A stretch of 64,000 bases of DNA from Cryobacterium soli (GTDB lineage: Bacteria > Actinomycetota > Actinomycetes > Actinomycetales > Microbacteriaceae): positions 2,852,001-2,916,000 of the forward strand of contig NZ_CP030033.1 of assembly GCF_003611035.1 (NCBI RefSeq), in the 5' to 3' direction. Shown here one piece after another: positions 1 to 64,000 of the stretch. The position numbers were made by a program, and so were the translations under genes. The notes beneath the pieces were generated by a model that had not been told where the DNA came from, did not search any database, and saw only the letters and a program-made list of their open reading frames with translations. Position 1 is the first letter of the stretch. Every line of letters begins with the position of its first letter.

Positions 1-933
1 GGTACGCAGCTCGGCCTCCGCAGAGAAGGCGTCCACGAACCTGTCGTGGATGGTCTCGTGCACGAGCACCCGCGTGATGGCCGTGCAATCCTGGCCGGCG
101 TTGTAGAACGCGAAGTCGGCGATGGCGGAGGCCACCTTGGCCACGTCCACGTCGGGGAACACCAGGGCGGGCGCCTTGCCGCCGAGTTCGAGGTGGGCGC
201 GTTTGAGGGTGTGCGCGGCTCCGGAAGCCACGGCCATGCCCGCCCGTACGCTGCCCGTGATCGACACCAGGCCGGGCACCGGGTGTTCCACGATGAACGC
301 GCCGGTCGTGGCGTCGCCGAGCACGATGTTCATCACCCCGTCGGGGAGGATGCCCTGGCTGATGCGGGCCAGCTCCAGGGTGGACTCCGGGGTGGTGTCG
401 CTCGGTTTGAGCACCAGCGTGTTCCCGGCCGCCAGGGCCGGCCCGATCTTCCACACGGCCATCAGGAAGGGGAAGTTCCACGGCGTGACCTGGCCCACCA
501 CCCCGATGGGCTCCCGGCGCACCCAGGAGGTCATGCCCTCGAGATACTCGCCGGCCGATCTGCCCTCGAGCAGTCGGGCCGCGCCGGCGAAAAAGCGCAG
601 CTGATCGGCGCCCGCGGCCACCTCGTCGGCGGCGATCGTGGCCCGGGGTTGACCGGTATTGCGGTGCTGGGCCTCCACGATGGCATCGCTGTTCGCCTCC
701 ACGGCATCGGCGAGCAACAACAGTGCCCGCTGCCGGTCGGACGGGGTGCCGCGGCCCCAGGCCGGGAACGCGGCCGCGGCGGCACGCATGGCGTCGTCCA
801 CATCCGCCGCCGTGGATATCGGCGCCCTGGCCACGATGGTGCCCGTGGTCGGATCGATCACGTCGAGGCGGGCGGTTCCGGCCGGCGTGACGAATTGGCC
901 GTTGATGAAATTGGACAGGATCGGCGTGCTCAC
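1..933 (-). CDS. Aldehyde dehydrogenase, aminobutyraldehyde dehydrogenase-like (3' end outside window)
   Basis: An NAD(P)-dependent aldehyde dehydrogenase that oxidises an aldehyde to its acid in the cytoplasm. The first 311 residues are present and the C-terminus lies beyond the window edge. Visible catalytic features are the oxyanion Asn153 in PWNFP, general base Glu249 in LELGG and nucleophile Cys283 in NAGQDCTA. The GQDCTA context is typical of gamma-aminobutyraldehyde/betaine aldehyde dehydrogenases (family knowledge), so a polyamine- or GABA-related substrate is likely but not proven. GTG 933 is chosen because AGGAG lies 4 nt upstream. An in-frame ATG at 945 has no ribosome-binding site. 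It is transcribed divergently from the monooxygenase at 1195. Confidence 0.88.
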   Translation of the reverse strand, partial: MSTPILSNFINGQFVTPAGTARLDVIDPTTGTIVARAPISTAADVDDAMRAAAAAFPAWGRGTPSDRQRALLLLADAVEANSDAIVEAQHRNTGQPRATIAADEVAAGADQLRFFAGAARLLEGRSAGEYLEGMTSWVRREPIGVVGQVTPWNFPFLMAVWKIGPALAAGNTLVLKPSDTTPESTLELARISQGILPDGVMNIVLGDATTGAFIVEHPVPGLVSITGSVRAGMAVASGAAHTLKRAHLELGGKAPALVFPDVDVAKVASAIADFAFYNAGQDCTAITRVLVHETIHDRFVDAFSAEAELRT

Positions 934-1031
934 GGTGCTCCTCATCGACAGAGAAATCGTGTCGGTGCCGCGGTCTCCCGCAACACCGCAGGCAAGACAT
1001 TTCTCGGCCAGTATGGCACCTGGCCGGGCAA

Positions 1032-1047
1032 AAAGGCAGGTGCCTTT
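1032..1047. promoter_or_regulatory. Inverted repeat between divergent genes
   Basis: AAAGGCA-GG-TGCCTTT is a perfect 7-bp inverted repeat in the 261-bp gap between the aldehyde dehydrogenase and the monooxygenase operon. A GGCACC at 1015-1020 is complementary to the GGTGCC inside it. It could be an operator for a regulator encoded elsewhere. No promoter hexamers were convincing around it. Confidence 0.3.
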
Positions 1048-1194
1048 CTGGCCGGCCGGGCGGGCCCAACCGAAGGATCTTGCATGGCGGCGCCGCTGGC
1101 CGAGCGCAAAACGCAGATGCTTCGGCGGCGCCCAGTGTGACGCCGTGTTTCATGAAGGGATGTGCCCGGTCCGTGAAAACGTGAGCATAGGTCC

Positions 1195-2574
1195 ATGCCC
1201 AGACAGATCCGCTTCAACGCCTTCGACATGAACTGCGTCGCCCACCAGTCCTCCGGCCTGTGGCGCCACCCCGACGACAGGTCGCAGAGCTACACCGACC
1301 TCGCCTACTGGACCGAACTCGCCAAGCTTCTCGAGAAGGGCCGCTTCGACGGCATCTTCCTCGCGGACGTGCTGGGCACCTACGACGTCTACGGCGGCAC
1401 CAACGAGGCGGCGATCCGCAACGGCGCGCAGATCCCCGTCGCCGACCCGCTGCTGGTCATCCCCGCGATGGCCTACGTCACCGAGCACCTCGGGTTCGGC
1501 GTGACCGCCGGCACCGCCTATGAGCACCCGTACCCGTTCGCCCGGCGCATGTCGACGCTCGACCACCTCACCAAGGGCCGCGTGGGCTGGAACGTCGTCA
1601 CCGGCTATCTGCCCTCCGCCGCGCGCAACATGGGCCAGGACGACCAGCTCGAACACGACGACCGCTACGACTACGCCGACGAGTACCTCGAGGTGCTCTA
1701 CAAGCTGTGGGAGGGCTCCTGGGAGGATGACGCCGTCGTGCGCGACACCGAGACCGGCGTCTTCACCGACCCGAGCAAGGTGCACTCCATCGGACACTCC
1801 GGCAAGCACTTCCAGGTTCCGGGCATCCACCTCTCCGAGCCGAGCCCGCAGCGCTCACCCGTGATCTACCAGGCCGGCGCATCCAGCCGCGGCATCGCGT
1901 TCGCGGCGGGCAACGCCGAGGCGATCTTCGTGGCCGCGTCGACCAAGCACGTGCTCAAGGACACCGTCACCAAGCTGCGCGACGCCCTCGAGGCCGCCGG
2001 CCGTGACCGCTACTCGGCCAAGATCTACACGCTGCTCACGATCATCACCGACGAGACCAGCGAGAAGGCCCAGGCCAAGTACCTCGACTACCTCAGCTAC
2101 GCCAGCGAAGAAGGCGCCCTGGTCTTCATGTCCGGGTGGATGGGCGTGGACCTGTCCGGCTACGCGCTGGACGAGCCGATCGGCAACGTCAAGAGCAACG
2201 CCATCCAGTCCACCGTGGCCAACTTCCAGGCCGCGAACCACGACGGCTCCGAGTGGACGGTGGGGGACATCGCCCGGGCCGGCGCGATCGGCGGGCTGGG
2301 CCCGTTCATCGTCGGCTCCGGCAGCGAGATCGCCGACCAGCTCGAGGAGTGGGCCGACGAGACGGATGTGGACGGGTTCAACCTGGCCTACGCCATCACG
2401 CCGGGCACCTTCGAAGACGTGGTCACCTGGGTGGTGCCCGAGCTGCAGAAGCGCGGCGTGTACCCCACCGAGTACACCGAGGGCACGCTGCGGCAGAAGC
2501 TGCACGGCCGCGGCGACCGCCTGCCCGACGAGCACCGCGGCGCGAACTACCGCGTCGGCGTGCCCGTCGCCTGA
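1195..2574 (+). CDS. FMN-dependent monooxygenase, NtaA/SnaA/DmoA family (LLM class)
   Basis: A 459-residue flavin-dependent monooxygenase of the nitrilotriacetate monooxygenase component A / dimethylsulfide monooxygenase group. Such enzymes use FMNH2 from a separate reductase to oxygenate small sulfur or nitrogen compounds. The N-terminus (RFNAFDMNCVAHQS, then GLWRHPDD) and the central GRVGWNVVTG block are characteristic of this family, and the length matches the usual 440-460 residues. It lies 37 nt upstream of a MetN-like ATPase and is followed by a MetI-like permease and MetQ-like binding protein, so it probably attacks an imported organosulfur compound (inference). No flavin reductase gene is seen nearby. 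The start is preceded only by a weak AGGT. Confidence 0.85.
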   Translation: MPRQIRFNAFDMNCVAHQSSGLWRHPDDRSQSYTDLAYWTELAKLLEKGRFDGIFLADVLGTYDVYGGTNEAAIRNGAQIPVADPLLVIPAMAYVTEHLGFGVTAGTAYEHPYPFARRMSTLDHLTKGRVGWNVVTGYLPSAARNMGQDDQLEHDDRYDYADEYLEVLYKLWEGSWEDDAVVRDTETGVFTDPSKVHSIGHSGKHFQVPGIHLSEPSPQRSPVIYQAGASSRGIAFAAGNAEAIFVAASTKHVLKDTVTKLRDALEAAGRDRYSAKIYTLLTIITDETSEKAQAKYLDYLSYASEEGALVFMSGWMGVDLSGYALDEPIGNVKSNAIQSTVANFQAANHDGSEWTVGDIARAGAIGGLGPFIVGSGSEIADQLEEWADETDVDGFNLAYAITPGTFEDVVTWVVPELQKRGVYPTEYTEGTLRQKLHGRGDRLPDEHRGANYRVGVPVA

Positions 2575-2611
2575 CTCTCCCGCCCACCCATCCGCTCGAC
2601 AGGAGCCCCGC

Positions 2612-3634
2612 ATGATCAGCCTCGAACAGCTGACCAAGGTCTACGGCCACGGTGATGCGCAGACCGTGGTGCTCGACCGCCTCGACTTCAGCGTCGACGC
2701 CGGCGAGATCTTCGCCGTCGTCGGCCCGAGCGGGGCCGGCAAGAGCACCCTGGCGCAGTGCGTCAACCTGCTTGAACGACCCACCAGCGGGTCGGTGCTC
2801 GTGAACGGCGAGAACCTCTCCCAGCTCAGCGAGAAGCAGTTGCGGGTGGCGCGTCGCCGGATCGGCACCATCTTCCAGTCGGATGGCCTCTACTCCCGGC
2901 GCACCGCCGCTGCGAACGTGGCGCTGCCGTTGGAGTACCTCGGTGTCACCGCCGCGGAGACCCGCGCCCGGGTGTCGGAACTGCTCGACCGCGTCGGGCT
3001 GTCGAACAAGGCCGGGCACTACCCGCACCAGCTCTCCGGCGGCCAGCGGCAGCGGGTGGGCATCGCCCGCGCGCTGGCGCTGCGCCCGAGCGTGCTGCTC
3101 AGCGACGAAGCCACCTCGGGTCTTGACCCCGACTCCACCCGGTCGATCGTGGCGCTGCTCAAGGAGCTCCGCGACGACCTGGGCCTGTCGATCCTCTTCA
3201 TCACCCACGAGATGGACACCGTGTTGCAGGTCGCCGACTCCGTCGCGCGCCTCGACCACGGCCGCATCGTGGAGAGCGGCCGCATCGTCGAGCTGTTGCG
3301 CGATCCCGCGTCTGGGCTCGGCCGGGCGCTGCGTCCGGCGCGCTCGCACGAGAGCGCCGCGGCCGACGCCACCGAGTGGTTCGTCAGCTACACCTCCGCC
3401 GCGGTGCCGGCCGACTGGCTCACCCGCCTCGCCGACCAGCTCGGCACCACGGTGTCGCTGCTCGGCGCCTCCATCGAGACCGTCGACGGCGCCACGGTGG
3501 GGCACGCCAGCATCGGCGTCACCGGCGCCGACCGGGAGCACCTCGTCGCCGTCGCCCGCAGCCTGGGGCTCGACGCCCGCCCGGAGCCGACCGGGGAGTC
3601 TCTGCCGGCCGAGATCCTGGAGCAGGTCGCATGA
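2612..3634 (+). CDS. MetN-like ABC transporter ATP-binding protein
   Basis: ATPase subunit (340 aa) of a methionine-type importer. It has Walker A GPSGAGKST (Lys44), signature LSGGQRQRVG, Walker B VLLSDEATSGLD and the H-loop ITHEMD. After about residue 250 a C-terminal extension matches the NIL regulatory domain of MetN proteins, which in that family binds methionine and inhibits transport. AGGAG at 2601-2605 sits 6 nt before the ATG. The stop overlaps the permease start (ATGA). The substrate may be methionine or another organosulfur compound handled by the upstream monooxygenase. Confidence 0.9.
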   Translation: MISLEQLTKVYGHGDAQTVVLDRLDFSVDAGEIFAVVGPSGAGKSTLAQCVNLLERPTSGSVLVNGENLSQLSEKQLRVARRRIGTIFQSDGLYSRRTAAANVALPLEYLGVTAAETRARVSELLDRVGLSNKAGHYPHQLSGGQRQRVGIARALALRPSVLLSDEATSGLDPDSTRSIVALLKELRDDLGLSILFITHEMDTVLQVADSVARLDHGRIVESGRIVELLRDPASGLGRALRPARSHESAAADATEWFVSYTSAAVPADWLTRLADQLGTTVSLLGASIETVDGATVGHASIGVTGADREHLVAVARSLGLDARPEPTGESLPAEILEQVA

Positions 3635-4410
3635 GCATCCTGAACGGCGCCGTGCACCTGAACAGCGTGCACCTGAACAGCGTGCACCTGAGCAACAACG
3701 TGCCGCTGGCCGAGATCCCCGCGCTGGTCTTCCCCGCGCTGCTCGACACCCTGATCATGGTCGGCATCGTCATGGCGATCGTCGTGCTCGTCGGCATCCC
3801 GCTCGGCGCCCTGGTGCACAACCTCGCCCCCGGCGGACTGTTCGAGAATCCCGCCCTGCACACCATGCTCAGCTGGATCGTGAGCATCGGCCGCTCGTTG
3901 CCGTTCCTCATCCTGATGGCCGCGATCGTGCCGTTCACCCGGTTCATCACGGGTACCAACATCGGCATCGCGGCGGCCGTCGTGCCCATGTCGATCGCCG
4001 GAATCGCGTTCTTCACCCGCATCGTGGAGAACTCCCTGCGCGGTGTGCCGCCCACCCTGGTGCGGGTCGCCAAGGCCTCAGGGGCGTCGCCGCTGCAGAT
4101 CATCCGCACCGCGCAGCTCAGCGAGGCGCTGCCGTCGATCATCGGCGGCCTCACCATCAACACCATCGCCATGATCGAGTACTCCGCCATCGCCGGCACC
4201 ATCGGTGCCGGCGGCATCGGCTACGTGGCAGTCACCTACGGCTACCAGCGATTCGACAACACCGTGATGCTCGCGACCATCGTGATCCTCGTCGCCACGG
4301 TGGCGTCGGTGCAACTGATCGGCGACCGGCTCGTGCGCCTGACCACCCCGCACAGCCGCACGCAATCCCGGCGGCCGCGCGCCGCCCGCCGCGAAGCGAG
4401 CCTGGTGTGA
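3631..4410 (+). CDS. MetI-like ABC transporter permease
   Basis: Inner-membrane permease of 259 aa with about five to six transmembrane segments and the binding-protein-dependent transport signature around VAKASGASPLQIIRTAQL, which contacts the ATPase. This is the normal MetI architecture. The N-terminus is unusual: residues 8-21 contain the pentapeptide VHLNS in tandem (VHLNSVHLNSVHLS), encoded by three 15-bp DNA repeats at 3652-3696. This suggests recent slippage in a non-essential cytoplasmic or periplasmic tail. The gene is translationally coupled to the ATPase gene by ATGA. Confidence 0.9.
   Translation: MSILNGAVHLNSVHLNSVHLSNNVPLAEIPALVFPALLDTLIMVGIVMAIVVLVGIPLGALVHNLAPGGLFENPALHTMLSWIVSIGRSLPFLILMAAIVPFTRFITGTNIGIAAAVVPMSIAGIAFFTRIVENSLRGVPPTLVRVAKASGASPLQIIRTAQLSEALPSIIGGLTINTIAMIEYSAIAGTIGAGGIGYVAVTYGYQRFDNTVMLATIVILVATVASVQLIGDRLVRLTTPHSRTQSRRPRAARREASLV
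3652..3696 (+). repeat. Three tandem 15-bp repeats in metI-like gene
   Basis: The unit GTGCACCTGAACAGC occurs perfectly at 3652-3666 and 3667-3681, then with two changes at 3682-3696. It is in frame, so it expands the permease N-terminus by whole pentapeptides. Confidence 0.85.
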
Positions 4411-4547
4411 GCCGCCGCCCGGTGCGGATGCCGCCACGCACGTCCGCGTCGACGCCGCGTCCCCTGTCGTGCCGAATGCCGTGGGCGAGCTGTCCGGCCT
4501 GACGCGCATTCCTGACGCCTCGGCCTGACTCGCCCAACCACACCTGA

Positions 4548-4565
4548 CCCGCGCCTGCTCGCGGG
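4548..4565 (+). other. Small hairpin in the permease-binding-protein gap
   Basis: CCCGCG-CCTGCT-CGCGGG forms a 6-bp stem in the 264-bp gap between the MetI-like and MetQ-like genes. It could act as an mRNA processing or attenuation hairpin that sets different expression of the binding protein. The surrounding sequence is C-rich and otherwise featureless, and no riboswitch was recognised. Confidence 0.25.
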
Positions 4566-4674
4566 CGGGACCTCGCCTGCGCGCGCCGCCTGCGCCCGCC
4601 CGCTCCTTTCCCGCACGTTCTCGCCCTCCCCGCACCTCTGCACAGCACGCAGACCACTCCCCGAAGGAACCCCC

Positions 4675-5601
4675 ATGTCTACGCCCAGCACCCCCACCCC
4701 CTCCACTCCTGCTGCCTCCAGCGAACCGCACGGCTTCGAGCTCAAGAAGCGTCGCCGCTGGCCCTGGATCGCCGGCATCACCGTCGTGGTCGTCGGCGCC
4801 GCCGCAGCCATCACCATCCCGCTGATCAACCCGCCCACCTCCGCCAACGCCACCGAGGGCGCCACCCTCATCGTCGCCACCGCGGAGGGCAACGCCGCCG
4901 AACAGGCGCTGGTGAACTTCGTGGCCGAGGAAGTGGCGCCCAAGTACGGCATCACCGTGAAGTTCAAGGGTCTCTCCGACAGCAACACCATCAACCGCGC
5001 GGTGAGCGAGGGCGAGGTGGCCGGCACGGTCTACCAGCACAAGCTCTGGCTCAGCCAGGTTCTCGAGTCCAACCCCGACTTCAGGGAGACCGCCGCCGCC
5101 CCGGTGTTCCGCTGGGGCTTCGGACTGTGGAGCGACAAGTACACCAGCGTCGACCAGGTCCCCGACGGCGGCACCGTGTCGCTGTACTCCGACCCCGCCA
5201 ATGAGGCCCAGGGCCTGTGGCTGCTGCAGGAAGCCGGGCTCATCACGCTGAAGGCCGGCACCACGGCCGGCACCGCCACCCAGGACGACATCGCCACCAA
5301 TCCGAAGAACCTGAAGTTCACGCTGCTCGACTTCGCCGCGCAGTCCCGCGCACTGCCCGACCTCGATCTCGCGGCCGGCTACACCGAGTACTACCTGGCC
5401 GCAAGCATCCCGATCGAACAGCAGATCTTCGCCCCCGCCGCGCCCGACGAGTTCGCCGGCCAGCTCACCATCGGCAGCGACTTCGCCGACACCGAGAACA
5501 TCAAGAACCTCGTCGCCGCCTTCACCGACCCGGCGGTGCAGGAGTTCCTGGCCACCGACCCCACCGTGAAGGGCATCCTGCTCCCCATCGACGCAAAATA
5601 G
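4675..5601 (+). CDS. MetQ/NlpA-family substrate-binding protein with N-terminal membrane anchor
   Basis: Extracytoplasmic binding protein (308 aa) of the methionine-type importer. The mature part starts near residue 62 (ATLIVATAEGN) and keeps the NlpA-family features KYGITVKFKGLSDS and GTVYQH. Unlike ordinary MetQ lipoproteins it has no lipobox cysteine. Instead a 25-residue cytoplasmic Ser/Thr/Pro-rich stretch and basic LKKRRR precede one hydrophobic segment at about residues 31-51, so it looks like a type II signal-anchored protein. AAGGA lies about 6 nt before the ATG. The start is well supported and no alternative start would create a lipobox. Confidence 0.87.
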   Translation: MSTPSTPTPSTPAASSEPHGFELKKRRRWPWIAGITVVVVGAAAAITIPLINPPTSANATEGATLIVATAEGNAAEQALVNFVAEEVAPKYGITVKFKGLSDSNTINRAVSEGEVAGTVYQHKLWLSQVLESNPDFRETAAAPVFRWGFGLWSDKYTSVDQVPDGGTVSLYSDPANEAQGLWLLQEAGLITLKAGTTAGTATQDDIATNPKNLKFTLLDFAAQSRALPDLDLAAGYTEYYLAASIPIEQQIFAPAAPDEFAGQLTIGSDFADTENIKNLVAAFTDPAVQEFLATDPTVKGILLPIDAK

Positions 5602-5610
5602 CCCGCGGAA

Positions 5611-6264
5611 CTAGTCCCGGCCCGTGCCGGCCTCGCGGCCGTAGGCGCGGAGGAAGGCGCGCACTCCGTCGACGATGATCCGGCGCGTCTCGGCCGGCGG
5701 CCGGGCGGTCGGGCGGCCGAGAGAGTACACGGAGGGCGACAAGGCCAATGCCACGAAGTGATCGGCCGCCACTCGGGGCTGGGGGGTCCTGAGCAGGCCC
5801 TGGCGGTCGAGCTCGACGAACCGCGCTGCGACGGCGTCCTCGGGTTCGACCCCGTCCCAGTGCCGGTCGCGGAGCTCGGGCAGATTCTCCGACTCAGTGG
5901 AGAGCAACCGCATGAGCGCGCTGTAGTCGGCCGAGCCGATCGCCGTGGCGGTGATGCTGTCGGCAAAACCGATCAGGGCCTCCTCGACGTCGGTGACGCC
6001 GGTGAGGTGCGTGTCGATCGCCTGGGACACTGTGGTGCCAAGCGCCTTGACCGCTTGCTCCACGACGGCGAGGAGCAAGGTGCGCTTGTCACCGTAGTAG
6101 TCGTAGACGGTGCGCTTGGACACCCCGGCCGACGCTGAGATCGCGTCCATACTCGTGCGGTCGAAGCCGTCGGACAGGAAATGGGTGCGCGCCGCACCGA
6201 TGATGGCTGCGCGCTTCTGCACCGAACCCTCACGAATGGTCTTGCCCACGACGGCTGCCGTCAT
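5611..6264 (-). CDS. TetR-family transcriptional regulator
   Basis: A 217-aa repressor with an N-terminal TetR helix-turn-helix at about residues 18-60 (SMDAISASAGVSKRTVYDYYGDK) and a variable ligand-binding domain behind it. GGGAGG precedes the start. It is divergent from the adjacent MFS exporter, with 77 bp between them that contain perfect inverted repeats. The usual arrangement is a repressor controlling the pump and itself, induced by a pump substrate (inference). Confidence 0.9.
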   Translation of the reverse strand: MTAAVVGKTIREGSVQKRAAIIGAARTHFLSDGFDRTSMDAISASAGVSKRTVYDYYGDKRTLLLAVVEQAVKALGTTVSQAIDTHLTGVTDVEEALIGFADSITATAIGSADYSALMRLLSTESENLPELRDRHWDGVEPEDAVAARFVELDRQGLLRTPQPRVAADHFVALALSPSVYSLGRPTARPPAETRRIIVDGVRAFLRAYGREAGTGRD

Positions 6265-6303
6265 CAGTCCTCCCGACTGCGTAGAAGTCGATCTTACTCC
6301 CCG

Positions 6304-6332
6304 GTGTACTTAACTACACTGCACCGTGTAGT
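6304..6332. promoter_or_regulatory. Overlapping inverted repeats, probable TetR operator
   Basis: ACTACAC-tgcacc-GTGTAGT (6313-6332) is a perfect 7-bp-arm palindrome. It shares its left arm with a second repeat, GTGTA-cttaac-TACAC (6304-6319). The pair lies 10-38 bp before the exporter start, so bound TetR would cover the exporter promoter. A TAGTGT hexamer at 6329-6334 lies 7 nt before the ATG at 6342. Confidence 0.65.
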
Positions 6333-6341
6333 GTCGCTGCC

Positions 6342-7799
6342 ATGTCATCAATTACCTCACCCGCGCCGGTCAGCGCGCGGCGGCTGAACCTCATCAGCCT
6401 CGTCCTCGTGCTCGGCGTCATCACCACGATTCTCGACACCACGATCGTCAATATCGCCCTGGACACCCTGCACTCCGTCTTCCACGCCACCGTCGCGGAT
6501 ACCCAGTGGGTGGTGACCGCGTACCTCCTGGCCTACGTGGCCGTCATCCCGGTGTCCGGCTGGGCATCCGAAAGGTTCGGTACTCGCCGCGTCTGGATGG
6601 TCGCGCTGGCGGTCTTCATGAGCGGTTCGCTGCTGTGCGGGCTGGCCTGGAACCTGCCGGCGCTGATCGGCTTCCGAGTGCTGCAAGGCATCGGCGGTGG
6701 CATGGTGCTGCCCGTCACGCTCACGATCCTCACCCGCGCGGCCGGCCGGAACCGGATCGGCCGCGCCATCGCGACCATCGGGCTCGTCGGCCAGCTCGGC
6801 CCGATTCTCGGCCCGATCCTCGGGGGCACGATCGTCGATTCGGTGGGATGGCACTGGCTGTTCTTCGTGAACATCCCGATCTGCCTGGTGGCGCTGGTGC
6901 TCGCCCCGATCTTCCTCCCTGCGGGCGAGAAGGATCGCTCCCACCCGCTCGATTTTCTCGGGTTCGCCCTGCTGACCCCCGGAGTGGTCGCCCTCGCCTA
7001 CGGTCTCAGCCAGGCGACCGGAGCGGACGGCTTCGCGGCGACGGAGGTCTGGCTGCCGATGGCCCTCGGGTTCGTCTTCCTCGCTTCGTTCACGATCCGG
7101 TCGCTGCGTGCCAGGCGTCCTGCTCTCATCGATGTGCGCGTGTTCGCCCGGCGCAGCTTCGGCATTGGAAGCGTGATGACGTTCGTGAGCGGGTTCTCGA
7201 TCTATGCCCTGATGTTCCTGCTGCCGCTGTTCTACCAGCAGGTGCGCGGCGAGTCGGTCTTCACCACCGGATTCCTGCTGATCCCGCAGGGGGTCGGCAC
7301 CATGTGCTTCATCCTGGTCAACCGATACCTCGCCGGGCGCGTCGATACCCGCTTTGTGATCGCGGGGGGAGTGCTCCTGACCATGGCCGGCACGTTGCCG
7401 TTCGCGCTCGCCGGGGCCGCCGGCGGCGAGGCCCTCCTTCTCGCCGGGCAGTTCTTCCAGGGCTTCGGCATGGCGGCCGTGTCCCTGCCGGTGATGACCC
7501 TGGCCTTCGCCAGCCTGAGCAACGCCGAGACGCCCAGGGGCAGTGCCGCGTTCAACGTGGTGAAGCAGGTCGGCGCGCCGTTCGGTGTCACCGTGATCGC
7601 CGTGGTGCTGCAGAACAACCTCGCCGGTGCCGTCACCGCGACCCAGGCGCTCGCTGCCTTCAACGCCTCCTTCTGGTGGGTCTTGGCTCTGAGCGCCGTC
7701 CCGCTGCTCCTGGCCTTCCTGCTGCCGGCGTCGCCGCGACGCGAGGTAGCCGGGGTTGCCGATGTTGCCGAGGTGCGAACGGCCGACGTGCCCGGCTAG
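6342..7799 (+). CDS. MFS drug exporter, DHA2/EmrB-QacA type
   Basis: Proton-driven efflux pump of 485 aa with about 14 predicted transmembrane segments. It has motif C-like glycine/proline patterns (GLVGQLGPILGPILGG) in helix 5 and the DHA2 N-terminal motif LDTTIVNIALDTL. Family members export antibiotics, dyes or lipophilic toxins; the substrate cannot be read from sequence. It is controlled, most probably, by the divergent TetR regulator. It converges on the minus-strand acyltransferase gene only 13 bp away, and no hairpin terminator is visible between them. Confidence 0.9.
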   Translation: MSSITSPAPVSARRLNLISLVLVLGVITTILDTTIVNIALDTLHSVFHATVADTQWVVTAYLLAYVAVIPVSGWASERFGTRRVWMVALAVFMSGSLLCGLAWNLPALIGFRVLQGIGGGMVLPVTLTILTRAAGRNRIGRAIATIGLVGQLGPILGPILGGTIVDSVGWHWLFFVNIPICLVALVLAPIFLPAGEKDRSHPLDFLGFALLTPGVVALAYGLSQATGADGFAATEVWLPMALGFVFLASFTIRSLRARRPALIDVRVFARRSFGIGSVMTFVSGFSIYALMFLLPLFYQQVRGESVFTTGFLLIPQGVGTMCFILVNRYLAGRVDTRFVIAGGVLLTMAGTLPFALAGAAGGEALLLAGQFFQGFGMAAVSLPVMTLAFASLSNAETPRGSAAFNVVKQVGAPFGVTVIAVVLQNNLAGAVTATQALAAFNASFWWVLALSAVPLLLAFLLPASPRREVAGVADVAEVRTADVPG

Positions 7800-7812
7800 A
7801 ACGGCGGTGTGG

Positions 7813-9489
7813 TCAGCTGCCTGCGACAGGGCCCGCGGGCGGCATCCCGGCCGGCTCCGGCCGGTGCACTCCGCGCGGCCGGTAGCCGAGCGCGTCGGAG
7901 AGTCCGGCCAGGTCGGCCAGGTACCAGATGATCGCCAGCCACATCTCGGTCCCTTGCAGCCCCGGCGTGGTCTCGGCCGATCCGGCCGTGTCACTGCCCG
8001 GAGCCCGGAAACCGAAGCCGCAGCCGTCCGTCCAAAAGCCTAGGGCGTCGTGCAGCAGCCGGCGGGCCAGCGCCGTCACCTCGTCGGCGCGATAGCCCGT
8101 CGCCCGGGTCAGCCAGAGCGGATGCACGATGTCGAGCACGTTGCAGGCGTTCTGCCGGTCGGGGGCGAAGAACCGGTGGTCCCGCGCATGCTGCAGCACG
8201 GTGTCGATCACGCGCTCCGGGTACGGCAGCGGCAGCCCGAACTGCGCGAAGGTGCCCCGCGAGGCCCGGTAGAACCCGTTGACGAGGTGCAGCAGCCCGT
8301 CGACCTCGTTCGGGCGTCCCCACATCCCGGTGCGGGGATCGGCGTGCCGCAGCAACCAGCCGAAGAGGGCATCGGTGGCGCCGGCCGGCACCGGGTCGCC
8401 ACGCAGCCGGCTTACGTGCAGTGCGGTGCCGATCGCATCCACCCGGTGGCCGGCACCCCAGGCGTCCGTCTGCCACGGCAGGCCGTCCAGGGTTGCGACG
8501 GTGTCGGCGGCGGAGGCCGTGGTGACCAGGGTGAGGCCGTGGGCGAATCCGCTGCCCAGCAGTTGCAGCGCGTACCCGACACAGAGCACGTGGTACAGGG
8601 CGTCAGGGTCATCGGATGCCGTGCGTGCGGGATGGCCGGCATCAGCCGGGAGCGGGCCGACGACTCCGGTGTCGGCGTGCTGCCAGCCGCGAAGGCGTTC
8701 CACGAGGGCTCCCGCCGGAAGTTGCGGTGGTGCGGTTCCGAGCAGCAGGTCGGCGATCTCCACGGCGTCGCACTGCGCGCGCACCGTCGGGGCCGTCCCT
8801 GGGCCGTCCGCGAAGAGACCGGTGCCGGCATCGAAGGATCGGTCGAGCAGCGCGACAGCCTGGGCCCGGGCGGCGACGGCGAACGCCTCGACCCGGGCCC
8901 CGAGCGCGCCGCGAGCGGGATCGGCGGGCGGCGCGAGCCTCGACCGGATCAGGCGTGCCGGGTTGCCGCCGACGATCGCCCCCGCCGCGACGTCCTTGGT
9001 CACCACGGCGCCGGCCGCGAGCACCGCGTGGTCCCCCACGGTGATGCCGTCGAGGATCACGACGTGGGAGCCGATCCAGACATCGTTGCCGATGCGGATA
9101 CCGCGGCTCTCCAGAGGCTGACGGAAGAACTCGACATCCGTCGTCGTCATCGTGTGGTTGAACCCGATGATCGAGGTGTGTGCGCCGATCCGCACGGCGT
9201 CGCCGAGGCGCACGTCGCCGCGGATGACGGTGTACGGGTTCACGCTGCAGTCGCGCCCGGTGCGGAGCGAGCCGGTGAGGTAGGCGCCGGCCGCGATGTA
9301 ACTGCGCGCACCCAGGTGGAGCACGTCGTTATCGACCGAGGCGAGTTCGGAGACGAAGCAGTCTGTGCCGAACGACCACTCCGGTCGGGCGGCGACGAGG
9401 TCGCGCTGCACCTCGAGCTGGTGCTGCCTGGCCGCCTCATCGGCGGACGACCAGAAGTCCCACGGCGAGAAGTCGAGCGGATCGATCAC
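7813..9489 (-). CDS. Hexapeptide-repeat acyltransferase fused to an alpha/alpha-toroid domain
   Basis: A 558-aa two-domain protein. Residues about 55-183 form a left-handed beta-helix acyltransferase (LacA/Maa/NodL type) with hexapeptide repeats (IGNDVWIGSHVVILDGITVGDHAVLAAG), the C-terminal GGNPARLIR motif and a candidate catalytic His112 in GFNHTM. Residues about 200-545 are helical, with spaced WGRPNEVDGLLHLVNGFY, NACNVLDIVHPLW and TEMWLAIIWYLADL blocks resembling an (alpha/alpha)6 toroid as found in terpene-cyclase-like and glycan-active proteins. The GTG start overlaps the stop of the upstream regulator (GTGA). It is third in the heparinase-like/regulator operon. It may acetylate a sugar intermediate; the toroid could bind or process the glycan (inference). 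Confidence 0.78.
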   Translation of the reverse strand: MIDPLDFSPWDFWSSADEAARQHQLEVQRDLVAARPEWSFGTDCFVSELASVDNDVLHLGARSYIAAGAYLTGSLRTGRDCSVNPYTVIRGDVRLGDAVRIGAHTSIIGFNHTMTTTDVEFFRQPLESRGIRIGNDVWIGSHVVILDGITVGDHAVLAAGAVVTKDVAAGAIVGGNPARLIRSRLAPPADPARGALGARVEAFAVAARAQAVALLDRSFDAGTGLFADGPGTAPTVRAQCDAVEIADLLLGTAPPQLPAGALVERLRGWQHADTGVVGPLPADAGHPARTASDDPDALYHVLCVGYALQLLGSGFAHGLTLVTTASAADTVATLDGLPWQTDAWGAGHRVDAIGTALHVSRLRGDPVPAGATDALFGWLLRHADPRTGMWGRPNEVDGLLHLVNGFYRASRGTFAQFGLPLPYPERVIDTVLQHARDHRFFAPDRQNACNVLDIVHPLWLTRATGYRADEVTALARRLLHDALGFWTDGCGFGFRAPGSDTAGSAETTPGLQGTEMWLAIIWYLADLAGLSDALGYRPRGVHRPEPAGMPPAGPVAGS

Positions 9490-10634
9490 GACGATCCGGC
9501 CCCCGGCGGCACGGAGCCGCTCCGCGGCGGCGCGGTGGACCCCCGCACGTTGAGCCGCGGATTGAGCGTGACCCGCTGCACCGGCCGCGTCGGGTCGGCG
9601 ATCCGGCGGAGCAGCAGGTCGACCGCCGCCTCGCCGACGGCCCCGCGCGGTGGGCTCACCGCGGTGAGCGCCGGGGTGAAGAGCTGGGCGACCTCGTCGT
9701 CGTACGCGATGATCGACAGGTCGTCGGGGATCGAGATGCCCCGGGTGAGGGCGAGGTCCACGAAGGCCATCGCCTCGGGGTCGGAGTGCACGAGCAGGCC
9801 TGTGATCCCCGTGCGCAGCGCCATGTCGAGGGTGGCGTCCACGGCGGCGGAGAAGTCCGGGCTGCTGCGGTCCGGCAACATCTGTTCGAAGTGATCGGTC
9901 GGGGTGAGCCCGAGCTCCTCGCAGGCGGCCTGCCACCCTGCCGCGATCTTCCGCGAGGTCGGCGAGAACCGGGACAGCATCAGGCCCACCTTGCGGTGAC
10001 CGAGGGCCGCCAGGTGCCGCGCGGCGAGCATGGCGCCGAGGGCGTGATCGGTGGTCACCGATTCGACCGGGGTGCCCTCGGGCAGCAGCACGCCGTCGCG
10101 CTCCACGAGCACGCTGGGTTTTCCGCATGCGGCCAGCCACTGGATGACATCCTGGGCGTGGATGGTCTCGGTATTCGGGGCGACGATCACGCCGCGCACG
10201 TCGTCACGCAGCACCAGGCGTTCCAGAACGGGCCGCTCGTCCTGCAATTCGTAGGATGCGCCGCGCAGCAGCACCTTCATGCCGTTCTTCTCGGCGGCCA
10301 CCTCCATGCCGCGGATGACGCCGGGCCAGTAGTAGTTCAGCGACGGCACCAGCACTGCGATCGATCCGGTCACCGTGGCGTCGTCGTCGGGAGAGGCCGC
10401 GCGAGCGGCCCCGGTGCTCTTGGTGTGCCCGCCCGCGGGAACGGCGCCGCCGTGCACGCGGACGAGCAGGCCTTCACGCTCCATCTGGGCGAGGTCGCGG
10501 CGCAGGGTCACCGGGGCGACGCCCAGTTCGTCCATCAGCTCGGACACCCGAACCACGCCGTCCCGCGAGAGGGCGTTGAGTACGTGGGTCCGTCGGCGGG
10601 CGGCCAACGGGATGTGTTGAACCTGATCGGTCAT
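9486..10634 (-). CDS. DeoR-type HTH / LacI-type sensor hybrid transcriptional regulator
   Basis: A 382-aa regulator with a DeoR-like winged helix-turn-helix at residues about 10-65 (VRVSELMDELGVAPVTLRRDLAQMEREG, then VRVHGGAVP). A periplasmic-binding-protein-like sugar sensor domain follows at about 85-370 and ends with the LacI-family RLNVRGSTAPP motif. This hybrid is common in actinobacterial sugar loci. The start overlaps the heparinase-like gene by ATGA and its own stop overlaps the acyltransferase gene, so all three are coupled. It probably senses a uronide or KDG-type intermediate and controls the divergent promoter region near 12.65-12.72 kb. Confidence 0.88.
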   Translation of the reverse strand: MTDQVQHIPLAARRRTHVLNALSRDGVVRVSELMDELGVAPVTLRRDLAQMEREGLLVRVHGGAVPAGGHTKSTGAARAASPDDDATVTGSIAVLVPSLNYYWPGVIRGMEVAAEKNGMKVLLRGASYELQDERPVLERLVLRDDVRGVIVAPNTETIHAQDVIQWLAACGKPSVLVERDGVLLPEGTPVESVTTDHALGAMLAARHLAALGHRKVGLMLSRFSPTSRKIAAGWQAACEELGLTPTDHFEQMLPDRSSPDFSAAVDATLDMALRTGITGLLVHSDPEAMAFVDLALTRGISIPDDLSIIAYDDEVAQLFTPALTAVSPPRGAVGEAAVDLLLRRIADPTRPVQRVTLNPRLNVRGSTAPPRSGSVPPGAGSS

Positions 10635-12652
10635 CGTGCGCCCCCTGTTGTCGAGTGGTCAATGGCTACCGTGACGGCGATCGAGGTCCGTCCGGTGACG
10701 TCCAGGTCGAGCCTGCCGAGGCTCGGCCCCCAGACATCGGAGAGCATGGGGTCGTCGAGTGGGCGCATGGTCAGTATGGCCGGAATTCCGGCCGGCCACC
10801 GCACGCGCAACGCCGGAGCTCCGCAGAGCGGGGTGACGAGGGCGGTGCCGTCGCCGAGCTCCACCTCGCCGGCCAGGAGCAGGCGCACCGTGGTCGCCGG
10901 TTCGGCGACGGCCGGGCCTGCGTCGTTCGCCCAGGGGGCGAGGGCCCAGGCGTCGGACACGGTGACACAGGCCGCGGCATCGTCGGCCTGCGCGGCGCGG
11001 TCCAGCCGCACGGTGCGACGCCACGACGCGAGGCCGGTCACCGGGTAGGCCGCAGCAAGGTCGAGGGAGAGCGACGATCGATCGGTCGTGACCTCGGCCA
11101 CGACATCAGCTGCCGCAGAAGTGCGGCCCGCGGGCTGCGAGGTGCCCCGCACCTCCGGAACGTTGTGCCAGGAGCTCTGCATCGCCCAGGAGTCGTACCG
11201 GTCCGGGCCGAATGTCGCAAGCGTGTAGGTGGGCCGGCCGGCGTCGACGATGACCGGCACGCCGTCGGAGGCGACGATGAACGATCCGACGTCGTTGTGA
11301 TTGTGGTGCTCACCGTTGGTGCCGCCCTTGGCCGCAATGCTGAGCCCGGTCGGGGAGCCGGCGCTCTCACGGGCGACGAGCACCTGCACCGAGTCCAGCC
11401 ACACGTCGCGCGGCAGCGGGGGAGCCGTCTGCTGGGCGCTGCCGGCGGCGGTCCAGGCCGGGTCGGTCAGGCCGCGCAGCAGCCGCCCGAGCCCCTCCAT
11501 CTCGCTCGCGACCGGCCGCCCGGCCACCCGATGTGAAGCCGCATGGTCGGCGGCCGCCTGGTCGCCGACCCGGTGCGCGGCGCGGAAGAGAGCGTGCCAC
11601 GGTTGGTCGGCCGACGGCCTGGCCTGGCCGTCGGCGTGATTGACGTACCAGGCGCCGCCGAGATGCATCCGGTGCGGAAAGGCCACGGTCTCGCGGAGCG
11701 CGGGCACGGAGGCCGCGGCGTCGAGCCGACCGCCCGTGGCGTGGGCGAGGATGTCCAGAGCCTCGAGGGCCCGGCAGGCACCGTTCCACCAGTACGAGTA
11801 GCCCTCGTCGATCGCTCCGTCGGCAGGGAGCGCCGTGACGTAGCGGTCGAGGCCCTGGATGACGAGGTCCACGATCCGTGAGCGTTCGGCCTGCTCGGCC
11901 GGCGCATCCAGAAACCGGAGGGCGGCCACGAGCACGTTGCCCTGGATCCACGGGCTCCAGTTGTGCACATCTCCGTCGAGGCCGAGCCAGTGCCAATCGC
12001 GGCGGCTGACGAACGGGTCGAAGACTCGGATGCGCGCCTCGCGCCGCATCCGCGCCCGCAGCCCCGGGTAGCGGGCGTCGAGCTGGGAGCCGAGCAGCTG
12101 GTCGATCCAGGCGAGTTGCCCCACCACCTCACCCGCACCGAGGTCGAGAAACGGGTCGTCGACGGTGGCGAGAACGGATCCGGACCTGCGGAAGGAGTCG
12201 TCGTGTGCCGGCCAGCACCACGACGTCTGCTCGCACAGCAGCACGACACCGTCTGCCACCTCGTCGAGCCAGCGGTCGTCCAGGGTGATCGCGGCGCTCA
12301 CGGCGGCCCGGCTCAGCCTGTGTTGCCGAGCGAAGGCCGGAGTCTCCCAGATCTCCCGGTCGCCGTCCCGGTTCACCCGTGCGGCCGAGCTGGCGAGGGG
12401 GAGAGGCCAGGGCAGGGCGAGATCGCGGTCGGCGCGGGTGTGCAGGTCATCGAGCGTGAACGCATCGGCGCCGGCCGCCCCCGCGGCCCAGGCGTCGCGC
12501 CGGTCGGCCGGCGGCACCGGAAGGCAGGAATCCGCAGGAAGCAGCAGAGCGGGAAGGAAGAGGCCCAGGCCGCCCGCTGTGGCACCGGATTGCTCGTCGA
12601 ACACGGCCGCGAGGTGTCCTCGAAACGGCGTTGTCTCGCTAATTGTGATCAC
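10631..12652 (-). CDS. Heparinase II/III-like polysaccharide lyase family protein
   Basis: A 673-aa protein with an N-terminal helical toroid (to about residue 400) and a C-terminal beta-sheet domain. The latter carries the heparinase II/III signature GGTNGEHHNHNDVGSF, followed by DSWAMQSSWHN. Family members cleave uronic-acid-containing glycans by beta-elimination. No signal peptide is present, so it should act on imported oligosaccharides in the cytoplasm. GTG 12652 is chosen because a TATGAT box ends 6 nt upstream, which would make a leaderless message. In-frame TTG 12679, GTG 12673 and TTG 12655 would lie upstream of or inside this promoter. It is the first gene of the minus-strand operon. 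Confidence 0.82.
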   Translation of the reverse strand: MITISETTPFRGHLAAVFDEQSGATAGGLGLFLPALLLPADSCLPVPPADRRDAWAAGAAGADAFTLDDLHTRADRDLALPWPLPLASSAARVNRDGDREIWETPAFARQHRLSRAAVSAAITLDDRWLDEVADGVVLLCEQTSWCWPAHDDSFRRSGSVLATVDDPFLDLGAGEVVGQLAWIDQLLGSQLDARYPGLRARMRREARIRVFDPFVSRRDWHWLGLDGDVHNWSPWIQGNVLVAALRFLDAPAEQAERSRIVDLVIQGLDRYVTALPADGAIDEGYSYWWNGACRALEALDILAHATGGRLDAAASVPALRETVAFPHRMHLGGAWYVNHADGQARPSADQPWHALFRAAHRVGDQAAADHAASHRVAGRPVASEMEGLGRLLRGLTDPAWTAAGSAQQTAPPLPRDVWLDSVQVLVARESAGSPTGLSIAAKGGTNGEHHNHNDVGSFIVASDGVPVIVDAGRPTYTLATFGPDRYDSWAMQSSWHNVPEVRGTSQPAGRTSAAADVVAEVTTDRSSLSLDLAAAYPVTGLASWRRTVRLDRAAQADDAAACVTVSDAWALAPWANDAGPAVAEPATTVRLLLAGEVELGDGTALVTPLCGAPALRVRWPAGIPAILTMRPLDDPMLSDVWGPSLGRLDLDVTGRTSIAVTVAIDHSTTGGAR

Positions 12653-12674
12653 CAAACGATCATAACCGATCACA
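12644..12674. promoter_or_regulatory. Divergent promoter operator (TGTGATC-N17-GATCACA) and -10 of the minus-strand operon
   Basis: A 7-bp-arm inverted repeat, TGTGATC (12644-12650) and GATCACA (12668-12674), brackets the minus-strand -10 box TATGAT (12664-12659). A smaller perfect palindrome GTGATCAC is at 12645-12652. The regulator encoded in this operon is the obvious candidate ligand-responsive binder (inference). Confidence 0.5.
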
Positions 12675-12690
12675 CTCAATCAAAAACAGC

Positions 12691-12719
12691 TTGTAATGAA
12701 CGAAAAAGGTTGCTATGTT
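12691..12719 (+). promoter_or_regulatory. Sigma-70-type promoter of the polyuronide operon
   Basis: TTGTAA (12691-12696), a 17-bp spacer and TATGTT (12714-12719) form a good housekeeping promoter. The start of transcription would be near 12726, about 45 nt before the GTG of the DUF2264 gene. An in-frame ATG at 12696 lies inside this promoter and is therefore unlikely to be the real start. Confidence 0.65.
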
Positions 12720-12770
12720 CGCACAACGGTCATTCGCACACGTCGGCCGCACCATTCAAAGGAGAAACCG

Positions 12771-14813
12771 GTGATCACCGAACCCCACGCCACTCGCTCG
12801 AGTGCAGCCGGTTCCGCTGATGCGTCGCACGACGTGGTGACCGCCGCAGACTGGTCCCGAACACAGTGGGTGGCCTATGCCGACACGATCCTCGCCGGCG
12901 CCCAGGCCTGGGCATCGCCCGGCCACGGGCGCATCACCCCTCCCGGCGCCGAAGGCGGTTACGGCCGGGCGGTCGACGGACTCGAGGGCTTCGCCCGCAC
13001 CTTCCTGCTCGCCGGGTTCCGCATCGCGGGGGAGCGGGGCCAGGGCCTGGACGACCTCATCGAGTTCTACCTGCAGGGCATCACGACAGGTGTCGACCCC
13101 GACGCGGCCGACCGGTGGGTGCGCCTGGACGAGCACTCCCAGGCCAAGGTGGAGGCGGCCTCGATCGCCCTCATCCTCGACCTGACCCGACCGTGGATCT
13201 GGGACCGCCTCGACGTGCTGACCCAGCGCCGGGTGATCGATTACTTCTCGCCCGTGGTCGGCGACACGACCTACCCGCAGACCAACTGGGTGTGGTTCCG
13301 CCTGGTCGTGCAGACGTTCCTGCGGTCGGTCGGCGGCCCCTGGTCGGCCGATGACATCGCGGCCGACCTCGCCCGGCACGACTCCTTCGGACGCGCCGAC
13401 GGGTGGATGTCGGACGGCGACGAACGGTCGTTCGACCACTATGTCGGCTGGGCCCTGCACCTCTACCCGGTGTTATGGTCGCGCATGCAGGGCGCCGACG
13501 AGCTCGCGAACGGACGAACGGCCGCGGACCTCGCGGGCCTTGACCGGTTCCTGCTCGACGCCGTCGCCCTCATCGGCGCGGACGGCTCACCGCTCCTGCA
13601 GGGACGCAGCCTGATCTACCGGTTCGCCGCGGCCGCACCGTTCTGGGTGGGGGTGCTCGCGGAGGTGCCCTCCCTCTCCGCCGGCGCGTTGCGCCACGCG
13701 GCCAACCGGGTCGTCGCTCATTTCGCCGACCGAGCGGTGCCGAACTCCGAGGGTCTCCTCACGCTGGGCTGGCACGAGGAATGGCCGACCCTTGCGCAGT
13801 CCTACTCAGGTCCGGGATCACCGTACTGGGCGGTCAAAGGACTGCTGGGCGTGCTGCTTCCGGCGGACCACCCGGTCTGGTCCGCACCGGCCGAGCCGCT
13901 CCCCGTCGAGACCCGCGACAGCCTGCGCGCGGTGCGGGCCGCCGGCTGGATCGTCTCGGGCACCACATCGGATGGCATTGTGCGCGTCATCAACCACGGA
14001 ACCGATCACGCCCAGGAGAACACCCTGGTCGGCGACTCCCCGCTCTACGCCCGCATCGGCTACTCCACGGTGACCAGCCCGCTGCTCGACGCCGAAGCGT
14101 GGGAGTTCCCCCTCGAACAGTCCGTCGCCATCGTCGACGCCGCCGGCAAGGCCACCCACCGCGCGGCCCTCAGGCTGCTCGAGGCGCGGGTGCAGGACGA
14201 CGCCCACGGCATTGTCGGCATCGCCGCTTCCAGCTCGGATGCCCATTGGCTCGCCGCGGACACGACGGGCCCACGGCACGGCTCCGGTCTGACCGGTACC
14301 GTCACCGTGGCCGGCCCCCTCACCGTGCACTCCCTCGTGCGTGGCCCCTGGGAACTCCGTCTCGCACGCCTGGAGTCGCTCGAGCAGGGCCTGGACCCCG
14401 CCACCCTGCGCCTGCGGATCGGCGGCTGGCCCGTCACCGGCCCGGCACCGGAGACCCGGGCGACCCTCGGCGAGGCGCGCGTGACCAGCGGTGATCTCCA
14501 GAGCGGCATCCGCAGCGTGCTCGGCGCCGCCAGCGCGACCGTGTCGCTGCGCCCCGACGCCACCCCGCTCACCGGGGTGACAGCCGTGCCGTCGATCGAC
14601 TACCCGGTGGTGGTCGGTGAATGGATCGCCGCCGTCATCGAACTCACCGGCGCGCGGGCGACCGCGGCGCTGGACGCCACGGCCCCCCTCGACTGCACGG
14701 TCGACCTCGTCACCGACGGGGAGCGCTGGACGGCGACCATCGGATGGCCGGACGGCGACAGCACGACGAGCATCCTCACCGACCACCGAATTGCCGTGAC
14801 GGCAGAACGGTAG
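12771..14813 (+). CDS. DUF2264 domain-containing protein
   Basis: A 680-aa protein recognised by the DUF2264 pattern: GYGRAVDGLEGFARTFLLAG near the N-terminus, then NWVWFRL and DGWMSDGDERSFDHYVGWALHLYPVLW in a helical toroid, and a C-terminal beta-rich domain. DUF2264 proteins recur in bacterial polysaccharide-utilisation loci, and toroid-plus-beta folds are shared with polysaccharide lyases, but a reaction is not established. It has no signal peptide. GTG 12771 follows AAAGGAG with 6-nt spacing. As first gene of the plus operon it probably works with the heparinase-like protein on imported uronides. Confidence 0.85.
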   Translation: MITEPHATRSSAAGSADASHDVVTAADWSRTQWVAYADTILAGAQAWASPGHGRITPPGAEGGYGRAVDGLEGFARTFLLAGFRIAGERGQGLDDLIEFYLQGITTGVDPDAADRWVRLDEHSQAKVEAASIALILDLTRPWIWDRLDVLTQRRVIDYFSPVVGDTTYPQTNWVWFRLVVQTFLRSVGGPWSADDIAADLARHDSFGRADGWMSDGDERSFDHYVGWALHLYPVLWSRMQGADELANGRTAADLAGLDRFLLDAVALIGADGSPLLQGRSLIYRFAAAAPFWVGVLAEVPSLSAGALRHAANRVVAHFADRAVPNSEGLLTLGWHEEWPTLAQSYSGPGSPYWAVKGLLGVLLPADHPVWSAPAEPLPVETRDSLRAVRAAGWIVSGTTSDGIVRVINHGTDHAQENTLVGDSPLYARIGYSTVTSPLLDAEAWEFPLEQSVAIVDAAGKATHRAALRLLEARVQDDAHGIVGIAASSSDAHWLAADTTGPRHGSGLTGTVTVAGPLTVHSLVRGPWELRLARLESLEQGLDPATLRLRIGGWPVTGPAPETRATLGEARVTSGDLQSGIRSVLGAASATVSLRPDATPLTGVTAVPSIDYPVVVGEWIAAVIELTGARATAALDATAPLDCTVDLVTDGERWTATIGWPDGDSTTSILTDHRIAVTAER

Positions 14814-14891
14814 AACGACGGCTCCGCGTTGCGGATTCCGACAGCACTCACAACAGCACTGATTCACACGAGCACTAACAAAGGAGCAGCA

Positions 14892-16190
14892 ATGAAGCGC
14901 AAGTTTGTAGCCGCAGCGGGCGTGGCGATGGTAGCCACGCTCGCCCTCGCCGCCTGCAGCGCCAGCCCGGCGGCCGACACCGCCGAAGCGGGCGGGCCGG
15001 TGACGCTGAGCGTCTCCGGGTGGAGCATCGCCACCACCCCGGAGTTCCAGCTTCTGGCCGACGGGTTCGAGAAGAAGTTCCCCGACGTCACGGTCGAACT
15101 CAAGGAGTACGACCCGGTCAACTACAACACCCTGCTCACCGCGGACCTCGCGGCCGGGTCGGGCCCAGACATCATCACCCAGAAAGAGGTGAAGTTCGTC
15201 TCGACCTACCAGGAGGGCGGCCAGCTCCTCGACGTCTCGGACGTGGAACTGCCCGACGGGATCGGCGGCACGCAGGCCTACGACATCGACGGCGCCAGCT
15301 ACGCGGTGCCGTACCGCCAGGACTCCTGGGTCGTCTACTACAACAAGGCGCTCTTCGACGAAGCCGGCGTGGAGTACCCCGACGGGTCCTGGACGTGGGA
15401 CGACTACGCCGACCTGGAGACGGAGCTTTCTACCGCGCTCGCCGCCAAGCCCGCCTTCGGTGGCTACCAGCACACCTGGCAGTCCACGGTGCAGGGATTC
15501 GCGAACGCGCAGACCCCCAAGGCCGACATCCTCAGCGGCGACTTCGCACACCTCAAGCCCTACTACGAGCGCGTTCTCGGCATGCAGGACGACGGCGGAC
15601 AGGTGGACTTCAATACCCGCAACGCCAACCAGCTCACCTACCAGGGCGAGTTCGGCAAGCAGAAGGCCGCGATGATGCCGATGGGTTCCTGGTACGTCGC
15701 CACCCTGATCGCCCAGCAGGCTTCCGGCGAGGCCGACACCTTCGACTGGGGCGTGGCTCCTGCACCGCAGTACGACAAGAAGACCGCCGGAATCGACAAC
15801 GTGCCGGTGACCTTCGGTGACCCGACCGGACTCGGCATCAATGCCGCCATCTCCGACAACAAGGTGCAGGCGGCGAAGGACTTCCTCGCTTACGCCGCGA
15901 GCGAAGAGGCAGCGCAGGCCCTGGCCGCGATCGGCATCACCCCCGCCCTGCTCAACGACGATGTCGTGGAAACCTACTTCTCCGTGGCGGGCAGCCCCAC
16001 CGACGAACTGTCCAAGTTCGCCATCTCCACCCACGAGACCCTGCCGGAGAACCCCACGTCGAGCAAGACGGCGGCGATCCAGGGCATCCTCGGCGACCTG
16101 CACACGGCAGTCATGTCGGGTTCGGAGTCCATCGACAGCGCGATCACGGGCGCTGAAGACCGCGTGAAGAACGAAGTCGGGCTCGACTAA
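14892..16190 (+). CDS. Sugar ABC transporter substrate-binding lipoprotein
   Basis: A 432-aa family 1 extracellular solute-binding protein. The signal peptide ends in lipobox LAAC with Cys22, so it is lipid-anchored on the outer face of the membrane. The mature protein begins with a Ser/Ala linker and has the typical WDDYADLETEL and MMPMGSWYVATLI blocks. AAGGAG sits before the ATG. Located between DUF2264 and two permeases, it most likely binds the unsaturated or acidic oligosaccharide degraded by this locus. No ATPase is encoded in the operon, so a shared MsiK-type ATPase elsewhere would be needed, as is common in actinobacteria. Confidence 0.92.
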   Translation: MKRKFVAAAGVAMVATLALAACSASPAADTAEAGGPVTLSVSGWSIATTPEFQLLADGFEKKFPDVTVELKEYDPVNYNTLLTADLAAGSGPDIITQKEVKFVSTYQEGGQLLDVSDVELPDGIGGTQAYDIDGASYAVPYRQDSWVVYYNKALFDEAGVEYPDGSWTWDDYADLETELSTALAAKPAFGGYQHTWQSTVQGFANAQTPKADILSGDFAHLKPYYERVLGMQDDGGQVDFNTRNANQLTYQGEFGKQKAAMMPMGSWYVATLIAQQASGEADTFDWGVAPAPQYDKKTAGIDNVPVTFGDPTGLGINAAISDNKVQAAKDFLAYAASEEAAQALAAIGITPALLNDDVVETYFSVAGSPTDELSKFAISTHETLPENPTSSKTAAIQGILGDLHTAVMSGSESIDSAITGAEDRVKNEVGLD

Positions 16191-16197
16191 GCCCCTC

Positions 16198-16237
16198 GGT
16201 GGACGGCCGGCTCCTCGCCAGGGGCCGGCCGTCCACC
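16198..16237 (+). terminator. Strong hairpin between binding-protein and permease genes
   Basis: A perfect 14-bp stem (16198-16211 with 16224-16237, core GGACGGCCGGC) with a 12-nt loop starts 8 nt after the binding-protein stop. There is no T run, so it more likely stabilises the upstream mRNA or gives partial termination. That would yield more binding protein than permease. Confidence 0.7.
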
Positions 16238-16297
16238 CGCAGTCCCCGCATCAAGACTTCCCCCATCGAAACTCCCCCTCATCGAAGGAGATCCACC

Positions 16298-17245
16298 ATG
16301 GCGACCACCACCGCCACCGATGTCGACACCGACGTCGCCGCCGGGCCGACGCCGTCGCTGCGTCGCCGGCGATCCCGGCTCGCCCGGAGAAACGCCCTCA
16401 TCGGGTGGAGCTTCATCCTGCCGAACTTCCTCGGCTTCGCCCTGCTGACCCTGGTTCCCATCCTCGTGCTGTTCTACATGTCGATGACGAACTGGAACGT
16501 GTTCGGCACCGCGAACTGGGTGGGACTGGCGAACTTCCAGCGCCTCGTCGGCGACGGCAGCTTCCGCATCGCCCTGTTCAACACCCTGTACTACTCGGTG
16601 CTGCACATCCCCCTGACCTTCGTCGTGGCACTCGGCCTTGCGCTGCTGCTCAACAGCAAGCTGCGCGGCGTGGCGTTCTTCCGCACCGCAGCCTTCTTCC
16701 CGTACATCACGTCCATCGTGGCCATCGCCATCGTGTGGAACCTGCTGTTCAGCCCCGACTACGGCCCGATCAACGAGGTCCTCCGCGCGTTCGGCTTCGC
16801 CAACCCGCCCGGCTGGCTCACCTCGTCGGACTGGGCGATGCCCGCCGTGGTCATCGTGAGCACCTGGCGCGATATGGGCTACTACATGATCCTGTTCCTC
16901 GCCGGGCTGCAGACCGTGCCCCGCGAACTGCACGAGGCCGCCCGCATGGACGGCGCCAACGCCATCCAACGCTTCTTCAACGTGACCATGCCGAGCCTGC
17001 GGCCCACCACATTCTTCGTCACGGTCATGCTCACCATCAACTCGTTCAAGATCTTCGACCTCATCCTCGTCATGACCGAGGGCGGCCCCGGCCAGTCGAC
17101 GCTCGTGCTCTCCCAGTTCATCTACACCAAGGGATTCGAGGAGAGCCAGTTCGGCTACGCCTCCGCCGCTTCGGTGGCGCTGTTCTTCCTCTGCATCACC
17201 GTCACCGTGGCGCAGTTCCTCGCCAATAAGAGAAGGAGTGCCTGA
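16298..17245 (+). CDS. Sugar ABC transporter permease, MalF type
   Basis: A 315-aa inner-membrane permease with about six transmembrane segments and the EAA loop EAARMDGANAIQRFFNVTMP that docks on the ATPase. GAAGGAG at 16284-16290 is 7 nt before the ATG. The stop shares one base with the start of the next permease (TGATG). It pairs with the following permease to form the channel for the substrate delivered by the lipoprotein upstream. Confidence 0.93.
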   Translation: MATTTATDVDTDVAAGPTPSLRRRRSRLARRNALIGWSFILPNFLGFALLTLVPILVLFYMSMTNWNVFGTANWVGLANFQRLVGDGSFRIALFNTLYYSVLHIPLTFVVALGLALLLNSKLRGVAFFRTAAFFPYITSIVAIAIVWNLLFSPDYGPINEVLRAFGFANPPGWLTSSDWAMPAVVIVSTWRDMGYYMILFLAGLQTVPRELHEAARMDGANAIQRFFNVTMPSLRPTTFFVTVMLTINSFKIFDLILVMTEGGPGQSTLVLSQFIYTKGFEESQFGYASAASVALFFLCITVTVAQFLANKRRSA

Positions 17246-18162
17246 TGACCGGTCTCATGGTTCCCATCGAGGACCGTCGCGGCCTGCGCAAGCTCGCCGA
17301 CTCGTCACCGTCGCCGCGGGGCGGGCGCTCGGCCACACCGTTGCGCCGGGTGGGCCGGATCGCGGGCTACGGGGTGCTCATCGTCGCCGCGCTGGCACTG
17401 TTCACCCCGTTCATCTGGATGGTGATCAGCTCGCTCAAGACCTCGAACGAGGTGTTCTCGGTGCCGGTGACCTGGTTCCCCGAGATCTTCGTCTGGAACA
17501 ACTACGTCGAAATCTGGACGAAGTCGAACATGCTCACCTGGATCCGCAACACAATGTTCCTCTCGGTGGTCGTCACGTTCCTGCAGGTGCTCACCGGTTC
17601 GTTCGCCGCCTACGGCTTTGCCCGCATCAAGTTCCCGGGCCGTGACGCGCTCTTCCTCGTGTACATCGGCACGATCGCGGTGCCGTGGCAGTCCTACATG
17701 ATTCCGCAGTTCATCCTGATGTCCGAACTCAAGGTGTCCAACACCCTGTGGTCGATCGTGCTCCTGCAGGCCTTCGGCGCCTTCGGTGTCTTCCTCATGA
17801 AGCAGTTCTACGAGACCATCCCCGAGGAACTGTCCGAGGCCGCGCGGCTGGACGGACTCAGCGAGTACGGCATCTGGCGCCGCATCATGCTGCCGCTGTC
17901 GATACCGGCGCTGGCCAGCCTGGCCCTGCTCACCTTCGTGAACACCTGGAACGACTACCTCGGACCACTCATCTACCTGCGCGACCCCAACCTGTGGACC
18001 GTGCAGCTCGGCCTCAAGAGCTTCGTCAGCAACCTCTTCGACACCAACTACGCCCTGCTTTTCGCCGGACTCACCATCTCGGTGATCCCGATCGCGATCA
18101 TCTTCTTGCTCGGGCAGAAGTACTTCGTCGAAGGACTGGCCACGAGCGGGATGAAGGGCTGA
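17245..18162 (+). CDS. Sugar ABC transporter permease, MalG type
   Basis: A 305-aa permease with six predicted membrane segments and EAA loop EAARLDGLSEYGIWRRIMLP near residue 205. AAGGAG lies 6 nt before the ATG, inside the end of the previous gene. It forms the second half of the uronide-oligosaccharide channel. A second in-frame Met at codon 5 is possible as start. Confidence 0.93.
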   Translation: MTGLMVPIEDRRGLRKLADSSPSPRGGRSATPLRRVGRIAGYGVLIVAALALFTPFIWMVISSLKTSNEVFSVPVTWFPEIFVWNNYVEIWTKSNMLTWIRNTMFLSVVVTFLQVLTGSFAAYGFARIKFPGRDALFLVYIGTIAVPWQSYMIPQFILMSELKVSNTLWSIVLLQAFGAFGVFLMKQFYETIPEELSEAARLDGLSEYGIWRRIMLPLSIPALASLALLTFVNTWNDYLGPLIYLRDPNLWTVQLGLKSFVSNLFDTNYALLFAGLTISVIPIAIIFLLGQKYFVEGLATSGMKG

Positions 18163-18165
18163 CCC

Positions 18166-18852
18166 ATGAAGCCCCTCGCTCACGGCACCTTCACCGCGAT
18201 CGCCGGCGTGGTCTACCTGGCGTTGATCACGAACCTGCTGCTCATCGTCTCCGGACTCCCCTTGGTGCTGCTGCTGATCACCTCCGACCCGGCCCGGTCC
18301 TGGCCGCTCCTCGCCCTGGCGGCACCGTTCTCTGCCCCCGGCATCAGTGCCGCGTTCTGGGCCTTCCGCGACTTCAGCCGCGGAGGAACCGCTCCGGCCC
18401 GTGCGTTCCTCGCCGGGTGGGTGGCCACCTGGCGCCGGGCCTTCCAGCTCGGCGCGCTGGTGACCGCCGTCGTGGTGGTGCTCATCGTGGACCTGCGGTT
18501 CTTCGCCGACAGCGCCCTCTCGGTGGCCGTCGTTCCCGTCCTCGGCCTGCTCACGGTGATGGCCCTCGCCCTCGGGCTCATCGGCCTGGTCGCCATCTCC
18601 GATGCCCCGGGCGCCCGGCTGGGCGATGTGATCCGGGCGAGCCTCTATCTCAGCGTGCGCCGGTGGTACCTCACCGTGGTCTCCCTGATCGTGATCGGCA
18701 CCCAGGCGGCGTTGTTCACCGCCATGCCGGCGATCGCGCTCGGCCTGACCATGGCTCCGGTGCTCTACCTCGCCTGGGCGAACTCCCGGTACACCCTTCG
18801 ACCCGTTCTCTCCAACGACGATGTCCCGGCGCACGCGCCGGGACGCAGCTAA
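18166..18852 (+). CDS. YesL/DUF624 family membrane protein
   Basis: A 228-aa integral membrane protein with about five hydrophobic segments. It belongs to the DUF624 (YesL) family, whose genes sit next to sugar ABC permease genes in Firmicutes and actinobacteria, including rhamnogalacturonan loci. Its role is unknown; an accessory function in transport is the usual suggestion. It starts 3 nt after the MalG-type permease and is followed at 11 nt by the GH88 gene, so it belongs to the operon. Confidence 0.8.
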   Translation: MKPLAHGTFTAIAGVVYLALITNLLLIVSGLPLVLLLITSDPARSWPLLALAAPFSAPGISAAFWAFRDFSRGGTAPARAFLAGWVATWRRAFQLGALVTAVVVVLIVDLRFFADSALSVAVVPVLGLLTVMALALGLIGLVAISDAPGARLGDVIRASLYLSVRRWYLTVVSLIVIGTQAALFTAMPAIALGLTMAPVLYLAWANSRYTLRPVLSNDDVPAHAPGRS

Positions 18853-18863
18853 GGAACACCCCG

Positions 18864-20045
18864 ATGACGACCTCACCCACGCCGGGCACGACCGCACCCG
18901 CGGTAGACCTGGCGATCTCCGCCGCGCTGGCCACCGTGCGCCGCAACAGCGACACGTTCGGCACCGGTTACCCCGACGACACCACCACGAACGATCGGTA
19001 CCTGCCGCGTCCAGCGGCCGCGGGGTTCCCGATCGCCGGAAACCGGGGCTGGACGACGAGCTTCTTCACCGGCATGGAGTGGCTGGCCTGGGAGCTGAGC
19101 GGCGACGAGGCCTTCCGCGACGCCGCCCTCGCGCACGCCGCCGACTTCTCCCGCCGGGTGCGCGCCGGTGAAGACCTCGACACCCACGACCTCGGCTTCC
19201 TCTACACGCTGTCGACCGTGCCCGCGTGGCAGCTCCTGGGCGACACCGACGGCCGGGAGGCCGCGCTCCTCGCCGCAGAACACCTGATGTTGAGGCTCCT
19301 CGAGCCCGCCGGCATCATCCAGGCGTGGGGAGATCTCTCCGACCCCCGCCAGCGCGGTCGCACCATCGTGGACAGCCTCATGAACATGCCGCTGCTCACC
19401 TGGGCGGGCGAACAAACCGGCGACGCGCGCTTCACGGATGCGGTGCGCCGCCACACCACGCAGCTGCGCGAGAACATCGTGCGCGCCGACAACTCGACCT
19501 TCCACACCTTCTACTGGGATGTCGAGACCGGGCAGCCCCTCCGCGGAGCGACCGAGCAGGGCGCCTTCGATGACTCCTGCTGGGCGCGCGGCCAGGCCTG
19601 GGGCATCTACGGATTCGCCCTCAACTACCGCGCCACGGCAGACCCGCTGCTCCTCGAGGCCGCCTGGCGCTGCGCCGACTACTTCCTGGCGCACCTTCCG
19701 GCCGACTCCGTGCCGTTCTGGGACCTCGTCTACGTCGACGGTAGCGACGCGCCCCGCGACAGTTCCTCCGCCGCCATCGCCGTATGCGGGCTGCTCGAGC
19801 TCGCGGCGATCGAGAGCACCGGCGAGCGGGCGGAACGGGCCACGGAGGCCGCGCACACCATCCTGGCCTCCCTCATCGAGAACTACACGCCCGCGAGACC
19901 CGAGGACTCCGACGGACTGCTCCTGCACGGCGTCTACGACCTGCCGAAGAACAACGGTGTCGACGAGGGCACCCTGTGGGGCGACTACTTCTACCTCGAG
20001 GCCCTCACCCGGGTGGCCCGTCGCGACTGGACGGCCTTCTGGTGA
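18864..20045 (+). CDS. Glycoside hydrolase family 88, unsaturated glucuronyl hydrolase
   Basis: A 393-aa cytoplasmic enzyme that removes the 4,5-unsaturated uronic acid made by polysaccharide lyases, through hydration of the double bond. The two catalytic aspartates of the family are visible: Asp109 in HDLGF and Asp170 in IVDSLMN. The (alpha/alpha)6-barrel motifs DDSCWARGQAWGIYG and the C-terminal NGVDEGTLWGDYFYLEAL are intact. AAGGA precedes the ATG. The free product rearranges to 5-keto-4-deoxyuronate, the substrate of KduI encoded downstream. The specific glycan (hyaluronan, chondroitin, heparin-like, xanthan or gellan type) is not readable here. Confidence 0.93.
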   Translation: MTTSPTPGTTAPAVDLAISAALATVRRNSDTFGTGYPDDTTTNDRYLPRPAAAGFPIAGNRGWTTSFFTGMEWLAWELSGDEAFRDAALAHAADFSRRVRAGEDLDTHDLGFLYTLSTVPAWQLLGDTDGREAALLAAEHLMLRLLEPAGIIQAWGDLSDPRQRGRTIVDSLMNMPLLTWAGEQTGDARFTDAVRRHTTQLRENIVRADNSTFHTFYWDVETGQPLRGATEQGAFDDSCWARGQAWGIYGFALNYRATADPLLLEAAWRCADYFLAHLPADSVPFWDLVYVDGSDAPRDSSSAAIAVCGLLELAAIESTGERAERATEAAHTILASLIENYTPARPEDSDGLLLHGVYDLPKNNGVDEGTLWGDYFYLEALTRVARRDWTAFW

Positions 20046-20929
20046 GGCTCGTCACCCACGCCCACCCGTCCGGCGACCGCGCAGCGGCCGTCGTCGCCTC
20101 GAGCGACGGCGACCGCCTCGTCGACCTCGACGGGCTCAGTCTGGTGGAGATCCTCCAGGATGAAACGGCGCTCGCCGCCGCCCGGCTGAGAGTCGAGCAC
20201 GCCGCGGGATCGCCCGAGACGTTGCCCCGGCTCTCCGACACCCGGCTGCTGCCTCCCGTGCGACCCGGCAAGATCCTCTGCCTCGGCTACAACTACCGCG
20301 GCCATGTGGCCGAAGGAGCGGACCCGACCGCCGACGATCCGGCCTTCCCCGATGTGTTCGTCAAGACCCCGAACGTCGTGAACGCCCCCGGCGACCCCGT
20401 GGTGCTGCCGGTCGCGAGCACCAACGTGGACTACGAGGGAGAGATCGCGGTCGTCATCGGCCGACGAGCCCACCGGGTTCCGCTGGTCTCGGCACTGGAC
20501 TACGTGGCCGGATACGCGCTGTTCAACGACGTCTCCGACCGCGACTGGCAGGGCCGGTCGAGCCAGTGGGAGCTCGGCAAATGCTTCGACGGGTTCGGCC
20601 CGCTCGGTCCCGAGCTGATCACCGCGGACGAGATACCGGACCCGCAGGACCTGCTGCTCGAGGTGGAGCGGGACGGCGTCGTGACGGTGTCGCAAAGCAC
20701 CGCCACCATGATCTTCCCGATGGCGTTCATCGTGCACTACCTCAGCCAGGTCATGACCCTCGAGCCCGGGGACATCATCTCGACCGGAACGCCGCAGAAG
20801 CTGCCGCAGGCGTTGAACGACCACCGGCCGCTCGGCCCCGGCGACGCCGTCACCATCCGCGTCGCGGGTCTGGGCGAACTGACCACGACCTTCACCGCAC
20901 CGACCGATACGGAACGGACCCCCGCATGA
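20042..20929 (+). CDS. Fumarylacetoacetate hydrolase (FAH) family protein
   Basis: A 295-aa member of the FAH superfamily with metal-binding region VDYEGEIAVVIGRRA and the DVSDRDWQ block. Known members split 2,4-diketo-3-deoxy acids or decarboxylate and isomerise keto acids. In sugar-acid loci the closest role is hydrolysis of 2,4-didehydro-3-deoxy aldonates, so a side branch of uronate degradation is possible. The KduI-KduD-KdgK-KdgA route does not need this step. The GTG start overlaps the GH88 stop (GTGA) and its stop overlaps kduD (ATGA). Confidence 0.82.
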   Translation: MRLVTHAHPSGDRAAAVVASSDGDRLVDLDGLSLVEILQDETALAAARLRVEHAAGSPETLPRLSDTRLLPPVRPGKILCLGYNYRGHVAEGADPTADDPAFPDVFVKTPNVVNAPGDPVVLPVASTNVDYEGEIAVVIGRRAHRVPLVSALDYVAGYALFNDVSDRDWQGRSSQWELGKCFDGFGPLGPELITADEIPDPQDLLLEVERDGVVTVSQSTATMIFPMAFIVHYLSQVMTLEPGDIISTGTPQKLPQALNDHRPLGPGDAVTIRVAGLGELTTTFTAPTDTERTPA

Positions 20930-21690
20930 TCCTGGATTCCTTCAACCTGCACGGACGCGTCGCCCTCGTCACCGGCTCGTCCCGGGGCCTGGGGCAGGGC
21001 GCGGCCGTCGCCCTCGCCGAGGCCGGGGCCGATGTGGCGCTGCTCGATCGCGGCGACGCGAGCGAGACCGCCGACCGGATCCGCGGCCTCGGCCGCCGGG
21101 TGCACCTGGTGCGCCGCGACCTGGTCGAAGCCACCCCCGACGAGATCGCCGCGGCGGTGACCGAGGTGGTCGACGAACTCGGAGACCTGCACATCCTGGT
21201 GAACAACGCCGGCATGATCCACCGGGCGCCGGCGGTGGACTACCCCGCCGCCAAGTGGAACGACGTGCTGACCGTCAACCTCGACGCGGTCTTCCACCTC
21301 TCCCAGGCCGCCGGCCGGCACATGCTCGCGGCCGGGCAGGGGCGCATCATCAACGTGGCATCCATGCTGTCCTTCCAGGGCGGTGTGTTCGTGCCTGCCT
21401 ATACGGCGTCCAAGCACGCCGTGGCCGGTCTCACCAAGGCGCTCGCCAACGAGTGGGCGGCATCCGGCGTCACCGTCAATGCCATCGCCCCCGGTTACAT
21501 GGCCACCGACAACACCGCGGCCCTCCGCGCCGACCCCGACCGCGAGAGCGCGATCCTGGCTCGCATCCCGGCCGGCCGGTGGGGAACACCCGCCGACCTG
21601 CAGGGCGCACTCGTCTTCCTCGCGTCCGACGCATCGGCTTACGTCACCGGCACCGTGCTGCCGGTCGACGGCGGCTGGCTCGTGCGCTGA
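20926..21690 (+). CDS. kduD: 2-dehydro-3-deoxy-D-gluconate 5-dehydrogenase (KduD)
   Basis: A 254-aa short-chain dehydrogenase that reduces 2,5-diketo-3-deoxygluconate to 2-keto-3-deoxygluconate with NAD(P)H. The sequence follows E. coli KduD closely from the MILDSFNLHGRVALVTG start to the VDGGWLVR end, and length agrees with the family (253). The cofactor glycines are in TGSSRGLGQG; the catalytic triad is Ser146, Tyr159 and Lys163. It is coupled to the FAH gene by ATGA and followed by kduI, which makes its substrate. Confidence 0.94.
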   Translation: MILDSFNLHGRVALVTGSSRGLGQGAAVALAEAGADVALLDRGDASETADRIRGLGRRVHLVRRDLVEATPDEIAAAVTEVVDELGDLHILVNNAGMIHRAPAVDYPAAKWNDVLTVNLDAVFHLSQAAGRHMLAAGQGRIINVASMLSFQGGVFVPAYTASKHAVAGLTKALANEWAASGVTVNAIAPGYMATDNTAALRADPDRESAILARIPAGRWGTPADLQGALVFLASDASAYVTGTVLPVDGGWLVR

Positions 21691-21719
21691 CCCGAACCCG
21701 ATACCGACCAAGGAGCACC

Positions 21720-22559
21720 ATGGAACAGCGATACGCCACCAACCCCACCCAGATCCCGGGCATGACCACGAGCGACCTGCGGGCGCAATACCTCGTTCCC
21801 GAGCTGTTCGTGCCCGGTGAGGTGCGCGTCACCTTCACCCACCACGACCGCATCGTCCTCGGCGGTGCCGTGCCGGCCGGAACCGACCTGGTGCTGCCGG
21901 GCTACCCCGAGATCCGTAGTGAGTATTTCCTCGAGCACCGTGAGGTGGGCATCATCAATGTCGGCGCCGCCGGCACCGTGACCGCGGACGGCGACAGCTA
22001 CGAGCTGGCCACCGGAGCCTGCCTCTATCTCGGGCGCGGCATCCGGGATGTCGTCTTCGCCGACGCTTCGGGGGTCGCCGCAGACGCCGGCGCCCAGTTC
22101 TACCTGTTCTCCGCACCCGCGCACACCAGCTACCCGGCCACCCTCGTCGCGCCCGGTGAGGGCACCGTGCGCGAGCTCGGCGACCAGGTCACCTCCAACC
22201 GGCGCACGCTCAACCAGTACATCCACGAGAACGGCGTGCGCTCCTGCCAGATCGTCATGGGCGTAACGCAGCTGCACCCCGGCTCCATGTGGAACACCAT
22301 GCCTGCGCACACCCACGACCGGCGCACCGAGTGCTACCTCTACTTCGACCTGCCGGCCGACGCCCGCGTCATCCACCTGCTCGGCGAGCGGGAGGAGACC
22401 CGGCACCTCGTCGTCGCCGACCGGCAGGCGGTCATCTCGCCGAGCTGGTCGTTGCACTCCGGCGTCGGCACCGCGGCCTACTCGTTCGTCTGGGCCATGG
22501 CCGGGGAGAACCAGGCCTTCGACGACATGGATGCCGCTCCGGTCACCGAGCTCAAGTGA
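21720..22559 (+). CDS. kduI: 5-dehydro-4-deoxy-D-glucuronate isomerase (KduI)
   Basis: A 279-aa cupin-fold isomerase that converts 5-keto-4-deoxyuronate to 2,5-diketo-3-deoxygluconate. All four zinc ligands are present: His197, His199, Glu204 and His246, one residue offset from E. coli KduI. AGGAG lies 4 nt before the ATG. It acts directly after the GH88 hydrolase and before KduD. Confidence 0.95.
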   Translation: MEQRYATNPTQIPGMTTSDLRAQYLVPELFVPGEVRVTFTHHDRIVLGGAVPAGTDLVLPGYPEIRSEYFLEHREVGIINVGAAGTVTADGDSYELATGACLYLGRGIRDVVFADASGVAADAGAQFYLFSAPAHTSYPATLVAPGEGTVRELGDQVTSNRRTLNQYIHENGVRSCQIVMGVTQLHPGSMWNTMPAHTHDRRTECYLYFDLPADARVIHLLGEREETRHLVVADRQAVISPSWSLHSGVGTAAYSFVWAMAGENQAFDDMDAAPVTELK

Positions 22560-22569
22560 CGGCCCTGAC

Positions 22570-23493
22570 ATGACTGCCGCACTGCCCGCCGCGCGGCATG
22601 AGCGTGGAACGGAGCTGCTCGCGATCGGCGAGACGATGGCTATGCTCGCACCCGTCGAGGGGGACCGCCTCGCCGATGCCGAGAATTTCCGGCTCGACGC
22701 CGGCGGTGCCGAGTCGAATGTCGCCGCTCACGTGGCGGCGCTCGGCCACCGCGCCGCGTGGTTCAGCCGGCTCGGCGCCGACGCCCTCGGCCGCCGGGTC
22801 GCGGCGCAACTGAGCGCACGCGGGGTCGATGTGTCGACGGTCGTCACCGACCCCGCGCATCCGACCGGGCTGTATGTGAAGGACCCCGGCCACGGCGTGC
22901 GGTACTACCGCGCCGGATCGGCCGCCGCGCATCTCTCACCCGCGGATGCCGACCTGGTGGCCCTGACCGGCGTGCGCATCGTGCACGTCTCGGGCATCAC
23001 CGCGGCCATCTCCCCGTCGGCGGCCGGGTTCCTCTCCCGCATGATCGACCGTGCCCACGAGGCCGGGGCGTTGGTCAGCTTCGACGTGAACCACCGGCTC
23101 GCGCTCTGGGACTGCGCGTCGGCGGCCGATGCCCTCGCCGCACTCGCCTGCCGGGCCGACCTCGTCTTCACCGGCCGCGACGAGGCGGAGAGCCTCTGGG
23201 GAACCGCCAGGCCCGGCGACGTGCGCGCACACTTCCCGGACGTCCCCGAGCTCGTGGTCAAGGACGGCGCCGTCGGCGCGACGGCCTACCTGAACGGCCA
23301 GGAGGTCTTCGAACCGGCCCTCGAGGTCGACGTGGTCGATGTCGTGGGCGCCGGCGACGCCTTCGCCGGCGGATACCTGGCCGCCCTGCTCGAGGGCGCA
23401 TCCCCCGCCGAGCGGCTTCGGGCCGGGCACCGGCGCGCAGCACTCACTCTCCTGACCACGGGAGACTCAGTCGACGAAAGAGTCCGCTCATGA
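22570..23493 (+). CDS. kdgK: 2-keto-3-deoxygluconate kinase (PfkB family)
   Basis: A 307-aa PfkB/ribokinase-fold kinase that phosphorylates KDG to KDPG with ATP. The PfkB signature is seen at DVVGAGDAFAGGY with catalytic Asp263, and the N-terminal LDAGGAESNVAAHVAALG block binds the sugar. ATG 22570 is chosen, 10 nt after the kduI stop. Upstream in-frame codons lie inside kduI. Its stop overlaps the aldolase start (ATGA). Function is assigned from family plus the complete KDG pathway around it. Confidence 0.9.
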   Translation: MTAALPAARHERGTELLAIGETMAMLAPVEGDRLADAENFRLDAGGAESNVAAHVAALGHRAAWFSRLGADALGRRVAAQLSARGVDVSTVVTDPAHPTGLYVKDPGHGVRYYRAGSAAAHLSPADADLVALTGVRIVHVSGITAAISPSAAGFLSRMIDRAHEAGALVSFDVNHRLALWDCASAADALAALACRADLVFTGRDEAESLWGTARPGDVRAHFPDVPELVVKDGAVGATAYLNGQEVFEPALEVDVVDVVGAGDAFAGGYLAALLEGASPAERLRAGHRRAALTLLTTGDSVDERVRS

Positions 23494-24137
23494 GCCACAG
23501 CACCCACACACCCACCTCGACCGAGGCGACGGCGGCCTGGTTCGATCAGACCTTCGCCGCGGCGCCGCTCATGGCGATCTTGCGCGGCACGGGCGTCGAG
23601 CGGGCGGTGGCGCTCGCCAGCACGGCCTGGGACCTCGGGATCGACTCCGTCGAGGTCACTCTGCAATCCGACGAGGACCTGCAGGCCCTCCGCGAGGTCG
23701 CGCGCCTCGGCGACGAGCGCGGCAAGGTGGTGGGGGCAGGGACCATCGTCTCGGCCCGGCAGATCCCGCTCGCCGCCGCCGCCGGCGCCCGGTACCTGGT
23801 GTCGCCGGGACTCGACCCCCGGCTGGTCCACGCTGCCGGGGAACACGGCATCCCGATGCTGCCCGGCGTCTCCACTCCCAGCGAGGTGCAACTGGCCTGT
23901 GACCTCGGGCTCACCTGGATGAAGGCCTTCCCCGCGCTCTGGCTCGGTGCCGACTGGTTCCGGCACATCCGCGGCCCCTTCCCGCAGGTGCGCTTCGTGG
24001 CCACCGGCGGGATGGACGCCACGAATGCCCGGCAATTCCTCGACGCCGGAGTGCGGGTGGTGGCCGTGGGCTCGGCCCTCGAAGACCCGCAGCAGCTCGA
24101 GCTGCTCGCCGGGCTGCTGCACCGCACAGATATATAG
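23490..24137 (+). CDS. kdgA: KDPG/KHG aldolase family protein
   Basis: A 215-aa class I aldolase that splits KDPG to pyruvate and glyceraldehyde-3-phosphate, the last step of the pathway. The Schiff-base lysine is Lys145 in WMKAFPA and the conserved Glu55 is in VEVTLQS. The length is typical (about 205-215). It is the last gene of the plus-strand polyuronide operon and ends 11 bp from the convergent gene at 24149. No clear terminator was seen between them. Confidence 0.92.
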   Translation: MSHSTHTPTSTEATAAWFDQTFAAAPLMAILRGTGVERAVALASTAWDLGIDSVEVTLQSDEDLQALREVARLGDERGKVVGAGTIVSARQIPLAAAAGARYLVSPGLDPRLVHAAGEHGIPMLPGVSTPSEVQLACDLGLTWMKAFPALWLGADWFRHIRGPFPQVRFVATGGMDATNARQFLDAGVRVVAVGSALEDPQQLELLAGLLHRTDI

Positions 24138-24148
24138 GGGAGCCTCGC

Positions 24149-24577
24149 TCAGCCCCGTCCGACGATGCCGATGATCAGGTTGACGACCCCTATCGCGGCG
24201 ATCGGGTAGGGCCAGAAGCGCATCGGGATGAAGAAGAACGTCGATGACGGACGCGTCCAGATCTGCTGGCCGGTCTCCTGGTTCACCACGGCCACCGGTC
24301 GGTGGGTGACCTTCACGCCACGCTCGTTGAGCGCGGGTTCGGGCAGCTGCTGGTAGACGAACGACGGCCGGGCCTTGTCGAGGCGCGGCAACACGTACGT
24401 CGAGAAGGCCCACAGGGCCGCGGCGCCGAGTACGAAGCCGGTGCCGAGGAACGTGTTCGTGGCCGGCTCGTTCGAACCGACGGCAGGGGCGAACACGCCC
24501 TTGAGGGCGAATCCGAGCCCCACCGACAGGCCGAAGAAGACGAAGACGAGAATGCCCCAGCGGGTCCAGATGATCAT
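24149..24577 (-). CDS. Hypothetical membrane protein
   Basis: A 142-aa protein with no recognised family. Hydrophobic stretches at about residues 7-28, 43-63 and 118-138 predict three membrane segments. A hydrophilic loop between the second and third contains RPVAVVNQETGQQIWTRPSST. Base composition matches the neighbours. It is divergent from the MaoC gene; TACGGT lies 5 nt before the ATG and there is no Shine-Dalgarno, so it may be leaderless. Confidence 0.7.
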   Translation of the reverse strand: MIIWTRWGILVFVFFGLSVGLGFALKGVFAPAVGSNEPATNTFLGTGFVLGAAALWAFSTYVLPRLDKARPSFVYQQLPEPALNERGVKVTHRPVAVVNQETGQQIWTRPSSTFFFIPMRFWPYPIAAIGVVNLIIGIVGRG

Positions 24578-24685
24578 GGTTCACCGTACGACAGAGGTGC
24601 CGTGGGGCACGATGGGCAGGGGTGCCCTCATCGCGGTCGACGCCGTGAGCATCCGCACTCGGCTCGGTGCGTACAGTGGCAGCCT

Positions 24686-25159
24686 ATGGATGATTTCTTG
24701 GCCGTACCGCTTGCCGACCGCTATTTCGAGGACTATCAGCCCGGCGTTGTGGTGGAATACGGTGCGGTCGAGGTCAGCGAAGCGAGCATCGTGGCCTTCG
24801 CCGCCGCGTTCGATCCCCACCTGATGCATGTGGACCCGGTCGCCGCGCTCGCCGGCCCGTTCGGCGGTCTCATCGCCAGCGGCTGGCACACCACTGCCGT
24901 GATGATGCGGATCATGGTGGACAACTACCTGAATGAACGAACGAGTCTGGGATCGCCGGGAGTGGACGACCTGCGGTGGCTTCGTCCGGTGCGCGCTGGC
25001 GACATCCTTTCGGCCCGGTTCACTGTACTGTCGGCGCGGGCGTCGGCGTCCAAGCCCGATCGGGGCCTCGTGCGCACTCGGATCGAGGTGAACAACCAGG
25101 CCGGTGAGCCGGTCATGTCCCAGGTGATGATGAACCTGATCCTGCGCCGCGGGTCATGA
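24686..25159 (+). CDS. MaoC-family (R)-hydratase-like protein
   Basis: A 157-aa single hot-dog-fold protein of the MaoC dehydratase family, which hydrates enoyl-CoA or related thioesters. The catalytic Asp/His pair is in FDPHLMHVDP (Asp43, His48) and GLIASGWHTTAV forms the hot-dog helix. No acyl-CoA genes are adjacent, so its pathway is unknown. Only a TACAGT hexamer 8 nt before the ATG is seen, and no ribosome-binding site. Confidence 0.85.
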   Translation: MDDFLAVPLADRYFEDYQPGVVVEYGAVEVSEASIVAFAAAFDPHLMHVDPVAALAGPFGGLIASGWHTTAVMMRIMVDNYLNERTSLGSPGVDDLRWLRPVRAGDILSARFTVLSARASASKPDRGLVRTRIEVNNQAGEPVMSQVMMNLILRRGS

Positions 25160-25193
25160 CGGCCGATAGACGCTGCGCGACTCGCGTCGAGGG

Positions 25194-25298
25194 CTACTGG
25201 GCGGAGTAGCCGCCGTCGACGAGGCGGTAACTGCCGGAGATGAAGGAGGCGGCATCACTCAGCAGGAACAGCGTGAGTGCGGCGAGCTTGGCCCGGCC
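25194..25298 (-). pseudogene. C-terminal remnant of a short-chain dehydrogenase
   Basis: The minus strand encodes about 32 residues that match the C-terminal end of classical SDR enzymes (LFLLSDAASFISGS, then VDGGYSAQ and a stop). Nothing resembling the Rossmann core lies upstream; the sequence runs straight into the promoter of the VOC gene at 25383. This is therefore a truncated relic, probably left when the present VOC-esterase pair arrived or after a deletion. Confidence 0.7.
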
Positions 25299-25309
25299 GT
25301 GTTCACATT

Positions 25310-25353
25310 GGTTGCAGCTACAAGCATCTCTGATATGGTTGTAGATACAAGCA
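25310..25353. promoter_or_regulatory. Promoter with duplicated 17-bp operator-like motif
   Basis: Two near-identical 17-bp copies, GGTTGCAGCTACAAGCA (25310-25326) and GGTTGTAGATACAAGCA (25337-25353), start 27 bp apart. The second contains the inverted repeat TTGTA-ga-TACAA. They overlap a candidate promoter TTGCAG (25312-25317), 16 bp, TATGGT (25334-25339). The pattern resembles MarR/DUF24-type repressor sites seen before catE-like genes. Confidence 0.55.
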
Positions 25354-25382
25354 ATGCAACCACCACAGCCGGGAGCGAAATC

Positions 25383-26297
25383 ATGAGTGTCGACCTGAAC
25401 CAGCGGATTCTCAACGCCGACACCTCGATGGGCGCGGTCACCCTGCGGGTCGGCGATCTCGAGACCATGTCGGACTACTACTCCCGGGCCTTCGCCATGG
25501 AGCCCCTCGAGGAGCGCAGCCGCTCCCGCGAGGTGCACCGCGTGCTCGGCCGGGGCACGACGCCACTCGTGCGGCTGATCCACACCCCGGACCTGCCCGG
25601 CGGGGACCCCCGCCAGGCTGGACTGTTCCACACCGCGTTCCTCTTCGAGACTCCCGAAAGCCTTGCCGCCACGGTCTACCGTGCCGCGCAGGACCCGCGC
25701 AGCCGCTTCATCGGATCCAGCGACCACCTCGTGAGCGAGGCGTTCTACTTCACCGACCCGGAGGGCAACGGCGTGGAGCTGTACACCGACCGGGATCGCG
25801 ACACCTGGATCCACGACGGTGAGGAGATACGGATGGCCACCGAGTACCTCGACCCCAACGCCTACCTGCAGACGCACCTCGACCAGAGGGCCATGGATGC
25901 CGGCCCCGCCCTGCCGGGGGTCGTCGGACACGTCCACCTGCAGGTCGGCGACCTGCAGGTCGCGCGGGCGTTCTACGTCGACGCGATCGGATTCGAGGCC
26001 ACCCAGGGTAGCTACCCGGGCGCGCTCTTCGCCTCGGCCGGCGGCTACCACCACCACATCGCCATGAACACCTGGAACAGCCGCGGCTCAGGTCCGCGCG
26101 CGGCGAGCCTGGGCCTCGGTGATGTCTCGGTGACCGTGCCCGCCCCGGCCGACCTGCAGTCCCTCACCACGCGCCTGACCGCCCGCTCGATCCCATTCGC
26201 CGGTGACGGTCGCTCGGTGTCGATCGCCGACCCCTGGGGTACGCAGGTCACGGTCTCGCTGCCCGACGCCTCCACCGACGAACTCATCGCCCGATGA
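25383..26297 (+). CDS. VOC-family ring-cleavage dioxygenase-like protein (CatE-like)
   Basis: A 304-aa protein with two glyoxalase/extradiol (VOC) modules, residues about 15-140 and 180-300. Catechol-2,3-dioxygenase-like proteins such as Bacillus CatE have this size and layout. Metal-ligand candidates include the histidines of GHVHLQVGD and GGYHHHIAM and the Glu of DPEGNGVEL. The second module ends in DPWGTQVTV without the usual Glu. A paired esterase gene is coupled by ATGA. In Bacillus, catE-type genes are induced by quinones and catechols; the operator-like repeats here would fit such control (inference). Confidence 0.82.
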   Translation: MSVDLNQRILNADTSMGAVTLRVGDLETMSDYYSRAFAMEPLEERSRSREVHRVLGRGTTPLVRLIHTPDLPGGDPRQAGLFHTAFLFETPESLAATVYRAAQDPRSRFIGSSDHLVSEAFYFTDPEGNGVELYTDRDRDTWIHDGEEIRMATEYLDPNAYLQTHLDQRAMDAGPALPGVVGHVHLQVGDLQVARAFYVDAIGFEATQGSYPGALFASAGGYHHHIAMNTWNSRGSGPRAASLGLGDVSVTVPAPADLQSLTTRLTARSIPFAGDGRSVSIADPWGTQVTVSLPDASTDELIAR

Positions 26298-26947
26298 CCG
26301 CGCAGCGCTCCGGCATCCGTTCGCCCGGATGGGCCGCGGAGGTGGCCGAGGCATCCGCCGTGGTCCTGCTGCTGCACGGCTACGGTTCGAACGAGTCCGA
26401 TCTGGCCGGGCTTGCGCCGGCGCTGGGGCTCGCTCTGCCGTGGGCGGCCCTGCGCGCACCGCTCGAGCTGGGCAACGGGGGCGCGGCATGGTTCACCATC
26501 ACGACCCCCGGAAACCCGGACGCGGAGCCCGTCGCCCAGGCCACGGACGCGATCTGGGCCTGGGTCGACGCCAACCTGGCCTCCACCACGTCGGTGATCC
26601 CGATCGGCTTCTCGCAGGGTGGCCTGATGGCCAGCCAACTTCTGCGCACCCGGCCCGAGCGGGTGCTGGCGCCCGTCGTGCTCGGCGGCTTCGTGCTCGG
26701 TGCGGACCAGCCCGGCGACGCGACCCTCGCCGGGACCCGCCCACCGGTGTTCTGGGGCCGCGGCGCCGACGACCGCGTCATCGGGGAGCCCGCGATCGCA
26801 CGCACGAGCGTGTTCCTGCCGACCCACTCCGCCCTGGTCGAGAAGAGGTACCCGGGCCTGGCGCACGGAATCAACGCCGCCGAGATCGACGACGTCCGGA
26901 CGTTCCTGGCGCTGAACGCCGGCGCCGAATCCGTCACCGCCGGATGA
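26294..26947 (+). CDS. Alpha/beta-hydrolase, carboxylesterase/phospholipase family
   Basis: A 217-aa serine hydrolase of the Abhydrolase_2 group. The nucleophile is in GFSQGG, the oxyanion region is LLLHGYGSNESDL, and the C-terminal histidine is in GLAHGI. YwbO/MhqD-type esterases with this architecture are commonly encoded with CatE-type dioxygenases in quinone-detoxification operons, which matches the ATGA-coupled arrangement here. The physiological ester is unknown. Confidence 0.85.
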   Translation: MTAQRSGIRSPGWAAEVAEASAVVLLLHGYGSNESDLAGLAPALGLALPWAALRAPLELGNGGAAWFTITTPGNPDAEPVAQATDAIWAWVDANLASTTSVIPIGFSQGGLMASQLLRTRPERVLAPVVLGGFVLGADQPGDATLAGTRPPVFWGRGADDRVIGEPAIARTSVFLPTHSALVEKRYPGLAHGINAAEIDDVRTFLALNAGAESVTAG

Positions 26948-27032
26948 CGGCTTCTTGCGTCGAGGCCGACCGGCACGCGAGACAATAGGAGGAGCGCGAA
27001 CGACTGGCAGCGTCGCAGAAGGGAATCACGCC

Positions 27033-27476
27033 GTGCACGCAGTGAACCCGATCGTCCGGCCACTCTCCGGCGTATCGTCGGATGCCGGCCAGCGTTTCAT
27101 CCAGGAAGCACTCGAGTCCGTGCACGCCGGTTTCCCCTCCCCGGCGCAGGGCTACTACAACGGCCCTGTCGACCTCAATCGTCATCTGATCAGGGATCCC
27201 ACCTCCACCTTCATCGTGCGGGTGAGCGGCGACAGCATGACCGGCGCCGGAATCTTCGACGGCGACGAGGTGATCGTCGACCGGTCCCTCGAGGCCCGCG
27301 ACGGCAGCGTGGTGATCGCGGTGGTCGACAACGAACTCACCATCAAGCGGCTCCGTCTAGAGGCCGGCACCGTGCGCCTGGTGCCAGAGAACCCGGCCTA
27401 CCCCGACATCGTGCTGCACGAGCTGAGCGAACTGTCGGTGTGGGGCGTCGTCACCAGGTGCCTGCACCGTGTCTAG
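27033..27476 (+). CDS. umuD: UmuD-like S24-family self-cleaving protein
   Basis: A 147-aa LexA/UmuD-family protein, subunit of error-prone polymerase V. The autocleavage site is Ala32-Gly33 in HAGFPSPA, followed by catalytic Ser68 in SGDSMTG and Lys105 in LTIKRL, closely following E. coli UmuD. GTG 27033 follows AGAAGGGA by 8 nt. It is co-transcribed and overlapping with the Y-family polymerase gene. Only a GAAC half-site (26998-27001) is seen upstream, not a full GAAC-N4-GTTC LexA box. Confidence 0.9.
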
Positions 27477-27498
27477 CCGTACCGTGTCTAGCCGTACC
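27469..27498 (+). repeat. 15-bp tandem duplication covering the umuC start
   Basis: GTGTCTAGCCGTACC occurs twice in direct succession (27469-27483, 27484-27498). Each copy carries an in-frame GTG, and the umuD stop TAG lies inside the first copy. Confidence 0.9.
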
Positions 27499-28779
27499 GG
27501 GTCCCCGCCGCCCTCCATCGCGATCGTCGACGCGAACAACTTCTATGTCTCCTGCGAGCGCATTTTCGACCCGCGCCTCGAGGGCAAGCCTGTGGTCGTG
27601 TTGTCGAACAACGACGGATGCGTCATCGCCCGCTCGCAGGAAGCGAAGACCCTCGGCATCGACATGGCGGCGTCGTGGCAGAGCATCGCCGCCGAAGCCG
27701 CTGCCAAGGGCGTCATCGCCCGCTCCAGCAACTACGAGCTCTACGGCGACATCTCCGCCCGCTGTGTGGAACTGCTCGGCCGGTTCACCTCCTCGCAGGA
27801 GGTGTACTCCATCGACGAGAGCTTCATCCGGCTCACCGGAAGTGCCGAGCAGGTCAGCGGGATCGCCCGGGAGATCCGCGTGGCCACCAGGAAGATGATC
27901 GGCCTGCCGGTGAGCATCGGCATCGCGCCGAGCAAGACCCTGGCCAAGCTGGCGAACAGGGGCTCCAAGTCATCCGCGGCGCTGCAGGGGGTCTGCAACC
28001 TGGGCGCCTACGCCCCGGCGCAGGTCACCGCGATTCTCGCGTCGGTTGACGCTAGCGATGTGTGGGGGATCGGCTCCCGCACGGCGCAGAAGCTGGCGGG
28101 GATGGGCATCCACACGGCGGCCGACCTGCGCGACACCGACGCCGTGCAACTGCGCCGGCGGTTCGGTGTGAACCAGGAGCGGGTGGTGCAGGAGCTGCGC
28201 GGCGTCGACTGCCTGCCGCTGGAGGAGGAACGGTCGGACCGGGAGCAGATCCAGTTCTCCCGTTCGTTCGCCGTGCCGATCAGCACCGTGGCCGAGCTCG
28301 AAGAGGTGCTCTCTGTCTACACGCAGCGGGCCGCCGCCCGGCTGCGCGAGCAGGGCTCGCTGGCCCGCATGATGGGCTGCACGGCCTCGACGTCACCGTT
28401 CCGGGACAACCATGTCAGCCACGCGGTCTCGCTCGCGTTTCCCGGCCCCACCGACGACCCGGTGCAGATGTACCGGGCGGCCATCACCGCGCTCGGCCCG
28501 CAGCTGCAGGCCGGCCAGCAGTACGTGCGGGTGGGCGTGAGCCTGTACGAGTTCTCGTCGCGCGACTCGCACGCCACCCTCGACATCTTCGGCACCGAGC
28601 CGGCCCCGTTCGCGGCCGGCGCGGTGCTTGACTCCATCGCCGCCAAGTACGGCCAGGAGAACCTGGGTCTCGGCCGGGCCGGCCTCAAGACCAACCGGGC
28701 CTGGACCATGCGCCGGGACATGGTGTCGCCGCGGGCCACCACGCACTGGGACGAACTCATCACTGTCGCCGCCAAGTGA
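27469..28779 (+). CDS. umuC: Y-family DNA polymerase, UmuC-like
   Basis: Catalytic subunit (436 aa) of an error-prone translesion polymerase. Active-site acids are seen in [15 protein letters not shown] and YSIDESFI. The [13 protein letters not shown] palm motif, the helix-hairpin-helix region [17 protein letters not shown] and a C-terminal UmuC DUF4113-like end ([24 protein letters not shown]) are intact. The start region is duplicated: GTG 27469 and GTG 27484 head two identical 15-bp units. The first overlaps the umuD stop by 8 nt. Either could initiate. Confidence 0.92.
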
Positions 28780-28935
28780 GCTGAACGTGCGGTCGTGACG
28801 AGCTCGACGTTCCGAGGACGTCCCGCGGGATCTCGACAAGGACAAACTCGATCAACGAGTGGGCGCGACACCTGCGCGGCAGCCGCCGCTGGAGCAGATT
28901 AGTCTCGGTAGCGCATCCGCCGCGCTCGCTGTAAA

Positions 28936-28956
28936 CTTGAGTCGAGTCAACTCAAG
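28936..28956. promoter_or_regulatory. HAIR element (HspR operator)
   Basis: CTTGAGT-N7-ACTCAAG is an exact match to the HspR-associated inverted repeat known from Streptomyces and mycobacteria. It lies 22 bp before the clpB start and overlaps a TAAACT -10-like box (28932-28937). HspR with DnaK represses heat-shock genes through this site, so this clpB should be in the HspR regulon. Confidence 0.92.
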
Positions 28957-28977
28957 TATTTGCGAAGGATGTTTTTG

Positions 28978-31140
<2,163 letters not shown>

Positions 31141-31161
31141 CGGAGGTTCTCCCACCGAATA

Positions 31162-31183
31162 ATGTCCCCGAAAAGGGGGACAT
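31162..31183 (+). terminator. Hairpin after clpB
   Basis: ATGTCCCC-gaaaag-GGGGACAT makes a perfect 8-bp stem 21 nt after the clpB stop. No T tract follows, so it is a weak or Rho-assisted terminator. Confidence 0.5.
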
Positions 31184-31262
31184 CTGGGCCCGGACCTGCT
31201 TGAATGCTCAAGAGGGCTGGCAAGTGCGCCGGTGACGCCTCAGCCAGCGTGAGGATCGTCGA

Positions 31263-32915
31263 TTGTCGCACGACACTGAGTGGCCCGTTCCGGACTTCGT
31301 GCAACCGCGCACACGGGAAGTCCCGTACGCTCAGCTGCCGTTCGTGGCCGGGGTGCTGTTGATCGTGGGCTTCGCCGCCGCGGGGGCGCCGGAAACCTTG
31401 TCCAAGACCGGTTTCCTGGTGGGGCTGACTCTCACGTTCGCCGTCACCCTGGCCGGCCTGATCGTGCCGTGGGAGCGGCACGGCTACCAGTGGTTGGTCA
31501 TTGTTCCTTTGGTGGACGTGCTTGTGGTCGCGTTCCTCCGCGACGGGGTGCGGGAAACCCTGCCGGCCGTGAGCATGCTCGTCGTCGTGCCCGTCCTGTG
31601 GCTGGCCTACGGTTTCGCCTGGTGGGCACTGGGCCTCGCGCTGGTCGGCGCGTTCTTCGTCGGTGCCTTCCCCCTGTTCCAGGCCGGCGAGCTGCCCACC
31701 GAGGCGATCGGTTGGGGAAGCGTGCTGCTGCTGCCGATCACGACGGCGTTCATCGCCATCACGGCCCGCGTCGCCGCCAACGGTCTGCGGGCCCAGCAAC
31801 GCCGGCTGGTGGTGGTCTCCCGGGAGCTGCGTGAGGCGCTGCTCGAGGCCACCGACCGGCGGGCCACCTTCGAGGCTGTGATGGAGACCGTTGACGCGGG
31901 CATCGAGCTCTATAACCCGCGGGGGGAGGTGGTGCTCAGCAACGCTGCGGCCCGCAGGTTGGCCGTGCGCACCGACTCGGCCACCGGCGCCTACGGCAGG
32001 GATGCCTCGCTGGTCTTCGACGTGGACCGCACCACCCTTGTCGCCCTCGACGACCAGATCGCCGCCCGTGCGCTCCGCGGCGACCTCGTGGACAAGCGGG
32101 TGTACTGGGTCGGCGGGCACGACGATCAGAGCGCGATCATCGCCTCCTCCGGGGTAGTGGAACGGGAGAACGGGTTTGCCCTTGGCACGGTTGTGGTGGC
32201 CACCGACGTCACTCCGCTGGTGGAGGCGATCGCCGTGCGCGACGACTTCCTCGCCACGGTCTCACACGAGCTGCGCACCCCGCTCACGTCGATCATCGGT
32301 TACCTCGACCTCATCGACGCCGAGGAGCTGGGCATCACCATGGAGATCGACGTGATCGAGCGGAACGCCCAGCGCCTGCTGTCGGTGATCGCGCATCTGC
32401 TCAGCGCCACCGACGGGCAGCCCGCGATCCGCCGGGTCGACACCGATCTCGGCCAGATCCTGCAATCCTGCCTGGACACCGCCGTGCCGCGTGCGCAGAG
32501 CGCCGGTGTCACCCTGCACGCACGCGATGGCGCCACGGTGGTCGCCCAGGTCGATCCGGTGGCCATCGAGCAGGTCATCGACAACCTGCTCACCAACGCC
32601 ATCAAGTTCTCCCGGTCGATGGGCACCGTCACCCTGAGCGTCGACACCGAGGGCACGGATGCGGTGCTGCGCGTGACCGACGACGGCATCGGCCTCAGCC
32701 AGGAGGATGCGCGCCAGGTCTTCGACAGGTTCTTCCGCGCCCGCTCCTCGACCGAGCTGGCGATCCCGGGCATGGGCCTCGGCCTGGCGATCGTGCGGGC
32801 CTTCGTCACCGCACATTCGGGCACCGTCGAGCTGAGCAGCGTCCTGGGCGAGGGCACCACCGTCACGGTGCGCCTCCCGCTCCAGGCCGCCTCCGCCCTC
32901 GTCCGCGACCTGTGA
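31263..32915 (+). CDS. Membrane-bound sensor histidine kinase (orphan)
   Basis: A 550-aa kinase with about six transmembrane segments (residues 26-170), a linker coiled coil, a PAS-like domain (about 200-320), HisKA with phosphoacceptor His335 in VSHELRTPLTSIIG, and a C-terminal HATPase (NLLTNAIKFS, then DDGIGL and GMGLGLAIV). The start appears to be TTG 31263 with GAGGA about 8 nt upstream; there is no good ATG or GTG before the first membrane helix. No response-regulator gene is adjacent on either side, so its partner lies elsewhere. Confidence 0.88.
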   Translation: MSHDTEWPVPDFVQPRTREVPYAQLPFVAGVLLIVGFAAAGAPETLSKTGFLVGLTLTFAVTLAGLIVPWERHGYQWLVIVPLVDVLVVAFLRDGVRETLPAVSMLVVVPVLWLAYGFAWWALGLALVGAFFVGAFPLFQAGELPTEAIGWGSVLLLPITTAFIAITARVAANGLRAQQRRLVVVSRELREALLEATDRRATFEAVMETVDAGIELYNPRGEVVLSNAAARRLAVRTDSATGAYGRDASLVFDVDRTTLVALDDQIAARALRGDLVDKRVYWVGGHDDQSAIIASSGVVERENGFALGTVVVATDVTPLVEAIAVRDDFLATVSHELRTPLTSIIGYLDLIDAEELGITMEIDVIERNAQRLLSVIAHLLSATDGQPAIRRVDTDLGQILQSCLDTAVPRAQSAGVTLHARDGATVVAQVDPVAIEQVIDNLLTNAIKFSRSMGTVTLSVDTEGTDAVLRVTDDGIGLSQEDARQVFDRFFRARSSTELAIPGMGLGLAIVRAFVTAHSGTVELSSVLGEGTTVTVRLPLQAASALVRDL

Positions 32916-33001
32916 CTTCAACACCCAGAATCTCGGATTTCCGGGGCTTGAGTCACGGTTCGCGGACGTGGCGGGCGGGGTTCCGGGGCCCTGAGTCACG
33001 G
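32912..33001. repeat. Repeated TTCCGGGGC...GAGTCACGG element between genes
   Basis: GTGACT(t)CAA at 32912-32921 can pair with TTGAGTCAC at 32948-32956, forming an extragenic hairpin after the kinase gene. The right half (32939-32958) recurs as a near-copy at 32981-33001. This may be a terminator or a member of a small dispersed palindromic repeat family. Confidence 0.5.
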
Positions 33002-33070
33002 GCTCTGAGAAGATGCCCAGACCCGGCGTCCGCCTGGGCGCGGGCGAGGGCTCGGCGTTAGGCTTTTCGG

Positions 33071-34120
33071 ATGCGTGCAACAGTGATCTACGGCGAGCGG
33101 GACATCCGACTCGAAGAAGTACCCAACCCCATCCTCTCCACCGGCGGCGACGCCATCGTGCGGGTCGTCGCGGCCTGCGTCTGCGGCTCCGACCTCTGGC
33201 CGTACCGCGGCGTGACTCCCACGGACGAACCGCACCGGATCGGCCACGAGTTCGTCGGCATCGTCGACGAAATCGGGCCCGATGTGCAGACTATCAAGGT
33301 GGGCGACTTCGTCATCGCCCCGTTCTACGACTGCGACAACACCTGCATCAACTGCCAGAACGGCGTCAGCACCTCCTGCCTGAACGGCGGCTGGTGGGGC
33401 TCCGACGATAGGCTCGGCGGCTTTGCCGACGGCGCCCAGGGTGAGCGCGTGCGGGTTCCACACGCCGACGGCTCGCTCGTCGCCACTCCCGTGCAGCCGA
33501 CGGATGCCCAGGTGCCCGGCCTCCTCACCCTGGCCGATGTCATGGGCACCGGCCACCACGCCGCCGTCTCGGCCGGCGTCACCGACGGCAGTACCGTCGT
33601 GGTGGTGGGCGACGGGGCCGTGGGCCTCTGCGCGATCATCGCCGCCAAGCGCCTCGGCGCCTCCCGCATCGTGGCGATGTCCCGGCACGCCGACCGGCAG
33701 GCCGTGGCCCGCGAGTTCGGTGCCACGGACATCGTGGAGGAGCGCGGCGACGCGGGCGTCGCGCGCATCCACGAGATGTTCGACGGCGTCGGAGCCGACT
33801 GCGTGCTCGAGTGCGTCGGCACCCAGGAATCGATGGACCAGGCGATCCGCTCGGCCCGCCCCGGCGGCATGGTGGGCTACGTGGGCGTGCCCAACGGCGG
33901 CGCCGAGCTGCCGATCAAGGCGCTCTTCGGTCGCAACGTCGGCGTGAACGGTGGCGTCGCATCCGTGCGTGCCTACATCGAGGAACTGCTGCCGGAGGTG
34001 CTCACCGGCGAGATCGACCCCGGCCGGGTCTTCGACCTGCAGCTGCCGCTCACCGAGGTGGCGCAAGGCTATGCCGCCATGGACGAGCGTCGCGCCATCA
34101 AGGTGCTGCTGCGCCCGTAG
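33071..34120 (+). CDS. Zinc-dependent alcohol dehydrogenase family protein
   Basis: A 349-aa medium-chain dehydrogenase/reductase. Catalytic zinc ligands are Cys38 (CVCGSDLW) and His59-Glu60 (GHEF). The structural-zinc lobe has Cys92, Cys95 and Cys103, with Asp89 where many relatives have the first cysteine. The cofactor motif is VVGDGAVGLCAI. The substrate is unknown. TAGGCT (33059-33064) lies exactly 6 nt before the ATG with no Shine-Dalgarno, fitting a leaderless transcript. A strong bidirectional terminator follows. Confidence 0.88.
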   Translation: MRATVIYGERDIRLEEVPNPILSTGGDAIVRVVAACVCGSDLWPYRGVTPTDEPHRIGHEFVGIVDEIGPDVQTIKVGDFVIAPFYDCDNTCINCQNGVSTSCLNGGWWGSDDRLGGFADGAQGERVRVPHADGSLVATPVQPTDAQVPGLLTLADVMGTGHHAAVSAGVTDGSTVVVVGDGAVGLCAIIAAKRLGASRIVAMSRHADRQAVAREFGATDIVEERGDAGVARIHEMFDGVGADCVLECVGTQESMDQAIRSARPGGMVGYVGVPNGGAELPIKALFGRNVGVNGGVASVRAYIEELLPEVLTGEIDPGRVFDLQLPLTEVAQGYAAMDERRAIKVLLRP

Positions 34121-34137
34121 TCCGCACGGTTTCACAA

Positions 34138-34172
34138 CGAACGCCCCCTCGCTCGATGCGAGGGGGCGTTCG
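34138..34172. terminator. Bidirectional terminator hairpin
   Basis: A perfect 15-bp stem (34138-34152 with 34158-34172, arm CGAACGCCCCCTCGC) with a 5-nt loop separates the convergent alcohol dehydrogenase and nitroreductase genes. Confidence 0.85.
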
Positions 34173-34230
34173 TCATGTGTACGGGATGCGTGGTGCCGAG
34201 GTGCACCCAACTGGCAACTCGGGGAACGAC

Positions 34231-34806
34231 CTAGTCGTTGACGAGCAGCACTTCGGAGAGCGGCTTGCGGGTGCGCGGGGCGATCTCGCGTTCGAGCAGC
34301 TCCGGGGTGAGCGAGTCGGCGTCACCGAGTACACCGAGCACCGTCACGGTGACGGCATCCTGGCCGGGCTTGAGGTGGAACGCGTCGGCCAGGCCCTTGC
34401 GGTCGATGCCGCCGAGCTGGTGGGTGAACAGGCCCTCGTGCTGCGCCTGGATGGTGAGGTGGGCGACGGCCTGGCCGAGGTCGTACTGCGCCCAGGGGTT
34501 GTCGCCCTCTGCGATGTTGAGGATCAGCACGGAGGCCTTGTCGGCCCAGGCCTGGTTGAAGCCCATCAGGTGCGAGTGGATCTTGCGGAAGCTCTCGGAG
34601 CCGCGGCGGGCGACGATGAAGCGGGCCGGCTGGTTGTTGTTGCCGGACGGCGCCCAGCGGGCGGCCTCGAGCACGGTGGTGAGGGTGTCTTCGTCGATGA
34701 CGGCGGTGGGGTCGAATCCGCGGGGGCTCCAGCGCGCGGCCAGCGCGGGCAGGATCGGCGACGTGGTGTCGGCGGAACGGCTGTGGGTGTCGGTGATGAG
34801 GGTCAT
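34231..34806 (-). CDS. Nitroreductase family protein
   Basis: A 191-aa FMN-dependent nitroreductase-like oxidoreductase. The FMN-binding N-terminus RWSPRGFDP, the AARWAPSGNNNQPARFIV motif and the QAVAHLTIQAQHEGL helix are conserved, and the length is normal. Such enzymes reduce nitro compounds, quinones or flavins with NAD(P)H. It is a single gene converging on the alcohol dehydrogenase; nothing nearby indicates the substrate. Confidence 0.88.
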   Translation of the reverse strand: MTLITDTHSRSADTTSPILPALAARWSPRGFDPTAVIDEDTLTTVLEAARWAPSGNNNQPARFIVARRGSESFRKIHSHLMGFNQAWADKASVLILNIAEGDNPWAQYDLGQAVAHLTIQAQHEGLFTHQLGGIDRKGLADAFHLKPGQDAVTVTVLGVLGDADSLTPELLEREIAPRTRKPLSEVLLVND

Positions 34807-34925
34807 GGTGCCCGGCTTTCTGTGTTGCCTGTGCGAGTGGAACGGGTGCGGGGCGCCATCGACCCAGTCATATCAACGCCGAACGGACGCACTTATTCCA
34901 TGCATCCGCATCTTTGCGGTGGGCG

Positions 34926-36641
34926 TCAGGTTGCCGGGTTGGCGGCGGCATCCGCGGCGACGAGGTTGTCGCGCACCTGGCGGCGCATCACCTTGCCGAT
35001 GAGCGACCGGGGCAGGTCGTCGACCTCGACGATGCGGCGCGGCACCTTGTAGGCGGAGATACGGGTGCGGCAGTACTCGCGCAGGCCGTCCACATCGAGG
35101 GTGGCGCCGGCGATGAGCACCACGGCGGCCACGACATCCTCGCCGCCGCCGGCGCTCTTGAGCCCCACCACGGCGGCGTCGGCGATGTCGGGGTGCGACA
35201 GCAGTGCGGCCTCAACTTCGGACGGCGACACGTTGAAACCCCCGGTGATGATGAGTTCCTTGATGCGGTCGACGATGGTGACGTAGCCGTCGGAGGAGAC
35301 CGTGACGATGTCGCCGGTGCGCAGCCAGCCATCCGCCAGCAGGGTCTGGGCCGTCTCGGTGGGGCGGTCCCAGTAGCCGGAGAAGACCTGCGGGCCGCGC
35401 ACGAGCAGCTCTCCCTCTTCGTCGAAACCGCGGTCCACGGTGGGGTCGGCGGGGTCGACCACGCGGATCTCCGTGCTCGGGAAGGGCACGCCCACGGTGC
35501 CGGGCCGCCGGCTCGGGCCCATCGGGTTGCCCACCGCGATGGGCGAGCACTCGGTCATGCCGTAACCCTCCACGAGGAGGCCGTCGGTGGCGGTCTCCCA
35601 CAGCTCGACGGTCTTCAGCGGCAGGCTCATCGCGCCGGAGATGGCGTACTTGGTGCCGTGCAGGCTGATGCCCTTGTCGTTCGCGGCCGTCACGAGCTTC
35701 TCGTAGATCGGCGGCACGGCGGGCAGGAAGGTGGGCGGGGTGCGTTTGACGGCGTTGAGCACCAGGCCCACATCGAACTTGGGGAAGAGCACCAGACGGG
35801 CGCCGATGGACATGGCGACGGTGAGGCACAGGGTGAGGCCGTAGGCGTGGAACATCGGCAGCACGCCGTAGAACACCTCGTTGCCGCGCTCGAGCCCTGG
35901 CACCCAGGCCTCGCTCTGCTGCGCGTTGGCCTGCAGGTTGAAGTGGGTGAGGATGGCGCCCTTGGGCGCCCCGGTGGTGCCGCTGGTGTACTGCAGCACG
36001 GCGGTGTCGCCGAGCAGCGGGCGCGGATGCGCGGTGCGCAACCGACGCGAGCCCACCAGGGCCGGCCATTCGATGGCGTCCTTGAGCGGCTGGGCCACCG
36101 TGAGGGCGGCACGGGCGGTGCGGGACTTGGGGATCGGCAGGCGCAGGGCCAGCCGGGTGGCCAGCGGCATCGACTTGGTGACATCCACGGCCACGACGGT
36201 GTGCAGGCCCATGTCGCGCGGGAACCCGCGCACCATGGAGTAGACCTTGTCCCAGACGATGGCGACGCTCGCGCCGTGGTCCTCGAACTGGTGGCGCAGT
36301 TCACGTTCGGTGTAGAGCGGATTGTGCTCCACGACGATCGCGCCGAGGCGCAGCACGGCGTAGAACGCCACGATGTGCTGCGGGCAGTTCGGCAGCACGA
36401 GCGCCACCCGGTCGCCGGGCTTCACGCCGAGCCGGCGCAGCCCATTGGCCACCCGGGAGATCTCGTCACCGAGCTGGCCGTAGGTCATGGTGCCGCCGAA
36501 GAAGTCCAGCGCCACCTTGTCGGCAAACCGGCGGGCGGAGCCCTCGATCATGTCGACCAGGGTCTCGGTGGGGTCCGCGATGGCGTTGGGCACGCCCACC
36601 GCGTAGGAACTCAGCCACGGCTTGCTCGCGAAAACGTTCAT
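34926..36641 (-). CDS. Long-chain fatty-acid--CoA ligase (AMP-forming)
   Basis: A 571-aa ANL-superfamily adenylating enzyme that forms acyl-AMP and then acyl-CoA. Motifs are YTSGTTGAPKG (P-loop), VEGYGMTECSP, DGWLRTGDIV and the C-terminal PRSLIGKVMRR with the catalytic lysine. The length fits long- or medium-chain acyl-CoA synthetases. The ATG 36641 overlaps the stop of the threonine aldolase gene (ATGA), so the two are translationally coupled, an unusual partnership whose purpose is unclear. Confidence 0.92.
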   Translation of the reverse strand: MNVFASKPWLSSYAVGVPNAIADPTETLVDMIEGSARRFADKVALDFFGGTMTYGQLGDEISRVANGLRRLGVKPGDRVALVLPNCPQHIVAFYAVLRLGAIVVEHNPLYTERELRHQFEDHGASVAIVWDKVYSMVRGFPRDMGLHTVVAVDVTKSMPLATRLALRLPIPKSRTARAALTVAQPLKDAIEWPALVGSRRLRTAHPRPLLGDTAVLQYTSGTTGAPKGAILTHFNLQANAQQSEAWVPGLERGNEVFYGVLPMFHAYGLTLCLTVAMSIGARLVLFPKFDVGLVLNAVKRTPPTFLPAVPPIYEKLVTAANDKGISLHGTKYAISGAMSLPLKTVELWETATDGLLVEGYGMTECSPIAVGNPMGPSRRPGTVGVPFPSTEIRVVDPADPTVDRGFDEEGELLVRGPQVFSGYWDRPTETAQTLLADGWLRTGDIVTVSSDGYVTIVDRIKELIITGGFNVSPSEVEAALLSHPDIADAAVVGLKSAGGGEDVVAAVVLIAGATLDVDGLREYCRTRISAYKVPRRIVEVDDLPRSLIGKVMRRQVRDNLVAADAAANPAT

Positions 36642-37708
36642 GCTGCGGCCAGCTCCTTCGTCAGGGCCGCGACAAAGTCGTCGACGTCCTCGGGGGTGGT
36701 GTCGAACCCGCACATCCAGCGCACCTCGCCGGTGGCCGGGTTCCAGTCGTAGAAACGGTACAGCTCGCGCACCTTGTCGGCGACGCCCGCCGGCAGCACG
36801 GCGAAGATCGCGTTGGCCTGGGTGGGCTGGCTGAACGAGACCCCGGTGAGCGAGCCATCCGCCAGACCCTCTTCGAGCGCACCGCGCAGGCGTGCGGCCA
36901 TGGCGTTGGCGTGGTCGGCGTTGCGCAGCCACAGGTCGCCGTCGAGCAGGGCGATCAGCTGGGCGGAGATGAAGCGCATCTTCGAGGAGAGCTGCATGTT
37001 GAGCTTCCGCAGGTACTTCAGGCCCGTGGATGCGTCGGGGTTGAGAACCACGATGCACTCGCCGAGCATCATGCCGTTCTTGGTGCCGCCGAAGCTGAGC
37101 ACGTCGACACCGGCGTCTCTGGTGAACTCGCGGAACGGTACCCCGAGGGCGGCTGCGGCGTTGGAGATGCGGGCGCCGTCCATGTGCAGCAGCATGCCCT
37201 TGGCGTGCGCGTGATCGGCGATGGCGCGCACCTCGGCCGGGGTATACAGCGTGCCGAGTTCGGTGGTCTGGGTGATCGACACCACGAGAGGCTGCGCGCG
37301 GTGCTCGTCGCCCCAGCCCCAGGCCTCCTGGTCGATCAGCTCGGGGGTGAGCTTGCCGTCGGGAGTCTGCACGGGCAGCAGCTTGAGGCCGCCGACCCGC
37401 TCCGGGGCTCCGCCCTCGTCGGTGTTGATGTGCGCGGTGCTCGCGCAGATCACCGCTCCCCAGCGCGGCAGCATCGACTGCAGGCCCGTGACGTTCGCTC
37501 CGGTGCCGTTGAACACCGGGAACGCCTCGACGCCCTCGCCGAAGTGGCGGGCGAAGACCCGTTGCAGTTCGGCCGTGTACACGTCGTCGCCGTAGGCGAT
37601 CTGGTGGGCGCCGTTGGCGCGCACGATCGCGTCGAGGATCTCCGGGTGCACGCCCGAATAGTTGTCGGAGGCGAAACCACGGGAGAACAGGTCATGGAGA
37701 GAAGTCAC
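36638..37708 (-). CDS. ltaE: Low-specificity L-threonine aldolase
   Basis: A 356-aa PLP enzyme of the beta-eliminating lyase family that splits L-threonine or allo-threonine to glycine and acetaldehyde. The N-terminal FASDNYSGVHPEIL motif, MDGARISNAAAALG and the PLP lysine in FGGTKNGMM are present. GTG 37708 is preferred: CAAGAT, a -10-like box, ends 6 nt before it, consistent with a leaderless message. In-frame upstream codons back to 37777 would add a basic tail not typical of the family. It is coupled to the downstream acyl-CoA ligase. Confidence 0.87.
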   Translation of the reverse strand: MTSLHDLFSRGFASDNYSGVHPEILDAIVRANGAHQIAYGDDVYTAELQRVFARHFGEGVEAFPVFNGTGANVTGLQSMLPRWGAVICASTAHINTDEGGAPERVGGLKLLPVQTPDGKLTPELIDQEAWGWGDEHRAQPLVVSITQTTELGTLYTPAEVRAIADHAHAKGMLLHMDGARISNAAAALGVPFREFTRDAGVDVLSFGGTKNGMMLGECIVVLNPDASTGLKYLRKLNMQLSSKMRFISAQLIALLDGDLWLRNADHANAMAARLRGALEEGLADGSLTGVSFSQPTQANAIFAVLPAGVADKVRELYRFYDWNPATGEVRWMCGFDTTPEDVDDFVAALTKELAAA

Positions 37709-37828
37709 CCCACTATCTTGGCGCAAACGCCTGCGGCGCATCTGTGTGTTTGCCCCGGTCAGGGGGACCATGGTCACACCGTGACGGCGCGCGTGTCGTC
37801 ACACTGCTTAACAATCGGGCTGGCTTCC

Positions 37829-37848
37829 CGCCGCGGAATCACGCGGCG
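37829..37848 (+). other. Hairpin in mtnA upstream region
   Basis: CGCCGCG-gaatca-CGCGGCG gives a perfect 7-bp stem in the 245-bp gap before mtnA. No SAM riboswitch core was recognised. A TATTCT box near 37896-37901 is a possible mtnA -10. Confidence 0.25.
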
Positions 37849-37953
37849 ACACGGCCGGACCCGGAGGCAGGCCGTGCCCGGTGCGGCTGCCGCCGGTATT
37901 CTCGGGGGATCGACCCGGCCGACGGGTGACCCCGCCCGACACCGGAGGACGAC

Positions 37954-39045
37954 GTGAGCGATCAAGACCCGCACGGAATCCTGCTGCCCGCCGTGCCCGC
38001 CCTCGACGGCTCGGTGCGCGTGCAGGACGGTGCGGTCTGGATCCTGGACCGCCGGGTCTTCCCCGCCCGGATCGAGTGGGTGCGGGCCGATTCGGCCGAC
38101 GCCGTCTCGGCGGCCATCACCGCCATGGTGACCCAGAGCTCAGGCCCGGCCTTCGCCGCCTGCGCCGGCATGGAACTGGCCGCGCTGCAGGCCGCCGCGC
38201 TACCGCTGCCCGAGGCCCAGGTGGCGCTCCGGCGGGCGGCGCTGGTGCTCGCCAACGCCCGGCCCACCAACAACCATCCGCGTGAGGCGGTGGAGTTCGT
38301 GCTCGCCGCCCTCACTGGCGCCGCGAGCACCGCTGAGATCGTGGAGTCCGCCGTCGAGGCGGCCCGTGCGTTCGCGCTGCTCTACCGCTCGCGCAGCCGG
38401 GCCCTCGGTGAACACACGGTTGCGCTGCTCGACGACGGTGCGCGCATCCTCACGCACTGCTGGATGGACACCTACCTGATCGAACTGGTGCGCGCCGCCG
38501 AGTCCGCCGGCAAGCGGTTCGACTGGGTCGCCACCGAGACCCGCCCTTACCTGCAGGGCGCCAGGCTCACCGCGCACACGCTGCGGGAGATGGGCCAGCG
38601 GGTGACCCTGATCACCGACGGGATGGCCGCTGCAGCACTGTCGCCCGGGTCGTCGATCGGGCCTATCGACGCCCTCGTCACGGCGGCCGACCGGGTGAGC
38701 ATGGACGGCAGCGTCGCCAACAAGGTCGGCACCCTCGGTCTCGCCGTCGCCGCGGCCGCGTTCGACGTGCCGTACTACGCGCTCATCCAGGCCCCGGACC
38801 CGACGCTGCCGACCGGCTCGGACATCGTGATCGAGCACCGCGACCCGGCCGAGGTCTTCGAGACCCTCGGCGTGCGCACGGCCTCCGCCCTGCTCACGGA
38901 TGCCTGGTATCCCGCCTTCGACGTGACCCCGCCGCGGTTCGTCAGCGCGCTCGTGACCGACCGCGGTCCGTTCCGGCCGGCCGACCTCGCGCAGTACTTC
39001 GAGACCCCCCACCCGACCATCTCCCAGGATCGAGCTCTCCGGTGA
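37954..39045 (+). CDS. mtnA: S-methyl-5-thioribose-1-phosphate isomerase (MtnA), divergent
   Basis: A 363-aa member of the MtnA/eIF2B-alpha family that isomerises methylthioribose-1-phosphate to methylthioribulose-1-phosphate. The catalytic pair is kept: Cys169 in ILTHCWMD and Asp246 in AADRVSMDG, with NKVGT following. The usual THCNxGxLA loop is replaced by THCWMDTYL, so it belongs to a diverged branch. Assignment rests on these residues plus mtnK, mtnC and mtnB in the same operon. GTG 37954 has GGAGGA upstream; its stop overlaps mtnK by GTGA. Confidence 0.86.
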   Translation: MSDQDPHGILLPAVPALDGSVRVQDGAVWILDRRVFPARIEWVRADSADAVSAAITAMVTQSSGPAFAACAGMELAALQAAALPLPEAQVALRRAALVLANARPTNNHPREAVEFVLAALTGAASTAEIVESAVEAARAFALLYRSRSRALGEHTVALLDDGARILTHCWMDTYLIELVRAAESAGKRFDWVATETRPYLQGARLTAHTLREMGQRVTLITDGMAAAALSPGSSIGPIDALVTAADRVSMDGSVANKVGTLGLAVAAAAFDVPYYALIQAPDPTLPTGSDIVIEHRDPAEVFETLGVRTASALLTDAWYPAFDVTPPRFVSALVTDRGPFRPADLAQYFETPHPTISQDRALR

Positions 39046-40325
39046 GCAGTGACAGCCCCCAGCCTCAGACCAGCCCCGCCCTCCCCGACAGCGCCGACTA
39101 CGCCCTCCTCGTCGACCGCGACGACGTCGTGGCCTACCTCGACGGCGCCGGCTACCTGCCGCGCCTGGCCGCATCCGCCGACCAGATCGAGGTGGACGAG
39201 GTCACCGCGGGCAATATGAACCGGGTCTTCATCGCGCGCGGCCCGCTGGGCAGCCTGGCCGTGAAGCAGGCGCCGCCGTGGGTGCAGGCCGTCGGGCCCG
39301 CGTGGCCGATCGACCCCAACCGGATCGCCTCGGAGGCCCGCGCGTACGCGATGCTCGCCGACCTCGCGCCGGCGAGCGTGCCATCCGTCGAGCCTGTCGA
39401 CCTGGATCGTTACGTGCTGGTGATGGAGGACCTCTCCGACCTCGACGTGCTGCGCGATGTGCTCGTGCGCCAGGTGGCGGATGTCGTCGCCGGCGCCGAG
39501 CCCGTTGCCCTCGACTTCGAGGCCCTCGGCACCGTCGTGGGGCGCTTCAGCGCCGAGCTCACCCTGGCCACGAGCCGCGCAGGCCTCGGCCCGGACGAGC
39601 ACGCCGCACTCATCGAGACCGCGGCCAACCCCGAGCTCTGCGCCCTCACGGTGGACGCCGTGCTCGACGAGCCCTACCGACTGAACGACCACAATCACTG
39701 GATCCCCGAGCTCGACGCGGAGGTGCGCGCGCTCTACACCGACACCGAGCTGCTCGCCGCCGTCGCCGACGTGCGGGAGATCTTCGCCACCCGCGCCGAG
39801 GCGCTCATCCACGGCGACCTGCACTCCGGATCGCTCATGGTCGGCGTGCGCGGTGGTGAGCAGGCCACCAAGGTCTTCGACCCCGAGTTCAGCTTCGTCG
39901 GCCCCGCCGGCATGGACCTTGGCCTGTTCTGGGCCAACCTCACGATCGCCTCGATCGCGGCCACCCAGGTGGATGCGACCGCGCTCGCCGCGGCCCGCGC
40001 CTCGGCGATCGAGTCGAGCTGGAGCGCTTTCGGGGCCCTGGTCGCCGAGCGCTGGCCGCAGCGGGTGGGCACCCCGGACGGCCTCGACCTCGACGCCTGG
40101 CTCGCCCGCATCCGCAGCGACGCCTGGCGGTTCGCCGGGGTGGAGGCCGTGCGCCGGGTGGCCGGCTACTCGCACGCCGCCGACTTCACCACCCTGCCCG
40201 CCGAGCGCATCCCGGCCGCCTACGCCGATCTGCTCGGCCGCGCCCGCGCTTGGATCATCACCGGCACCAGTGCCGCCAGCACCGAAAGCACCGCCAGCAC
40301 CGCCAGCACCGAAGGAACCCTGTGA
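39042..40325 (+). CDS. mtnK: S-methyl-5-thioribose kinase (MtnK)
   Basis: A 427-aa phosphotransferase-fold kinase that phosphorylates methylthioribose at C1. The catalytic loop is IHGDLHSGSLMV and the metal-binding region is VFDPEFSFVGPAGMD. The ITAGNMNRVFI-like glycine loop (EVTAGNMNRVF) and PWVQAVGPAWPIDPNRIASEARA are typical of MTR kinases. The C-terminus ends in a low-complexity Ala/Ser/Thr/Glu tail made of short DNA repeats. GTG start overlaps mtnA and its stop overlaps mtnC (GTGA both). With a kinase present, the substrate is free MTR, from MTA nucleosidase or import. Confidence 0.92.
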   Translation: MSSDSPQPQTSPALPDSADYALLVDRDDVVAYLDGAGYLPRLAASADQIEVDEVTAGNMNRVFIARGPLGSLAVKQAPPWVQAVGPAWPIDPNRIASEARAYAMLADLAPASVPSVEPVDLDRYVLVMEDLSDLDVLRDVLVRQVADVVAGAEPVALDFEALGTVVGRFSAELTLATSRAGLGPDEHAALIETAANPELCALTVDAVLDEPYRLNDHNHWIPELDAEVRALYTDTELLAAVADVREIFATRAEALIHGDLHSGSLMVGVRGGEQATKVFDPEFSFVGPAGMDLGLFWANLTIASIAATQVDATALAAARASAIESSWSAFGALVAERWPQRVGTPDGLDLDAWLARIRSDAWRFAGVEAVRRVAGYSHAADFTTLPAERIPAAYADLLGRARAWIITGTSAASTESTASTASTEGTL

Positions 40326-41038
40326 CCCTGCACATCACCGCCAGCACCCTGGTGCTCGACCTCGAGGGCACGACGAGCGCCGCCGGGTTCATCCTCGGCG
40401 ACCTCTACGACTACGCCCGTCCCCGCCTGGGCGCCTGGCTGGACGACCACGCCGCCGACCCCGTCATCGCCGAGGCCCGCGCGCAGGTCATCGCCGACGG
40501 CGGGCTGGCCGCCGACGCCTCGACCGCCGAGGTCGTGGCGGTACTGCACGCCTGGATGGCCGCCGATGTGAAGGCCACCCCGCTCAAGACCATCCAGGGA
40601 CAGATCTGGGCCGAGGGTTTCGCCCGCGCCGAGATCAGCTCGCATTTCTTCGACGACGTGATCCCGCAGCTGCGCCGCTGGCACGACGACGGCGTCACCC
40701 TCGCCGTGTTCTCCTCTGGCTCGGTGGCCAGCCAGGTGCCGTGGTTCAGGCACTCCCCGGACGGCGACCTGACGCCGCTCATCGTGGACTACTTCGACAC
40801 GGTCACGGCCGGGTCGAAGAAGGAGGCGACCTCCTACGACGCCATCCGCACCGCGCTCGGCGTCGACGCGAGCGACCTGGTGTTCTTCACCGACCATCCG
40901 GAGGAGGTCGCCGCGGCGACCGAAGCCGGCTGGCAGGTCGTCGCGTTCTCCCGGCCGGATGAGCCGTGGTTCGGCGCCGACTTCGGTGCGGCACCCGTCG
41001 TGGCCTCCTTCGACGAGGTCGAGGTGGCGAGCCGATGA
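40322..41038 (+). CDS. mtnC: Acireductone synthase / enolase-phosphatase (MtnC)
   Basis: A 238-aa HAD-superfamily enzyme that enolises and dephosphorylates diketo-methylthiopentyl phosphate to acireductone. The nucleophile motif is LDLEGTTS (Asp13, Glu15), then the FSSGSVASQ loop and SKKEATSY with the motif III lysine. The length fits bacterial MtnC, so the separate MtnW and MtnX of Bacillus are not needed. GTG overlaps the mtnK stop; its stop overlaps the mtnB start (ATGA). Confidence 0.94.
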   Translation: MTLHITASTLVLDLEGTTSAAGFILGDLYDYARPRLGAWLDDHAADPVIAEARAQVIADGGLAADASTAEVVAVLHAWMAADVKATPLKTIQGQIWAEGFARAEISSHFFDDVIPQLRRWHDDGVTLAVFSSGSVASQVPWFRHSPDGDLTPLIVDYFDTVTAGSKKEATSYDAIRTALGVDASDLVFFTDHPEEVAAATEAGWQVVAFSRPDEPWFGADFGAAPVVASFDEVEVASR

Positions 41039-41700
41039 ATCAGTTCTCGCCGCTCGGACTCACCGAGCAGACCCTGCACGCCGCCGGCGCCGCCCTGGCC
41101 GCCGAGGCCGCGCGCTTCGCCGGGCTCGGCTGGATGCGAGGCACCTCCGGCAACCTCTCGGTCACCCTTGAGCGCGACCCGCTGTTGCTGGCCGTGACCG
41201 GTTCAGGGCTCGACAAGGGCGAGTTGACCGCATCCGACTTCGTCATCGTCGACCGCGACGGCGAACGCGTCGAGGGCCGCGGCGGCTCCGGCCACAAGCC
41301 CTCGGACGAGTCCGGGCTGCACGCCCGCGTCGCCCGGGTCACCGGAGCCGGCGCCGTGGTGCACGTGCACGCCCTGGCCGCCGTGGTCGCTGCGCACCAC
41401 TGGCCCGATGGCGTGGTGCTGCGAGACCTCGAGATGCTCAAGGGCATCGGCCACCTGGCCCACAACGAGACCGTGGTCATCCCGGTGGTGCAGAACAGCC
41501 AGGACATGGTGGAGCTCGGCGACGCCTTCGAGGCGGTGTACCTCCGCCCCGGCGCAGGGGTGGCGGAGGTCCCGGCGGTGCTGGTGGCCAACCACGGCAT
41601 CTACGTCTGGGGCGCCGACCTGCGGCAGGCCCGCTGGCACGCCGAACTGATCGAGTGGATGCTGCGCTTCACCGTCGAAACCCGCGGCTCAACCCCATGA
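41035..41700 (+). CDS. mtnB: Methylthioribulose-1-phosphate dehydratase (MtnB)
   Basis: A 221-aa class II aldolase-fold zinc enzyme that dehydrates methylthioribulose-1-phosphate. Zinc ligands are His110 and His112 in VVHVHAL and His187 in VANHGIYVWG. The N-terminal RGTSGNLSV and the SGHKPSDESGLHARV phosphate-binding and catalytic blocks are intact. It ends the mtnAKCB operon and is followed at once by a 16-bp terminator hairpin. The next step enzyme, MtnD, is encoded 3.9 kb further on beyond the importer genes. Confidence 0.93.
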   Translation: MNQFSPLGLTEQTLHAAGAALAAEAARFAGLGWMRGTSGNLSVTLERDPLLLAVTGSGLDKGELTASDFVIVDRDGERVEGRGGSGHKPSDESGLHARVARVTGAGAVVHVHALAAVVAAHHWPDGVVLRDLEMLKGIGHLAHNETVVIPVVQNSQDMVELGDAFEAVYLRPGAGVAEVPAVLVANHGIYVWGADLRQARWHAELIEWMLRFTVETRGSTP

Positions 41701-41703
41701 CTG

Positions 41704-41749
41704 GCCCATTTTTGCTAGTTGAGGCGGCTCCCGACTAGCAAAAATGGGC
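41704..41749. terminator. Bidirectional terminator after mtnB
   Basis: A perfect 16-bp stem (41704-41719 with 41734-41749, arm GCCCATTTTTGCTAGT) closes a 14-nt loop. It contains T5/A5 tracts on both sides, so it can act for mtnB (+) and the convergent permease gene (-). Confidence 0.9.
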
Positions 41750-41771
41750 GACCCATGGTCTTGGGGCGGGG

Positions 41772-42818
41772 TTAGTTGGTCATGCTCCCGGCCACCACCA
41801 CGGTGCGCTTGCGGGAGAACGTGAAGCTGAACAGCAGGGCCACGAGCAGCACGATGCCCTTGCCGAAGTCCTGCGCGTAGTAGGGGAGCCCGATCATCGT
41901 GAAGCCGGTCACCATCACGGCGATCAGCACGGCGCCGAGGGCCGTGCCCCACGCGTTCGGGCGGCCCATGCCGAGCACCGAGACGCCCACCAGCGAGACT
42001 GCCATGGCGTCGAGCAGGAGCGAGTTGCCCGCGCTCACGTCGCCCTGACCGATGCGGGCGGCCAGCAGCAGTCCGGCGACCGAGGCGAGCAGGCCGCAGC
42101 CGATGTAGGCGGCGGTGCGGTAGACCTGCACCCGGATACCGGCGAGCCGGGCCGCCTCGGCGTTGGCGCCGACCGCGTAGAGCGCACGGCCCCACTTGGT
42201 GCGTTCGAGCACGAACCAGAGCAGCGCCGTGAGGGCCACGAAGATCAGCACGGGAACCGGCACAGGCCCGATGCTGCCGCGGTCCAGCCAGAGGAAGTCG
42301 GTGGTGAACCGGCCGGGCGCCGTGGAGCCGTCGGAGAGGGTCATCTGCGAGGAGATGGACTTGCCGTCCACGATGAGCAGTTTCAGCCCCACGATCACGA
42401 ACATCGTGGTGAGCGTGGCCAGCAGGTCGGGGATGCGCGCGACCACGATCAGCAGAGCGTTGAGCGCCCCGATCAGGGCGCCGCCGGCCAGCACCACGCC
42501 GATGGCCACGCCGCCGACCTGGTTGCCGACCACCATGGTCCAGGCCGCGATCGAGACCGCGAACCCGGCGGATGCGCCCACCGACAGGTCGATGCCGCCC
42601 ACGGTCATCGCGAGCATCACGCCGAGCCCGGCGATGGCCGTGGGGGCGATGAACTTGAGCATGCCGAACATGTTGTCCACCGTGCGGAAGTTCGGTTCGG
42701 TGATAGCGAAGAAGCCGATCAGCAGCACTGTGACGGCGACGAAGCCCCAGCGCACGATACCGGCGGACGCGGACTCGAGGGCGCTGCCGCGCACGCGGTC
42801 GATGGAGATGCGGCTCAT
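41772..42818 (-). CDS. RbsC-type ABC transporter permease
   Basis: A 348-aa permease of the ribose/autoinducer-2 branch (BPD_transp_2) with eight to ten hydrophobic segments and the signature GGIDLSVGASAGF near residue 74. The conserved GANAEAARLAGI loop contacts the ATPase. The ATG overlaps the ATPase stop by ATGA. Together with the ATPase and lipoprotein it forms a complete pentose-type importer. Its position between mtnB and mtnD suggests a thio-pentose such as methylthioribose (inference). Confidence 0.92.
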   Translation of the reverse strand: MSRISIDRVRGSALESASAGIVRWGFVAVTVLLIGFFAITEPNFRTVDNMFGMLKFIAPTAIAGLGVMLAMTVGGIDLSVGASAGFAVSIAAWTMVVGNQVGGVAIGVVLAGGALIGALNALLIVVARIPDLLATLTTMFVIVGLKLLIVDGKSISSQMTLSDGSTAPGRFTTDFLWLDRGSIGPVPVPVLIFVALTALLWFVLERTKWGRALYAVGANAEAARLAGIRVQVYRTAAYIGCGLLASVAGLLLAARIGQGDVSAGNSLLLDAMAVSLVGVSVLGMGRPNAWGTALGAVLIAVMVTGFTMIGLPYYAQDFGKGIVLLVALLFSFTFSRKRTVVVAGSMTN

Positions 42819-44377
42819 ACTGTGGTTCTTTCCGGTTGGTGATCGCCGAGGAAGGCGTTGACGATGGCGGCGCGGTCGAGAGCGTCGGCGTAGCCGTCCA
42901 GGGCGATCTCGCCGGCGACGAGCACCACAATGCGGTCGGAGACCTCGAGGATCTCGTCGACGTCGCTGGAGAACACGACGGCGGCGCTGCCGGTCTGGGC
43001 GAGGGTGCTGAGGTGGGCGCCGATGCCGCGGCGGGCCGCGATGTCGACCCCTCGGAACGGCTCGTCGAGCACGGCCAGCCGCGGAGCGGCCGACAGCCAC
43101 CGGCCCACGACCACCTTCTGCTGGTTGCCGCCGGAGAGGTCATCCGTTGAGGTCTCGATCGAGTCGGCGACGACCTCGAGGTCGGCCACCACGGCCCGGG
43201 CCCGGTCGGACTCGAGGCCCCGGCGCAGTGTTCCCCAGCGCGACGATTCGCTCAGGAACGGCACGCTCACGGTGCGGGCGATCGACCAGCCGGGCAGGAT
43301 CGCCTGGCGCTGCCGGTCCTCAGGCACCAGGACCACACCGGCCGCGATGGCGTCGCCGGGGCGCCGGGGAGCATACGGTTCACCGTGCAGGGTGAGGCTG
43401 CCTCCCGCCGGGCGGGCCAGCCCGCCGAGGACCTCGGCGAGTTCGCTCTTGCCGGCGCCGATGAGGCCGAGCACCCCGAGCACCTCGCCGCCGCGGATGG
43501 TGAGCGACAGCGGCTGCGCCTCGGGGAACAGGGGCACGGCGAGTACCTCGGCGACGACGGCGGTGCCGCGGTGCACATGCTCGCGTTTCTGCGCGAGTTC
43601 GGTGGCCCGCCCGAGCATGTCGTGCAGGATGCCGTTCCAGGCGAACGGACGCTCGCTGTGGCTCTGCACGGTGCCGTCGCGCAGCACGACGACGCTGTCG
43701 GCGAGGGCTTCGATCTCGCCGAAACGGTGCGAGACGTAGACGATGGCGAGCCCGTCGGAGCGGAGTGACCGCAGCACGTCGAAGAGCCGGTCGGCCTCGG
43801 CGGAGGTGAGCGCCGAGGTGGGCTCGTCGAGGATCAGCAGCCGCGGCGTGTGCCGCAGGGCGCGAGCGAGGGTGACGAGTTGGGCATCCGAGATGCGCAG
43901 GTCGCGGGCGTCCTGGGAGAGCACCCGGTCGGACCAGTCCAGGCCGAGCAGCGCCAGGGCGCTGCGGGCGGCGGCCAGGTCGCGGCGGCGGTTGCGCAGC
44001 ACGCCGCCAGCGCCGGCGAGGTTGTCGAGCAGCACGTTCTCGGCCACGGTGAGGCCGGGCACGATGCCGTCGGCCACCTTCTGGTGCACGGCGGAGATGC
44101 CGTGCTGCCGGGCGACGGAGGGGCTGGTCAGGGCCACCTCGGTTCCGAGGACCCGGATGGACCCGGTGTAGCGGGGGTTGGCGCCGGACAACGCCTTGAT
44201 CAGGGTGGACTTGCCGGCGCCGTTCGCGCCGAGCAGGGCGGTGATGCGGCCGGCCGCGAAGCCGAGGTCCACCCCCTGCAACACGGCATTGGAGCCGTAG
44301 GAAAGTGACACACCACTGAGGGAGACGACCGCGGTGCGGTCGTCCCCCTCAGGGCGTATGCGCAGATCGTGGGTCAC
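42815..44377 (-). CDS. RbsA-type ABC transporter ATP-binding protein (two ATPase domains)
   Basis: A 520-aa duplicated ATPase as in RbsA/MglA. The first domain has GANGAGKST with Lys56 and ILDEPTSALT. The second has the degenerate Walker A GLIGAGKSE, signature LSGGNQQKVVVGRWL and VLDEPFRGVDIAARR. It starts at GTG 44377, which overlaps the binding-protein stop (GTGA), and ends overlapping the permease start. It supplies energy for the importer nested in the methionine-salvage locus. Confidence 0.93.
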   Translation of the reverse strand: MTHDLRIRPEGDDRTAVVSLSGVSLSYGSNAVLQGVDLGFAAGRITALLGANGAGKSTLIKALSGANPRYTGSIRVLGTEVALTSPSVARQHGISAVHQKVADGIVPGLTVAENVLLDNLAGAGGVLRNRRRDLAAARSALALLGLDWSDRVLSQDARDLRISDAQLVTLARALRHTPRLLILDEPTSALTSAEADRLFDVLRSLRSDGLAIVYVSHRFGEIEALADSVVVLRDGTVQSHSERPFAWNGILHDMLGRATELAQKREHVHRGTAVVAEVLAVPLFPEAQPLSLTIRGGEVLGVLGLIGAGKSELAEVLGGLARPAGGSLTLHGEPYAPRRPGDAIAAGVVLVPEDRQRQAILPGWSIARTVSVPFLSESSRWGTLRRGLESDRARAVVADLEVVADSIETSTDDLSGGNQQKVVVGRWLSAAPRLAVLDEPFRGVDIAARRGIGAHLSTLAQTGSAAVVFSSDVDEILEVSDRIVVLVAGEIALDGYADALDRAAIVNAFLGDHQPERTTV

Positions 44378-45465
44378 GATGTGGCGGGCAGCCAATCGGC
44401 CACGACGGTGGTGTCCAGGGTCAGGCTCGGCTCGGCGTCGCGCAGCGCGGTGACGTTCTGCACGCTGTTCGTCGCCAGGAAGTCCTGGGTGATGACGATG
44501 GCGGGGAACTGCACGTCGGTCGCTTCGAGCTGGCCGGCGAGCGACAGGGCCAGCGAGCGCACGACGGCGGCGCCCACGGCGGCCGGGTCGGTGGCGGAGG
44601 TCGCGACCCAGGGGCTGTCCGCGGCGTTGATGACCTCGAGGTCGGCGTTGGAGATGTCGATGCCGTAGACCTTGACGGACGACTGCAGGTTGTTCTGGAT
44701 GACGGCCTGCACGGCGCCCTTGGTGATCTCGTCGTACGGGGCGAAGATCGCTTGCACGTCGGGGTTCTGCTTGAGCGCGGCGTCCACCAGCGGGATGTTG
44801 TCGCTGGCGGTGGACTCGCTCACCTTGCCGGTGGAGAAGACCACGTCGAGGTTGTGGTCGGTGACGTACTGGTTCCACACGACCGCGCGACGGTCGAGGG
44901 CGGCGAAACCCGTGGCTGAGACGTAGCCGACCTTGGCACCCTCGCCGACATCGTCGATGAGCTGGTCGAGCACACCGGAGGCCATCGACTCGTCCGACTG
45001 GGAGGTGGTGATGACACCGGTCACGTCGGTGAGCGCCAGGTCGTAGACGACCACGGGGATGCCGGCGTCCACGGCCTGGGTGATCAGCGGCTGCAAGGTG
45101 TCGGTCTGGCCGTGGTCGACGATGATCGCGTCGGGCTTGGAGGCGATGGCCTGCTCGAGGTCGCTGGCCTGCTTGGCGTTGTCGTTGCGGGCATCCGTGA
45201 TGGTGAGGTCGATGTTCGCGGCCTTGGCCTGCGCCTTGGCGCCGGCTCCCCAGGCCTCGAAGTAGTCGCCGGCGCCGCTCTGACGCACGAGGGCGACGGA
45301 GACCGGGTCGCCGTCGAACGGCGCGGGCAGCGGAGCGGTCGCGACGGCGGCCGCGGCGGTGCTGGACTCGGAGGGGCCGGCGGTGCTGGACTGCGCGCAT
45401 CCGGTGAGGGCCAGAACGGCGGAGGCCGTGAGGGCAAGAACTGACAAGCTGCGTGCGTGGGCCAT
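44374..45465 (-). CDS. RbsB-type substrate-binding lipoprotein
   Basis: A 363-aa Peripla_BP_4 protein. The signal peptide ends in lipobox LTGC (Cys23), then a Ser/Ala-rich linker. The mature domain has VALVRQSGAGDYFEAW, the SKPDAIIVDHG hinge block and GYVSATGFAALDRRAVVWNQY, of the ribose/AI-2 binding type. Unlike E. coli RbsB it is about 60 residues longer. GGAGA is 8 nt before the ATG. It is first in the transporter operon and divergent from mtnD, with 137 bp between, suggesting coordinated control and a salvage-related ligand. Confidence 0.92.
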   Translation of the reverse strand: MAHARSLSVLALTASAVLALTGCAQSSTAGPSESSTAAAAVATAPLPAPFDGDPVSVALVRQSGAGDYFEAWGAGAKAQAKAANIDLTITDARNDNAKQASDLEQAIASKPDAIIVDHGQTDTLQPLITQAVDAGIPVVVYDLALTDVTGVITTSQSDESMASGVLDQLIDDVGEGAKVGYVSATGFAALDRRAVVWNQYVTDHNLDVVFSTGKVSESTASDNIPLVDAALKQNPDVQAIFAPYDEITKGAVQAVIQNNLQSSVKVYGIDISNADLEVINAADSPWVATSATDPAAVGAAVVRSLALSLAGQLEATDVQFPAIVITQDFLATNSVQNVTALRDAEPSLTLDTTVVADWLPATS

Positions 45466-45533
45466 GGGGCAGGTCTCCAGGAAGTTCGGGGGAAAGCCCA
45501 TGGAATCAAGCCGGTCGGCTCCGCGCACAATTG

Positions 45534-45555
45534 CGTGACCTCGTGTTACGTCACG
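45534..45555. promoter_or_regulatory. Inverted repeat between importer operon and mtnD
   Basis: CGTGAC-N10-GTCACG lies centrally in the 137-bp divergent intergenic region and could bind a regulator shared by the importer and mtnD. Confidence 0.45.
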
Positions 45556-45590
45556 GCGTTCCTGAGCGCGACGATCTTTCTCGGGCTCAA

Positions 45591-45596
45591 TATATT
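45591..45596 (+). promoter_or_regulatory. -10 box of leaderless mtnD promoter
   Basis: TATATT ends exactly 6 nt before ATG 45603, so transcription should begin at or next to the start codon. No Shine-Dalgarno is present. No good -35 hexamer is visible. Confidence 0.6.
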
Positions 45597-45602
45597 CGTC
45601 TC

Positions 45603-46178
45603 ATGACACTTCTCACCGTCTGGGACGAAACCGACGAAACCACCCCCACACTGCAGACGCGGGACGCCGCCGTCATCTCCGACGTGCTCTCGCCGCTGGG
45701 CGTGCGATTCTCCCGCTGGGAGCTCAAGGAGCTCGCGGAGAACCCCACCCCCGACGAGGTTCTCGAGGCCTACGGCACCGAGATCGCCGCAGTGAACGAC
45801 GCCCAGGGCTACACCCTGGTGGATGTCGTCTCCATCACCCCGTCGGACGACCCCGCCTACGCCGACCTGGCGGCCGTGTCCCGGCAGAAGTTCCTCAGCG
45901 AGCACCAGCACGACGACGACGAGGACCGTTTCTTCGCCCGCGGCTCCGGCGTGTTCTACCTGCGCGTCAACGGTTTTGTGCACGCCGTGTTCTGTGAGGC
46001 CGGCGACCTCATCTCGGTGCCGGAGAACACCACCCACTGGTTCGACATGGGCACCCGCCCGGACTACGTGTCGGTGCGGTTCTTCCACGACGACGACGGC
46101 TGGGTGGGCAACTTCACCGGCAGCACCATCGCTACCAAGTTCGCCACCTACGACGAGCTCGCGGCCGTTCCCGCCTGA
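45603..46178 (+). CDS. mtnD: Acireductone dioxygenase (MtnD)
   Basis: A 191-aa cupin metalloenzyme that oxidises acireductone to the 2-keto acid precursor of methionine plus formate (iron form). All four metal ligands are seen: His101, His103, Glu107 in EHQHDDDEDRFF and His145 in TTHWFDMG. The ATG at 45603 is 6 nt after TATATT, implying a leaderless transcript. It completes the MtnA-K-C-B-D pathway, although it is separated from the other genes by the importer on the other strand. The final aminotransferase is not in the window. Confidence 0.94.
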   Translation: MTLLTVWDETDETTPTLQTRDAAVISDVLSPLGVRFSRWELKELAENPTPDEVLEAYGTEIAAVNDAQGYTLVDVVSITPSDDPAYADLAAVSRQKFLSEHQHDDDEDRFFARGSGVFYLRVNGFVHAVFCEAGDLISVPENTTHWFDMGTRPDYVSVRFFHDDDGWVGNFTGSTIATKFATYDELAAVPA

Positions 46179-46204
46179 GCCGCGGCACCAATCCGGCTGC
46201 CATG

Positions 46205-46239
46205 ACGAACGGGCCGCATCCTGGATGCGGCCCGTTCGT
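46205..46239. terminator. Bidirectional terminator after mtnD
   Basis: A perfect 16-bp stem (46205-46220 with 46224-46239, arm ACGAACGGGCCGCATC) with a 3-nt loop lies between mtnD and the convergent ABC-2 permease gene, whose stop is at 46242. Confidence 0.88.
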
Positions 46240-46241
46240 GG

Positions 46242-47384
46242 TCAGCCGCGCAGCGCCTGCTTGTAGGTGACCCGGCCGCCCATCCGCAGCAATGAGTTGC
46301 GGTAGATGCGGGAGCCGAACAGGATCACTCCCGCGGTGGTCACCAGCAGGAGGGCCAGCGACAAGAGCGGCTCCCACCATTCGGCCGTGCCCAAGAAGAT
46401 GCGCACGGGCATCCCGACCGGCGCCGCGAACGGAACGTACGACATGATGCCGAGCACGAGCGGGTTGTCGTTGAAGAAGATGACCGCGAAGTAGGGGATC
46501 ATCACCAGGTAGGCCACCGGGGAGGTGGCCGTTCCCACGTCTTCCTGCCGGGACACCATGGACGCCGTCGCCGCGTAGAGCGACGCGAGCATCACGAAGC
46601 CGAAGGCGAAGAACACCGCGAACCAGCCGATGGCCGGGCCCAGGTCGGCCAGGAGCACCCGTTGGCCGGTGACGGCCATGCCGATGGCCACGAGCAGGGC
46701 TATCGCCACAATCTGGCCGAACGCCATGATCGAGTTGCCGAGCACCTTGCCGGCCAGCAGGGCGCGCACCGGAATGGTGCTCATCAGGATCTCGACCACC
46801 CGGGTCTGCTTCTCCTCGACGACGCTCTGCGCGATGGTGGAGCCGAAGGTGAGCGCCGACATGAAGAACACCAGGCCGAAACCGATGGCCACCAGGTAGA
46901 CCAGGAAGCCGCCCTGCGCTGCGGGGTCGAGCAACTGCACGCTGGGCGAGACGCTGAGCGCGTTGATGACGTCCATGGGGGCGGAGTCGAGGGCGATCAC
47001 GGAGACGCCGAGCAGCGAATCATCGGCCGGCACGACGGCGGCGGCCACGGTGCCGTCACGCACGAGGGCTTCGGCGTCGGCCACGCTGTCGGCGGACACC
47101 GCAGTGAGCCCGTCGGCCTGGCCGACCACGGCGCTGGCGGAGCCGACCACGGCGACCTGGGTGCTCGACGGGTTGGCACTGAGCAGGCCGCCGGCCACGA
47201 CCGAACCGATGGCCAGCAGCAGCAGGATGCCGGTGGAGATGAGGAACGCCTTGCTGCGGAGGCGCGCCGTGATCTCGCGGGAGGCCACGAGCCACACGCT
47301 GCTCCAGAAGCCGGGCGCGCTGTGGGCGGCCCGGGTGCGCGGCTGGGTGGGGGAGTCCTGACGGGAACCGATGTCCGTGCTCAC
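46242..47384 (-). CDS. ABC-2 family exporter permease (NatB/YhaP-like)
   Basis: A 380-aa membrane protein with one N-terminal membrane helix (about residues 42-65) and an extracytoplasmic loop. A block of five more helices follows (about 190-365), the ABC2_membrane_3 layout. The VVEEKQTRVVEILMSTIP segment is typical of NatB-type exporters. It starts at GTG 47384, overlapping the ATPase stop (GTGA). The substrate is unknown; sodium, lipids or antimicrobial peptides are handled by relatives. Confidence 0.88.
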   Translation of the reverse strand: MSTDIGSRQDSPTQPRTRAAHSAPGFWSSVWLVASREITARLRSKAFLISTGILLLLAIGSVVAGGLLSANPSSTQVAVVGSASAVVGQADGLTAVSADSVADAEALVRDGTVAAAVVPADDSLLGVSVIALDSAPMDVINALSVSPSVQLLDPAAQGGFLVYLVAIGFGLVFFMSALTFGSTIAQSVVEEKQTRVVEILMSTIPVRALLAGKVLGNSIMAFGQIVAIALLVAIGMAVTGQRVLLADLGPAIGWFAVFFAFGFVMLASLYAATASMVSRQEDVGTATSPVAYLVMIPYFAVIFFNDNPLVLGIMSYVPFAAPVGMPVRIFLGTAEWWEPLLSLALLLVTTAGVILFGSRIYRNSLLRMGGRVTYKQALRG

Positions 47385-48265
47385 TGCACGACCTCCTTGA
47401 AGATGCTGGCGAGGGTGGGCCGGAGATGGCCGAAGGAGTGCACCGCACCGCGCGAGAGGGCCTCGCGGAGCACGGCCTGGCTGGCGGCATCCGAGTCGGC
47501 CTCGAAGACCGCCTCGCCGCCGTCGAAGCCGATGACGGTGATGCCGTCGACGGCGCGCATCCAGCCGGCGTCGGCGTCGGTGCTGATCTCGAAGCGCGGG
47601 GTGCTGAACTGGTCGCGCAGGCGCTCGCGGGAGCCGTTGGCTCGGATCTCGCCGGCGGCGATGATCACCAGGTCGTCGCAGAGCCGCTCGACGAGGTCGA
47701 GCTGGTGGGAGGAGAACAGCACGGGGGCGCCGGCGGCTGCGTGCTCCTTGAGCACGGTGAGCACTACCTCGACGGCGATCGGGTCGAGGCCGGAGAACGG
47801 TTCGTCCAGTACCAGGAACTCGGGATCGTGCACCAGCGCGGCCGCGATCTGGGCGCGCTGCTGGTTGCCCAGGGAGAGCGCCTCCACCAGGTCGCCGGCG
47901 CGCTCGCCGAGACCGAGGCGCTCGAGCAGGTCGTCGGTGTTGCGCTTCGCGGCGGCCGGGCTGAGGCCGTGCAGCCGGGCGAGGTAGACGAGCTGTTCGC
48001 CCACCTTCATCTTCGGGTACAGGCCGCGTTCCTCCGGCATGTAGCCGAACCGGCGTCGGTCGCCGTCGGTGAGCGGCGTGCCGTCGAGCAGCACCTCGCC
48101 AGAGTCGGCCGAGAGCACGCCGATGATGATGCGCATGGTGGTGGTCTTGCCGGCGCCGTTCGCGCCGACGAAGCCGGTCATCCGGCCGCTGCCCACCGTG
48201 AAGCCCACACCGGTGAGTACCTGATGCGCACCGTAGTGCTTGTTGATTCCCCTGATCTCGAGCAT
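47381..48265 (-). CDS. ABC-2 exporter ATP-binding protein (NatA/YhaQ-like)
   Basis: A 294-aa ATPase with GANGAGKTT, the SLGNQQRAQIAAAL signature in which the usual SGG is SLG, Walker B FLVLDEPFSGLDP and an H-loop in FSSHQLDLVERL. A C-terminal DUF4162-like extension follows residue 220. AAAGGG precedes the ATG. It pairs with the permease encoded downstream to form a complete exporter. Confidence 0.92.
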   Translation of the reverse strand: MLEIRGINKHYGAHQVLTGVGFTVGSGRMTGFVGANGAGKTTTMRIIIGVLSADSGEVLLDGTPLTDGDRRRFGYMPEERGLYPKMKVGEQLVYLARLHGLSPAAAKRNTDDLLERLGLGERAGDLVEALSLGNQQRAQIAAALVHDPEFLVLDEPFSGLDPIAVEVVLTVLKEHAAAGAPVLFSSHQLDLVERLCDDLVIIAAGEIRANGSRERLRDQFSTPRFEISTDADAGWMRAVDGITVIGFDGGEAVFEADSDAASQAVLREALSRGAVHSFGHLRPTLASIFKEVVQ

Positions 48266-48371
48266 GAGTGCCCTTTCGTCGCGTGACTCTAACGCTAAGG
48301 ATGGCCGTGGTCCGCCGCATCCGCCGCGGGGTGGAGCGTGCGCGTCAGCCCCGCGGGGGAGGCGGCGGGGT

Positions 48372-48878
48372 TCACGGTTCCTCCCAGGGCAGTTCGGTGC
48401 CGAACGGCACGGGGTTCAGCGGAATGATCACCACCGGGCGCTGCTGGCCGTGGGCGAGGCGAACGGCCACCGAGCCGGTGAAGAACGTCCGCAGGTTGTG
48501 CCGGATGGTGGGTTCGCGGGAGCCCACGATGATCATCACGGCCCGCACGGTGCCGGCGAGCTGCCCCAGGGCCCTGGCCGGGTCGCCGGCGAGGGCTCGG
48601 GTCGACCAGGTGACCTTCCTTCCTGCGAGTACTCGTTCGATCTGCGCGCGCAGGCCCTCGTCGAAGACCGTTGTCGGCAGCTCCAGCGAGTCGGGGTCGA
48701 AGGAGGCCGAGGTCGTGCTGCCGTCGGGGAGTTCCTCGAGCGTGTAACGGCTCGGGTCGACGGATGCGCAGATCAGCTCGGCGCCGAACATCGCGGCGAA
48801 CTCGGAGGCTGCCAGCACCACCGCATCCGGCTGGCCCGAGGTGACGCCGACGACGACGGGCGGTGGCACTCGCACCAT
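48372..48878 (-). CDS. Universal stress protein family (UspA-like)
   Basis: A 168-aa single-domain Usp protein. The N-terminal VVVGVTSGQ strand and the C-terminal IIVGSREPTIRHNLRTFFTGSVAVRLAHGQQRPVVII, with the G-x9-G(S) nucleotide-binding pattern, are visible. ATG 48878 has AAAGGAG 6 nt upstream. A longer frame from 48920 is unlikely. It stands alone between the ABC-2 operon and grpB-like gene. Confidence 0.85.
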   Translation of the reverse strand: MVRVPPPVVVGVTSGQPDAVVLAASEFAAMFGAELICASVDPSRYTLEELPDGSTTSASFDPDSLELPTTVFDEGLRAQIERVLAGRKVTWSTRALAGDPARALGQLAGTVRAVMIIVGSREPTIRHNLRTFFTGSVAVRLAHGQQRPVVIIPLNPVPFGTELPWEEP

Positions 48879-48986
48879 GGCAGCTCCTTTGCGAAGGAGG
48901 GCCCCGGAGTGCCGGATCACCCGGTTCCGGGCTCTCCCTCCGACACTACCGGGGAGCGCGGCCGGGAAGACAGGTACCTGACCAGA

Positions 48987-49580
48987 TCAGCGTCCGAGAG
49001 CTGCTCGCGCTCGCGCCTTGATCGCCAGGATGACGTCGGTCTTCGCGTCGGCGTAGTCGTTCATGTCGTCCCATTTCTTGGCGAGCAGGGCTCTCTTGGT
49101 GCTCTCGTACAGGTCGCGGTCGCCGGCGTCGGTGCGGAGATGATCCCGGAGGAGGAGGTACTCCGTCACTGCGGGATCATGTCGTTCGTAGAGGTGCACA
49201 TGAACGTCCCGGGCCGGCGTGCGCACGAGGCGGTGCCCGGGCTCGCGTACCCGCAGCTCGTAGCCGGCGGCCAGGAGCGGCTCGAGGTAGTCCTCCTCGG
49301 CCGTGATGTCGTTCACCGCGACGACGATGTCGATGATCGGTTTCGCGGCCAGGCCGGGAACGGACGTGGAACCGATGTGTTCGATGACGATCTGTTCGAC
49401 ATCGACATCGACATCGACACCGGACGCGGTGAGAGCCGCCCGGATGCGCGACCGATGCTCGAGATAGGCGCCTGGCCAACCGTCGTCATAGCTCTGCAGC
49501 TGGATCTCGACTCGCTCGGGACCACCGACCAGGTCGAGTGCCGTGACGTCGGGGCGTCGCTGTGCTCGATGTTTCATCAC
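48987..49580 (-). CDS. GrpB/Dephospho-CoA-kinase-associated nucleotidyltransferase-fold protein
   Basis: A 197-aa GrpB-family (UPF0157) protein. The IEHIGSTSVPGLAAKPIIDIVVAV motif and the DHLRTDAGDRDLYESTKRALLAKKW region define the family, which has a minimal nucleotidyltransferase fold. The biological role is unknown. The short repeat encoding VDVDVDVE before the motif comes from a hexanucleotide run. GTG 49580 has GAGGA 7 nt upstream; ATG 49577 is an equally possible start. Confidence 0.87.
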   Translation of the reverse strand: MMKHRAQRRPDVTALDLVGGPERVEIQLQSYDDGWPGAYLEHRSRIRAALTASGVDVDVDVEQIVIEHIGSTSVPGLAAKPIIDIVVAVNDITAEEDYLEPLLAAGYELRVREPGHRLVRTPARDVHVHLYERHDPAVTEYLLLRDHLRTDAGDRDLYESTKRALLAKKWDDMNDYADAKTDVILAIKARARAALGR

Positions 49581-49642
49581 CAGAACATCCTCGCAGGGCC
49601 GACCACGTAACTGCAGGGCCCATGCACGTCCCAGCCACAGGG

Positions 49643-51223
49643 CTAGAAGGGTGCCTCTTCTTCGTCTAGAGGAGGTGGCCCGGACGCTGGAGGCACCGGA
49701 GGTGGTGATGTGAGCCCCTGTGCCTCCGGCTTCCTGGGCACGACCGGTTCCAGGGCGGCGCGGACGAGGTCGTGGGCGCGGGGGTTTGTGTAGGTCTTGC
49801 CGCCGGGGCTGGTCCAGGTGAGGGTGCCGTCTGGCGCTTGGCGGGTGGTGAAGCTGGATTGGTGTTTGAGGCGGTGGTCGGGTCGGCAGAGGCTGACGAG
49901 GTTGTCGGCGCTGGTGGTTCCGCCGGCGTTCCAGGCTTGGGTGTGGTCGATTTCGCTATGGATGGCTTGCCGGTTGCAGCCGGGTCTTTGGCAGGTGTTG
50001 TCTCGGATCTGCACGTACCGGCGAAGATCGGCCGGTGGGGTGTACGAGTCTCGGTCGACGGAGAGGATGGTCCCGGTGTGCGGATGGGTGAGGATGCGGG
50101 TGAAACTCGTCGCTGTGCCGGTGAGGCGCCGGGCGGTTTCGAGGTCTATGGGTCCGTAACCGTCGAGGATGGCGGGTTGGTCGCTGTGGCCGAGGAGGGT
50201 GAGGACCGGGACGGTGATGTTCACGGTGCCGCGGATCCCTCGGCCGAGTTTCCCATCGGCGCCGATGCCGTCCAGCAGCAGGTCGCGGTAGGTGTCGGCG
50301 CGGCGCTGGTCGCGGGTGCGGCAGACGATGGCGTCCGGCTGCGGTGGGGTGAACGCGCCGTCAGTGCCAGTGTCCGCGACGCTGTCCGTGTTGGCTGAGC
50401 TGGCTTCTGTCTCGTCTTCGTCGTTGAGTGTCTTGGCGATCTGGGTGAGCCGTTCGTAGATCGCTGCGGCTTCGTCGGCCTTCAGATAGGCGTTGAGCCA
50501 GGACATTCCGTTGATGTCTGGTCGAAGCACGACCCGGCGCTCGCGGATACCCGCGTTGACACGGTCCTGCAACGGGATGGGGTGGAGGGATTCCCTGAGT
50601 TCCCGGGCGACCTTGGCGAACTTGCCGGGAGTGAGCTTCTCGGCCGCGGTCAGCGTCATCTCTTCTAGTCGCGGCAGCACATGCTCGGGCAGGTCCACCG
50701 GAAGCGACGCCGTGACCTCCATCATCTTCATGACGTGACCCCAGCCGATCCGGCCCTCGGCCAGAGCCCGGTGGAACAGGGGGAGTTGCTCTGTGAAGCG
50801 GGCGGCGTCACAGATCATCATCGCTGCGGTTTGGAAGTTCATCCGCAGCGCGCAGCCGACCTCGGCCGCCATCGCCCGACGGGCGAGCTCCTCGTCGTCC
50901 CACGCCGGGCCGTGTTTCTGGGTGTCGGGGTCGTTGCGGCCGGACTCGATCGGGTCACCGGCGAGGCCGGCGATGATCCACCGGTCGTGGCCGAGCCGGT
51001 CCAGCTCCGCCAGCAAACGGGTGCGCTCGGCGTACGCGGCGGCGATGACCTTCGCGTTGGCGATCAGCGGGTCGATGACCGCTCTGATGGCTTCGGCGAC
51101 CGGGTCGGCATAGTCGTCCAGCTCGCCGGCGGCGCCGGCCGGGTGAGGGTGTCCGGTGAGGCGTGCAGCATCATCCGGGGTGTCATCCGGGGTGCTGTCT
51201 GGTGTGGCATTCGAGGTGGCCAT
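49643..51223 (-). CDS. DUF222 domain / HNH endonuclease protein
   Basis: A 526-aa protein with an N-terminal DUF222 domain (about residues 45-340) and a C-terminal HNH nuclease motif (CQRPGCNRQAIHSEIDHTQ, then NLVSLCRPDHRLKH) with zinc-binding cysteines. This family is abundant and multicopy in actinobacteria and is often annotated as 13E12-repeat-like; its function is not established. The start is uncertain: ATG 51223 (MATSNATPDS) or the in-frame ATG 51259. It is monocistronic. Confidence 0.88.
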   Translation of the reverse strand: MATSNATPDSTPDDTPDDAARLTGHPHPAGAAGELDDYADPVAEAIRAVIDPLIANAKVIAAAYAERTRLLAELDRLGHDRWIIAGLAGDPIESGRNDPDTQKHGPAWDDEELARRAMAAEVGCALRMNFQTAAMMICDAARFTEQLPLFHRALAEGRIGWGHVMKMMEVTASLPVDLPEHVLPRLEEMTLTAAEKLTPGKFAKVARELRESLHPIPLQDRVNAGIRERRVVLRPDINGMSWLNAYLKADEAAAIYERLTQIAKTLNDEDETEASSANTDSVADTGTDGAFTPPQPDAIVCRTRDQRRADTYRDLLLDGIGADGKLGRGIRGTVNITVPVLTLLGHSDQPAILDGYGPIDLETARRLTGTATSFTRILTHPHTGTILSVDRDSYTPPADLRRYVQIRDNTCQRPGCNRQAIHSEIDHTQAWNAGGTTSADNLVSLCRPDHRLKHQSSFTTRQAPDGTLTWTSPGGKTYTNPRAHDLVRAALEPVVPRKPEAQGLTSPPPVPPASGPPPLDEEEAPF

Positions 51224-51354
51224 AGGGACAGTGAAGCACCAGCCACCGACACCCTGCATCCCAATGAATCAGCGGTGGAGAACCCGTTGACGCTGCCGCC
51301 TGTGGAGGAGCAGCGAGGGCGAGTGCAGCGGCCGTTGGGCCACACGCGCGACGG

Positions 51355-52059
51355 TCAGCGCGACCTGCTGGCGCCGGGTACGACGATGCCGTGCTCATAC
51401 GCGTAGACCACGGCCTGGATGCGGTCCCTCAGCTGCAGCTTCTGCAACACCTTCGAGACGTGGGTCTTCACTGTGGCCTCGCCGAGGTAGAGACGGCCGG
51501 CGATCTCGGAATTGGCCAGGCCGAGCGCGAGCAGCTCGAAGACCTCGCGCTCCCGGTCGGTGAGCTCGCCCACGGCCGACGGCTCGGGCGGGCGCCCGCG
51601 CTCGATTGTGTTGGCACCTGCCGGCCCGGACTCGGCGAACCGTTCGATCACGCGGCGGGTGATCTCGGGGGAGAGCAGCGCGTCACCGCGGGCCAGCACC
51701 TGCACGGCCTCCACGAGCGCCTCGGGCGTCGAGTTCTTGAGCAGGAACCCACTGGCGCCGTGCTGCAATGCCTGGAACAGGTAGTCCTCGCGGTCGAAGG
51801 TGGTGAGCACGAGCACGGCGGCCCGGCTGGCCGGGTCGGCCACGATCACGCGGGTCGCGGTGAGGCCGTCCATGCCGGGCATCTGCACGTCCATGCAGAT
51901 CACGTCGGGTTGCAGAGCCGCTGCCTGACGGATGGCGGCGGCACCGTCGGCGGCGTCGCCCACCACCTCGATGCCCGGTTCGGACTCGAGGATGACGCGG
52001 AAACCGGCCCGCACCAGCGCCTGGTCGTCGACCAGGAGCACCCGGATCGGCGCGGTCAT
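51355..52059 (-). CDS. NarL/FixJ-family response regulator
   Basis: A 234-aa regulator with a receiver domain (phosphoacceptor Asp57 in VICMDVQMPG, acid pocket VDDQ at 11-12) and a C-terminal LuxR-type helix-turn-helix (ELTDREREVFELLALGLANSEIA, GEATVKTHVSKVLQKL). The start overlaps the kinase stop (ATGA). Its targets are unknown; NarL pairs with DUF-type kinases often control nearby exporters in actinobacteria, but none is adjacent. Confidence 0.93.
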   Translation of the reverse strand: MTAPIRVLLVDDQALVRAGFRVILESEPGIEVVGDAADGAAAIRQAAALQPDVICMDVQMPGMDGLTATRVIVADPASRAAVLVLTTFDREDYLFQALQHGASGFLLKNSTPEALVEAVQVLARGDALLSPEITRRVIERFAESGPAGANTIERGRPPEPSAVGELTDREREVFELLALGLANSEIAGRLYLGEATVKTHVSKVLQKLQLRDRIQAVVYAYEHGIVVPGASRSR

Positions 52060-53480
52060 GACTGTGCTCCCGTGCTCATGTCATGTTCGTTCCTGTCGAG
52101 TTCGGTGCTGATCCGCTCGGATGACGCGCCGGACTGGGGTGACGCCAGGGGCACCCGGGCGCGCACGAGGTAGCCGCCGCGCGGGCGGTTGGCGAGCTCG
52201 AGGCTGCCGCCCACGGCCGCGATCCGCTCCCGCATGCCGCGCTGGCCCAGGCCGCCGCCCGGTCCGCCCGATGTCCCGCCGGCCGCGCCCGGCTCGCCGC
52301 CCGCGGCCCCCGTCCGCGCGCCCCGGCCGGTGTCGGTGACCTCGAGCTCCACGGCATCCGTCTCATAGCGCAGCCGCACCTCGGCCGTGGCGCCGGCGCC
52401 GGCGTGCTTGCGGGTGTTGGTGAGGGCCTCCTGGGCGATCCGGTACAGGCTGAGCCCGATGGTGCCCGGTACCGGGCGGGGGTCGCCGATCACCTGTACC
52501 CGCACGGGCAGGCCGGCGTTGGTGGTTTCCAGGGCGAGCTCGGCGAGCTGGTCGACCCCACGGGTGCTGGTGCTCTGGTGCGCCGGCTGGGCGCCCTCGC
52601 AATCATTCTCGTCGGCACGCAAGGCGCCGAGCATGGTGTGCAGCTCCTCCACGGCGGTTCGGGCGCTCTCCTCGATCACCGTGATCGTCCGGGCGGCGGC
52701 AGCGGGATCCCGATCGAGGATGCGCCTTGCGGCTCCGGCCTGCACCCCCATCAACGACACGTGGTGCGCCACCACGTCGTGCAGTTCGCGGGCGATCCGC
52801 ACCCGCTCCAGCGTGACGGCCTGGGTGGCCGTGCGTTCCCGCTCCGCGGCCAGTTCGCGGGTGCGGGTCTCGAGCGCGTCCGAGCGCCGGGCGGCCTGCC
52901 AGGCCGTGTCTCCGAAGTGGTACGCGGCCCAGAAGTAGACCAGGTTGATCAGCACCTGCAGCAGACCGTAGGCGGCGTAGGGCGAGAAGAAACCCTCGCG
53001 GGACAGTTCGGGGATCGCGGTGGCCTGATTGGCGTGCTCGAGCAGAGTCCAGAACAACCAGACGAACATGCTCGCGATGATGCCCAGGCGCGTCCAGCGG
53101 GCCACAGTGCGGTGGTGGCTCCACGCGCCCACCGAGTAGATCGCCACATAGAGGCAGATGCTCGAGAAGAGAGGGTCGTTCACCCCCATGCTGCCGAAGA
53201 CGCCGAACACCAGCGAGACGACCAGCGCCACGGCTTCGGGCCAGCGACGCCGGGCGGCCAGCGGCAGGGCGATCAGCGCCACCCATAGGGCCGCGAGCCA
53301 CCCGGGCGCGTCGTCCATGATGCCGGCGCTGCGGGTGAGCATGAGGCTCAGAGCGGTGCCGACGGCCAGCGCCAGCGCCACCCAGGCATCCACCCGGTAG
53401 CCGGAGCGGGGCCCGCGCGGCCGCCGCCAGCCGTCTGCCAACGGGTCGATGCTCTCGGGCGGGCGGTCCTGGATGCTCAT
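52056..53480 (-). CDS. NarL-type sensor histidine kinase
   Basis: A 474-aa kinase with about five to six transmembrane helices (residues 30-190), a HisKA_3 dimerisation domain with His234 in ARELHDVVAHHVSLMG, and a HATPase domain that ends in GGGLGQRGMRERIAAVGG. A Gly/Ala-rich insertion (about residues 395-420) sits in the ATP lid. It is translationally coupled to the response regulator. The signal is not evident. Confidence 0.92.
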   Translation of the reverse strand: MSIQDRPPESIDPLADGWRRPRGPRSGYRVDAWVALALAVGTALSLMLTRSAGIMDDAPGWLAALWVALIALPLAARRRWPEAVALVVSLVFGVFGSMGVNDPLFSSICLYVAIYSVGAWSHHRTVARWTRLGIIASMFVWLFWTLLEHANQATAIPELSREGFFSPYAAYGLLQVLINLVYFWAAYHFGDTAWQAARRSDALETRTRELAAERERTATQAVTLERVRIARELHDVVAHHVSLMGVQAGAARRILDRDPAAAARTITVIEESARTAVEELHTMLGALRADENDCEGAQPAHQSTSTRGVDQLAELALETTNAGLPVRVQVIGDPRPVPGTIGLSLYRIAQEALTNTRKHAGAGATAEVRLRYETDAVELEVTDTGRGARTGAAGGEPGAAGGTSGGPGGGLGQRGMRERIAAVGGSLELANRPRGGYLVRARVPLASPQSGASSERISTELDRNEHDMSTGAQS

Positions 53481-53573
53481 GCGACCACGCTAGCGCCGTG
53501 CGTCCCCCAGCGCCTCAGCCCTGCGGGGGAGGAACCGAAGAGCGACAGAACGCGCCGACGATCCCACATCCGG

Positions 53574-53605
53574 TTGCACGCCGTGCGTCGTTGCACTTAG
53601 TGTAA
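53574..53605 (+). promoter_or_regulatory. Promoter and operator of tetR (leaderless)
   Basis: TTGCAC (53574-53579), 18 bp, TAGTGT (53598-53603), then 6 nt to GTG 53610. This gives a good promoter for a leaderless message. TTGCAC-tta-GTGTAA (53591-53605) is an inverted repeat with one mismatch over the -10 box and may be the autoregulatory TetR site. Confidence 0.6.
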
Positions 53606-53609
53606 TCAT

Positions 53610-54254
53610 GTGAGTCCCAGCCTTATCGCCCCCGACCGTCGTGCCGAACTCAAGGCGCGGCACCGTGAGGCCATCCTGGATGCCGCCGACGCGCTCATCC
53701 GCGAACGCGGCAAGCCGCAATTCAGCGTCGACGAACTCGCGGCGCGAGCGGATGTCTCCCGCCGCACCGTGTTCAATCACTTCTCGTCGCTCGACGAGGT
53801 CCTCATGACCACCTGCACGCGACTGCTCAGCGACGTCGTCAACGACTTCCGGGCAGCGACGCAGACGGCTCCCGCGGCCGACGGCAGCCTGGTGGCACTG
53901 TTCGACGAGATCACCTCGGCGGTGCGCGCCATCGACCTGCCGACCGTGGTCGCCTACCTGTGGGGTGTGCTCGCCGAGGAACGCGAGAACGGACGCTCCC
54001 CGCACGCGCTCGGCGACGTCTTCACCCGCGCCACCGAACAGCTTTCGCTGGAGATCGCCGACCGCAACCCCGCGATCGACCGTTTCGAGATCGCTATCCT
54101 CCTCAGCTCGGTGATGAACGGCGTCGCCGTGGTGTCCGGCCACTGGATCACCCGCACGGGCGGTCTGCTCGACGAGTCCTCCCGGATCGTGTGGGACGAC
54201 CTGGTCGACCGCTTGATCGCCTCCATCCGGGCCGGCTACCCCGCCGGCAGCTGA
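53610..54254 (+). CDS. TetR-family transcriptional regulator (MMPL-linked)
   Basis: A 214-aa TetR repressor with HTH at about residues 35-62 (SVDELAARADVSRRTVFNHFSS). It is 100 bp upstream of the MMPL transporter on the same strand and probably represses it. GTG 53610 is taken as start; there is no Shine-Dalgarno, but a promoter ends 6 nt before it. Confidence 0.9.
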   Translation: MSPSLIAPDRRAELKARHREAILDAADALIRERGKPQFSVDELAARADVSRRTVFNHFSSLDEVLMTTCTRLLSDVVNDFRAATQTAPAADGSLVALFDEITSAVRAIDLPTVVAYLWGVLAEERENGRSPHALGDVFTRATEQLSLEIADRNPAIDRFEIAILLSSVMNGVAVVSGHWITRTGGLLDESSRIVWDDLVDRLIASIRAGYPAGS

Positions 54255-54354
54255 CCAGCCCTCTTCTTCCGCCCGACCGACCAGCTCTCTTCCCGATGAC
54301 GCGATGCGAGATCCAGCAGTGACAACCCGACATCAAGAAAGAACCTGAAGACAC

Positions 54355-56889
54355 ATGGCATCCCTTCTCTACCGACTCGGTCGGTTCTCCGCGCACCGAG
54401 CGTGGCTGGTCATCGTCGCCTGGGTGGTCATCCTGGGCCTGGCCGGCGGTGCGTTCGCACTCTTCGGCGGAACCCTCACCTCCTCCGTCAGCATCCCCGG
54501 CACCGCCACCCAGGCGGTCAGTGACGAGCTCGCCGAGAAGTTCCCCGCCGCCAGCGGCGGCCGGGGCACCGTCGTGTTCACCACCACCGACGACTCCGCT
54601 TTCACCGACGAGCAGAAGACCGCGGTCGGTGAGCTGCTCACCGGCCTCGTCGGAAGCGATCATGTGAAGTCGGTGACGAACCCCTTCGACACCCAGGCCC
54701 AGATCGACGATCAGGCGCAGAAGGTCGTGGACGGCCGCCAGCAGATCGCGGACGGCAACGCCCAGATCGACGCCGGCCAGGCGCAGATCGACGCGGCCAC
54801 GGCCCAGCTCACCGCCGGCCAGGCGCAGCTCGATGCCGCCCGCGCCCAGGCGGAGGCCGCCGGTCAGCTCGCGGCCGCCCAGGCGACGTTCGACGCGCAG
54901 CAGGCCCAGATCGACGCGGGCACCGCGGCGATCGCCCAGCAGCAGGCCATACTCGATGCCAGCCGCACCGAGCTGGAGACCCAGAGCACCACGCTCGAGC
55001 AGGGCTCCGACCTGCTCGACCTGGCCGCCGGCATCCGTCAGGTCTCGACCGATGAGACCACCGCCGTCGCGAGCCTGCAGTTCGACACATCGCTCAACCA
55101 GGTGCCGGCCGAGTCGAAGGAGGCGATCGTCGAGGAGATGGAGAACGCCGGGATCGACAACGTCACGGCCGAGGTGTCGAATGACATCGCCGCCAGCATC
55201 CCCGAGATCCTCGGCCCGGGCGAGATCGGCGGCGTGATCATCGCTGCTGTCGTGCTCTTCATCATGCTCGGCACGCTCATCGGCGCGGGCCTTCCGCTGC
55301 TGAACGCGCTCGTCGGCGTCGGCGTCGGCGTGCTCGCCTCGCTCGCCCTCTCCGGCTCCATCGAGATGCTCTCCGTCACCCCGGTCCTGGGTGTGATGCT
55401 CGGCCTCGCGGTCGGCATCGACTATTCGCTGTTCATCCTCAACCGGCACCGCACCCAGTTGCGCAACGGGGTGCCGATGCAGGAGTCGATCGGCCTGGCG
55501 AACGGCACCTCGGGCAACGCCGTGGTGTTCGCCGGCGCCACCGTGCTCATCGCGCTGCTCGCCCTCAACCTCACCGGCATCCCGTTCCTCGGGCTGATGG
55601 GTACCGTCGGCGCCGTCTGCGTCTTCGTCGCGATCCTCATCGCGATCACCCTCACGCCGGCACTGCTGGGCCTCGTGGGCACGAAGATCCTCACCAAGAA
55701 GGCCCGCGCGCACCTGGGCACCCCCAAGATCAAGGTCGTGGCGCCCGACAAGCCGATGAACACGGTGCGCGCGGTCGTGACCGTGATCGCCGGCATCGCC
55801 GTGCTGCTGATCGTTGCGATCCCCGCCCTGTCGATGCGCCTCGGCCTCCCGGCCGGCTCGTCCGAGCCGCTCGACTCGAGCGCCTACCGCGCCTACAAGC
55901 TGGTCGACGACAAGTTCGGGGCCGGCATCAACGGCCCGCTGCTCGTGGTCGCCGACCTCGACTCGGCCATCACCGACGAGGATCTCCTCGCCGAACAGGT
56001 GCGCATCGGAACGGCCCTCAAGGCCGTCAACGACGTCGTCGCGGTCGCACCGATCGGCGCGTCCGACGACGACCTGCTGCTCGCCTTCCAAGTCATCCCC
56101 GAGGAGGGTCCGACCAGCGAATCGACCGAGCAGCTCGTGCGCGACCTGCGCGGCCTCGACGTCGACGGCGTGAGCGCACTCGGCGTCGCAGGCAACGCAT
56201 CCGGCAACATCGACGTGAGTGAGAAGCTCGCCGACGCGTTGCCGCTCTACCTGCTCGTGGTCGTGGGGCTCTCGTTGATCATCCTGATCTTCGTGTTCCG
56301 GTCGATCCTGGTGCCGGTCACCGCCACCCTGGGCTTCGTTCTGTCGCTGTTCGCGGCATTCGGCGCCATCACGGCGGTCTTCCAGTGGGGCTGGCTCGGG
56401 TTCCTCTTCGGCATCCACGATCCGGGGCCCATCCTGAGCTTCCTGCCGATCCTCGTGGTCGGTGTGCTGTTCGGCCTGGCCATGGACTACCAGCTGTTCC
56501 TGGTCAGCGGGATGCGCGAGGCGTACACGCACGGCGCGCCGGCACGGTTGGCGGTGCAGCGCGGCTTCCACGCCGGGCGCACCGTGGTGATCGCGGCGGC
56601 CTTGATCATGGCCTCGGTGTTCTCCGGGTTCGTCTTCTCGAACTCCGTGATGATCCAGTCGATCGGTTTCGGCCTGGCCGTCGGAGTGCTGCTGGATGCG
56701 TTCGTCGTGCGGCTGCTCATCATCCCGGCCGTGATGCACCTGCTGGGCGACGCGGCCTGGTGGCTGCCGAAGTGGCTCGACCGCATCCTGCCCAACGTGG
56801 ATGTTGAAGGCGCCTCGCTGGAGCGCACCCACCCGGTGCACCCCACGGCTGAGGCGGAGCCCGAGCCGGTCGCTGCACCGCGGAGCTAA
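54355..56889 (+). CDS. MMPL-family RND transporter
   Basis: An 844-aa membrane transporter with the duplicated MMPL layout. Each half has one helix, an extracytoplasmic loop and a cluster of five helices. The proton-relay motifs are GLAVGIDYSLFIL (about residue 356) and GLAMDYQLFLVSG (about 710). The first loop carries an Ala/Gln/Asp-rich heptad region (about residues 115-222, repeats such as AQIDAGQAQIDAATAQL), predicted to form a long coiled coil as in YdgH/YhgE-like relatives. Substrates are lipids or drugs in known members. Control by the upstream TetR protein is likely. Confidence 0.92.
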   Translation: MASLLYRLGRFSAHRAWLVIVAWVVILGLAGGAFALFGGTLTSSVSIPGTATQAVSDELAEKFPAASGGRGTVVFTTTDDSAFTDEQKTAVGELLTGLVGSDHVKSVTNPFDTQAQIDDQAQKVVDGRQQIADGNAQIDAGQAQIDAATAQLTAGQAQLDAARAQAEAAGQLAAAQATFDAQQAQIDAGTAAIAQQQAILDASRTELETQSTTLEQGSDLLDLAAGIRQVSTDETTAVASLQFDTSLNQVPAESKEAIVEEMENAGIDNVTAEVSNDIAASIPEILGPGEIGGVIIAAVVLFIMLGTLIGAGLPLLNALVGVGVGVLASLALSGSIEMLSVTPVLGVMLGLAVGIDYSLFILNRHRTQLRNGVPMQESIGLANGTSGNAVVFAGATVLIALLALNLTGIPFLGLMGTVGAVCVFVAILIAITLTPALLGLVGTKILTKKARAHLGTPKIKVVAPDKPMNTVRAVVTVIAGIAVLLIVAIPALSMRLGLPAGSSEPLDSSAYRAYKLVDDKFGAGINGPLLVVADLDSAITDEDLLAEQVRIGTALKAVNDVVAVAPIGASDDDLLLAFQVIPEEGPTSESTEQLVRDLRGLDVDGVSALGVAGNASGNIDVSEKLADALPLYLLVVVGLSLIILIFVFRSILVPVTATLGFVLSLFAAFGAITAVFQWGWLGFLFGIHDPGPILSFLPILVVGVLFGLAMDYQLFLVSGMREAYTHGAPARLAVQRGFHAGRTVVIAAALIMASVFSGFVFSNSVMIQSIGFGLAVGVLLDAFVVRLLIIPAVMHLLGDAAWWLPKWLDRILPNVDVEGASLERTHPVHPTAEAEPEPVAAPRS

Positions 56890-56911
56890 TCGGCGATAGC
56901 GCAGCGAGCTG

Positions 56912-56956
56912 ACCACGCGCGGCCCAGTCCTCTCCAGGACTGGTCCGCGTCGTGGT
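56912..56956 (+). terminator. Terminator after the MMPL gene
   Basis: An imperfect hairpin of about 19 bp (left arm ACCACGCGCGGCCCAGTCCT, 4-nt loop, right arm ending CGTGGT) with one bulge and one mismatch, followed by a short AT-rich stretch. Confidence 0.75.
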
Positions 56957-57032
56957 ATCTGACGACGCACGCTTCCGGTGTTGTCGCAGCCACCGTGGAC
57001 CGATTCCGGCCGCCGGCTTGACATTCGGCACT

Positions 57033-57050
57033 TGTGACTGTTCAATCACA
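57033..57050. promoter_or_regulatory. TetR operator, copy 1 (autoregulatory)
   Basis: TGTGACTGTTCAATCACA ends 3 nt before the regulator ATG. It matches the site at 57690-57707 at 15 of 18 positions. Confidence 0.7.
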
Positions 57051-57053
57051 TAC

Positions 57054-57650
57054 ATGACCTCCACCCCGCAACGTTTGATTCCCGGCCGCTCCAGGTCCAC
57101 CGCCGAGCAGCAGCGCACACGAATCCTGCAGAGCGCCGTGGCGGTCTTCGCCCATGCGGGCTATCACGCCACTCCGGTGACGGAGATCGCGGAGAAGGCG
57201 GGGGTCTCCCCGGCCTATGTCTTCAGGCTCTTTCCGGGCAAGCTCGCCCTCTTCGTGGCGGCGGTGAACCAGTGTTATGCACAGGTCGCTGATGCTCTGG
57301 TCGCCGGCGGAGAGGCGGCCGGCCCGGTCGGGCCCGACGGAATCCTCGACGCCATGACCGACGCCTACGTGGACCTCATCGGCGACCGCGACCTGATCAT
57401 GCTGCAGGTGCACGCCCAGAGTGCGTGTGACATCCCTGAGATCCGCGAGGCGGTGCGCGCGGGGGTCTCCCTGGTCGTGCGGGCGGTGGCACGGGTCTCC
57501 GGCGCCGAGCCGGCGGCCGTGCAGCGGTTCATCGCCTTCGGGCAGCTGTGCCACCTGATCGTGCAGGCCGATCTGCACGAACTGACCGACAGCTGGGCCG
57601 AAACGCTGACCGCCGGCATGCGCCACAACGGACCTCAGGCCACCCGCTGA
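57054..57650 (+). CDS. TetR-family transcriptional regulator (oxidoreductase-linked)
   Basis: A 198-aa TetR regulator with HTH at about residues 38-65 (PVTEIAEKAGVSPAYVFRLFPGK). Similar palindromes occur immediately before it and before the oxidoreductase gene at 57760, so it should repress both. ATG 57054 is chosen; upstream codons would run through the operator. The ligand is unknown. Confidence 0.9.
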   Translation: MTSTPQRLIPGRSRSTAEQQRTRILQSAVAVFAHAGYHATPVTEIAEKAGVSPAYVFRLFPGKLALFVAAVNQCYAQVADALVAGGEAAGPVGPDGILDAMTDAYVDLIGDRDLIMLQVHAQSACDIPEIREAVRAGVSLVVRAVARVSGAEPAAVQRFIAFGQLCHLIVQADLHELTDSWAETLTAGMRHNGPQATR

Positions 57651-57654
57651 GGGC

Positions 57655-57707
57655 TTGCGCCCCGCACGGGCCCTTTCTATACCCAAAAATGTGACTGACC
57701 AGTCACA
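57655..57707 (+). promoter_or_regulatory. Oxidoreductase promoter with TetR operator copy 2
   Basis: TTGCGC (57655-57660), 17 bp, TATACC (57678-57683) form the promoter. The perfect palindrome TGTGACT-gacc-AGTCACA (57690-57707) starts at the predicted transcription start, a classic repression position. Confidence 0.7.
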
Positions 57708-57759
57708 CACCTAGTGCCATCCCTCACCACAACCACAACCGCAACCAAGGAGCACCCCG

Positions 57760-58806
57760 ATGAACACTCTCAACCTCACCCCGGCCACCACCGTGCGCGT
57801 CGTGCTGCCCGGGCTGGTGGAACCCGCCGGACTGCAACTGCGGACCGATCCGATGCCGGCGCCCGCGGCCGGCCAGCTCCTCGTAGCCGTCGAGGCCACC
57901 GGAATCTCCTACGCCGAGCAGGCCATGCGACGGGGCCGCTATTTCGGCCAACCCGACTTCCCCTTCACTCCGGGCTACGACCTGGTCGGCCGGGTGCTGG
58001 CCGCCGGATCGCCCGGTGACGCCGGACTCGTCGGGCGCCGGGTCGCCACGCTGACCAAGACCGGAGCCTGGGCGACGCATGCCGTCGTCGCGGCACGCGA
58101 CAGCGTCGTCGTTCCCGAGACCGTCAGTTCGGCGGATGCGGAAACCGTCGTCGTCAACGGCGTCACCGCGTGGCAGATGCTGCATCGCGCCGCCCGGGTG
58201 CAGCCGGGGCAGACGATCCTGCTCTTCGGGGCCAACGGCGGGGTCGGCGGCATCCTGATCCAGCTAGCCCGGCACGCCGGCATCCACGTGATCGGAGCGG
58301 CGTCACCACGGCACCATGACGCCCTGCGCGCCGCCGGCGTCACCCCCGTCGACTACAACGACCCCGACCTCGCGGCCCGGGTGCGCCAGATCGCGCCCGG
58401 TGGAGTCGACGCCGTCTTCGACAACATCGGCGGCGAGATCACAAGAACCTCCTGGACGCTTCTGACCCCCGGCGGGGCCCTGGTGTCCTACTCGCTCATC
58501 TCCGCGCTCGGCGGGCAGCGGAGCCTGCTGATGCCGTTCGTCGCGGCCATCGGTCAGGCCCTGCTCTGGAGCGCCCTGCCCAACGGCAAGCGCGCCACCT
58601 TCTACGACCTGTGGTCCGGCCACTCGGTCCGGCCGGCTCGCTTCCGTCGGCACCTCGAGGAGGACCTGGGCACCGTCTTCGGCCTCCTGGCCGATGGCGT
58701 GCTCACCGCGAACATCGCCGCGAGCTTTCCCCTCACCGAGGCGGCCGCAGCGCTCACCCTCGCCGAGTCCCGCACCCTCAACGGCAAGGTCATCCTGCTG
58801 CCGTGA
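57760..58806 (+). CDS. Zinc-free MDR oxidoreductase, quinone-oxidoreductase-like
   Basis: A 348-aa medium-chain reductase without zinc ligands. The NADPH-binding motif is LLFGANGGVGGILIQLAR and the quinone-reductase block is VVNGVTAWQMLHRAARVQPGQT. Relatives reduce quinones, enones or enoyl thioesters. It is controlled by the linked TetR through the palindrome upstream, so the inducer is probably a reactive electrophile (inference). AAGGAG lies 7 nt before the ATG. Confidence 0.88.
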   Translation: MNTLNLTPATTVRVVLPGLVEPAGLQLRTDPMPAPAAGQLLVAVEATGISYAEQAMRRGRYFGQPDFPFTPGYDLVGRVLAAGSPGDAGLVGRRVATLTKTGAWATHAVVAARDSVVVPETVSSADAETVVVNGVTAWQMLHRAARVQPGQTILLFGANGGVGGILIQLARHAGIHVIGAASPRHHDALRAAGVTPVDYNDPDLAARVRQIAPGGVDAVFDNIGGEITRTSWTLLTPGGALVSYSLISALGGQRSLLMPFVAAIGQALLWSALPNGKRATFYDLWSGHSVRPARFRRHLEEDLGTVFGLLADGVLTANIAASFPLTEAAAALTLAESRTLNGKVILLP

Positions 58807-58888
58807 CCGGTCGCGCTGCGCGGGCCAGGCGCCGGCTCGCGCCTGGCGCGCCACCCGCGCAGTGGCGCCTGACCCGCGCGGCGCGGTC
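58805..58888. terminator. Long imperfect palindrome between convergent genes
   Basis: Outer arms beginning GACC and ending GGTC enclose a perfect inner hairpin CCAGGCGC-cggctc-GCGCCTGG (58825-58846). A further GGCGCC lies near 58864. It fills the whole gap between the oxidoreductase (+) and SDR (-) stops and should terminate both. Confidence 0.65.
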
Positions 58889-59564
58889 AGGGAGTGAGGA
58901 TGTGGCGGGTGTTGTTCAGGGCATCCGCAGGGGAGTCCCACAGGGCCACGACCTCGGCGGCCAGCCGGGACTCGAGCCCCTCGAGGGCGCGCACCGCGAA
59001 GATCACGGCTGCGGTGGTGTCGCCGGACTTGGCGAAGCCGTGGCCCACCGCCCTGGTCCAGGTCTCGGCGGCGGCCTTGGCGCTGGCGTAGTTGGCGCCG
59101 CCGGGCGTGGGCGCATCCACCGACACCGACGACACGATCGCCAACCGGCCGGCAGACGACGCGAGCAGGTCGGCGTTGAAGGCTCGGGTGGTGTTGCGGA
59201 GGGTCGTGAGAACGCGCTCGTGCAGGAAATCCCAGTCCTGGTCGCTCTGCCCGGCGAGTCCGCCCCCGCCCCGCCAGCCGCCGACCAGGTGCACGAGAGC
59301 GTCGATGGGGCCGTGATCGGCGTGCACGCTAGCGGCCAGGGCCGCCACCTGGGCGGGGTCGGCCAGGTCGCAGACGTAGACGGACGCGTCCGGTGCCACC
59401 GCGAGCACCCGCTCGAGGCGCTCCTCGTTGGAGCCCACGGCCAGCACCGTGGCGCCGGCGCCGGCCAGGGCGGCCGCGACGGCCACCCCGGCGGCGCTGG
59501 TGGCACCCGCGATGAGCACCGTGCGCCCGGCGGCGCCGGGCCGGTCAACGCCGGCGTCAGGCAT
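58887..59564 (-). CDS. Short-chain dehydrogenase/reductase family protein (DUF6421-linked)
   Basis: A 225-aa SDR with a Rossmann N-terminus VLIAGATSAAGVAVAAALAG and catalytic-type Ser, Tyr and Lys in SSVSV and ANYASAKAAAE. It is on the short side of the SDR range (usual 240-260). Its ATG lies 8 nt inside the 3' end of the DUF6421 gene, so the two proteins are translated in a coupled manner and may act together. The substrate is unknown. Confidence 0.87.
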   Translation of the reverse strand: MPDAGVDRPGAAGRTVLIAGATSAAGVAVAAALAGAGATVLAVGSNEERLERVLAVAPDASVYVCDLADPAQVAALAASVHADHGPIDALVHLVGGWRGGGGLAGQSDQDWDFLHERVLTTLRNTTRAFNADLLASSAGRLAIVSSVSVDAPTPGGANYASAKAAAETWTRAVGHGFAKSGDTTAAVIFAVRALEGLESRLAAEVVALWDSPADALNNTRHILTP

Positions 59565-60963
59565 CCGCGGTGATACCCACGGTCGACTCGATGACCGGCT
59601 TCATCTTCTTGTCGAGCGCCTCGAAGAACATCGAGAGCGGGAATTCGTCGTCGAGGACGAGGTCGGTGTAGCCCTTGGGCGGCCCGGCGAGCACCTCGAG
59701 CGGAAGCCCGCGTGCCCACGTGGACGCGGGATTGGGCGTGAGGGTCTTCGTGAGCATCTCGTAGGCGGCCAGCCAGTGTGCCTTCTTCGGCCGGTCGATC
59801 GACTCCCAATACAGCTCGTCGATCTCTGCGCCGAGCGCGACGACCACGTCGGGCACCGCGTCCCAGTCGAACGACAGCGCCGTGTCGGTCCAGTGCAGCA
59901 CGTGGTGCTGGTGCAGCCAGGCGAACAGCAGCTGTCCGCCCAGGCCGTCGTAATTCCGCACCCTCGTGCCGGTGATCGCGAACCGGAAGATCCGGTCGAA
60001 GATCACCGCATACTGCACGAGCTTGGCGTGCCGGCGGGCCTCCGGGCTGGCGGAGTCGTCGCGTTCGATCTTCACCGATTCGCGGAACGCGGTGAGGTCG
60101 CAGCGCAGTTCCTCGAGCGAGTAGAGGAAGAACGGCATCCGCTGCTTGATCATGAACGGGTCGAACGGCAGATCACCGCGCATGTGCGTGCGGTCGTGGA
60201 TGAGGTCCCACATCACGAAGGTCTCTTCGGTGAGGTGCTGGTCATCAAGCAGCGCCGCGACGTCGGCGGGCAGCTCGAGCCGGGTGATCTCGGCCGCGGC
60301 CCGCACCACGGTGCGGAATCTCGCGGCCTCGCGATCGGCGAAGATGGCACCCCAGGTGAACGTGGGGATCTGCCGCATGGCCACGGTCTCGGGAAACAGC
60401 ACCGCAGAGTTGGTGTCGTACCCGGACGTGAAGTCGAGGAACCGGATGGGCACGAACAGCTTGTTGGTGTACTCCAGCTCCAGCTCGGCGACGAACTCCG
60501 GCCAGATCACCTCGATCAGCACGGCTTCAACCAGCCGGTTGGCACTGCCGTTCTGGGTGTACATGGGGAACACGACGAGATGCCGGATGCGGTCGACCCG
60601 GTGATGCTCGGGGTGGAAGGCCATCAGCGAATCGTAGAAGTCGGGCACGCCGAAGCCTTCGGTCGCCCAGCGGTCGAAGTCCACCACCACCGCGGCCAGG
60701 TACTCCGCGTCGTGCGGGAACTGCGGCGCCAGCTCGGTGACGGCGCCCGTGATCTCGGCAACCCGGCTCCGCGCCTCCGCGTGTGCATCGGCCTCGGGAA
60801 TCGAGCCGTCCTGTGCCTGCACGGACTGCAGGGCGGCGGCGGCCTGCTTGAGCCGGAGCCACGCGGGCGACCCGGTCAGGGCGGTAGCGGCCCTGTCTTC
60901 GTGAACTGTGTCTTCGAGAACCTCGGGCTCACCGACCAGTGCATCTGCAATGTAATTCGACAT
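59557..60963 (-). CDS. DUF6421 family protein
   Basis: A 468-aa soluble protein of an uncharacterised family I recognise as DUF6421. It is rich in conserved His, Trp and Asp; notable segments are SYNS-like LMAFHPEHHRVDRIRH, WDLIHDRTHMRGDLPFDPFMIKQRMPFFLYSLEELRCDL and WLHQHHVLHW. Clusters of His (about residues 119-124, 255-260 and 345-352) could bind metal, but this is inference. No signal peptide is present. GGGAGG is 6 nt before ATG 60963. It is coupled to the SDR gene downstream. Confidence 0.75.
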   Translation of the reverse strand: MSNYIADALVGEPEVLEDTVHEDRAATALTGSPAWLRLKQAAAALQSVQAQDGSIPEADAHAEARSRVAEITGAVTELAPQFPHDAEYLAAVVVDFDRWATEGFGVPDFYDSLMAFHPEHHRVDRIRHLVVFPMYTQNGSANRLVEAVLIEVIWPEFVAELELEYTNKLFVPIRFLDFTSGYDTNSAVLFPETVAMRQIPTFTWGAIFADREAARFRTVVRAAAEITRLELPADVAALLDDQHLTEETFVMWDLIHDRTHMRGDLPFDPFMIKQRMPFFLYSLEELRCDLTAFRESVKIERDDSASPEARRHAKLVQYAVIFDRIFRFAITGTRVRNYDGLGGQLLFAWLHQHHVLHWTDTALSFDWDAVPDVVVALGAEIDELYWESIDRPKKAHWLAAYEMLTKTLTPNPASTWARGLPLEVLAGPPKGYTDLVLDDEFPLSMFFEALDKKMKPVIESTVGITADA

Positions 60964-61288
60964 GGGAACCTCCCGTCCTCGTGAGTGCCGCGGGCGCGAC
61001 GTGCGTGCGGCGCACACCGCTGTGCGCCGCCACCAGCGTATCCGGGCCCTCGCGGCGTTTTCATGCAGCATCCCGCAGCGAATCGCCGCATCCGAGCGGT
61101 TTGGCGCCGGATAGCGCTGCCGCCGACGTCCCCGACTTGCGGCAAAGCGCCCCCTGGATGCCTCCATGGGGGACTTTCGCGGCAAGTCGCGGCAGAGCCG
61201 GTGCTCGACATGCCGCAAAGTGCCCTGTCAGCGGCGGTGAGGGGGACTTATGCGGCAATTCGCGAGGGGATGCCTGGATAGTTGTCAC
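60964..61288. other. 325-bp intergenic region with two related inverted repeats
   Basis: A gap between the divergent DUF6421 and kinase genes. The first 165 bp hold no recognisable feature. The part from 61134 to 61262 contains two imperfect palindromes made of four copies of a TGCCGC(A)AAGT-like motif. A -10-like GATAGT lies at 61277-61282, 6 nt before the kinase start. Confidence 0.6.
61134..61262. repeat. Pair of related imperfect palindromes (REP-like)
   Basis: Unit 1 (61134-61188) has exact outer arms GACTTGC/GCAAGTC and inner AAAG/CTTT and CCCC/GGGG pairings. Unit 2 (about 61206-61262) has TGCCGCAAAGT facing ACTTATGCGGCA. All four arms share the motif TTGCCGC-AAAGT-CCCC, so the units are copies of one element. 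Confidence 0.6.
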
Positions 61289-61942
61289 ATGGACATTGAC
61301 CCGTCGACCGTCGACACCCTGGCCGAGCGGGCGGTCGGCCTCCTGGGCGGCGCGTCCCGCATCATCGTGGGCATCACGGGAAGCCCCGGCGCGGGGAAGA
61401 CCACCCTGGCCAAGGAACTCGTCGACCGGCTGAACGCCGGGGGTGGCGGCGCCCGGGCGGTCTACCTGCCGATGGACGGTTTCCACCTGGCCAACGCCGC
61501 GCTCGACAGGCTCGGCATCCACGACCGCAAGGGCGCCGTCGACACCTTCGACGGCTGGGGCTTCGTCGCCCTGCTCGCGCGGGTGCTCGACGAGCAGGAC
61601 CACACCGTCTATGCCCCGAGCTTCGAGCGCACCGTCGACGAGGGGATCGCGGGGGAGGTCGCGATTCCGGCCGACACCCGGATCGTGATCGTGGAGGGCA
61701 ACTACCTCCTGGTCGACCATGAGCCGTGGAACCGGATTCCGGGACTCTTGGCCGAAACGTGGTTCTGCGAGACGGCCGCGGACGAGCGGCTCACCCGGCT
61801 GGTCGACCGGCACACCCGGCATGGCCGCAGCCCCGAGGCGGCACTCGCCTGGGCGAACTCGGTGGACGGCGCCAACGCCCGGCTCATCGAGACCACGCGG
61901 GACCGGGCCGACCTGGTCGTCCCCGGCGGCGCCCCGTCCTAG
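61289..61942 (+). CDS. P-loop nucleoside/sugar kinase family protein
   Basis: A 217-aa kinase of the uridine kinase/pantothenate kinase/phosphoribulokinase-like group. It has Walker A GSPGAGKTT (about residues 31-39), the substrate loop YLPMDGFHLANAALDRLG, IVEGNYLL and an arginine lid RLVDRHTRHGRSP. Related proteins are annotated as nucleoside or fructose kinases in sugar ABC loci, and a ROK regulator plus sugar-binding protein follow. The substrate is probably a sugar or nucleoside (inference). ATG 61289 is preceded at 6 nt by GATAGT and by no Shine-Dalgarno. Confidence 0.85.
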   Translation: MDIDPSTVDTLAERAVGLLGGASRIIVGITGSPGAGKTTLAKELVDRLNAGGGGARAVYLPMDGFHLANAALDRLGIHDRKGAVDTFDGWGFVALLARVLDEQDHTVYAPSFERTVDEGIAGEVAIPADTRIVIVEGNYLLVDHEPWNRIPGLLAETWFCETAADERLTRLVDRHTRHGRSPEAALAWANSVDGANARLIETTRDRADLVVPGGAPS

Positions 61943-61986
61943 CCGAGCGCCGGATGGCGACCGGCATGGTGCGCACAGGTCGCCGC

Positions 61987-62060
61987 GTTACGAATTGGTA
62001 AACAACCCGGCCAATAGTTTGTTCTCCCTTGCGCGCATTTAGTTCGTAAGATTTACTAAC
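61987..62060. promoter_or_regulatory. Candidate ROK-regulator operators
   Basis: GTTCGTAA-gat-TTACTAAC (62042-62060) is a near-perfect inverted repeat 4 bp before the regulator start and overlaps a TAAGAT -10-like box (62047-62052). A related A/T-rich site, GTTACGAATTGGTAAAC, lies at 61987-62003. Both stand out from the GC-rich background, as ROK operators usually do. Confidence 0.55.
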
Positions 62061-62064
62061 AAAC

Positions 62065-63240
62065 ATGACAGCCACCGGCACCCCGCGGACGATCCAGGAC
62101 CGGGCCCTGCGCCCGACCACCAAGGTGCTTCCCGAGCACATTCGCCTGAACAACCGCACCCTGGTGCTGCAGACGCTCTACCGATCCGGCCTGCAGAGCC
62201 GCGCCGATCTGGCCCGAGAGACCGGGCTCACGCGGGTCACGGTGTCCGACCTGATCAGCGAGCTGATGGGGGAGAACCTCGTCATCGAGCTCGGCCAACG
62301 CCAGGAACCTCGCCCCGGCAAGCCGGCCACGCTGCTGGACATCAACCGGGCCGCGTTCCAGATCGTCTCGCTCGACCTGTCCGGCCACACCCGGCTGCGG
62401 GGCGCCGTGCTCAGCCTCGACGGCGCCGTGTTGTCGAGCTCCGACCTCGAGCTGAACGGAGCGCGCGGGGAGGCGGCCTACGACACCGTCGCCGAACTGC
62501 TCGAGCGGGTCATCGCCCGGGCCACAGCGCCCATTCTGGGCGTGGGGATCGGGTCGCCCGGCATCGTCGACCGGGCCGGTGTCGTGCGCAACGCCCCCAA
62601 CCTCGGCTGGCGCGACCAGCCGCTGCAGGCCCGCCTGCAGCAGGCCACCGGGCTCCCGGTGCGGGTGGTCAACGACGCCAACGCCGCGGTCCTGGCCGAA
62701 CACAGCTTCGGCGGAGCCGACCACGACCTGCTCCTGGTGAAGGTCGGCCACGGAGTGGGCGCCGGTCTGCTCGTCGGCGGCCGGGCCATCTTCGGCGAGC
62801 GCTTCGCCGCCGGAGAAATCGGCCACGTCGTCGTCGGCACCGACGACGGCCCGCTCTGCGCCTGCGGCAAGTTCGGCTGCCTCGAAGCCTGGCTCTCCGT
62901 TCCCCGGCTGACCAGCGCCATCCAGGAGGCCACCGTCTCGGCCAGCACCCCTGCGGAGGCCGAGCTGGCCGTCGACCGGGTCCTCACCGAGGCCGGCCGG
63001 CGCCTCGGCATCATTCTCGCTCCCGTCGTGGGCGCGCTCAACCTGCTCGACATCGTGCTCAGCGGTCCCCCCGAACTCCTCGACGGCACCCTCTCCGCCG
63101 CCACCGTCGAGACCCTTCTGGCCAGAACCATGGCCACCGAGACCGGCGATCTCACCCTCCGGATGACCGAGCAAGGCGAGGACATTGTTCTGCGCGGCGC
63201 GGCCGTCATGGTTCTTTCCGCACAACTCGGGGTCTCCTGA
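62065..63240 (+). CDS. ROK-family transcriptional regulator
   Basis: A 391-aa NagC/XylR-type repressor. A winged HTH (about residues 30-85: SRADLARETGLTRVTVSDLISELM) is followed by a ROK sugar-kinase-like domain with VGIGSPGIVD, NDANAAVLAEHSFGGA and the zinc motif CACGKFGCLEAW. It likely responds to a sugar and controls the ABC operon that begins 71 bp downstream. No Shine-Dalgarno is seen before ATG 62065; the leader would be only a few nucleotides. Confidence 0.92.
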   Translation: MTATGTPRTIQDRALRPTTKVLPEHIRLNNRTLVLQTLYRSGLQSRADLARETGLTRVTVSDLISELMGENLVIELGQRQEPRPGKPATLLDINRAAFQIVSLDLSGHTRLRGAVLSLDGAVLSSSDLELNGARGEAAYDTVAELLERVIARATAPILGVGIGSPGIVDRAGVVRNAPNLGWRDQPLQARLQQATGLPVRVVNDANAAVLAEHSFGGADHDLLLVKVGHGVGAGLLVGGRAIFGERFAAGEIGHVVVGTDDGPLCACGKFGCLEAWLSVPRLTSAIQEATVSASTPAEAELAVDRVLTEAGRRLGIILAPVVGALNLLDIVLSGPPELLDGTLSAATVETLLARTMATETGDLTLRMTEQGEDIVLRGAAVMVLSAQLGVS

Positions 63241-63310
63241 CCCGACGGATCCACCTGGCACCAACGATGTGGCGACCGCCAACGTCGGCAATCCACGAAA
63301 GGAAGATCTC

Positions 63311-64000
63311 ATGAAGAGACAGCTCGTATCTCTCGCCGCGTTGGCCACGGCCTCCGCTCTCGTGTTGGCAGGATGCTCGTCGGATGCCGATGACAGCGAG
63401 GCCTCCGCGGACAACAGCGACACCACCATCACGCTGTGGCTGGCCGGCGGTGACACCCCGGATGAGCTCCGCAACTACCTCAAGACCGAGTTCACCAAGG
63501 AGACCGGCGCGACCCTGGACATCCAGCAGCAGGACTGGGGAGACCTGGTCACCAAACTGACCACCTCGTTGCCCGATGCCAACAACACCCCCGACGTGAC
63601 CGAGCTGGGCAATACCCAGTCCTCGACCTTCACCAACGTGGGCGCGTTCCTCGACATCACCGACATGTACGACGAGCTCGGCGGTGACAAGCTGCTGCAG
63701 TCGTTCGTCGATGCCGGCATGGTGGGCGACAAGAACTTCGTGCTGCCGTACTACTTCGGCTCCCGAGCCGTGTTCGCCCGCTCCGACGTCTGGGCGGCGG
63801 CCGGTGTCGAGACCCCCACCACCCTCGACGAGTTCAACGCCGGCGTCGCCGCGGTCAACGCGGCCAATCCGCTGAACATCCCCGGCTTCTCGGGCTTCTA
63901 CCTGGGCGGCCAGGACTGGCGGAACGGCATCTCCTGGATCTTCGCCAACGACGGGGAGCTCGCCACCGTCAAGGACGGCACCTGGACCTCGACCCTCGCG
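63311..64000 (+). CDS. Sugar ABC transporter substrate-binding lipoprotein (3' end outside window)
   Basis: The first 230 residues of a family 1 solute-binding protein. The signal peptide ends in lipobox LAGC with Cys22, followed by an acidic Ser/Asp linker and then ITLWLAGGDTPDELRNYL, VTELGNTQSS and LPYYFGSRAVFARSDVW, typical of oligosaccharide binders. GGAAG precedes the ATG. It follows the ROK regulator and opens a second sugar-uptake operon that continues beyond the window. Confidence 0.92.
   Translation, partial: MKRQLVSLAALATASALVLAGCSSDADDSEASADNSDTTITLWLAGGDTPDELRNYLKTEFTKETGATLDIQQQDWGDLVTKLTTSLPDANNTPDVTELGNTQSSTFTNVGAFLDITDMYDELGGDKLLQSFVDAGMVGDKNFVLPYYFGSRAVFARSDVWAAAGVETPTTLDEFNAGVAAVNAANPLNIPGFSGFYLGGQDWRNGISWIFANDGELATVKDGTWTSTLA

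Follow-up and report, generated by a model that had tools for sequence, protein, structure and literature searches.

Among described systems, mtrACB of Enterobacteria and Bacillus cereus was called a probable transporter of the sulfur-containing sugar 5-methylthioribose (MTR) in 2011 (available part of PMC3228920); the idea of a dedicated MTR importer is thus already in print, which weakens the point made in our first-pass annotation that such importers are poorly characterised. As at the locus described here, the ATPase, permease and binding protein of mtrACB co-occur with mtn genes, but the gene order differs. Moreover, metboxes and an S-box are reported for that system (same part of PMC3228920), whereas an Rfam scan of our window returned no family at the gathering threshold, and so no riboswitch match, and a conserved GTAACA-N4-GTCAC-like element is present instead. 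The mtnK-mtnA-ald2 loci of the DHAP shunt, as far as the available text of PMC12632272 describes them, share the MTR kinase and isomerase with our locus, but have an aldolase where the latter has mtnB, mtnC and mtnD. The ribose importer RbsABC has the fold and subunit organisation of the window importer, but differs from it in pocket-region residues and partner genes. Our literature search (title and abstract starts among the matches listed, open-licence papers) found neither an actinobacterial MTR importer nor an importer-hydrolase route for MTA described. The window importer is a well-supported additional case of the already predicted MTR importers, with a crystallised relative; on dense comparative evidence, it carries the prediction made for Bacillus and Enterobacteria over to Actinomycetota, and it offers a testable case for actinobacterial uptake of external MTR and its conversion to methionine.

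The window, by which we mean the whole 64,000-nucleotide stretch of Cryobacterium soli DNA analysed, carries the locus listed in Table 1. Gene calls and profiles agree with the arrangement first proposed, namely mtnA-mtnK-mtnC-mtnB, a convergent RbsB-RbsA-RbsC-like operon, and a divergent mtnD. The mtnK and mtnA genes overlap by 4 bp, and MtnK carries the HGDLHSGS and FDPEF motifs; mtnD had no NCBIfam match in the profile search. The importer consists of one binding protein, one two-domain ATPase and one permease, and its genes look like one operon because the start and stop codons of neighbours overlap, in each case by 4 bp. With a nucleosidase encoded elsewhere in the genome, the methionine salvage set is complete through MTR kinase, MtnA, MtnB, MtnC and MtnD, the mtnA and mtnK models scoring under their cut-offs; for the final step, several aminotransferases can serve (available part of PMC3228920).

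Table 1. Features of the methionine-salvage locus and its importer, in window coordinates
Feature	Position	Strand	Basis
mtnA	37954..39045	+	PF01008 above cut-off; NF004326 255 bits and TIGR00512 201 bits, both under cut-offs
mtnK, S-methyl-5-thioribose kinase (divergent clade)	39042..40325	+	TIGR01767 271 bits, just under cut-off 275
mtnC, acireductone synthase (enolase-phosphatase)	40322..41038	+	TIGR01691 188.7 bits, cut-off 128.1
mtnB, methylthioribulose-1-phosphate dehydratase	41035..41700	+	TIGR03328 169 bits, cut-off 137.05
Perfect 16-bp inverted repeat, 14-nt loop; possible terminator	41704..41749 (arms 41704-41719/41734-41749)		Between convergent mtnB and permease
Importer permease, RbsC-like	41772..42818	-	PF02653
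Importer ATPase, RbsA-like, two ABC stretches	42815..44377	-	PF00005
Importer lipoprotein, substrate-binding protein closest to 4RY8	44374..45465	-	PF13407; lipobox LTGC in translation
Divergent intergenic region mtnD/lipoprotein, 137 bp	45466..45602		Sequence
Conserved 15-bp element GTAACACGAGGTCAC, candidate operator	45535..45549	-	Intergenic comparison
mtnD, acireductone dioxygenase	45603..46178	+	PF03079 89.4 bits, cut-off 27
Perfect 17-bp inverted repeat; possible terminator	46205..46239 (arms 46205-46221/46223-46239)		Downstream of mtnD

We consider it quite probable, judging from homology and linkage, that this methionine-salvage gene set includes a dedicated ABC importer for MTR. Extracellular MTR would be bound by the lipoprotein and passed inward by the permease and ATPase, after which MtnK would phosphorylate it and MtnA would isomerise the product; MtnB, MtnC and MtnD would then convert this product towards the keto-acid from which an aminotransferase would make methionine. 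The candidate MTR uptake system predicted in the first-pass annotation is supported by recurrent linkage to mtn genes and by the closest solved relative of the lipoprotein, which is titled an MTR binding protein.

That relative, the best by both sequence and fold, is 4RY8, the MTR transporter solute-binding protein Tlet_1677 of Thermotoga lettingae, which has the same fold and 36% identity over 319 residues; such identity would not in itself fix ligand specificity. None of the open-licence papers retrieved in a search mentions 4RY8 or Tlet_1677. At 40 pocket-region positions, picked by hand and compared by alignment, the window lipoprotein is identical to 4RY8 at 22 and to RbsB at 11; the 18 differences from 4RY8 include Tyr244 of the window protein (Trp in 4RY8) and cover the greater part of the first pocket segment. 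The same count failed to separate mtn-linked from unlinked relatives in an alignment that excluded gene calls of at least 480 residues, so that L047, L049 and L053 are absent from it. An mtn-linked Enterobacter protein, in which D117, H118, L143 and T292 are not conserved, equals the window lipoprotein at 18/40 positions; the figures for unlinked proteins are 19/40 (G152; Bradyrhizobium), 23/40 (Methylobacterium) and 25/40 (Rhizobium leguminosarum). The second-best solved relative, 5ULB, a sugar ABC transporter binding protein of Yersinia enterocolitica whose title gives no ligand, is 27-30% identical to the window lipoprotein, and its residues at the 40 positions are almost the same as those of the Enterobacter protein.

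One could envisage that an ordinary ribose importer lies by chance in the mtn locus, given the general fold and organisation and the fact that a ribose permease is the top NCBIfam model for the permease. The scores, however, fall far under the ribose cut-offs (150 bits against 398 for the permease), and Leu143, Tyr244 and Thr292 of the lipoprotein align with Arg, Asn and Gln of RbsB, the ribose contacts of the Escherichia coli protein. An RbsB-like protein retaining all three residues is encoded elsewhere in the genome, and the importer is linked to mtn genes in 28 of 29 genomes. A ribose importer was rejected on the residue differences and is, in our judgement, extremely improbable. Uptake of autoinducer-2 (AI-2) by an LsrB-like protein was also considered, since the genome encodes LuxS and luxS adjoins the MTA/SAH nucleosidase gene. 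The LsrACDB importer of AI-2 has two permease genes and the LsrB binding protein; the window importer has a single permease gene and mtn genes as partners, and a chain named LsrB matched the lipoprotein only at E 2.5e-4. The weak match and the single permease led us to reject this reading, which is scarcely credible.

Occurrence of the trio beside mtn genes is not confined to this strain, a restriction that the first-pass annotation had named as telling against its proposal: the arrangement is widespread in Microbacteriaceae and recurs in three further named genera. When 299 genomes of the family were searched, mtnA and/or an MTR-type kinase lay in the same locus in 28 of the 29 having this lipoprotein; the genome draw and the named loci partly overlap (L116 and G122, for example, have the same coordinates) and hence are not independent. 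On plasmids, where 8 of 220 matching records were examined, mtnK and mtnA adjoin the importer in four, and the other four have no mtn gene within 5-6 kb. Within the same distance, no mtn gene is annotated near similar lipoproteins of Methylobacterium and Rhizobium leguminosarum, for which the plasmid gene tables are incomplete, or of Rahnella. The Enterobacter plasmid locus L126 combines importer genes with mtnK, mtnA and acireductone dioxygenase, its binding protein being 30% identical to that of the window.

Ten sister loci, detected by tblastn with lipoproteins 43-49% identical, have mtnA alongside the importer, and nine of them an MTR-type kinase as well; they gave no matches to mtnB, mtnC or mtnD, and two of them (L059 and L061), which resemble the DHAP shunt loci, also carry a class II aldolase. 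Such loci fit 5-deoxyribose as well as MTR, and in the DHAP shunt of E. coli both sugars are substrates of the MTR kinase and isomerase (available part of PMC12632272). The main substrate could therefore be 5-deoxyribose, or the importer could serve several 5-modified riboses, MTR among them, a reading that overlaps with ours. Window-type loci, however, have mtnB, mtnC and mtnD, which act on methylthio compounds, and MTR is named in the title of the best solved relative; we regard the 5-deoxyribose or mixed-substrate reading as rather unlikely.

At E<=1e-20, mtnK of the window is the genome's sole MtnK match; its product does not group with the importer-linked kinases but belongs to a separate clade. 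For this grouping, kinase matches had to cover at least 85% of the query; duplicates, and sequences containing over two stops, were then removed, leaving 87 of 104. A second kinase type was seen, and losses of the two kinases are complementary; in 15 of the 20 named relatives searched, no kinase other than the importer-linked one was found.

MTA is usually cleaved to MTR by MtnN or MTA phosphorylase. The first-pass annotation was right that the window holds no gene for either activity, but this is weak as an argument for import, since an MTA nucleosidase is encoded elsewhere. A whole-genome search with PF01048 hit three places, none within the window, and an MTA/SAH nucleosidase is encoded at C1:2442014-2442715 (TIGR01704 137.4 bits, cut-off 73.8). 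The cell can therefore also make MTR itself, and the importer, rather than being the sole source, would supplement an internally fed pathway with external MTR or recapture MTR that has leaked out. The presence of this MtnN-type enzyme is also consistent with import of MTA itself followed by cleavage inside, but the binding protein is of pentose type, and a separate system that looks like a nucleoside route tracks the mtn genes; import of MTA is very unlikely.

This separate system, an operon of a BMP-type nucleoside importer and a nucleoside hydrolase, has matches of at least 65% identity in 13 of the 299 genomes, and each of these 13 has the mtn genes; the query was taken from G271, itself one of the 13. 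The operon is inserted beside mtnA in a close relative and is absent from the window genome; the mtn locus of G271 has the nucleoside branch only, and the window genome the MTR branch only. These distributions suggest parallel scavenging of MTA. The 5'-fluoro nucleoside 5'-FDA is reported to be turned into 5-FDR by a purine nucleoside hydrolase from Trypanosoma vivax (available part of PMC7408626); enzymes of this type can therefore accept 5'-modified nucleosides. If the linked importer and hydrolase do act on MTA, MTA would have one more route of cleavage, and nucleoside uptake would be linked to the acquisition of sulfur. It is somewhat short of evenly probable that Microbacteriaceae and some relatives scavenge the SAM by-products MTR and MTA through two parallel importers, an Rbs-type for MTR and a BMP-type working with an IU-type nucleoside hydrolase that cleaves MTA to MTR, with branches gained and lost separately, two interchangeable MTR kinases, and a locus-specific operator controlling mtnD and the MTR importer.

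The two repeats proposed as 16-bp terminators framing the insert are real, with arms of 16 and 17 bp, but a scan for intrinsic terminators gave 2 sites against 1.8 expected in single-base shuffles, which is not above chance. The inverted repeat noted between mtnD and the divergent importer was confirmed as CGTGAC-N10-GTCACG, with arms at 45534-45539 and 45550-45555. This outer repeat is not conserved in Cryobacterium sp. N22; what is widely conserved is the core that it encloses. An element matching GTAACACGAGGTCAC is present in 55 of 58 homologous mtnD/importer regions (65 less 7 duplicates), the pattern having been written after 18 of them were viewed, so that only the remaining regions serve as a check. 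The exact core, GTAACANNNNGTCAC, has one copy in the whole genome.

Gene calls bore out the arrangement reported in the first-pass annotation, in which the mtn genes carry an importer operon on the opposite strand before mtnD, and the stretch between the divergent lipoprotein gene and mtnD indeed measures 137 bp. The window occupies C1:2852001-2916000 within a 4.39-Mb single-contig genome. Adjacent importer genes overlap by four bases. Both inverted repeats said to frame the insert exist, but their arms measure 16 and 17 bp and not 16 bp each. A TATATT hexamer ends 6 bases 5' of the mtnD ATG (window 45591-45603), and from its position the mtnD mRNA may be leaderless.

Features of the mtn-importer region and of related loci (window positions unless stated)
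Feature	Position	Strand	Remarks
mtnA-mtnK-mtnC-mtnB	37954-41700	plus	gene calls, profile matches
Importer permease	41772-42818	minus	three-gene operon member
Importer ATPase	42815-44377	minus	three-gene operon member
Importer lipoprotein	44374-45465	minus	three-gene operon member
Conserved 15-bp element	45535-45549	importer strand	
mtnD	45603-46178	plus	beyond importer operon
MTA/SAH nucleosidase gene	window's genome (G000), C1:2442014-2442715		adjoins luxS; TIGR01704
Nucleoside module, Cryobacterium sp. N22	locus L129, 3.8-9.4 kb		between mtnA and threonine-aldolase-like gene

The co-localization of importer and mtn genes was surveyed in a draw of 299 genomes, taken as Microbacteriaceae by inference from the probable assignment of the window's genome to Cryobacterium. 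At thresholds of E<=1e-60 for the lipoprotein and E<=1e-20 for MtnK, the former matched in 29 genomes, the latter in 30, and both in 27; among the five same-genus genomes listed, neither matched. Loci were fetched from the 28 other lipoprotein genomes and from the three with MtnK only. Eighteen genomes, the window's among them, have the importer flanked by mtnB on one side and a divergent mtnD on the other (window-type loci), the lipoproteins of the other 17 being 74-84% identical to that of the window; the locus is divided between two contigs in one (G155), and about 9 kb separates mtnB from the permease gene in another (G026). In 10 of the 11 remaining lipoprotein genomes, mtnA either sits about 3 kb or less from the lipoprotein gene or flanks the importer genes at their other end. 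These ten sister loci gave no mtnB, mtnC or mtnD match, and nine carry an MTR-type kinase, the contig stopping in the tenth. Thus, mtnA and/or an MTR-type kinase accompanies the importer in 28 of 29 lipoprotein genomes. As for the MtnK-only genomes, G099 has kinase, permease and ATPase genes at a contig end, G271 carries a different importer, and the fetched locus of G009 showed no further mtn match. A scan of named genomes added 49 loci, including Jiangella, Blastococcus and Trujillonella, with a divergent mtnD immediately upstream in 47; the closest named relative is Cryobacterium sp. N22 (lipoprotein 93% identical, neighbouring DNA 83-90% identical).

An SfnB/DszC-like oxidoreductase gene lies near mtnD at 4558-5760 of fetched locus L041 and in its relatives (281 bits; SfnB cut-off, 430.9). 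Of the window-type loci fetched from the draw, 15 of 17 contain it, as do 23 of the 49 loci from named genomes, a hint of sulfur acquisition; in the window, an ABC-2 type transporter pair follows mtnD in its place. On Rhizobium leguminosarum plasmid pRLN4, a lipoprotein relative is clustered with an SfnB family sulfur acquisition oxidoreductase and flavin-dependent oxidoreductases, and no mtn genes are annotated near it. In two sister loci (L059 and L061), genes for a class II aldolase and for a fused aldolase/dehydrogenase accompany the importer, mtnA and the MTR-type kinase, giving a gene set similar to that of the E. coli DHAP shunt.

A second MTR kinase terminates the importer operon in 15 of the 18 window-type genomes and in 45 of the 47 named loci whose sequence extends that far; the one representative scanned scored 349.7 bits against a profile cut-off of 275. 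This kinase is missing from the window, G026, Cryobacterium sp. N22 and Glaciihabitans tibetensis, all of which have mtnK in the mtnA operon. Conversely, the importer-linked enzyme is the only kinase in two genomes of the draw (G068 and G273), and the only one found in 13 Microbacterium (from the 19 Microbacterium loci of the scan) and 2 Naasia among 20 named genomes searched, all 20 of which have at least one MTR kinase. In a midpoint-rooted FastTree phylogeny of 87 kinases, the window's MtnK was one of 26 members of a clade with support 0.999; the importer-linked kinases clustered with three proteobacterial MtnK proteins in a group of 61 (support 0.916). Such complementary loss would be expected of enzymes sharing one job, which would tie the importer's substrate to MTR kinase. 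Together with the recurrent mtn linkage, the importer-linked kinase supports the proposal that the importer probably takes up MTR.

The absence of a nucleosidase, which had been offered as an argument for MTR uptake, did not hold genome-wide. A PF01048 search matched three places: a purine-nucleoside phosphorylase (TIGR01698, above cut-off), a uridine-phosphorylase-like protein below its cut-off, and an MTA/SAH nucleosidase beside luxS (137.4 bits; cut-off, 73.8). The remaining case for an MTR importer is independent of this argument. The passages available from PMC3228920 describe mtrACB as a probable MTR transporter co-occurring with mtn genes, functionally uncharacterised at that time and first identified in B. 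cereus in a 2004 study; those from PMC6302742 refer experiments on MTR transporters to a supplement. Excerpts of other papers describe E. coli using MTR and 5-deoxyribose, along with a putative permease gene (PMC12632272), and discuss MTA as a sulfur source for Rhodospirillum, the latter passages naming no MTA importer (PMC4958253). An Enterobacter locus (L126) matches mtrACB in gene content. Its LVIVD-repeat gene we take to be mtrY (COG5276). The window's importer is, from its sequence and gene context, a well-supported actinobacterial representative of the known, predicted MTR importers; the complementary kinases, a conserved element and a nucleoside module were less expected.

The element, which on the importer strand reads GTAAYA-N4-G-[TCA]-[CA]-A-[CT], occurs in 55 of the 58 non-redundant mtnD-lipoprotein intergenic regions, where 0.02 would be expected from single-base shuffles, a value that overstates independence because the species are related and the pattern was built from 18 of these regions. 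It was found in none of the 58 on the opposite strand and in none of 38 regions upstream of mtnA, and it is absent from Naasia aerilata, Trujillonella and Blastococcus. The exact core, GTAACANNNNGTCAC, occurs once in the window's genome, at this site. In many loci the element is offset from mtnD by 41-42, 52-54 or 63-65 bp, steps of about one helical turn; Microbacterium, Subtercola and some Naasia have larger offsets of 70-145 bp.

The nucleoside module of Cryobacterium sp. N22 is a five-gene operon encoding a BMP-type lipoprotein (PF02608), an ATPase, two permeases and a nucleoside hydrolase (PF01156). The window lacks it at the corresponding site, where the two aligned flanks lie 26 bp apart (37763-37788), and a search of the window's genome with the G271 BMP protein gave a best match of 26% identity. 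The mtn locus of G271 keeps mtnA, mtnK, mtnC, mtnB, the second kinase and mtnD, and the module lies between mtnB and that kinase (L068, 7.9-14.8 kb), the site of the MTR importer in other genomes; its hydrolase is broken over two frames. A Naasia MAG (G185) and Trujillonella likewise carry the module beside the mtn locus, and its hydrolase is next to mtnK in Jiangella and, at the locus edge, in Blastococcus. With the G271 protein as query, BMP relatives of at least 65% identity were found in 13 of 299 genomes, G271 included, all within the 19 that have a window-type or G271 locus (hypergeometric P 1.4e-18, kinship ignored); 6 of the 18 window-type genomes, including the window's, have none. 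Eleven of the 13 carry the module away from the mtn locus, with all five genes every time. Its tracking of the mtn locus points to MTA as the probable substrate. Weaker BMP matches (38-46%) occurred in 11 more genomes, of which eight matched neither the lipoprotein nor MtnK. In one of the other three, G047 (L146, 2.9-8.7 kb), an mtnA-like gene, 48% identical to sister-locus mtnA, lies directly 5' of a more distant BMP-type importer gene, separate from that genome's Rbs-type importer locus.
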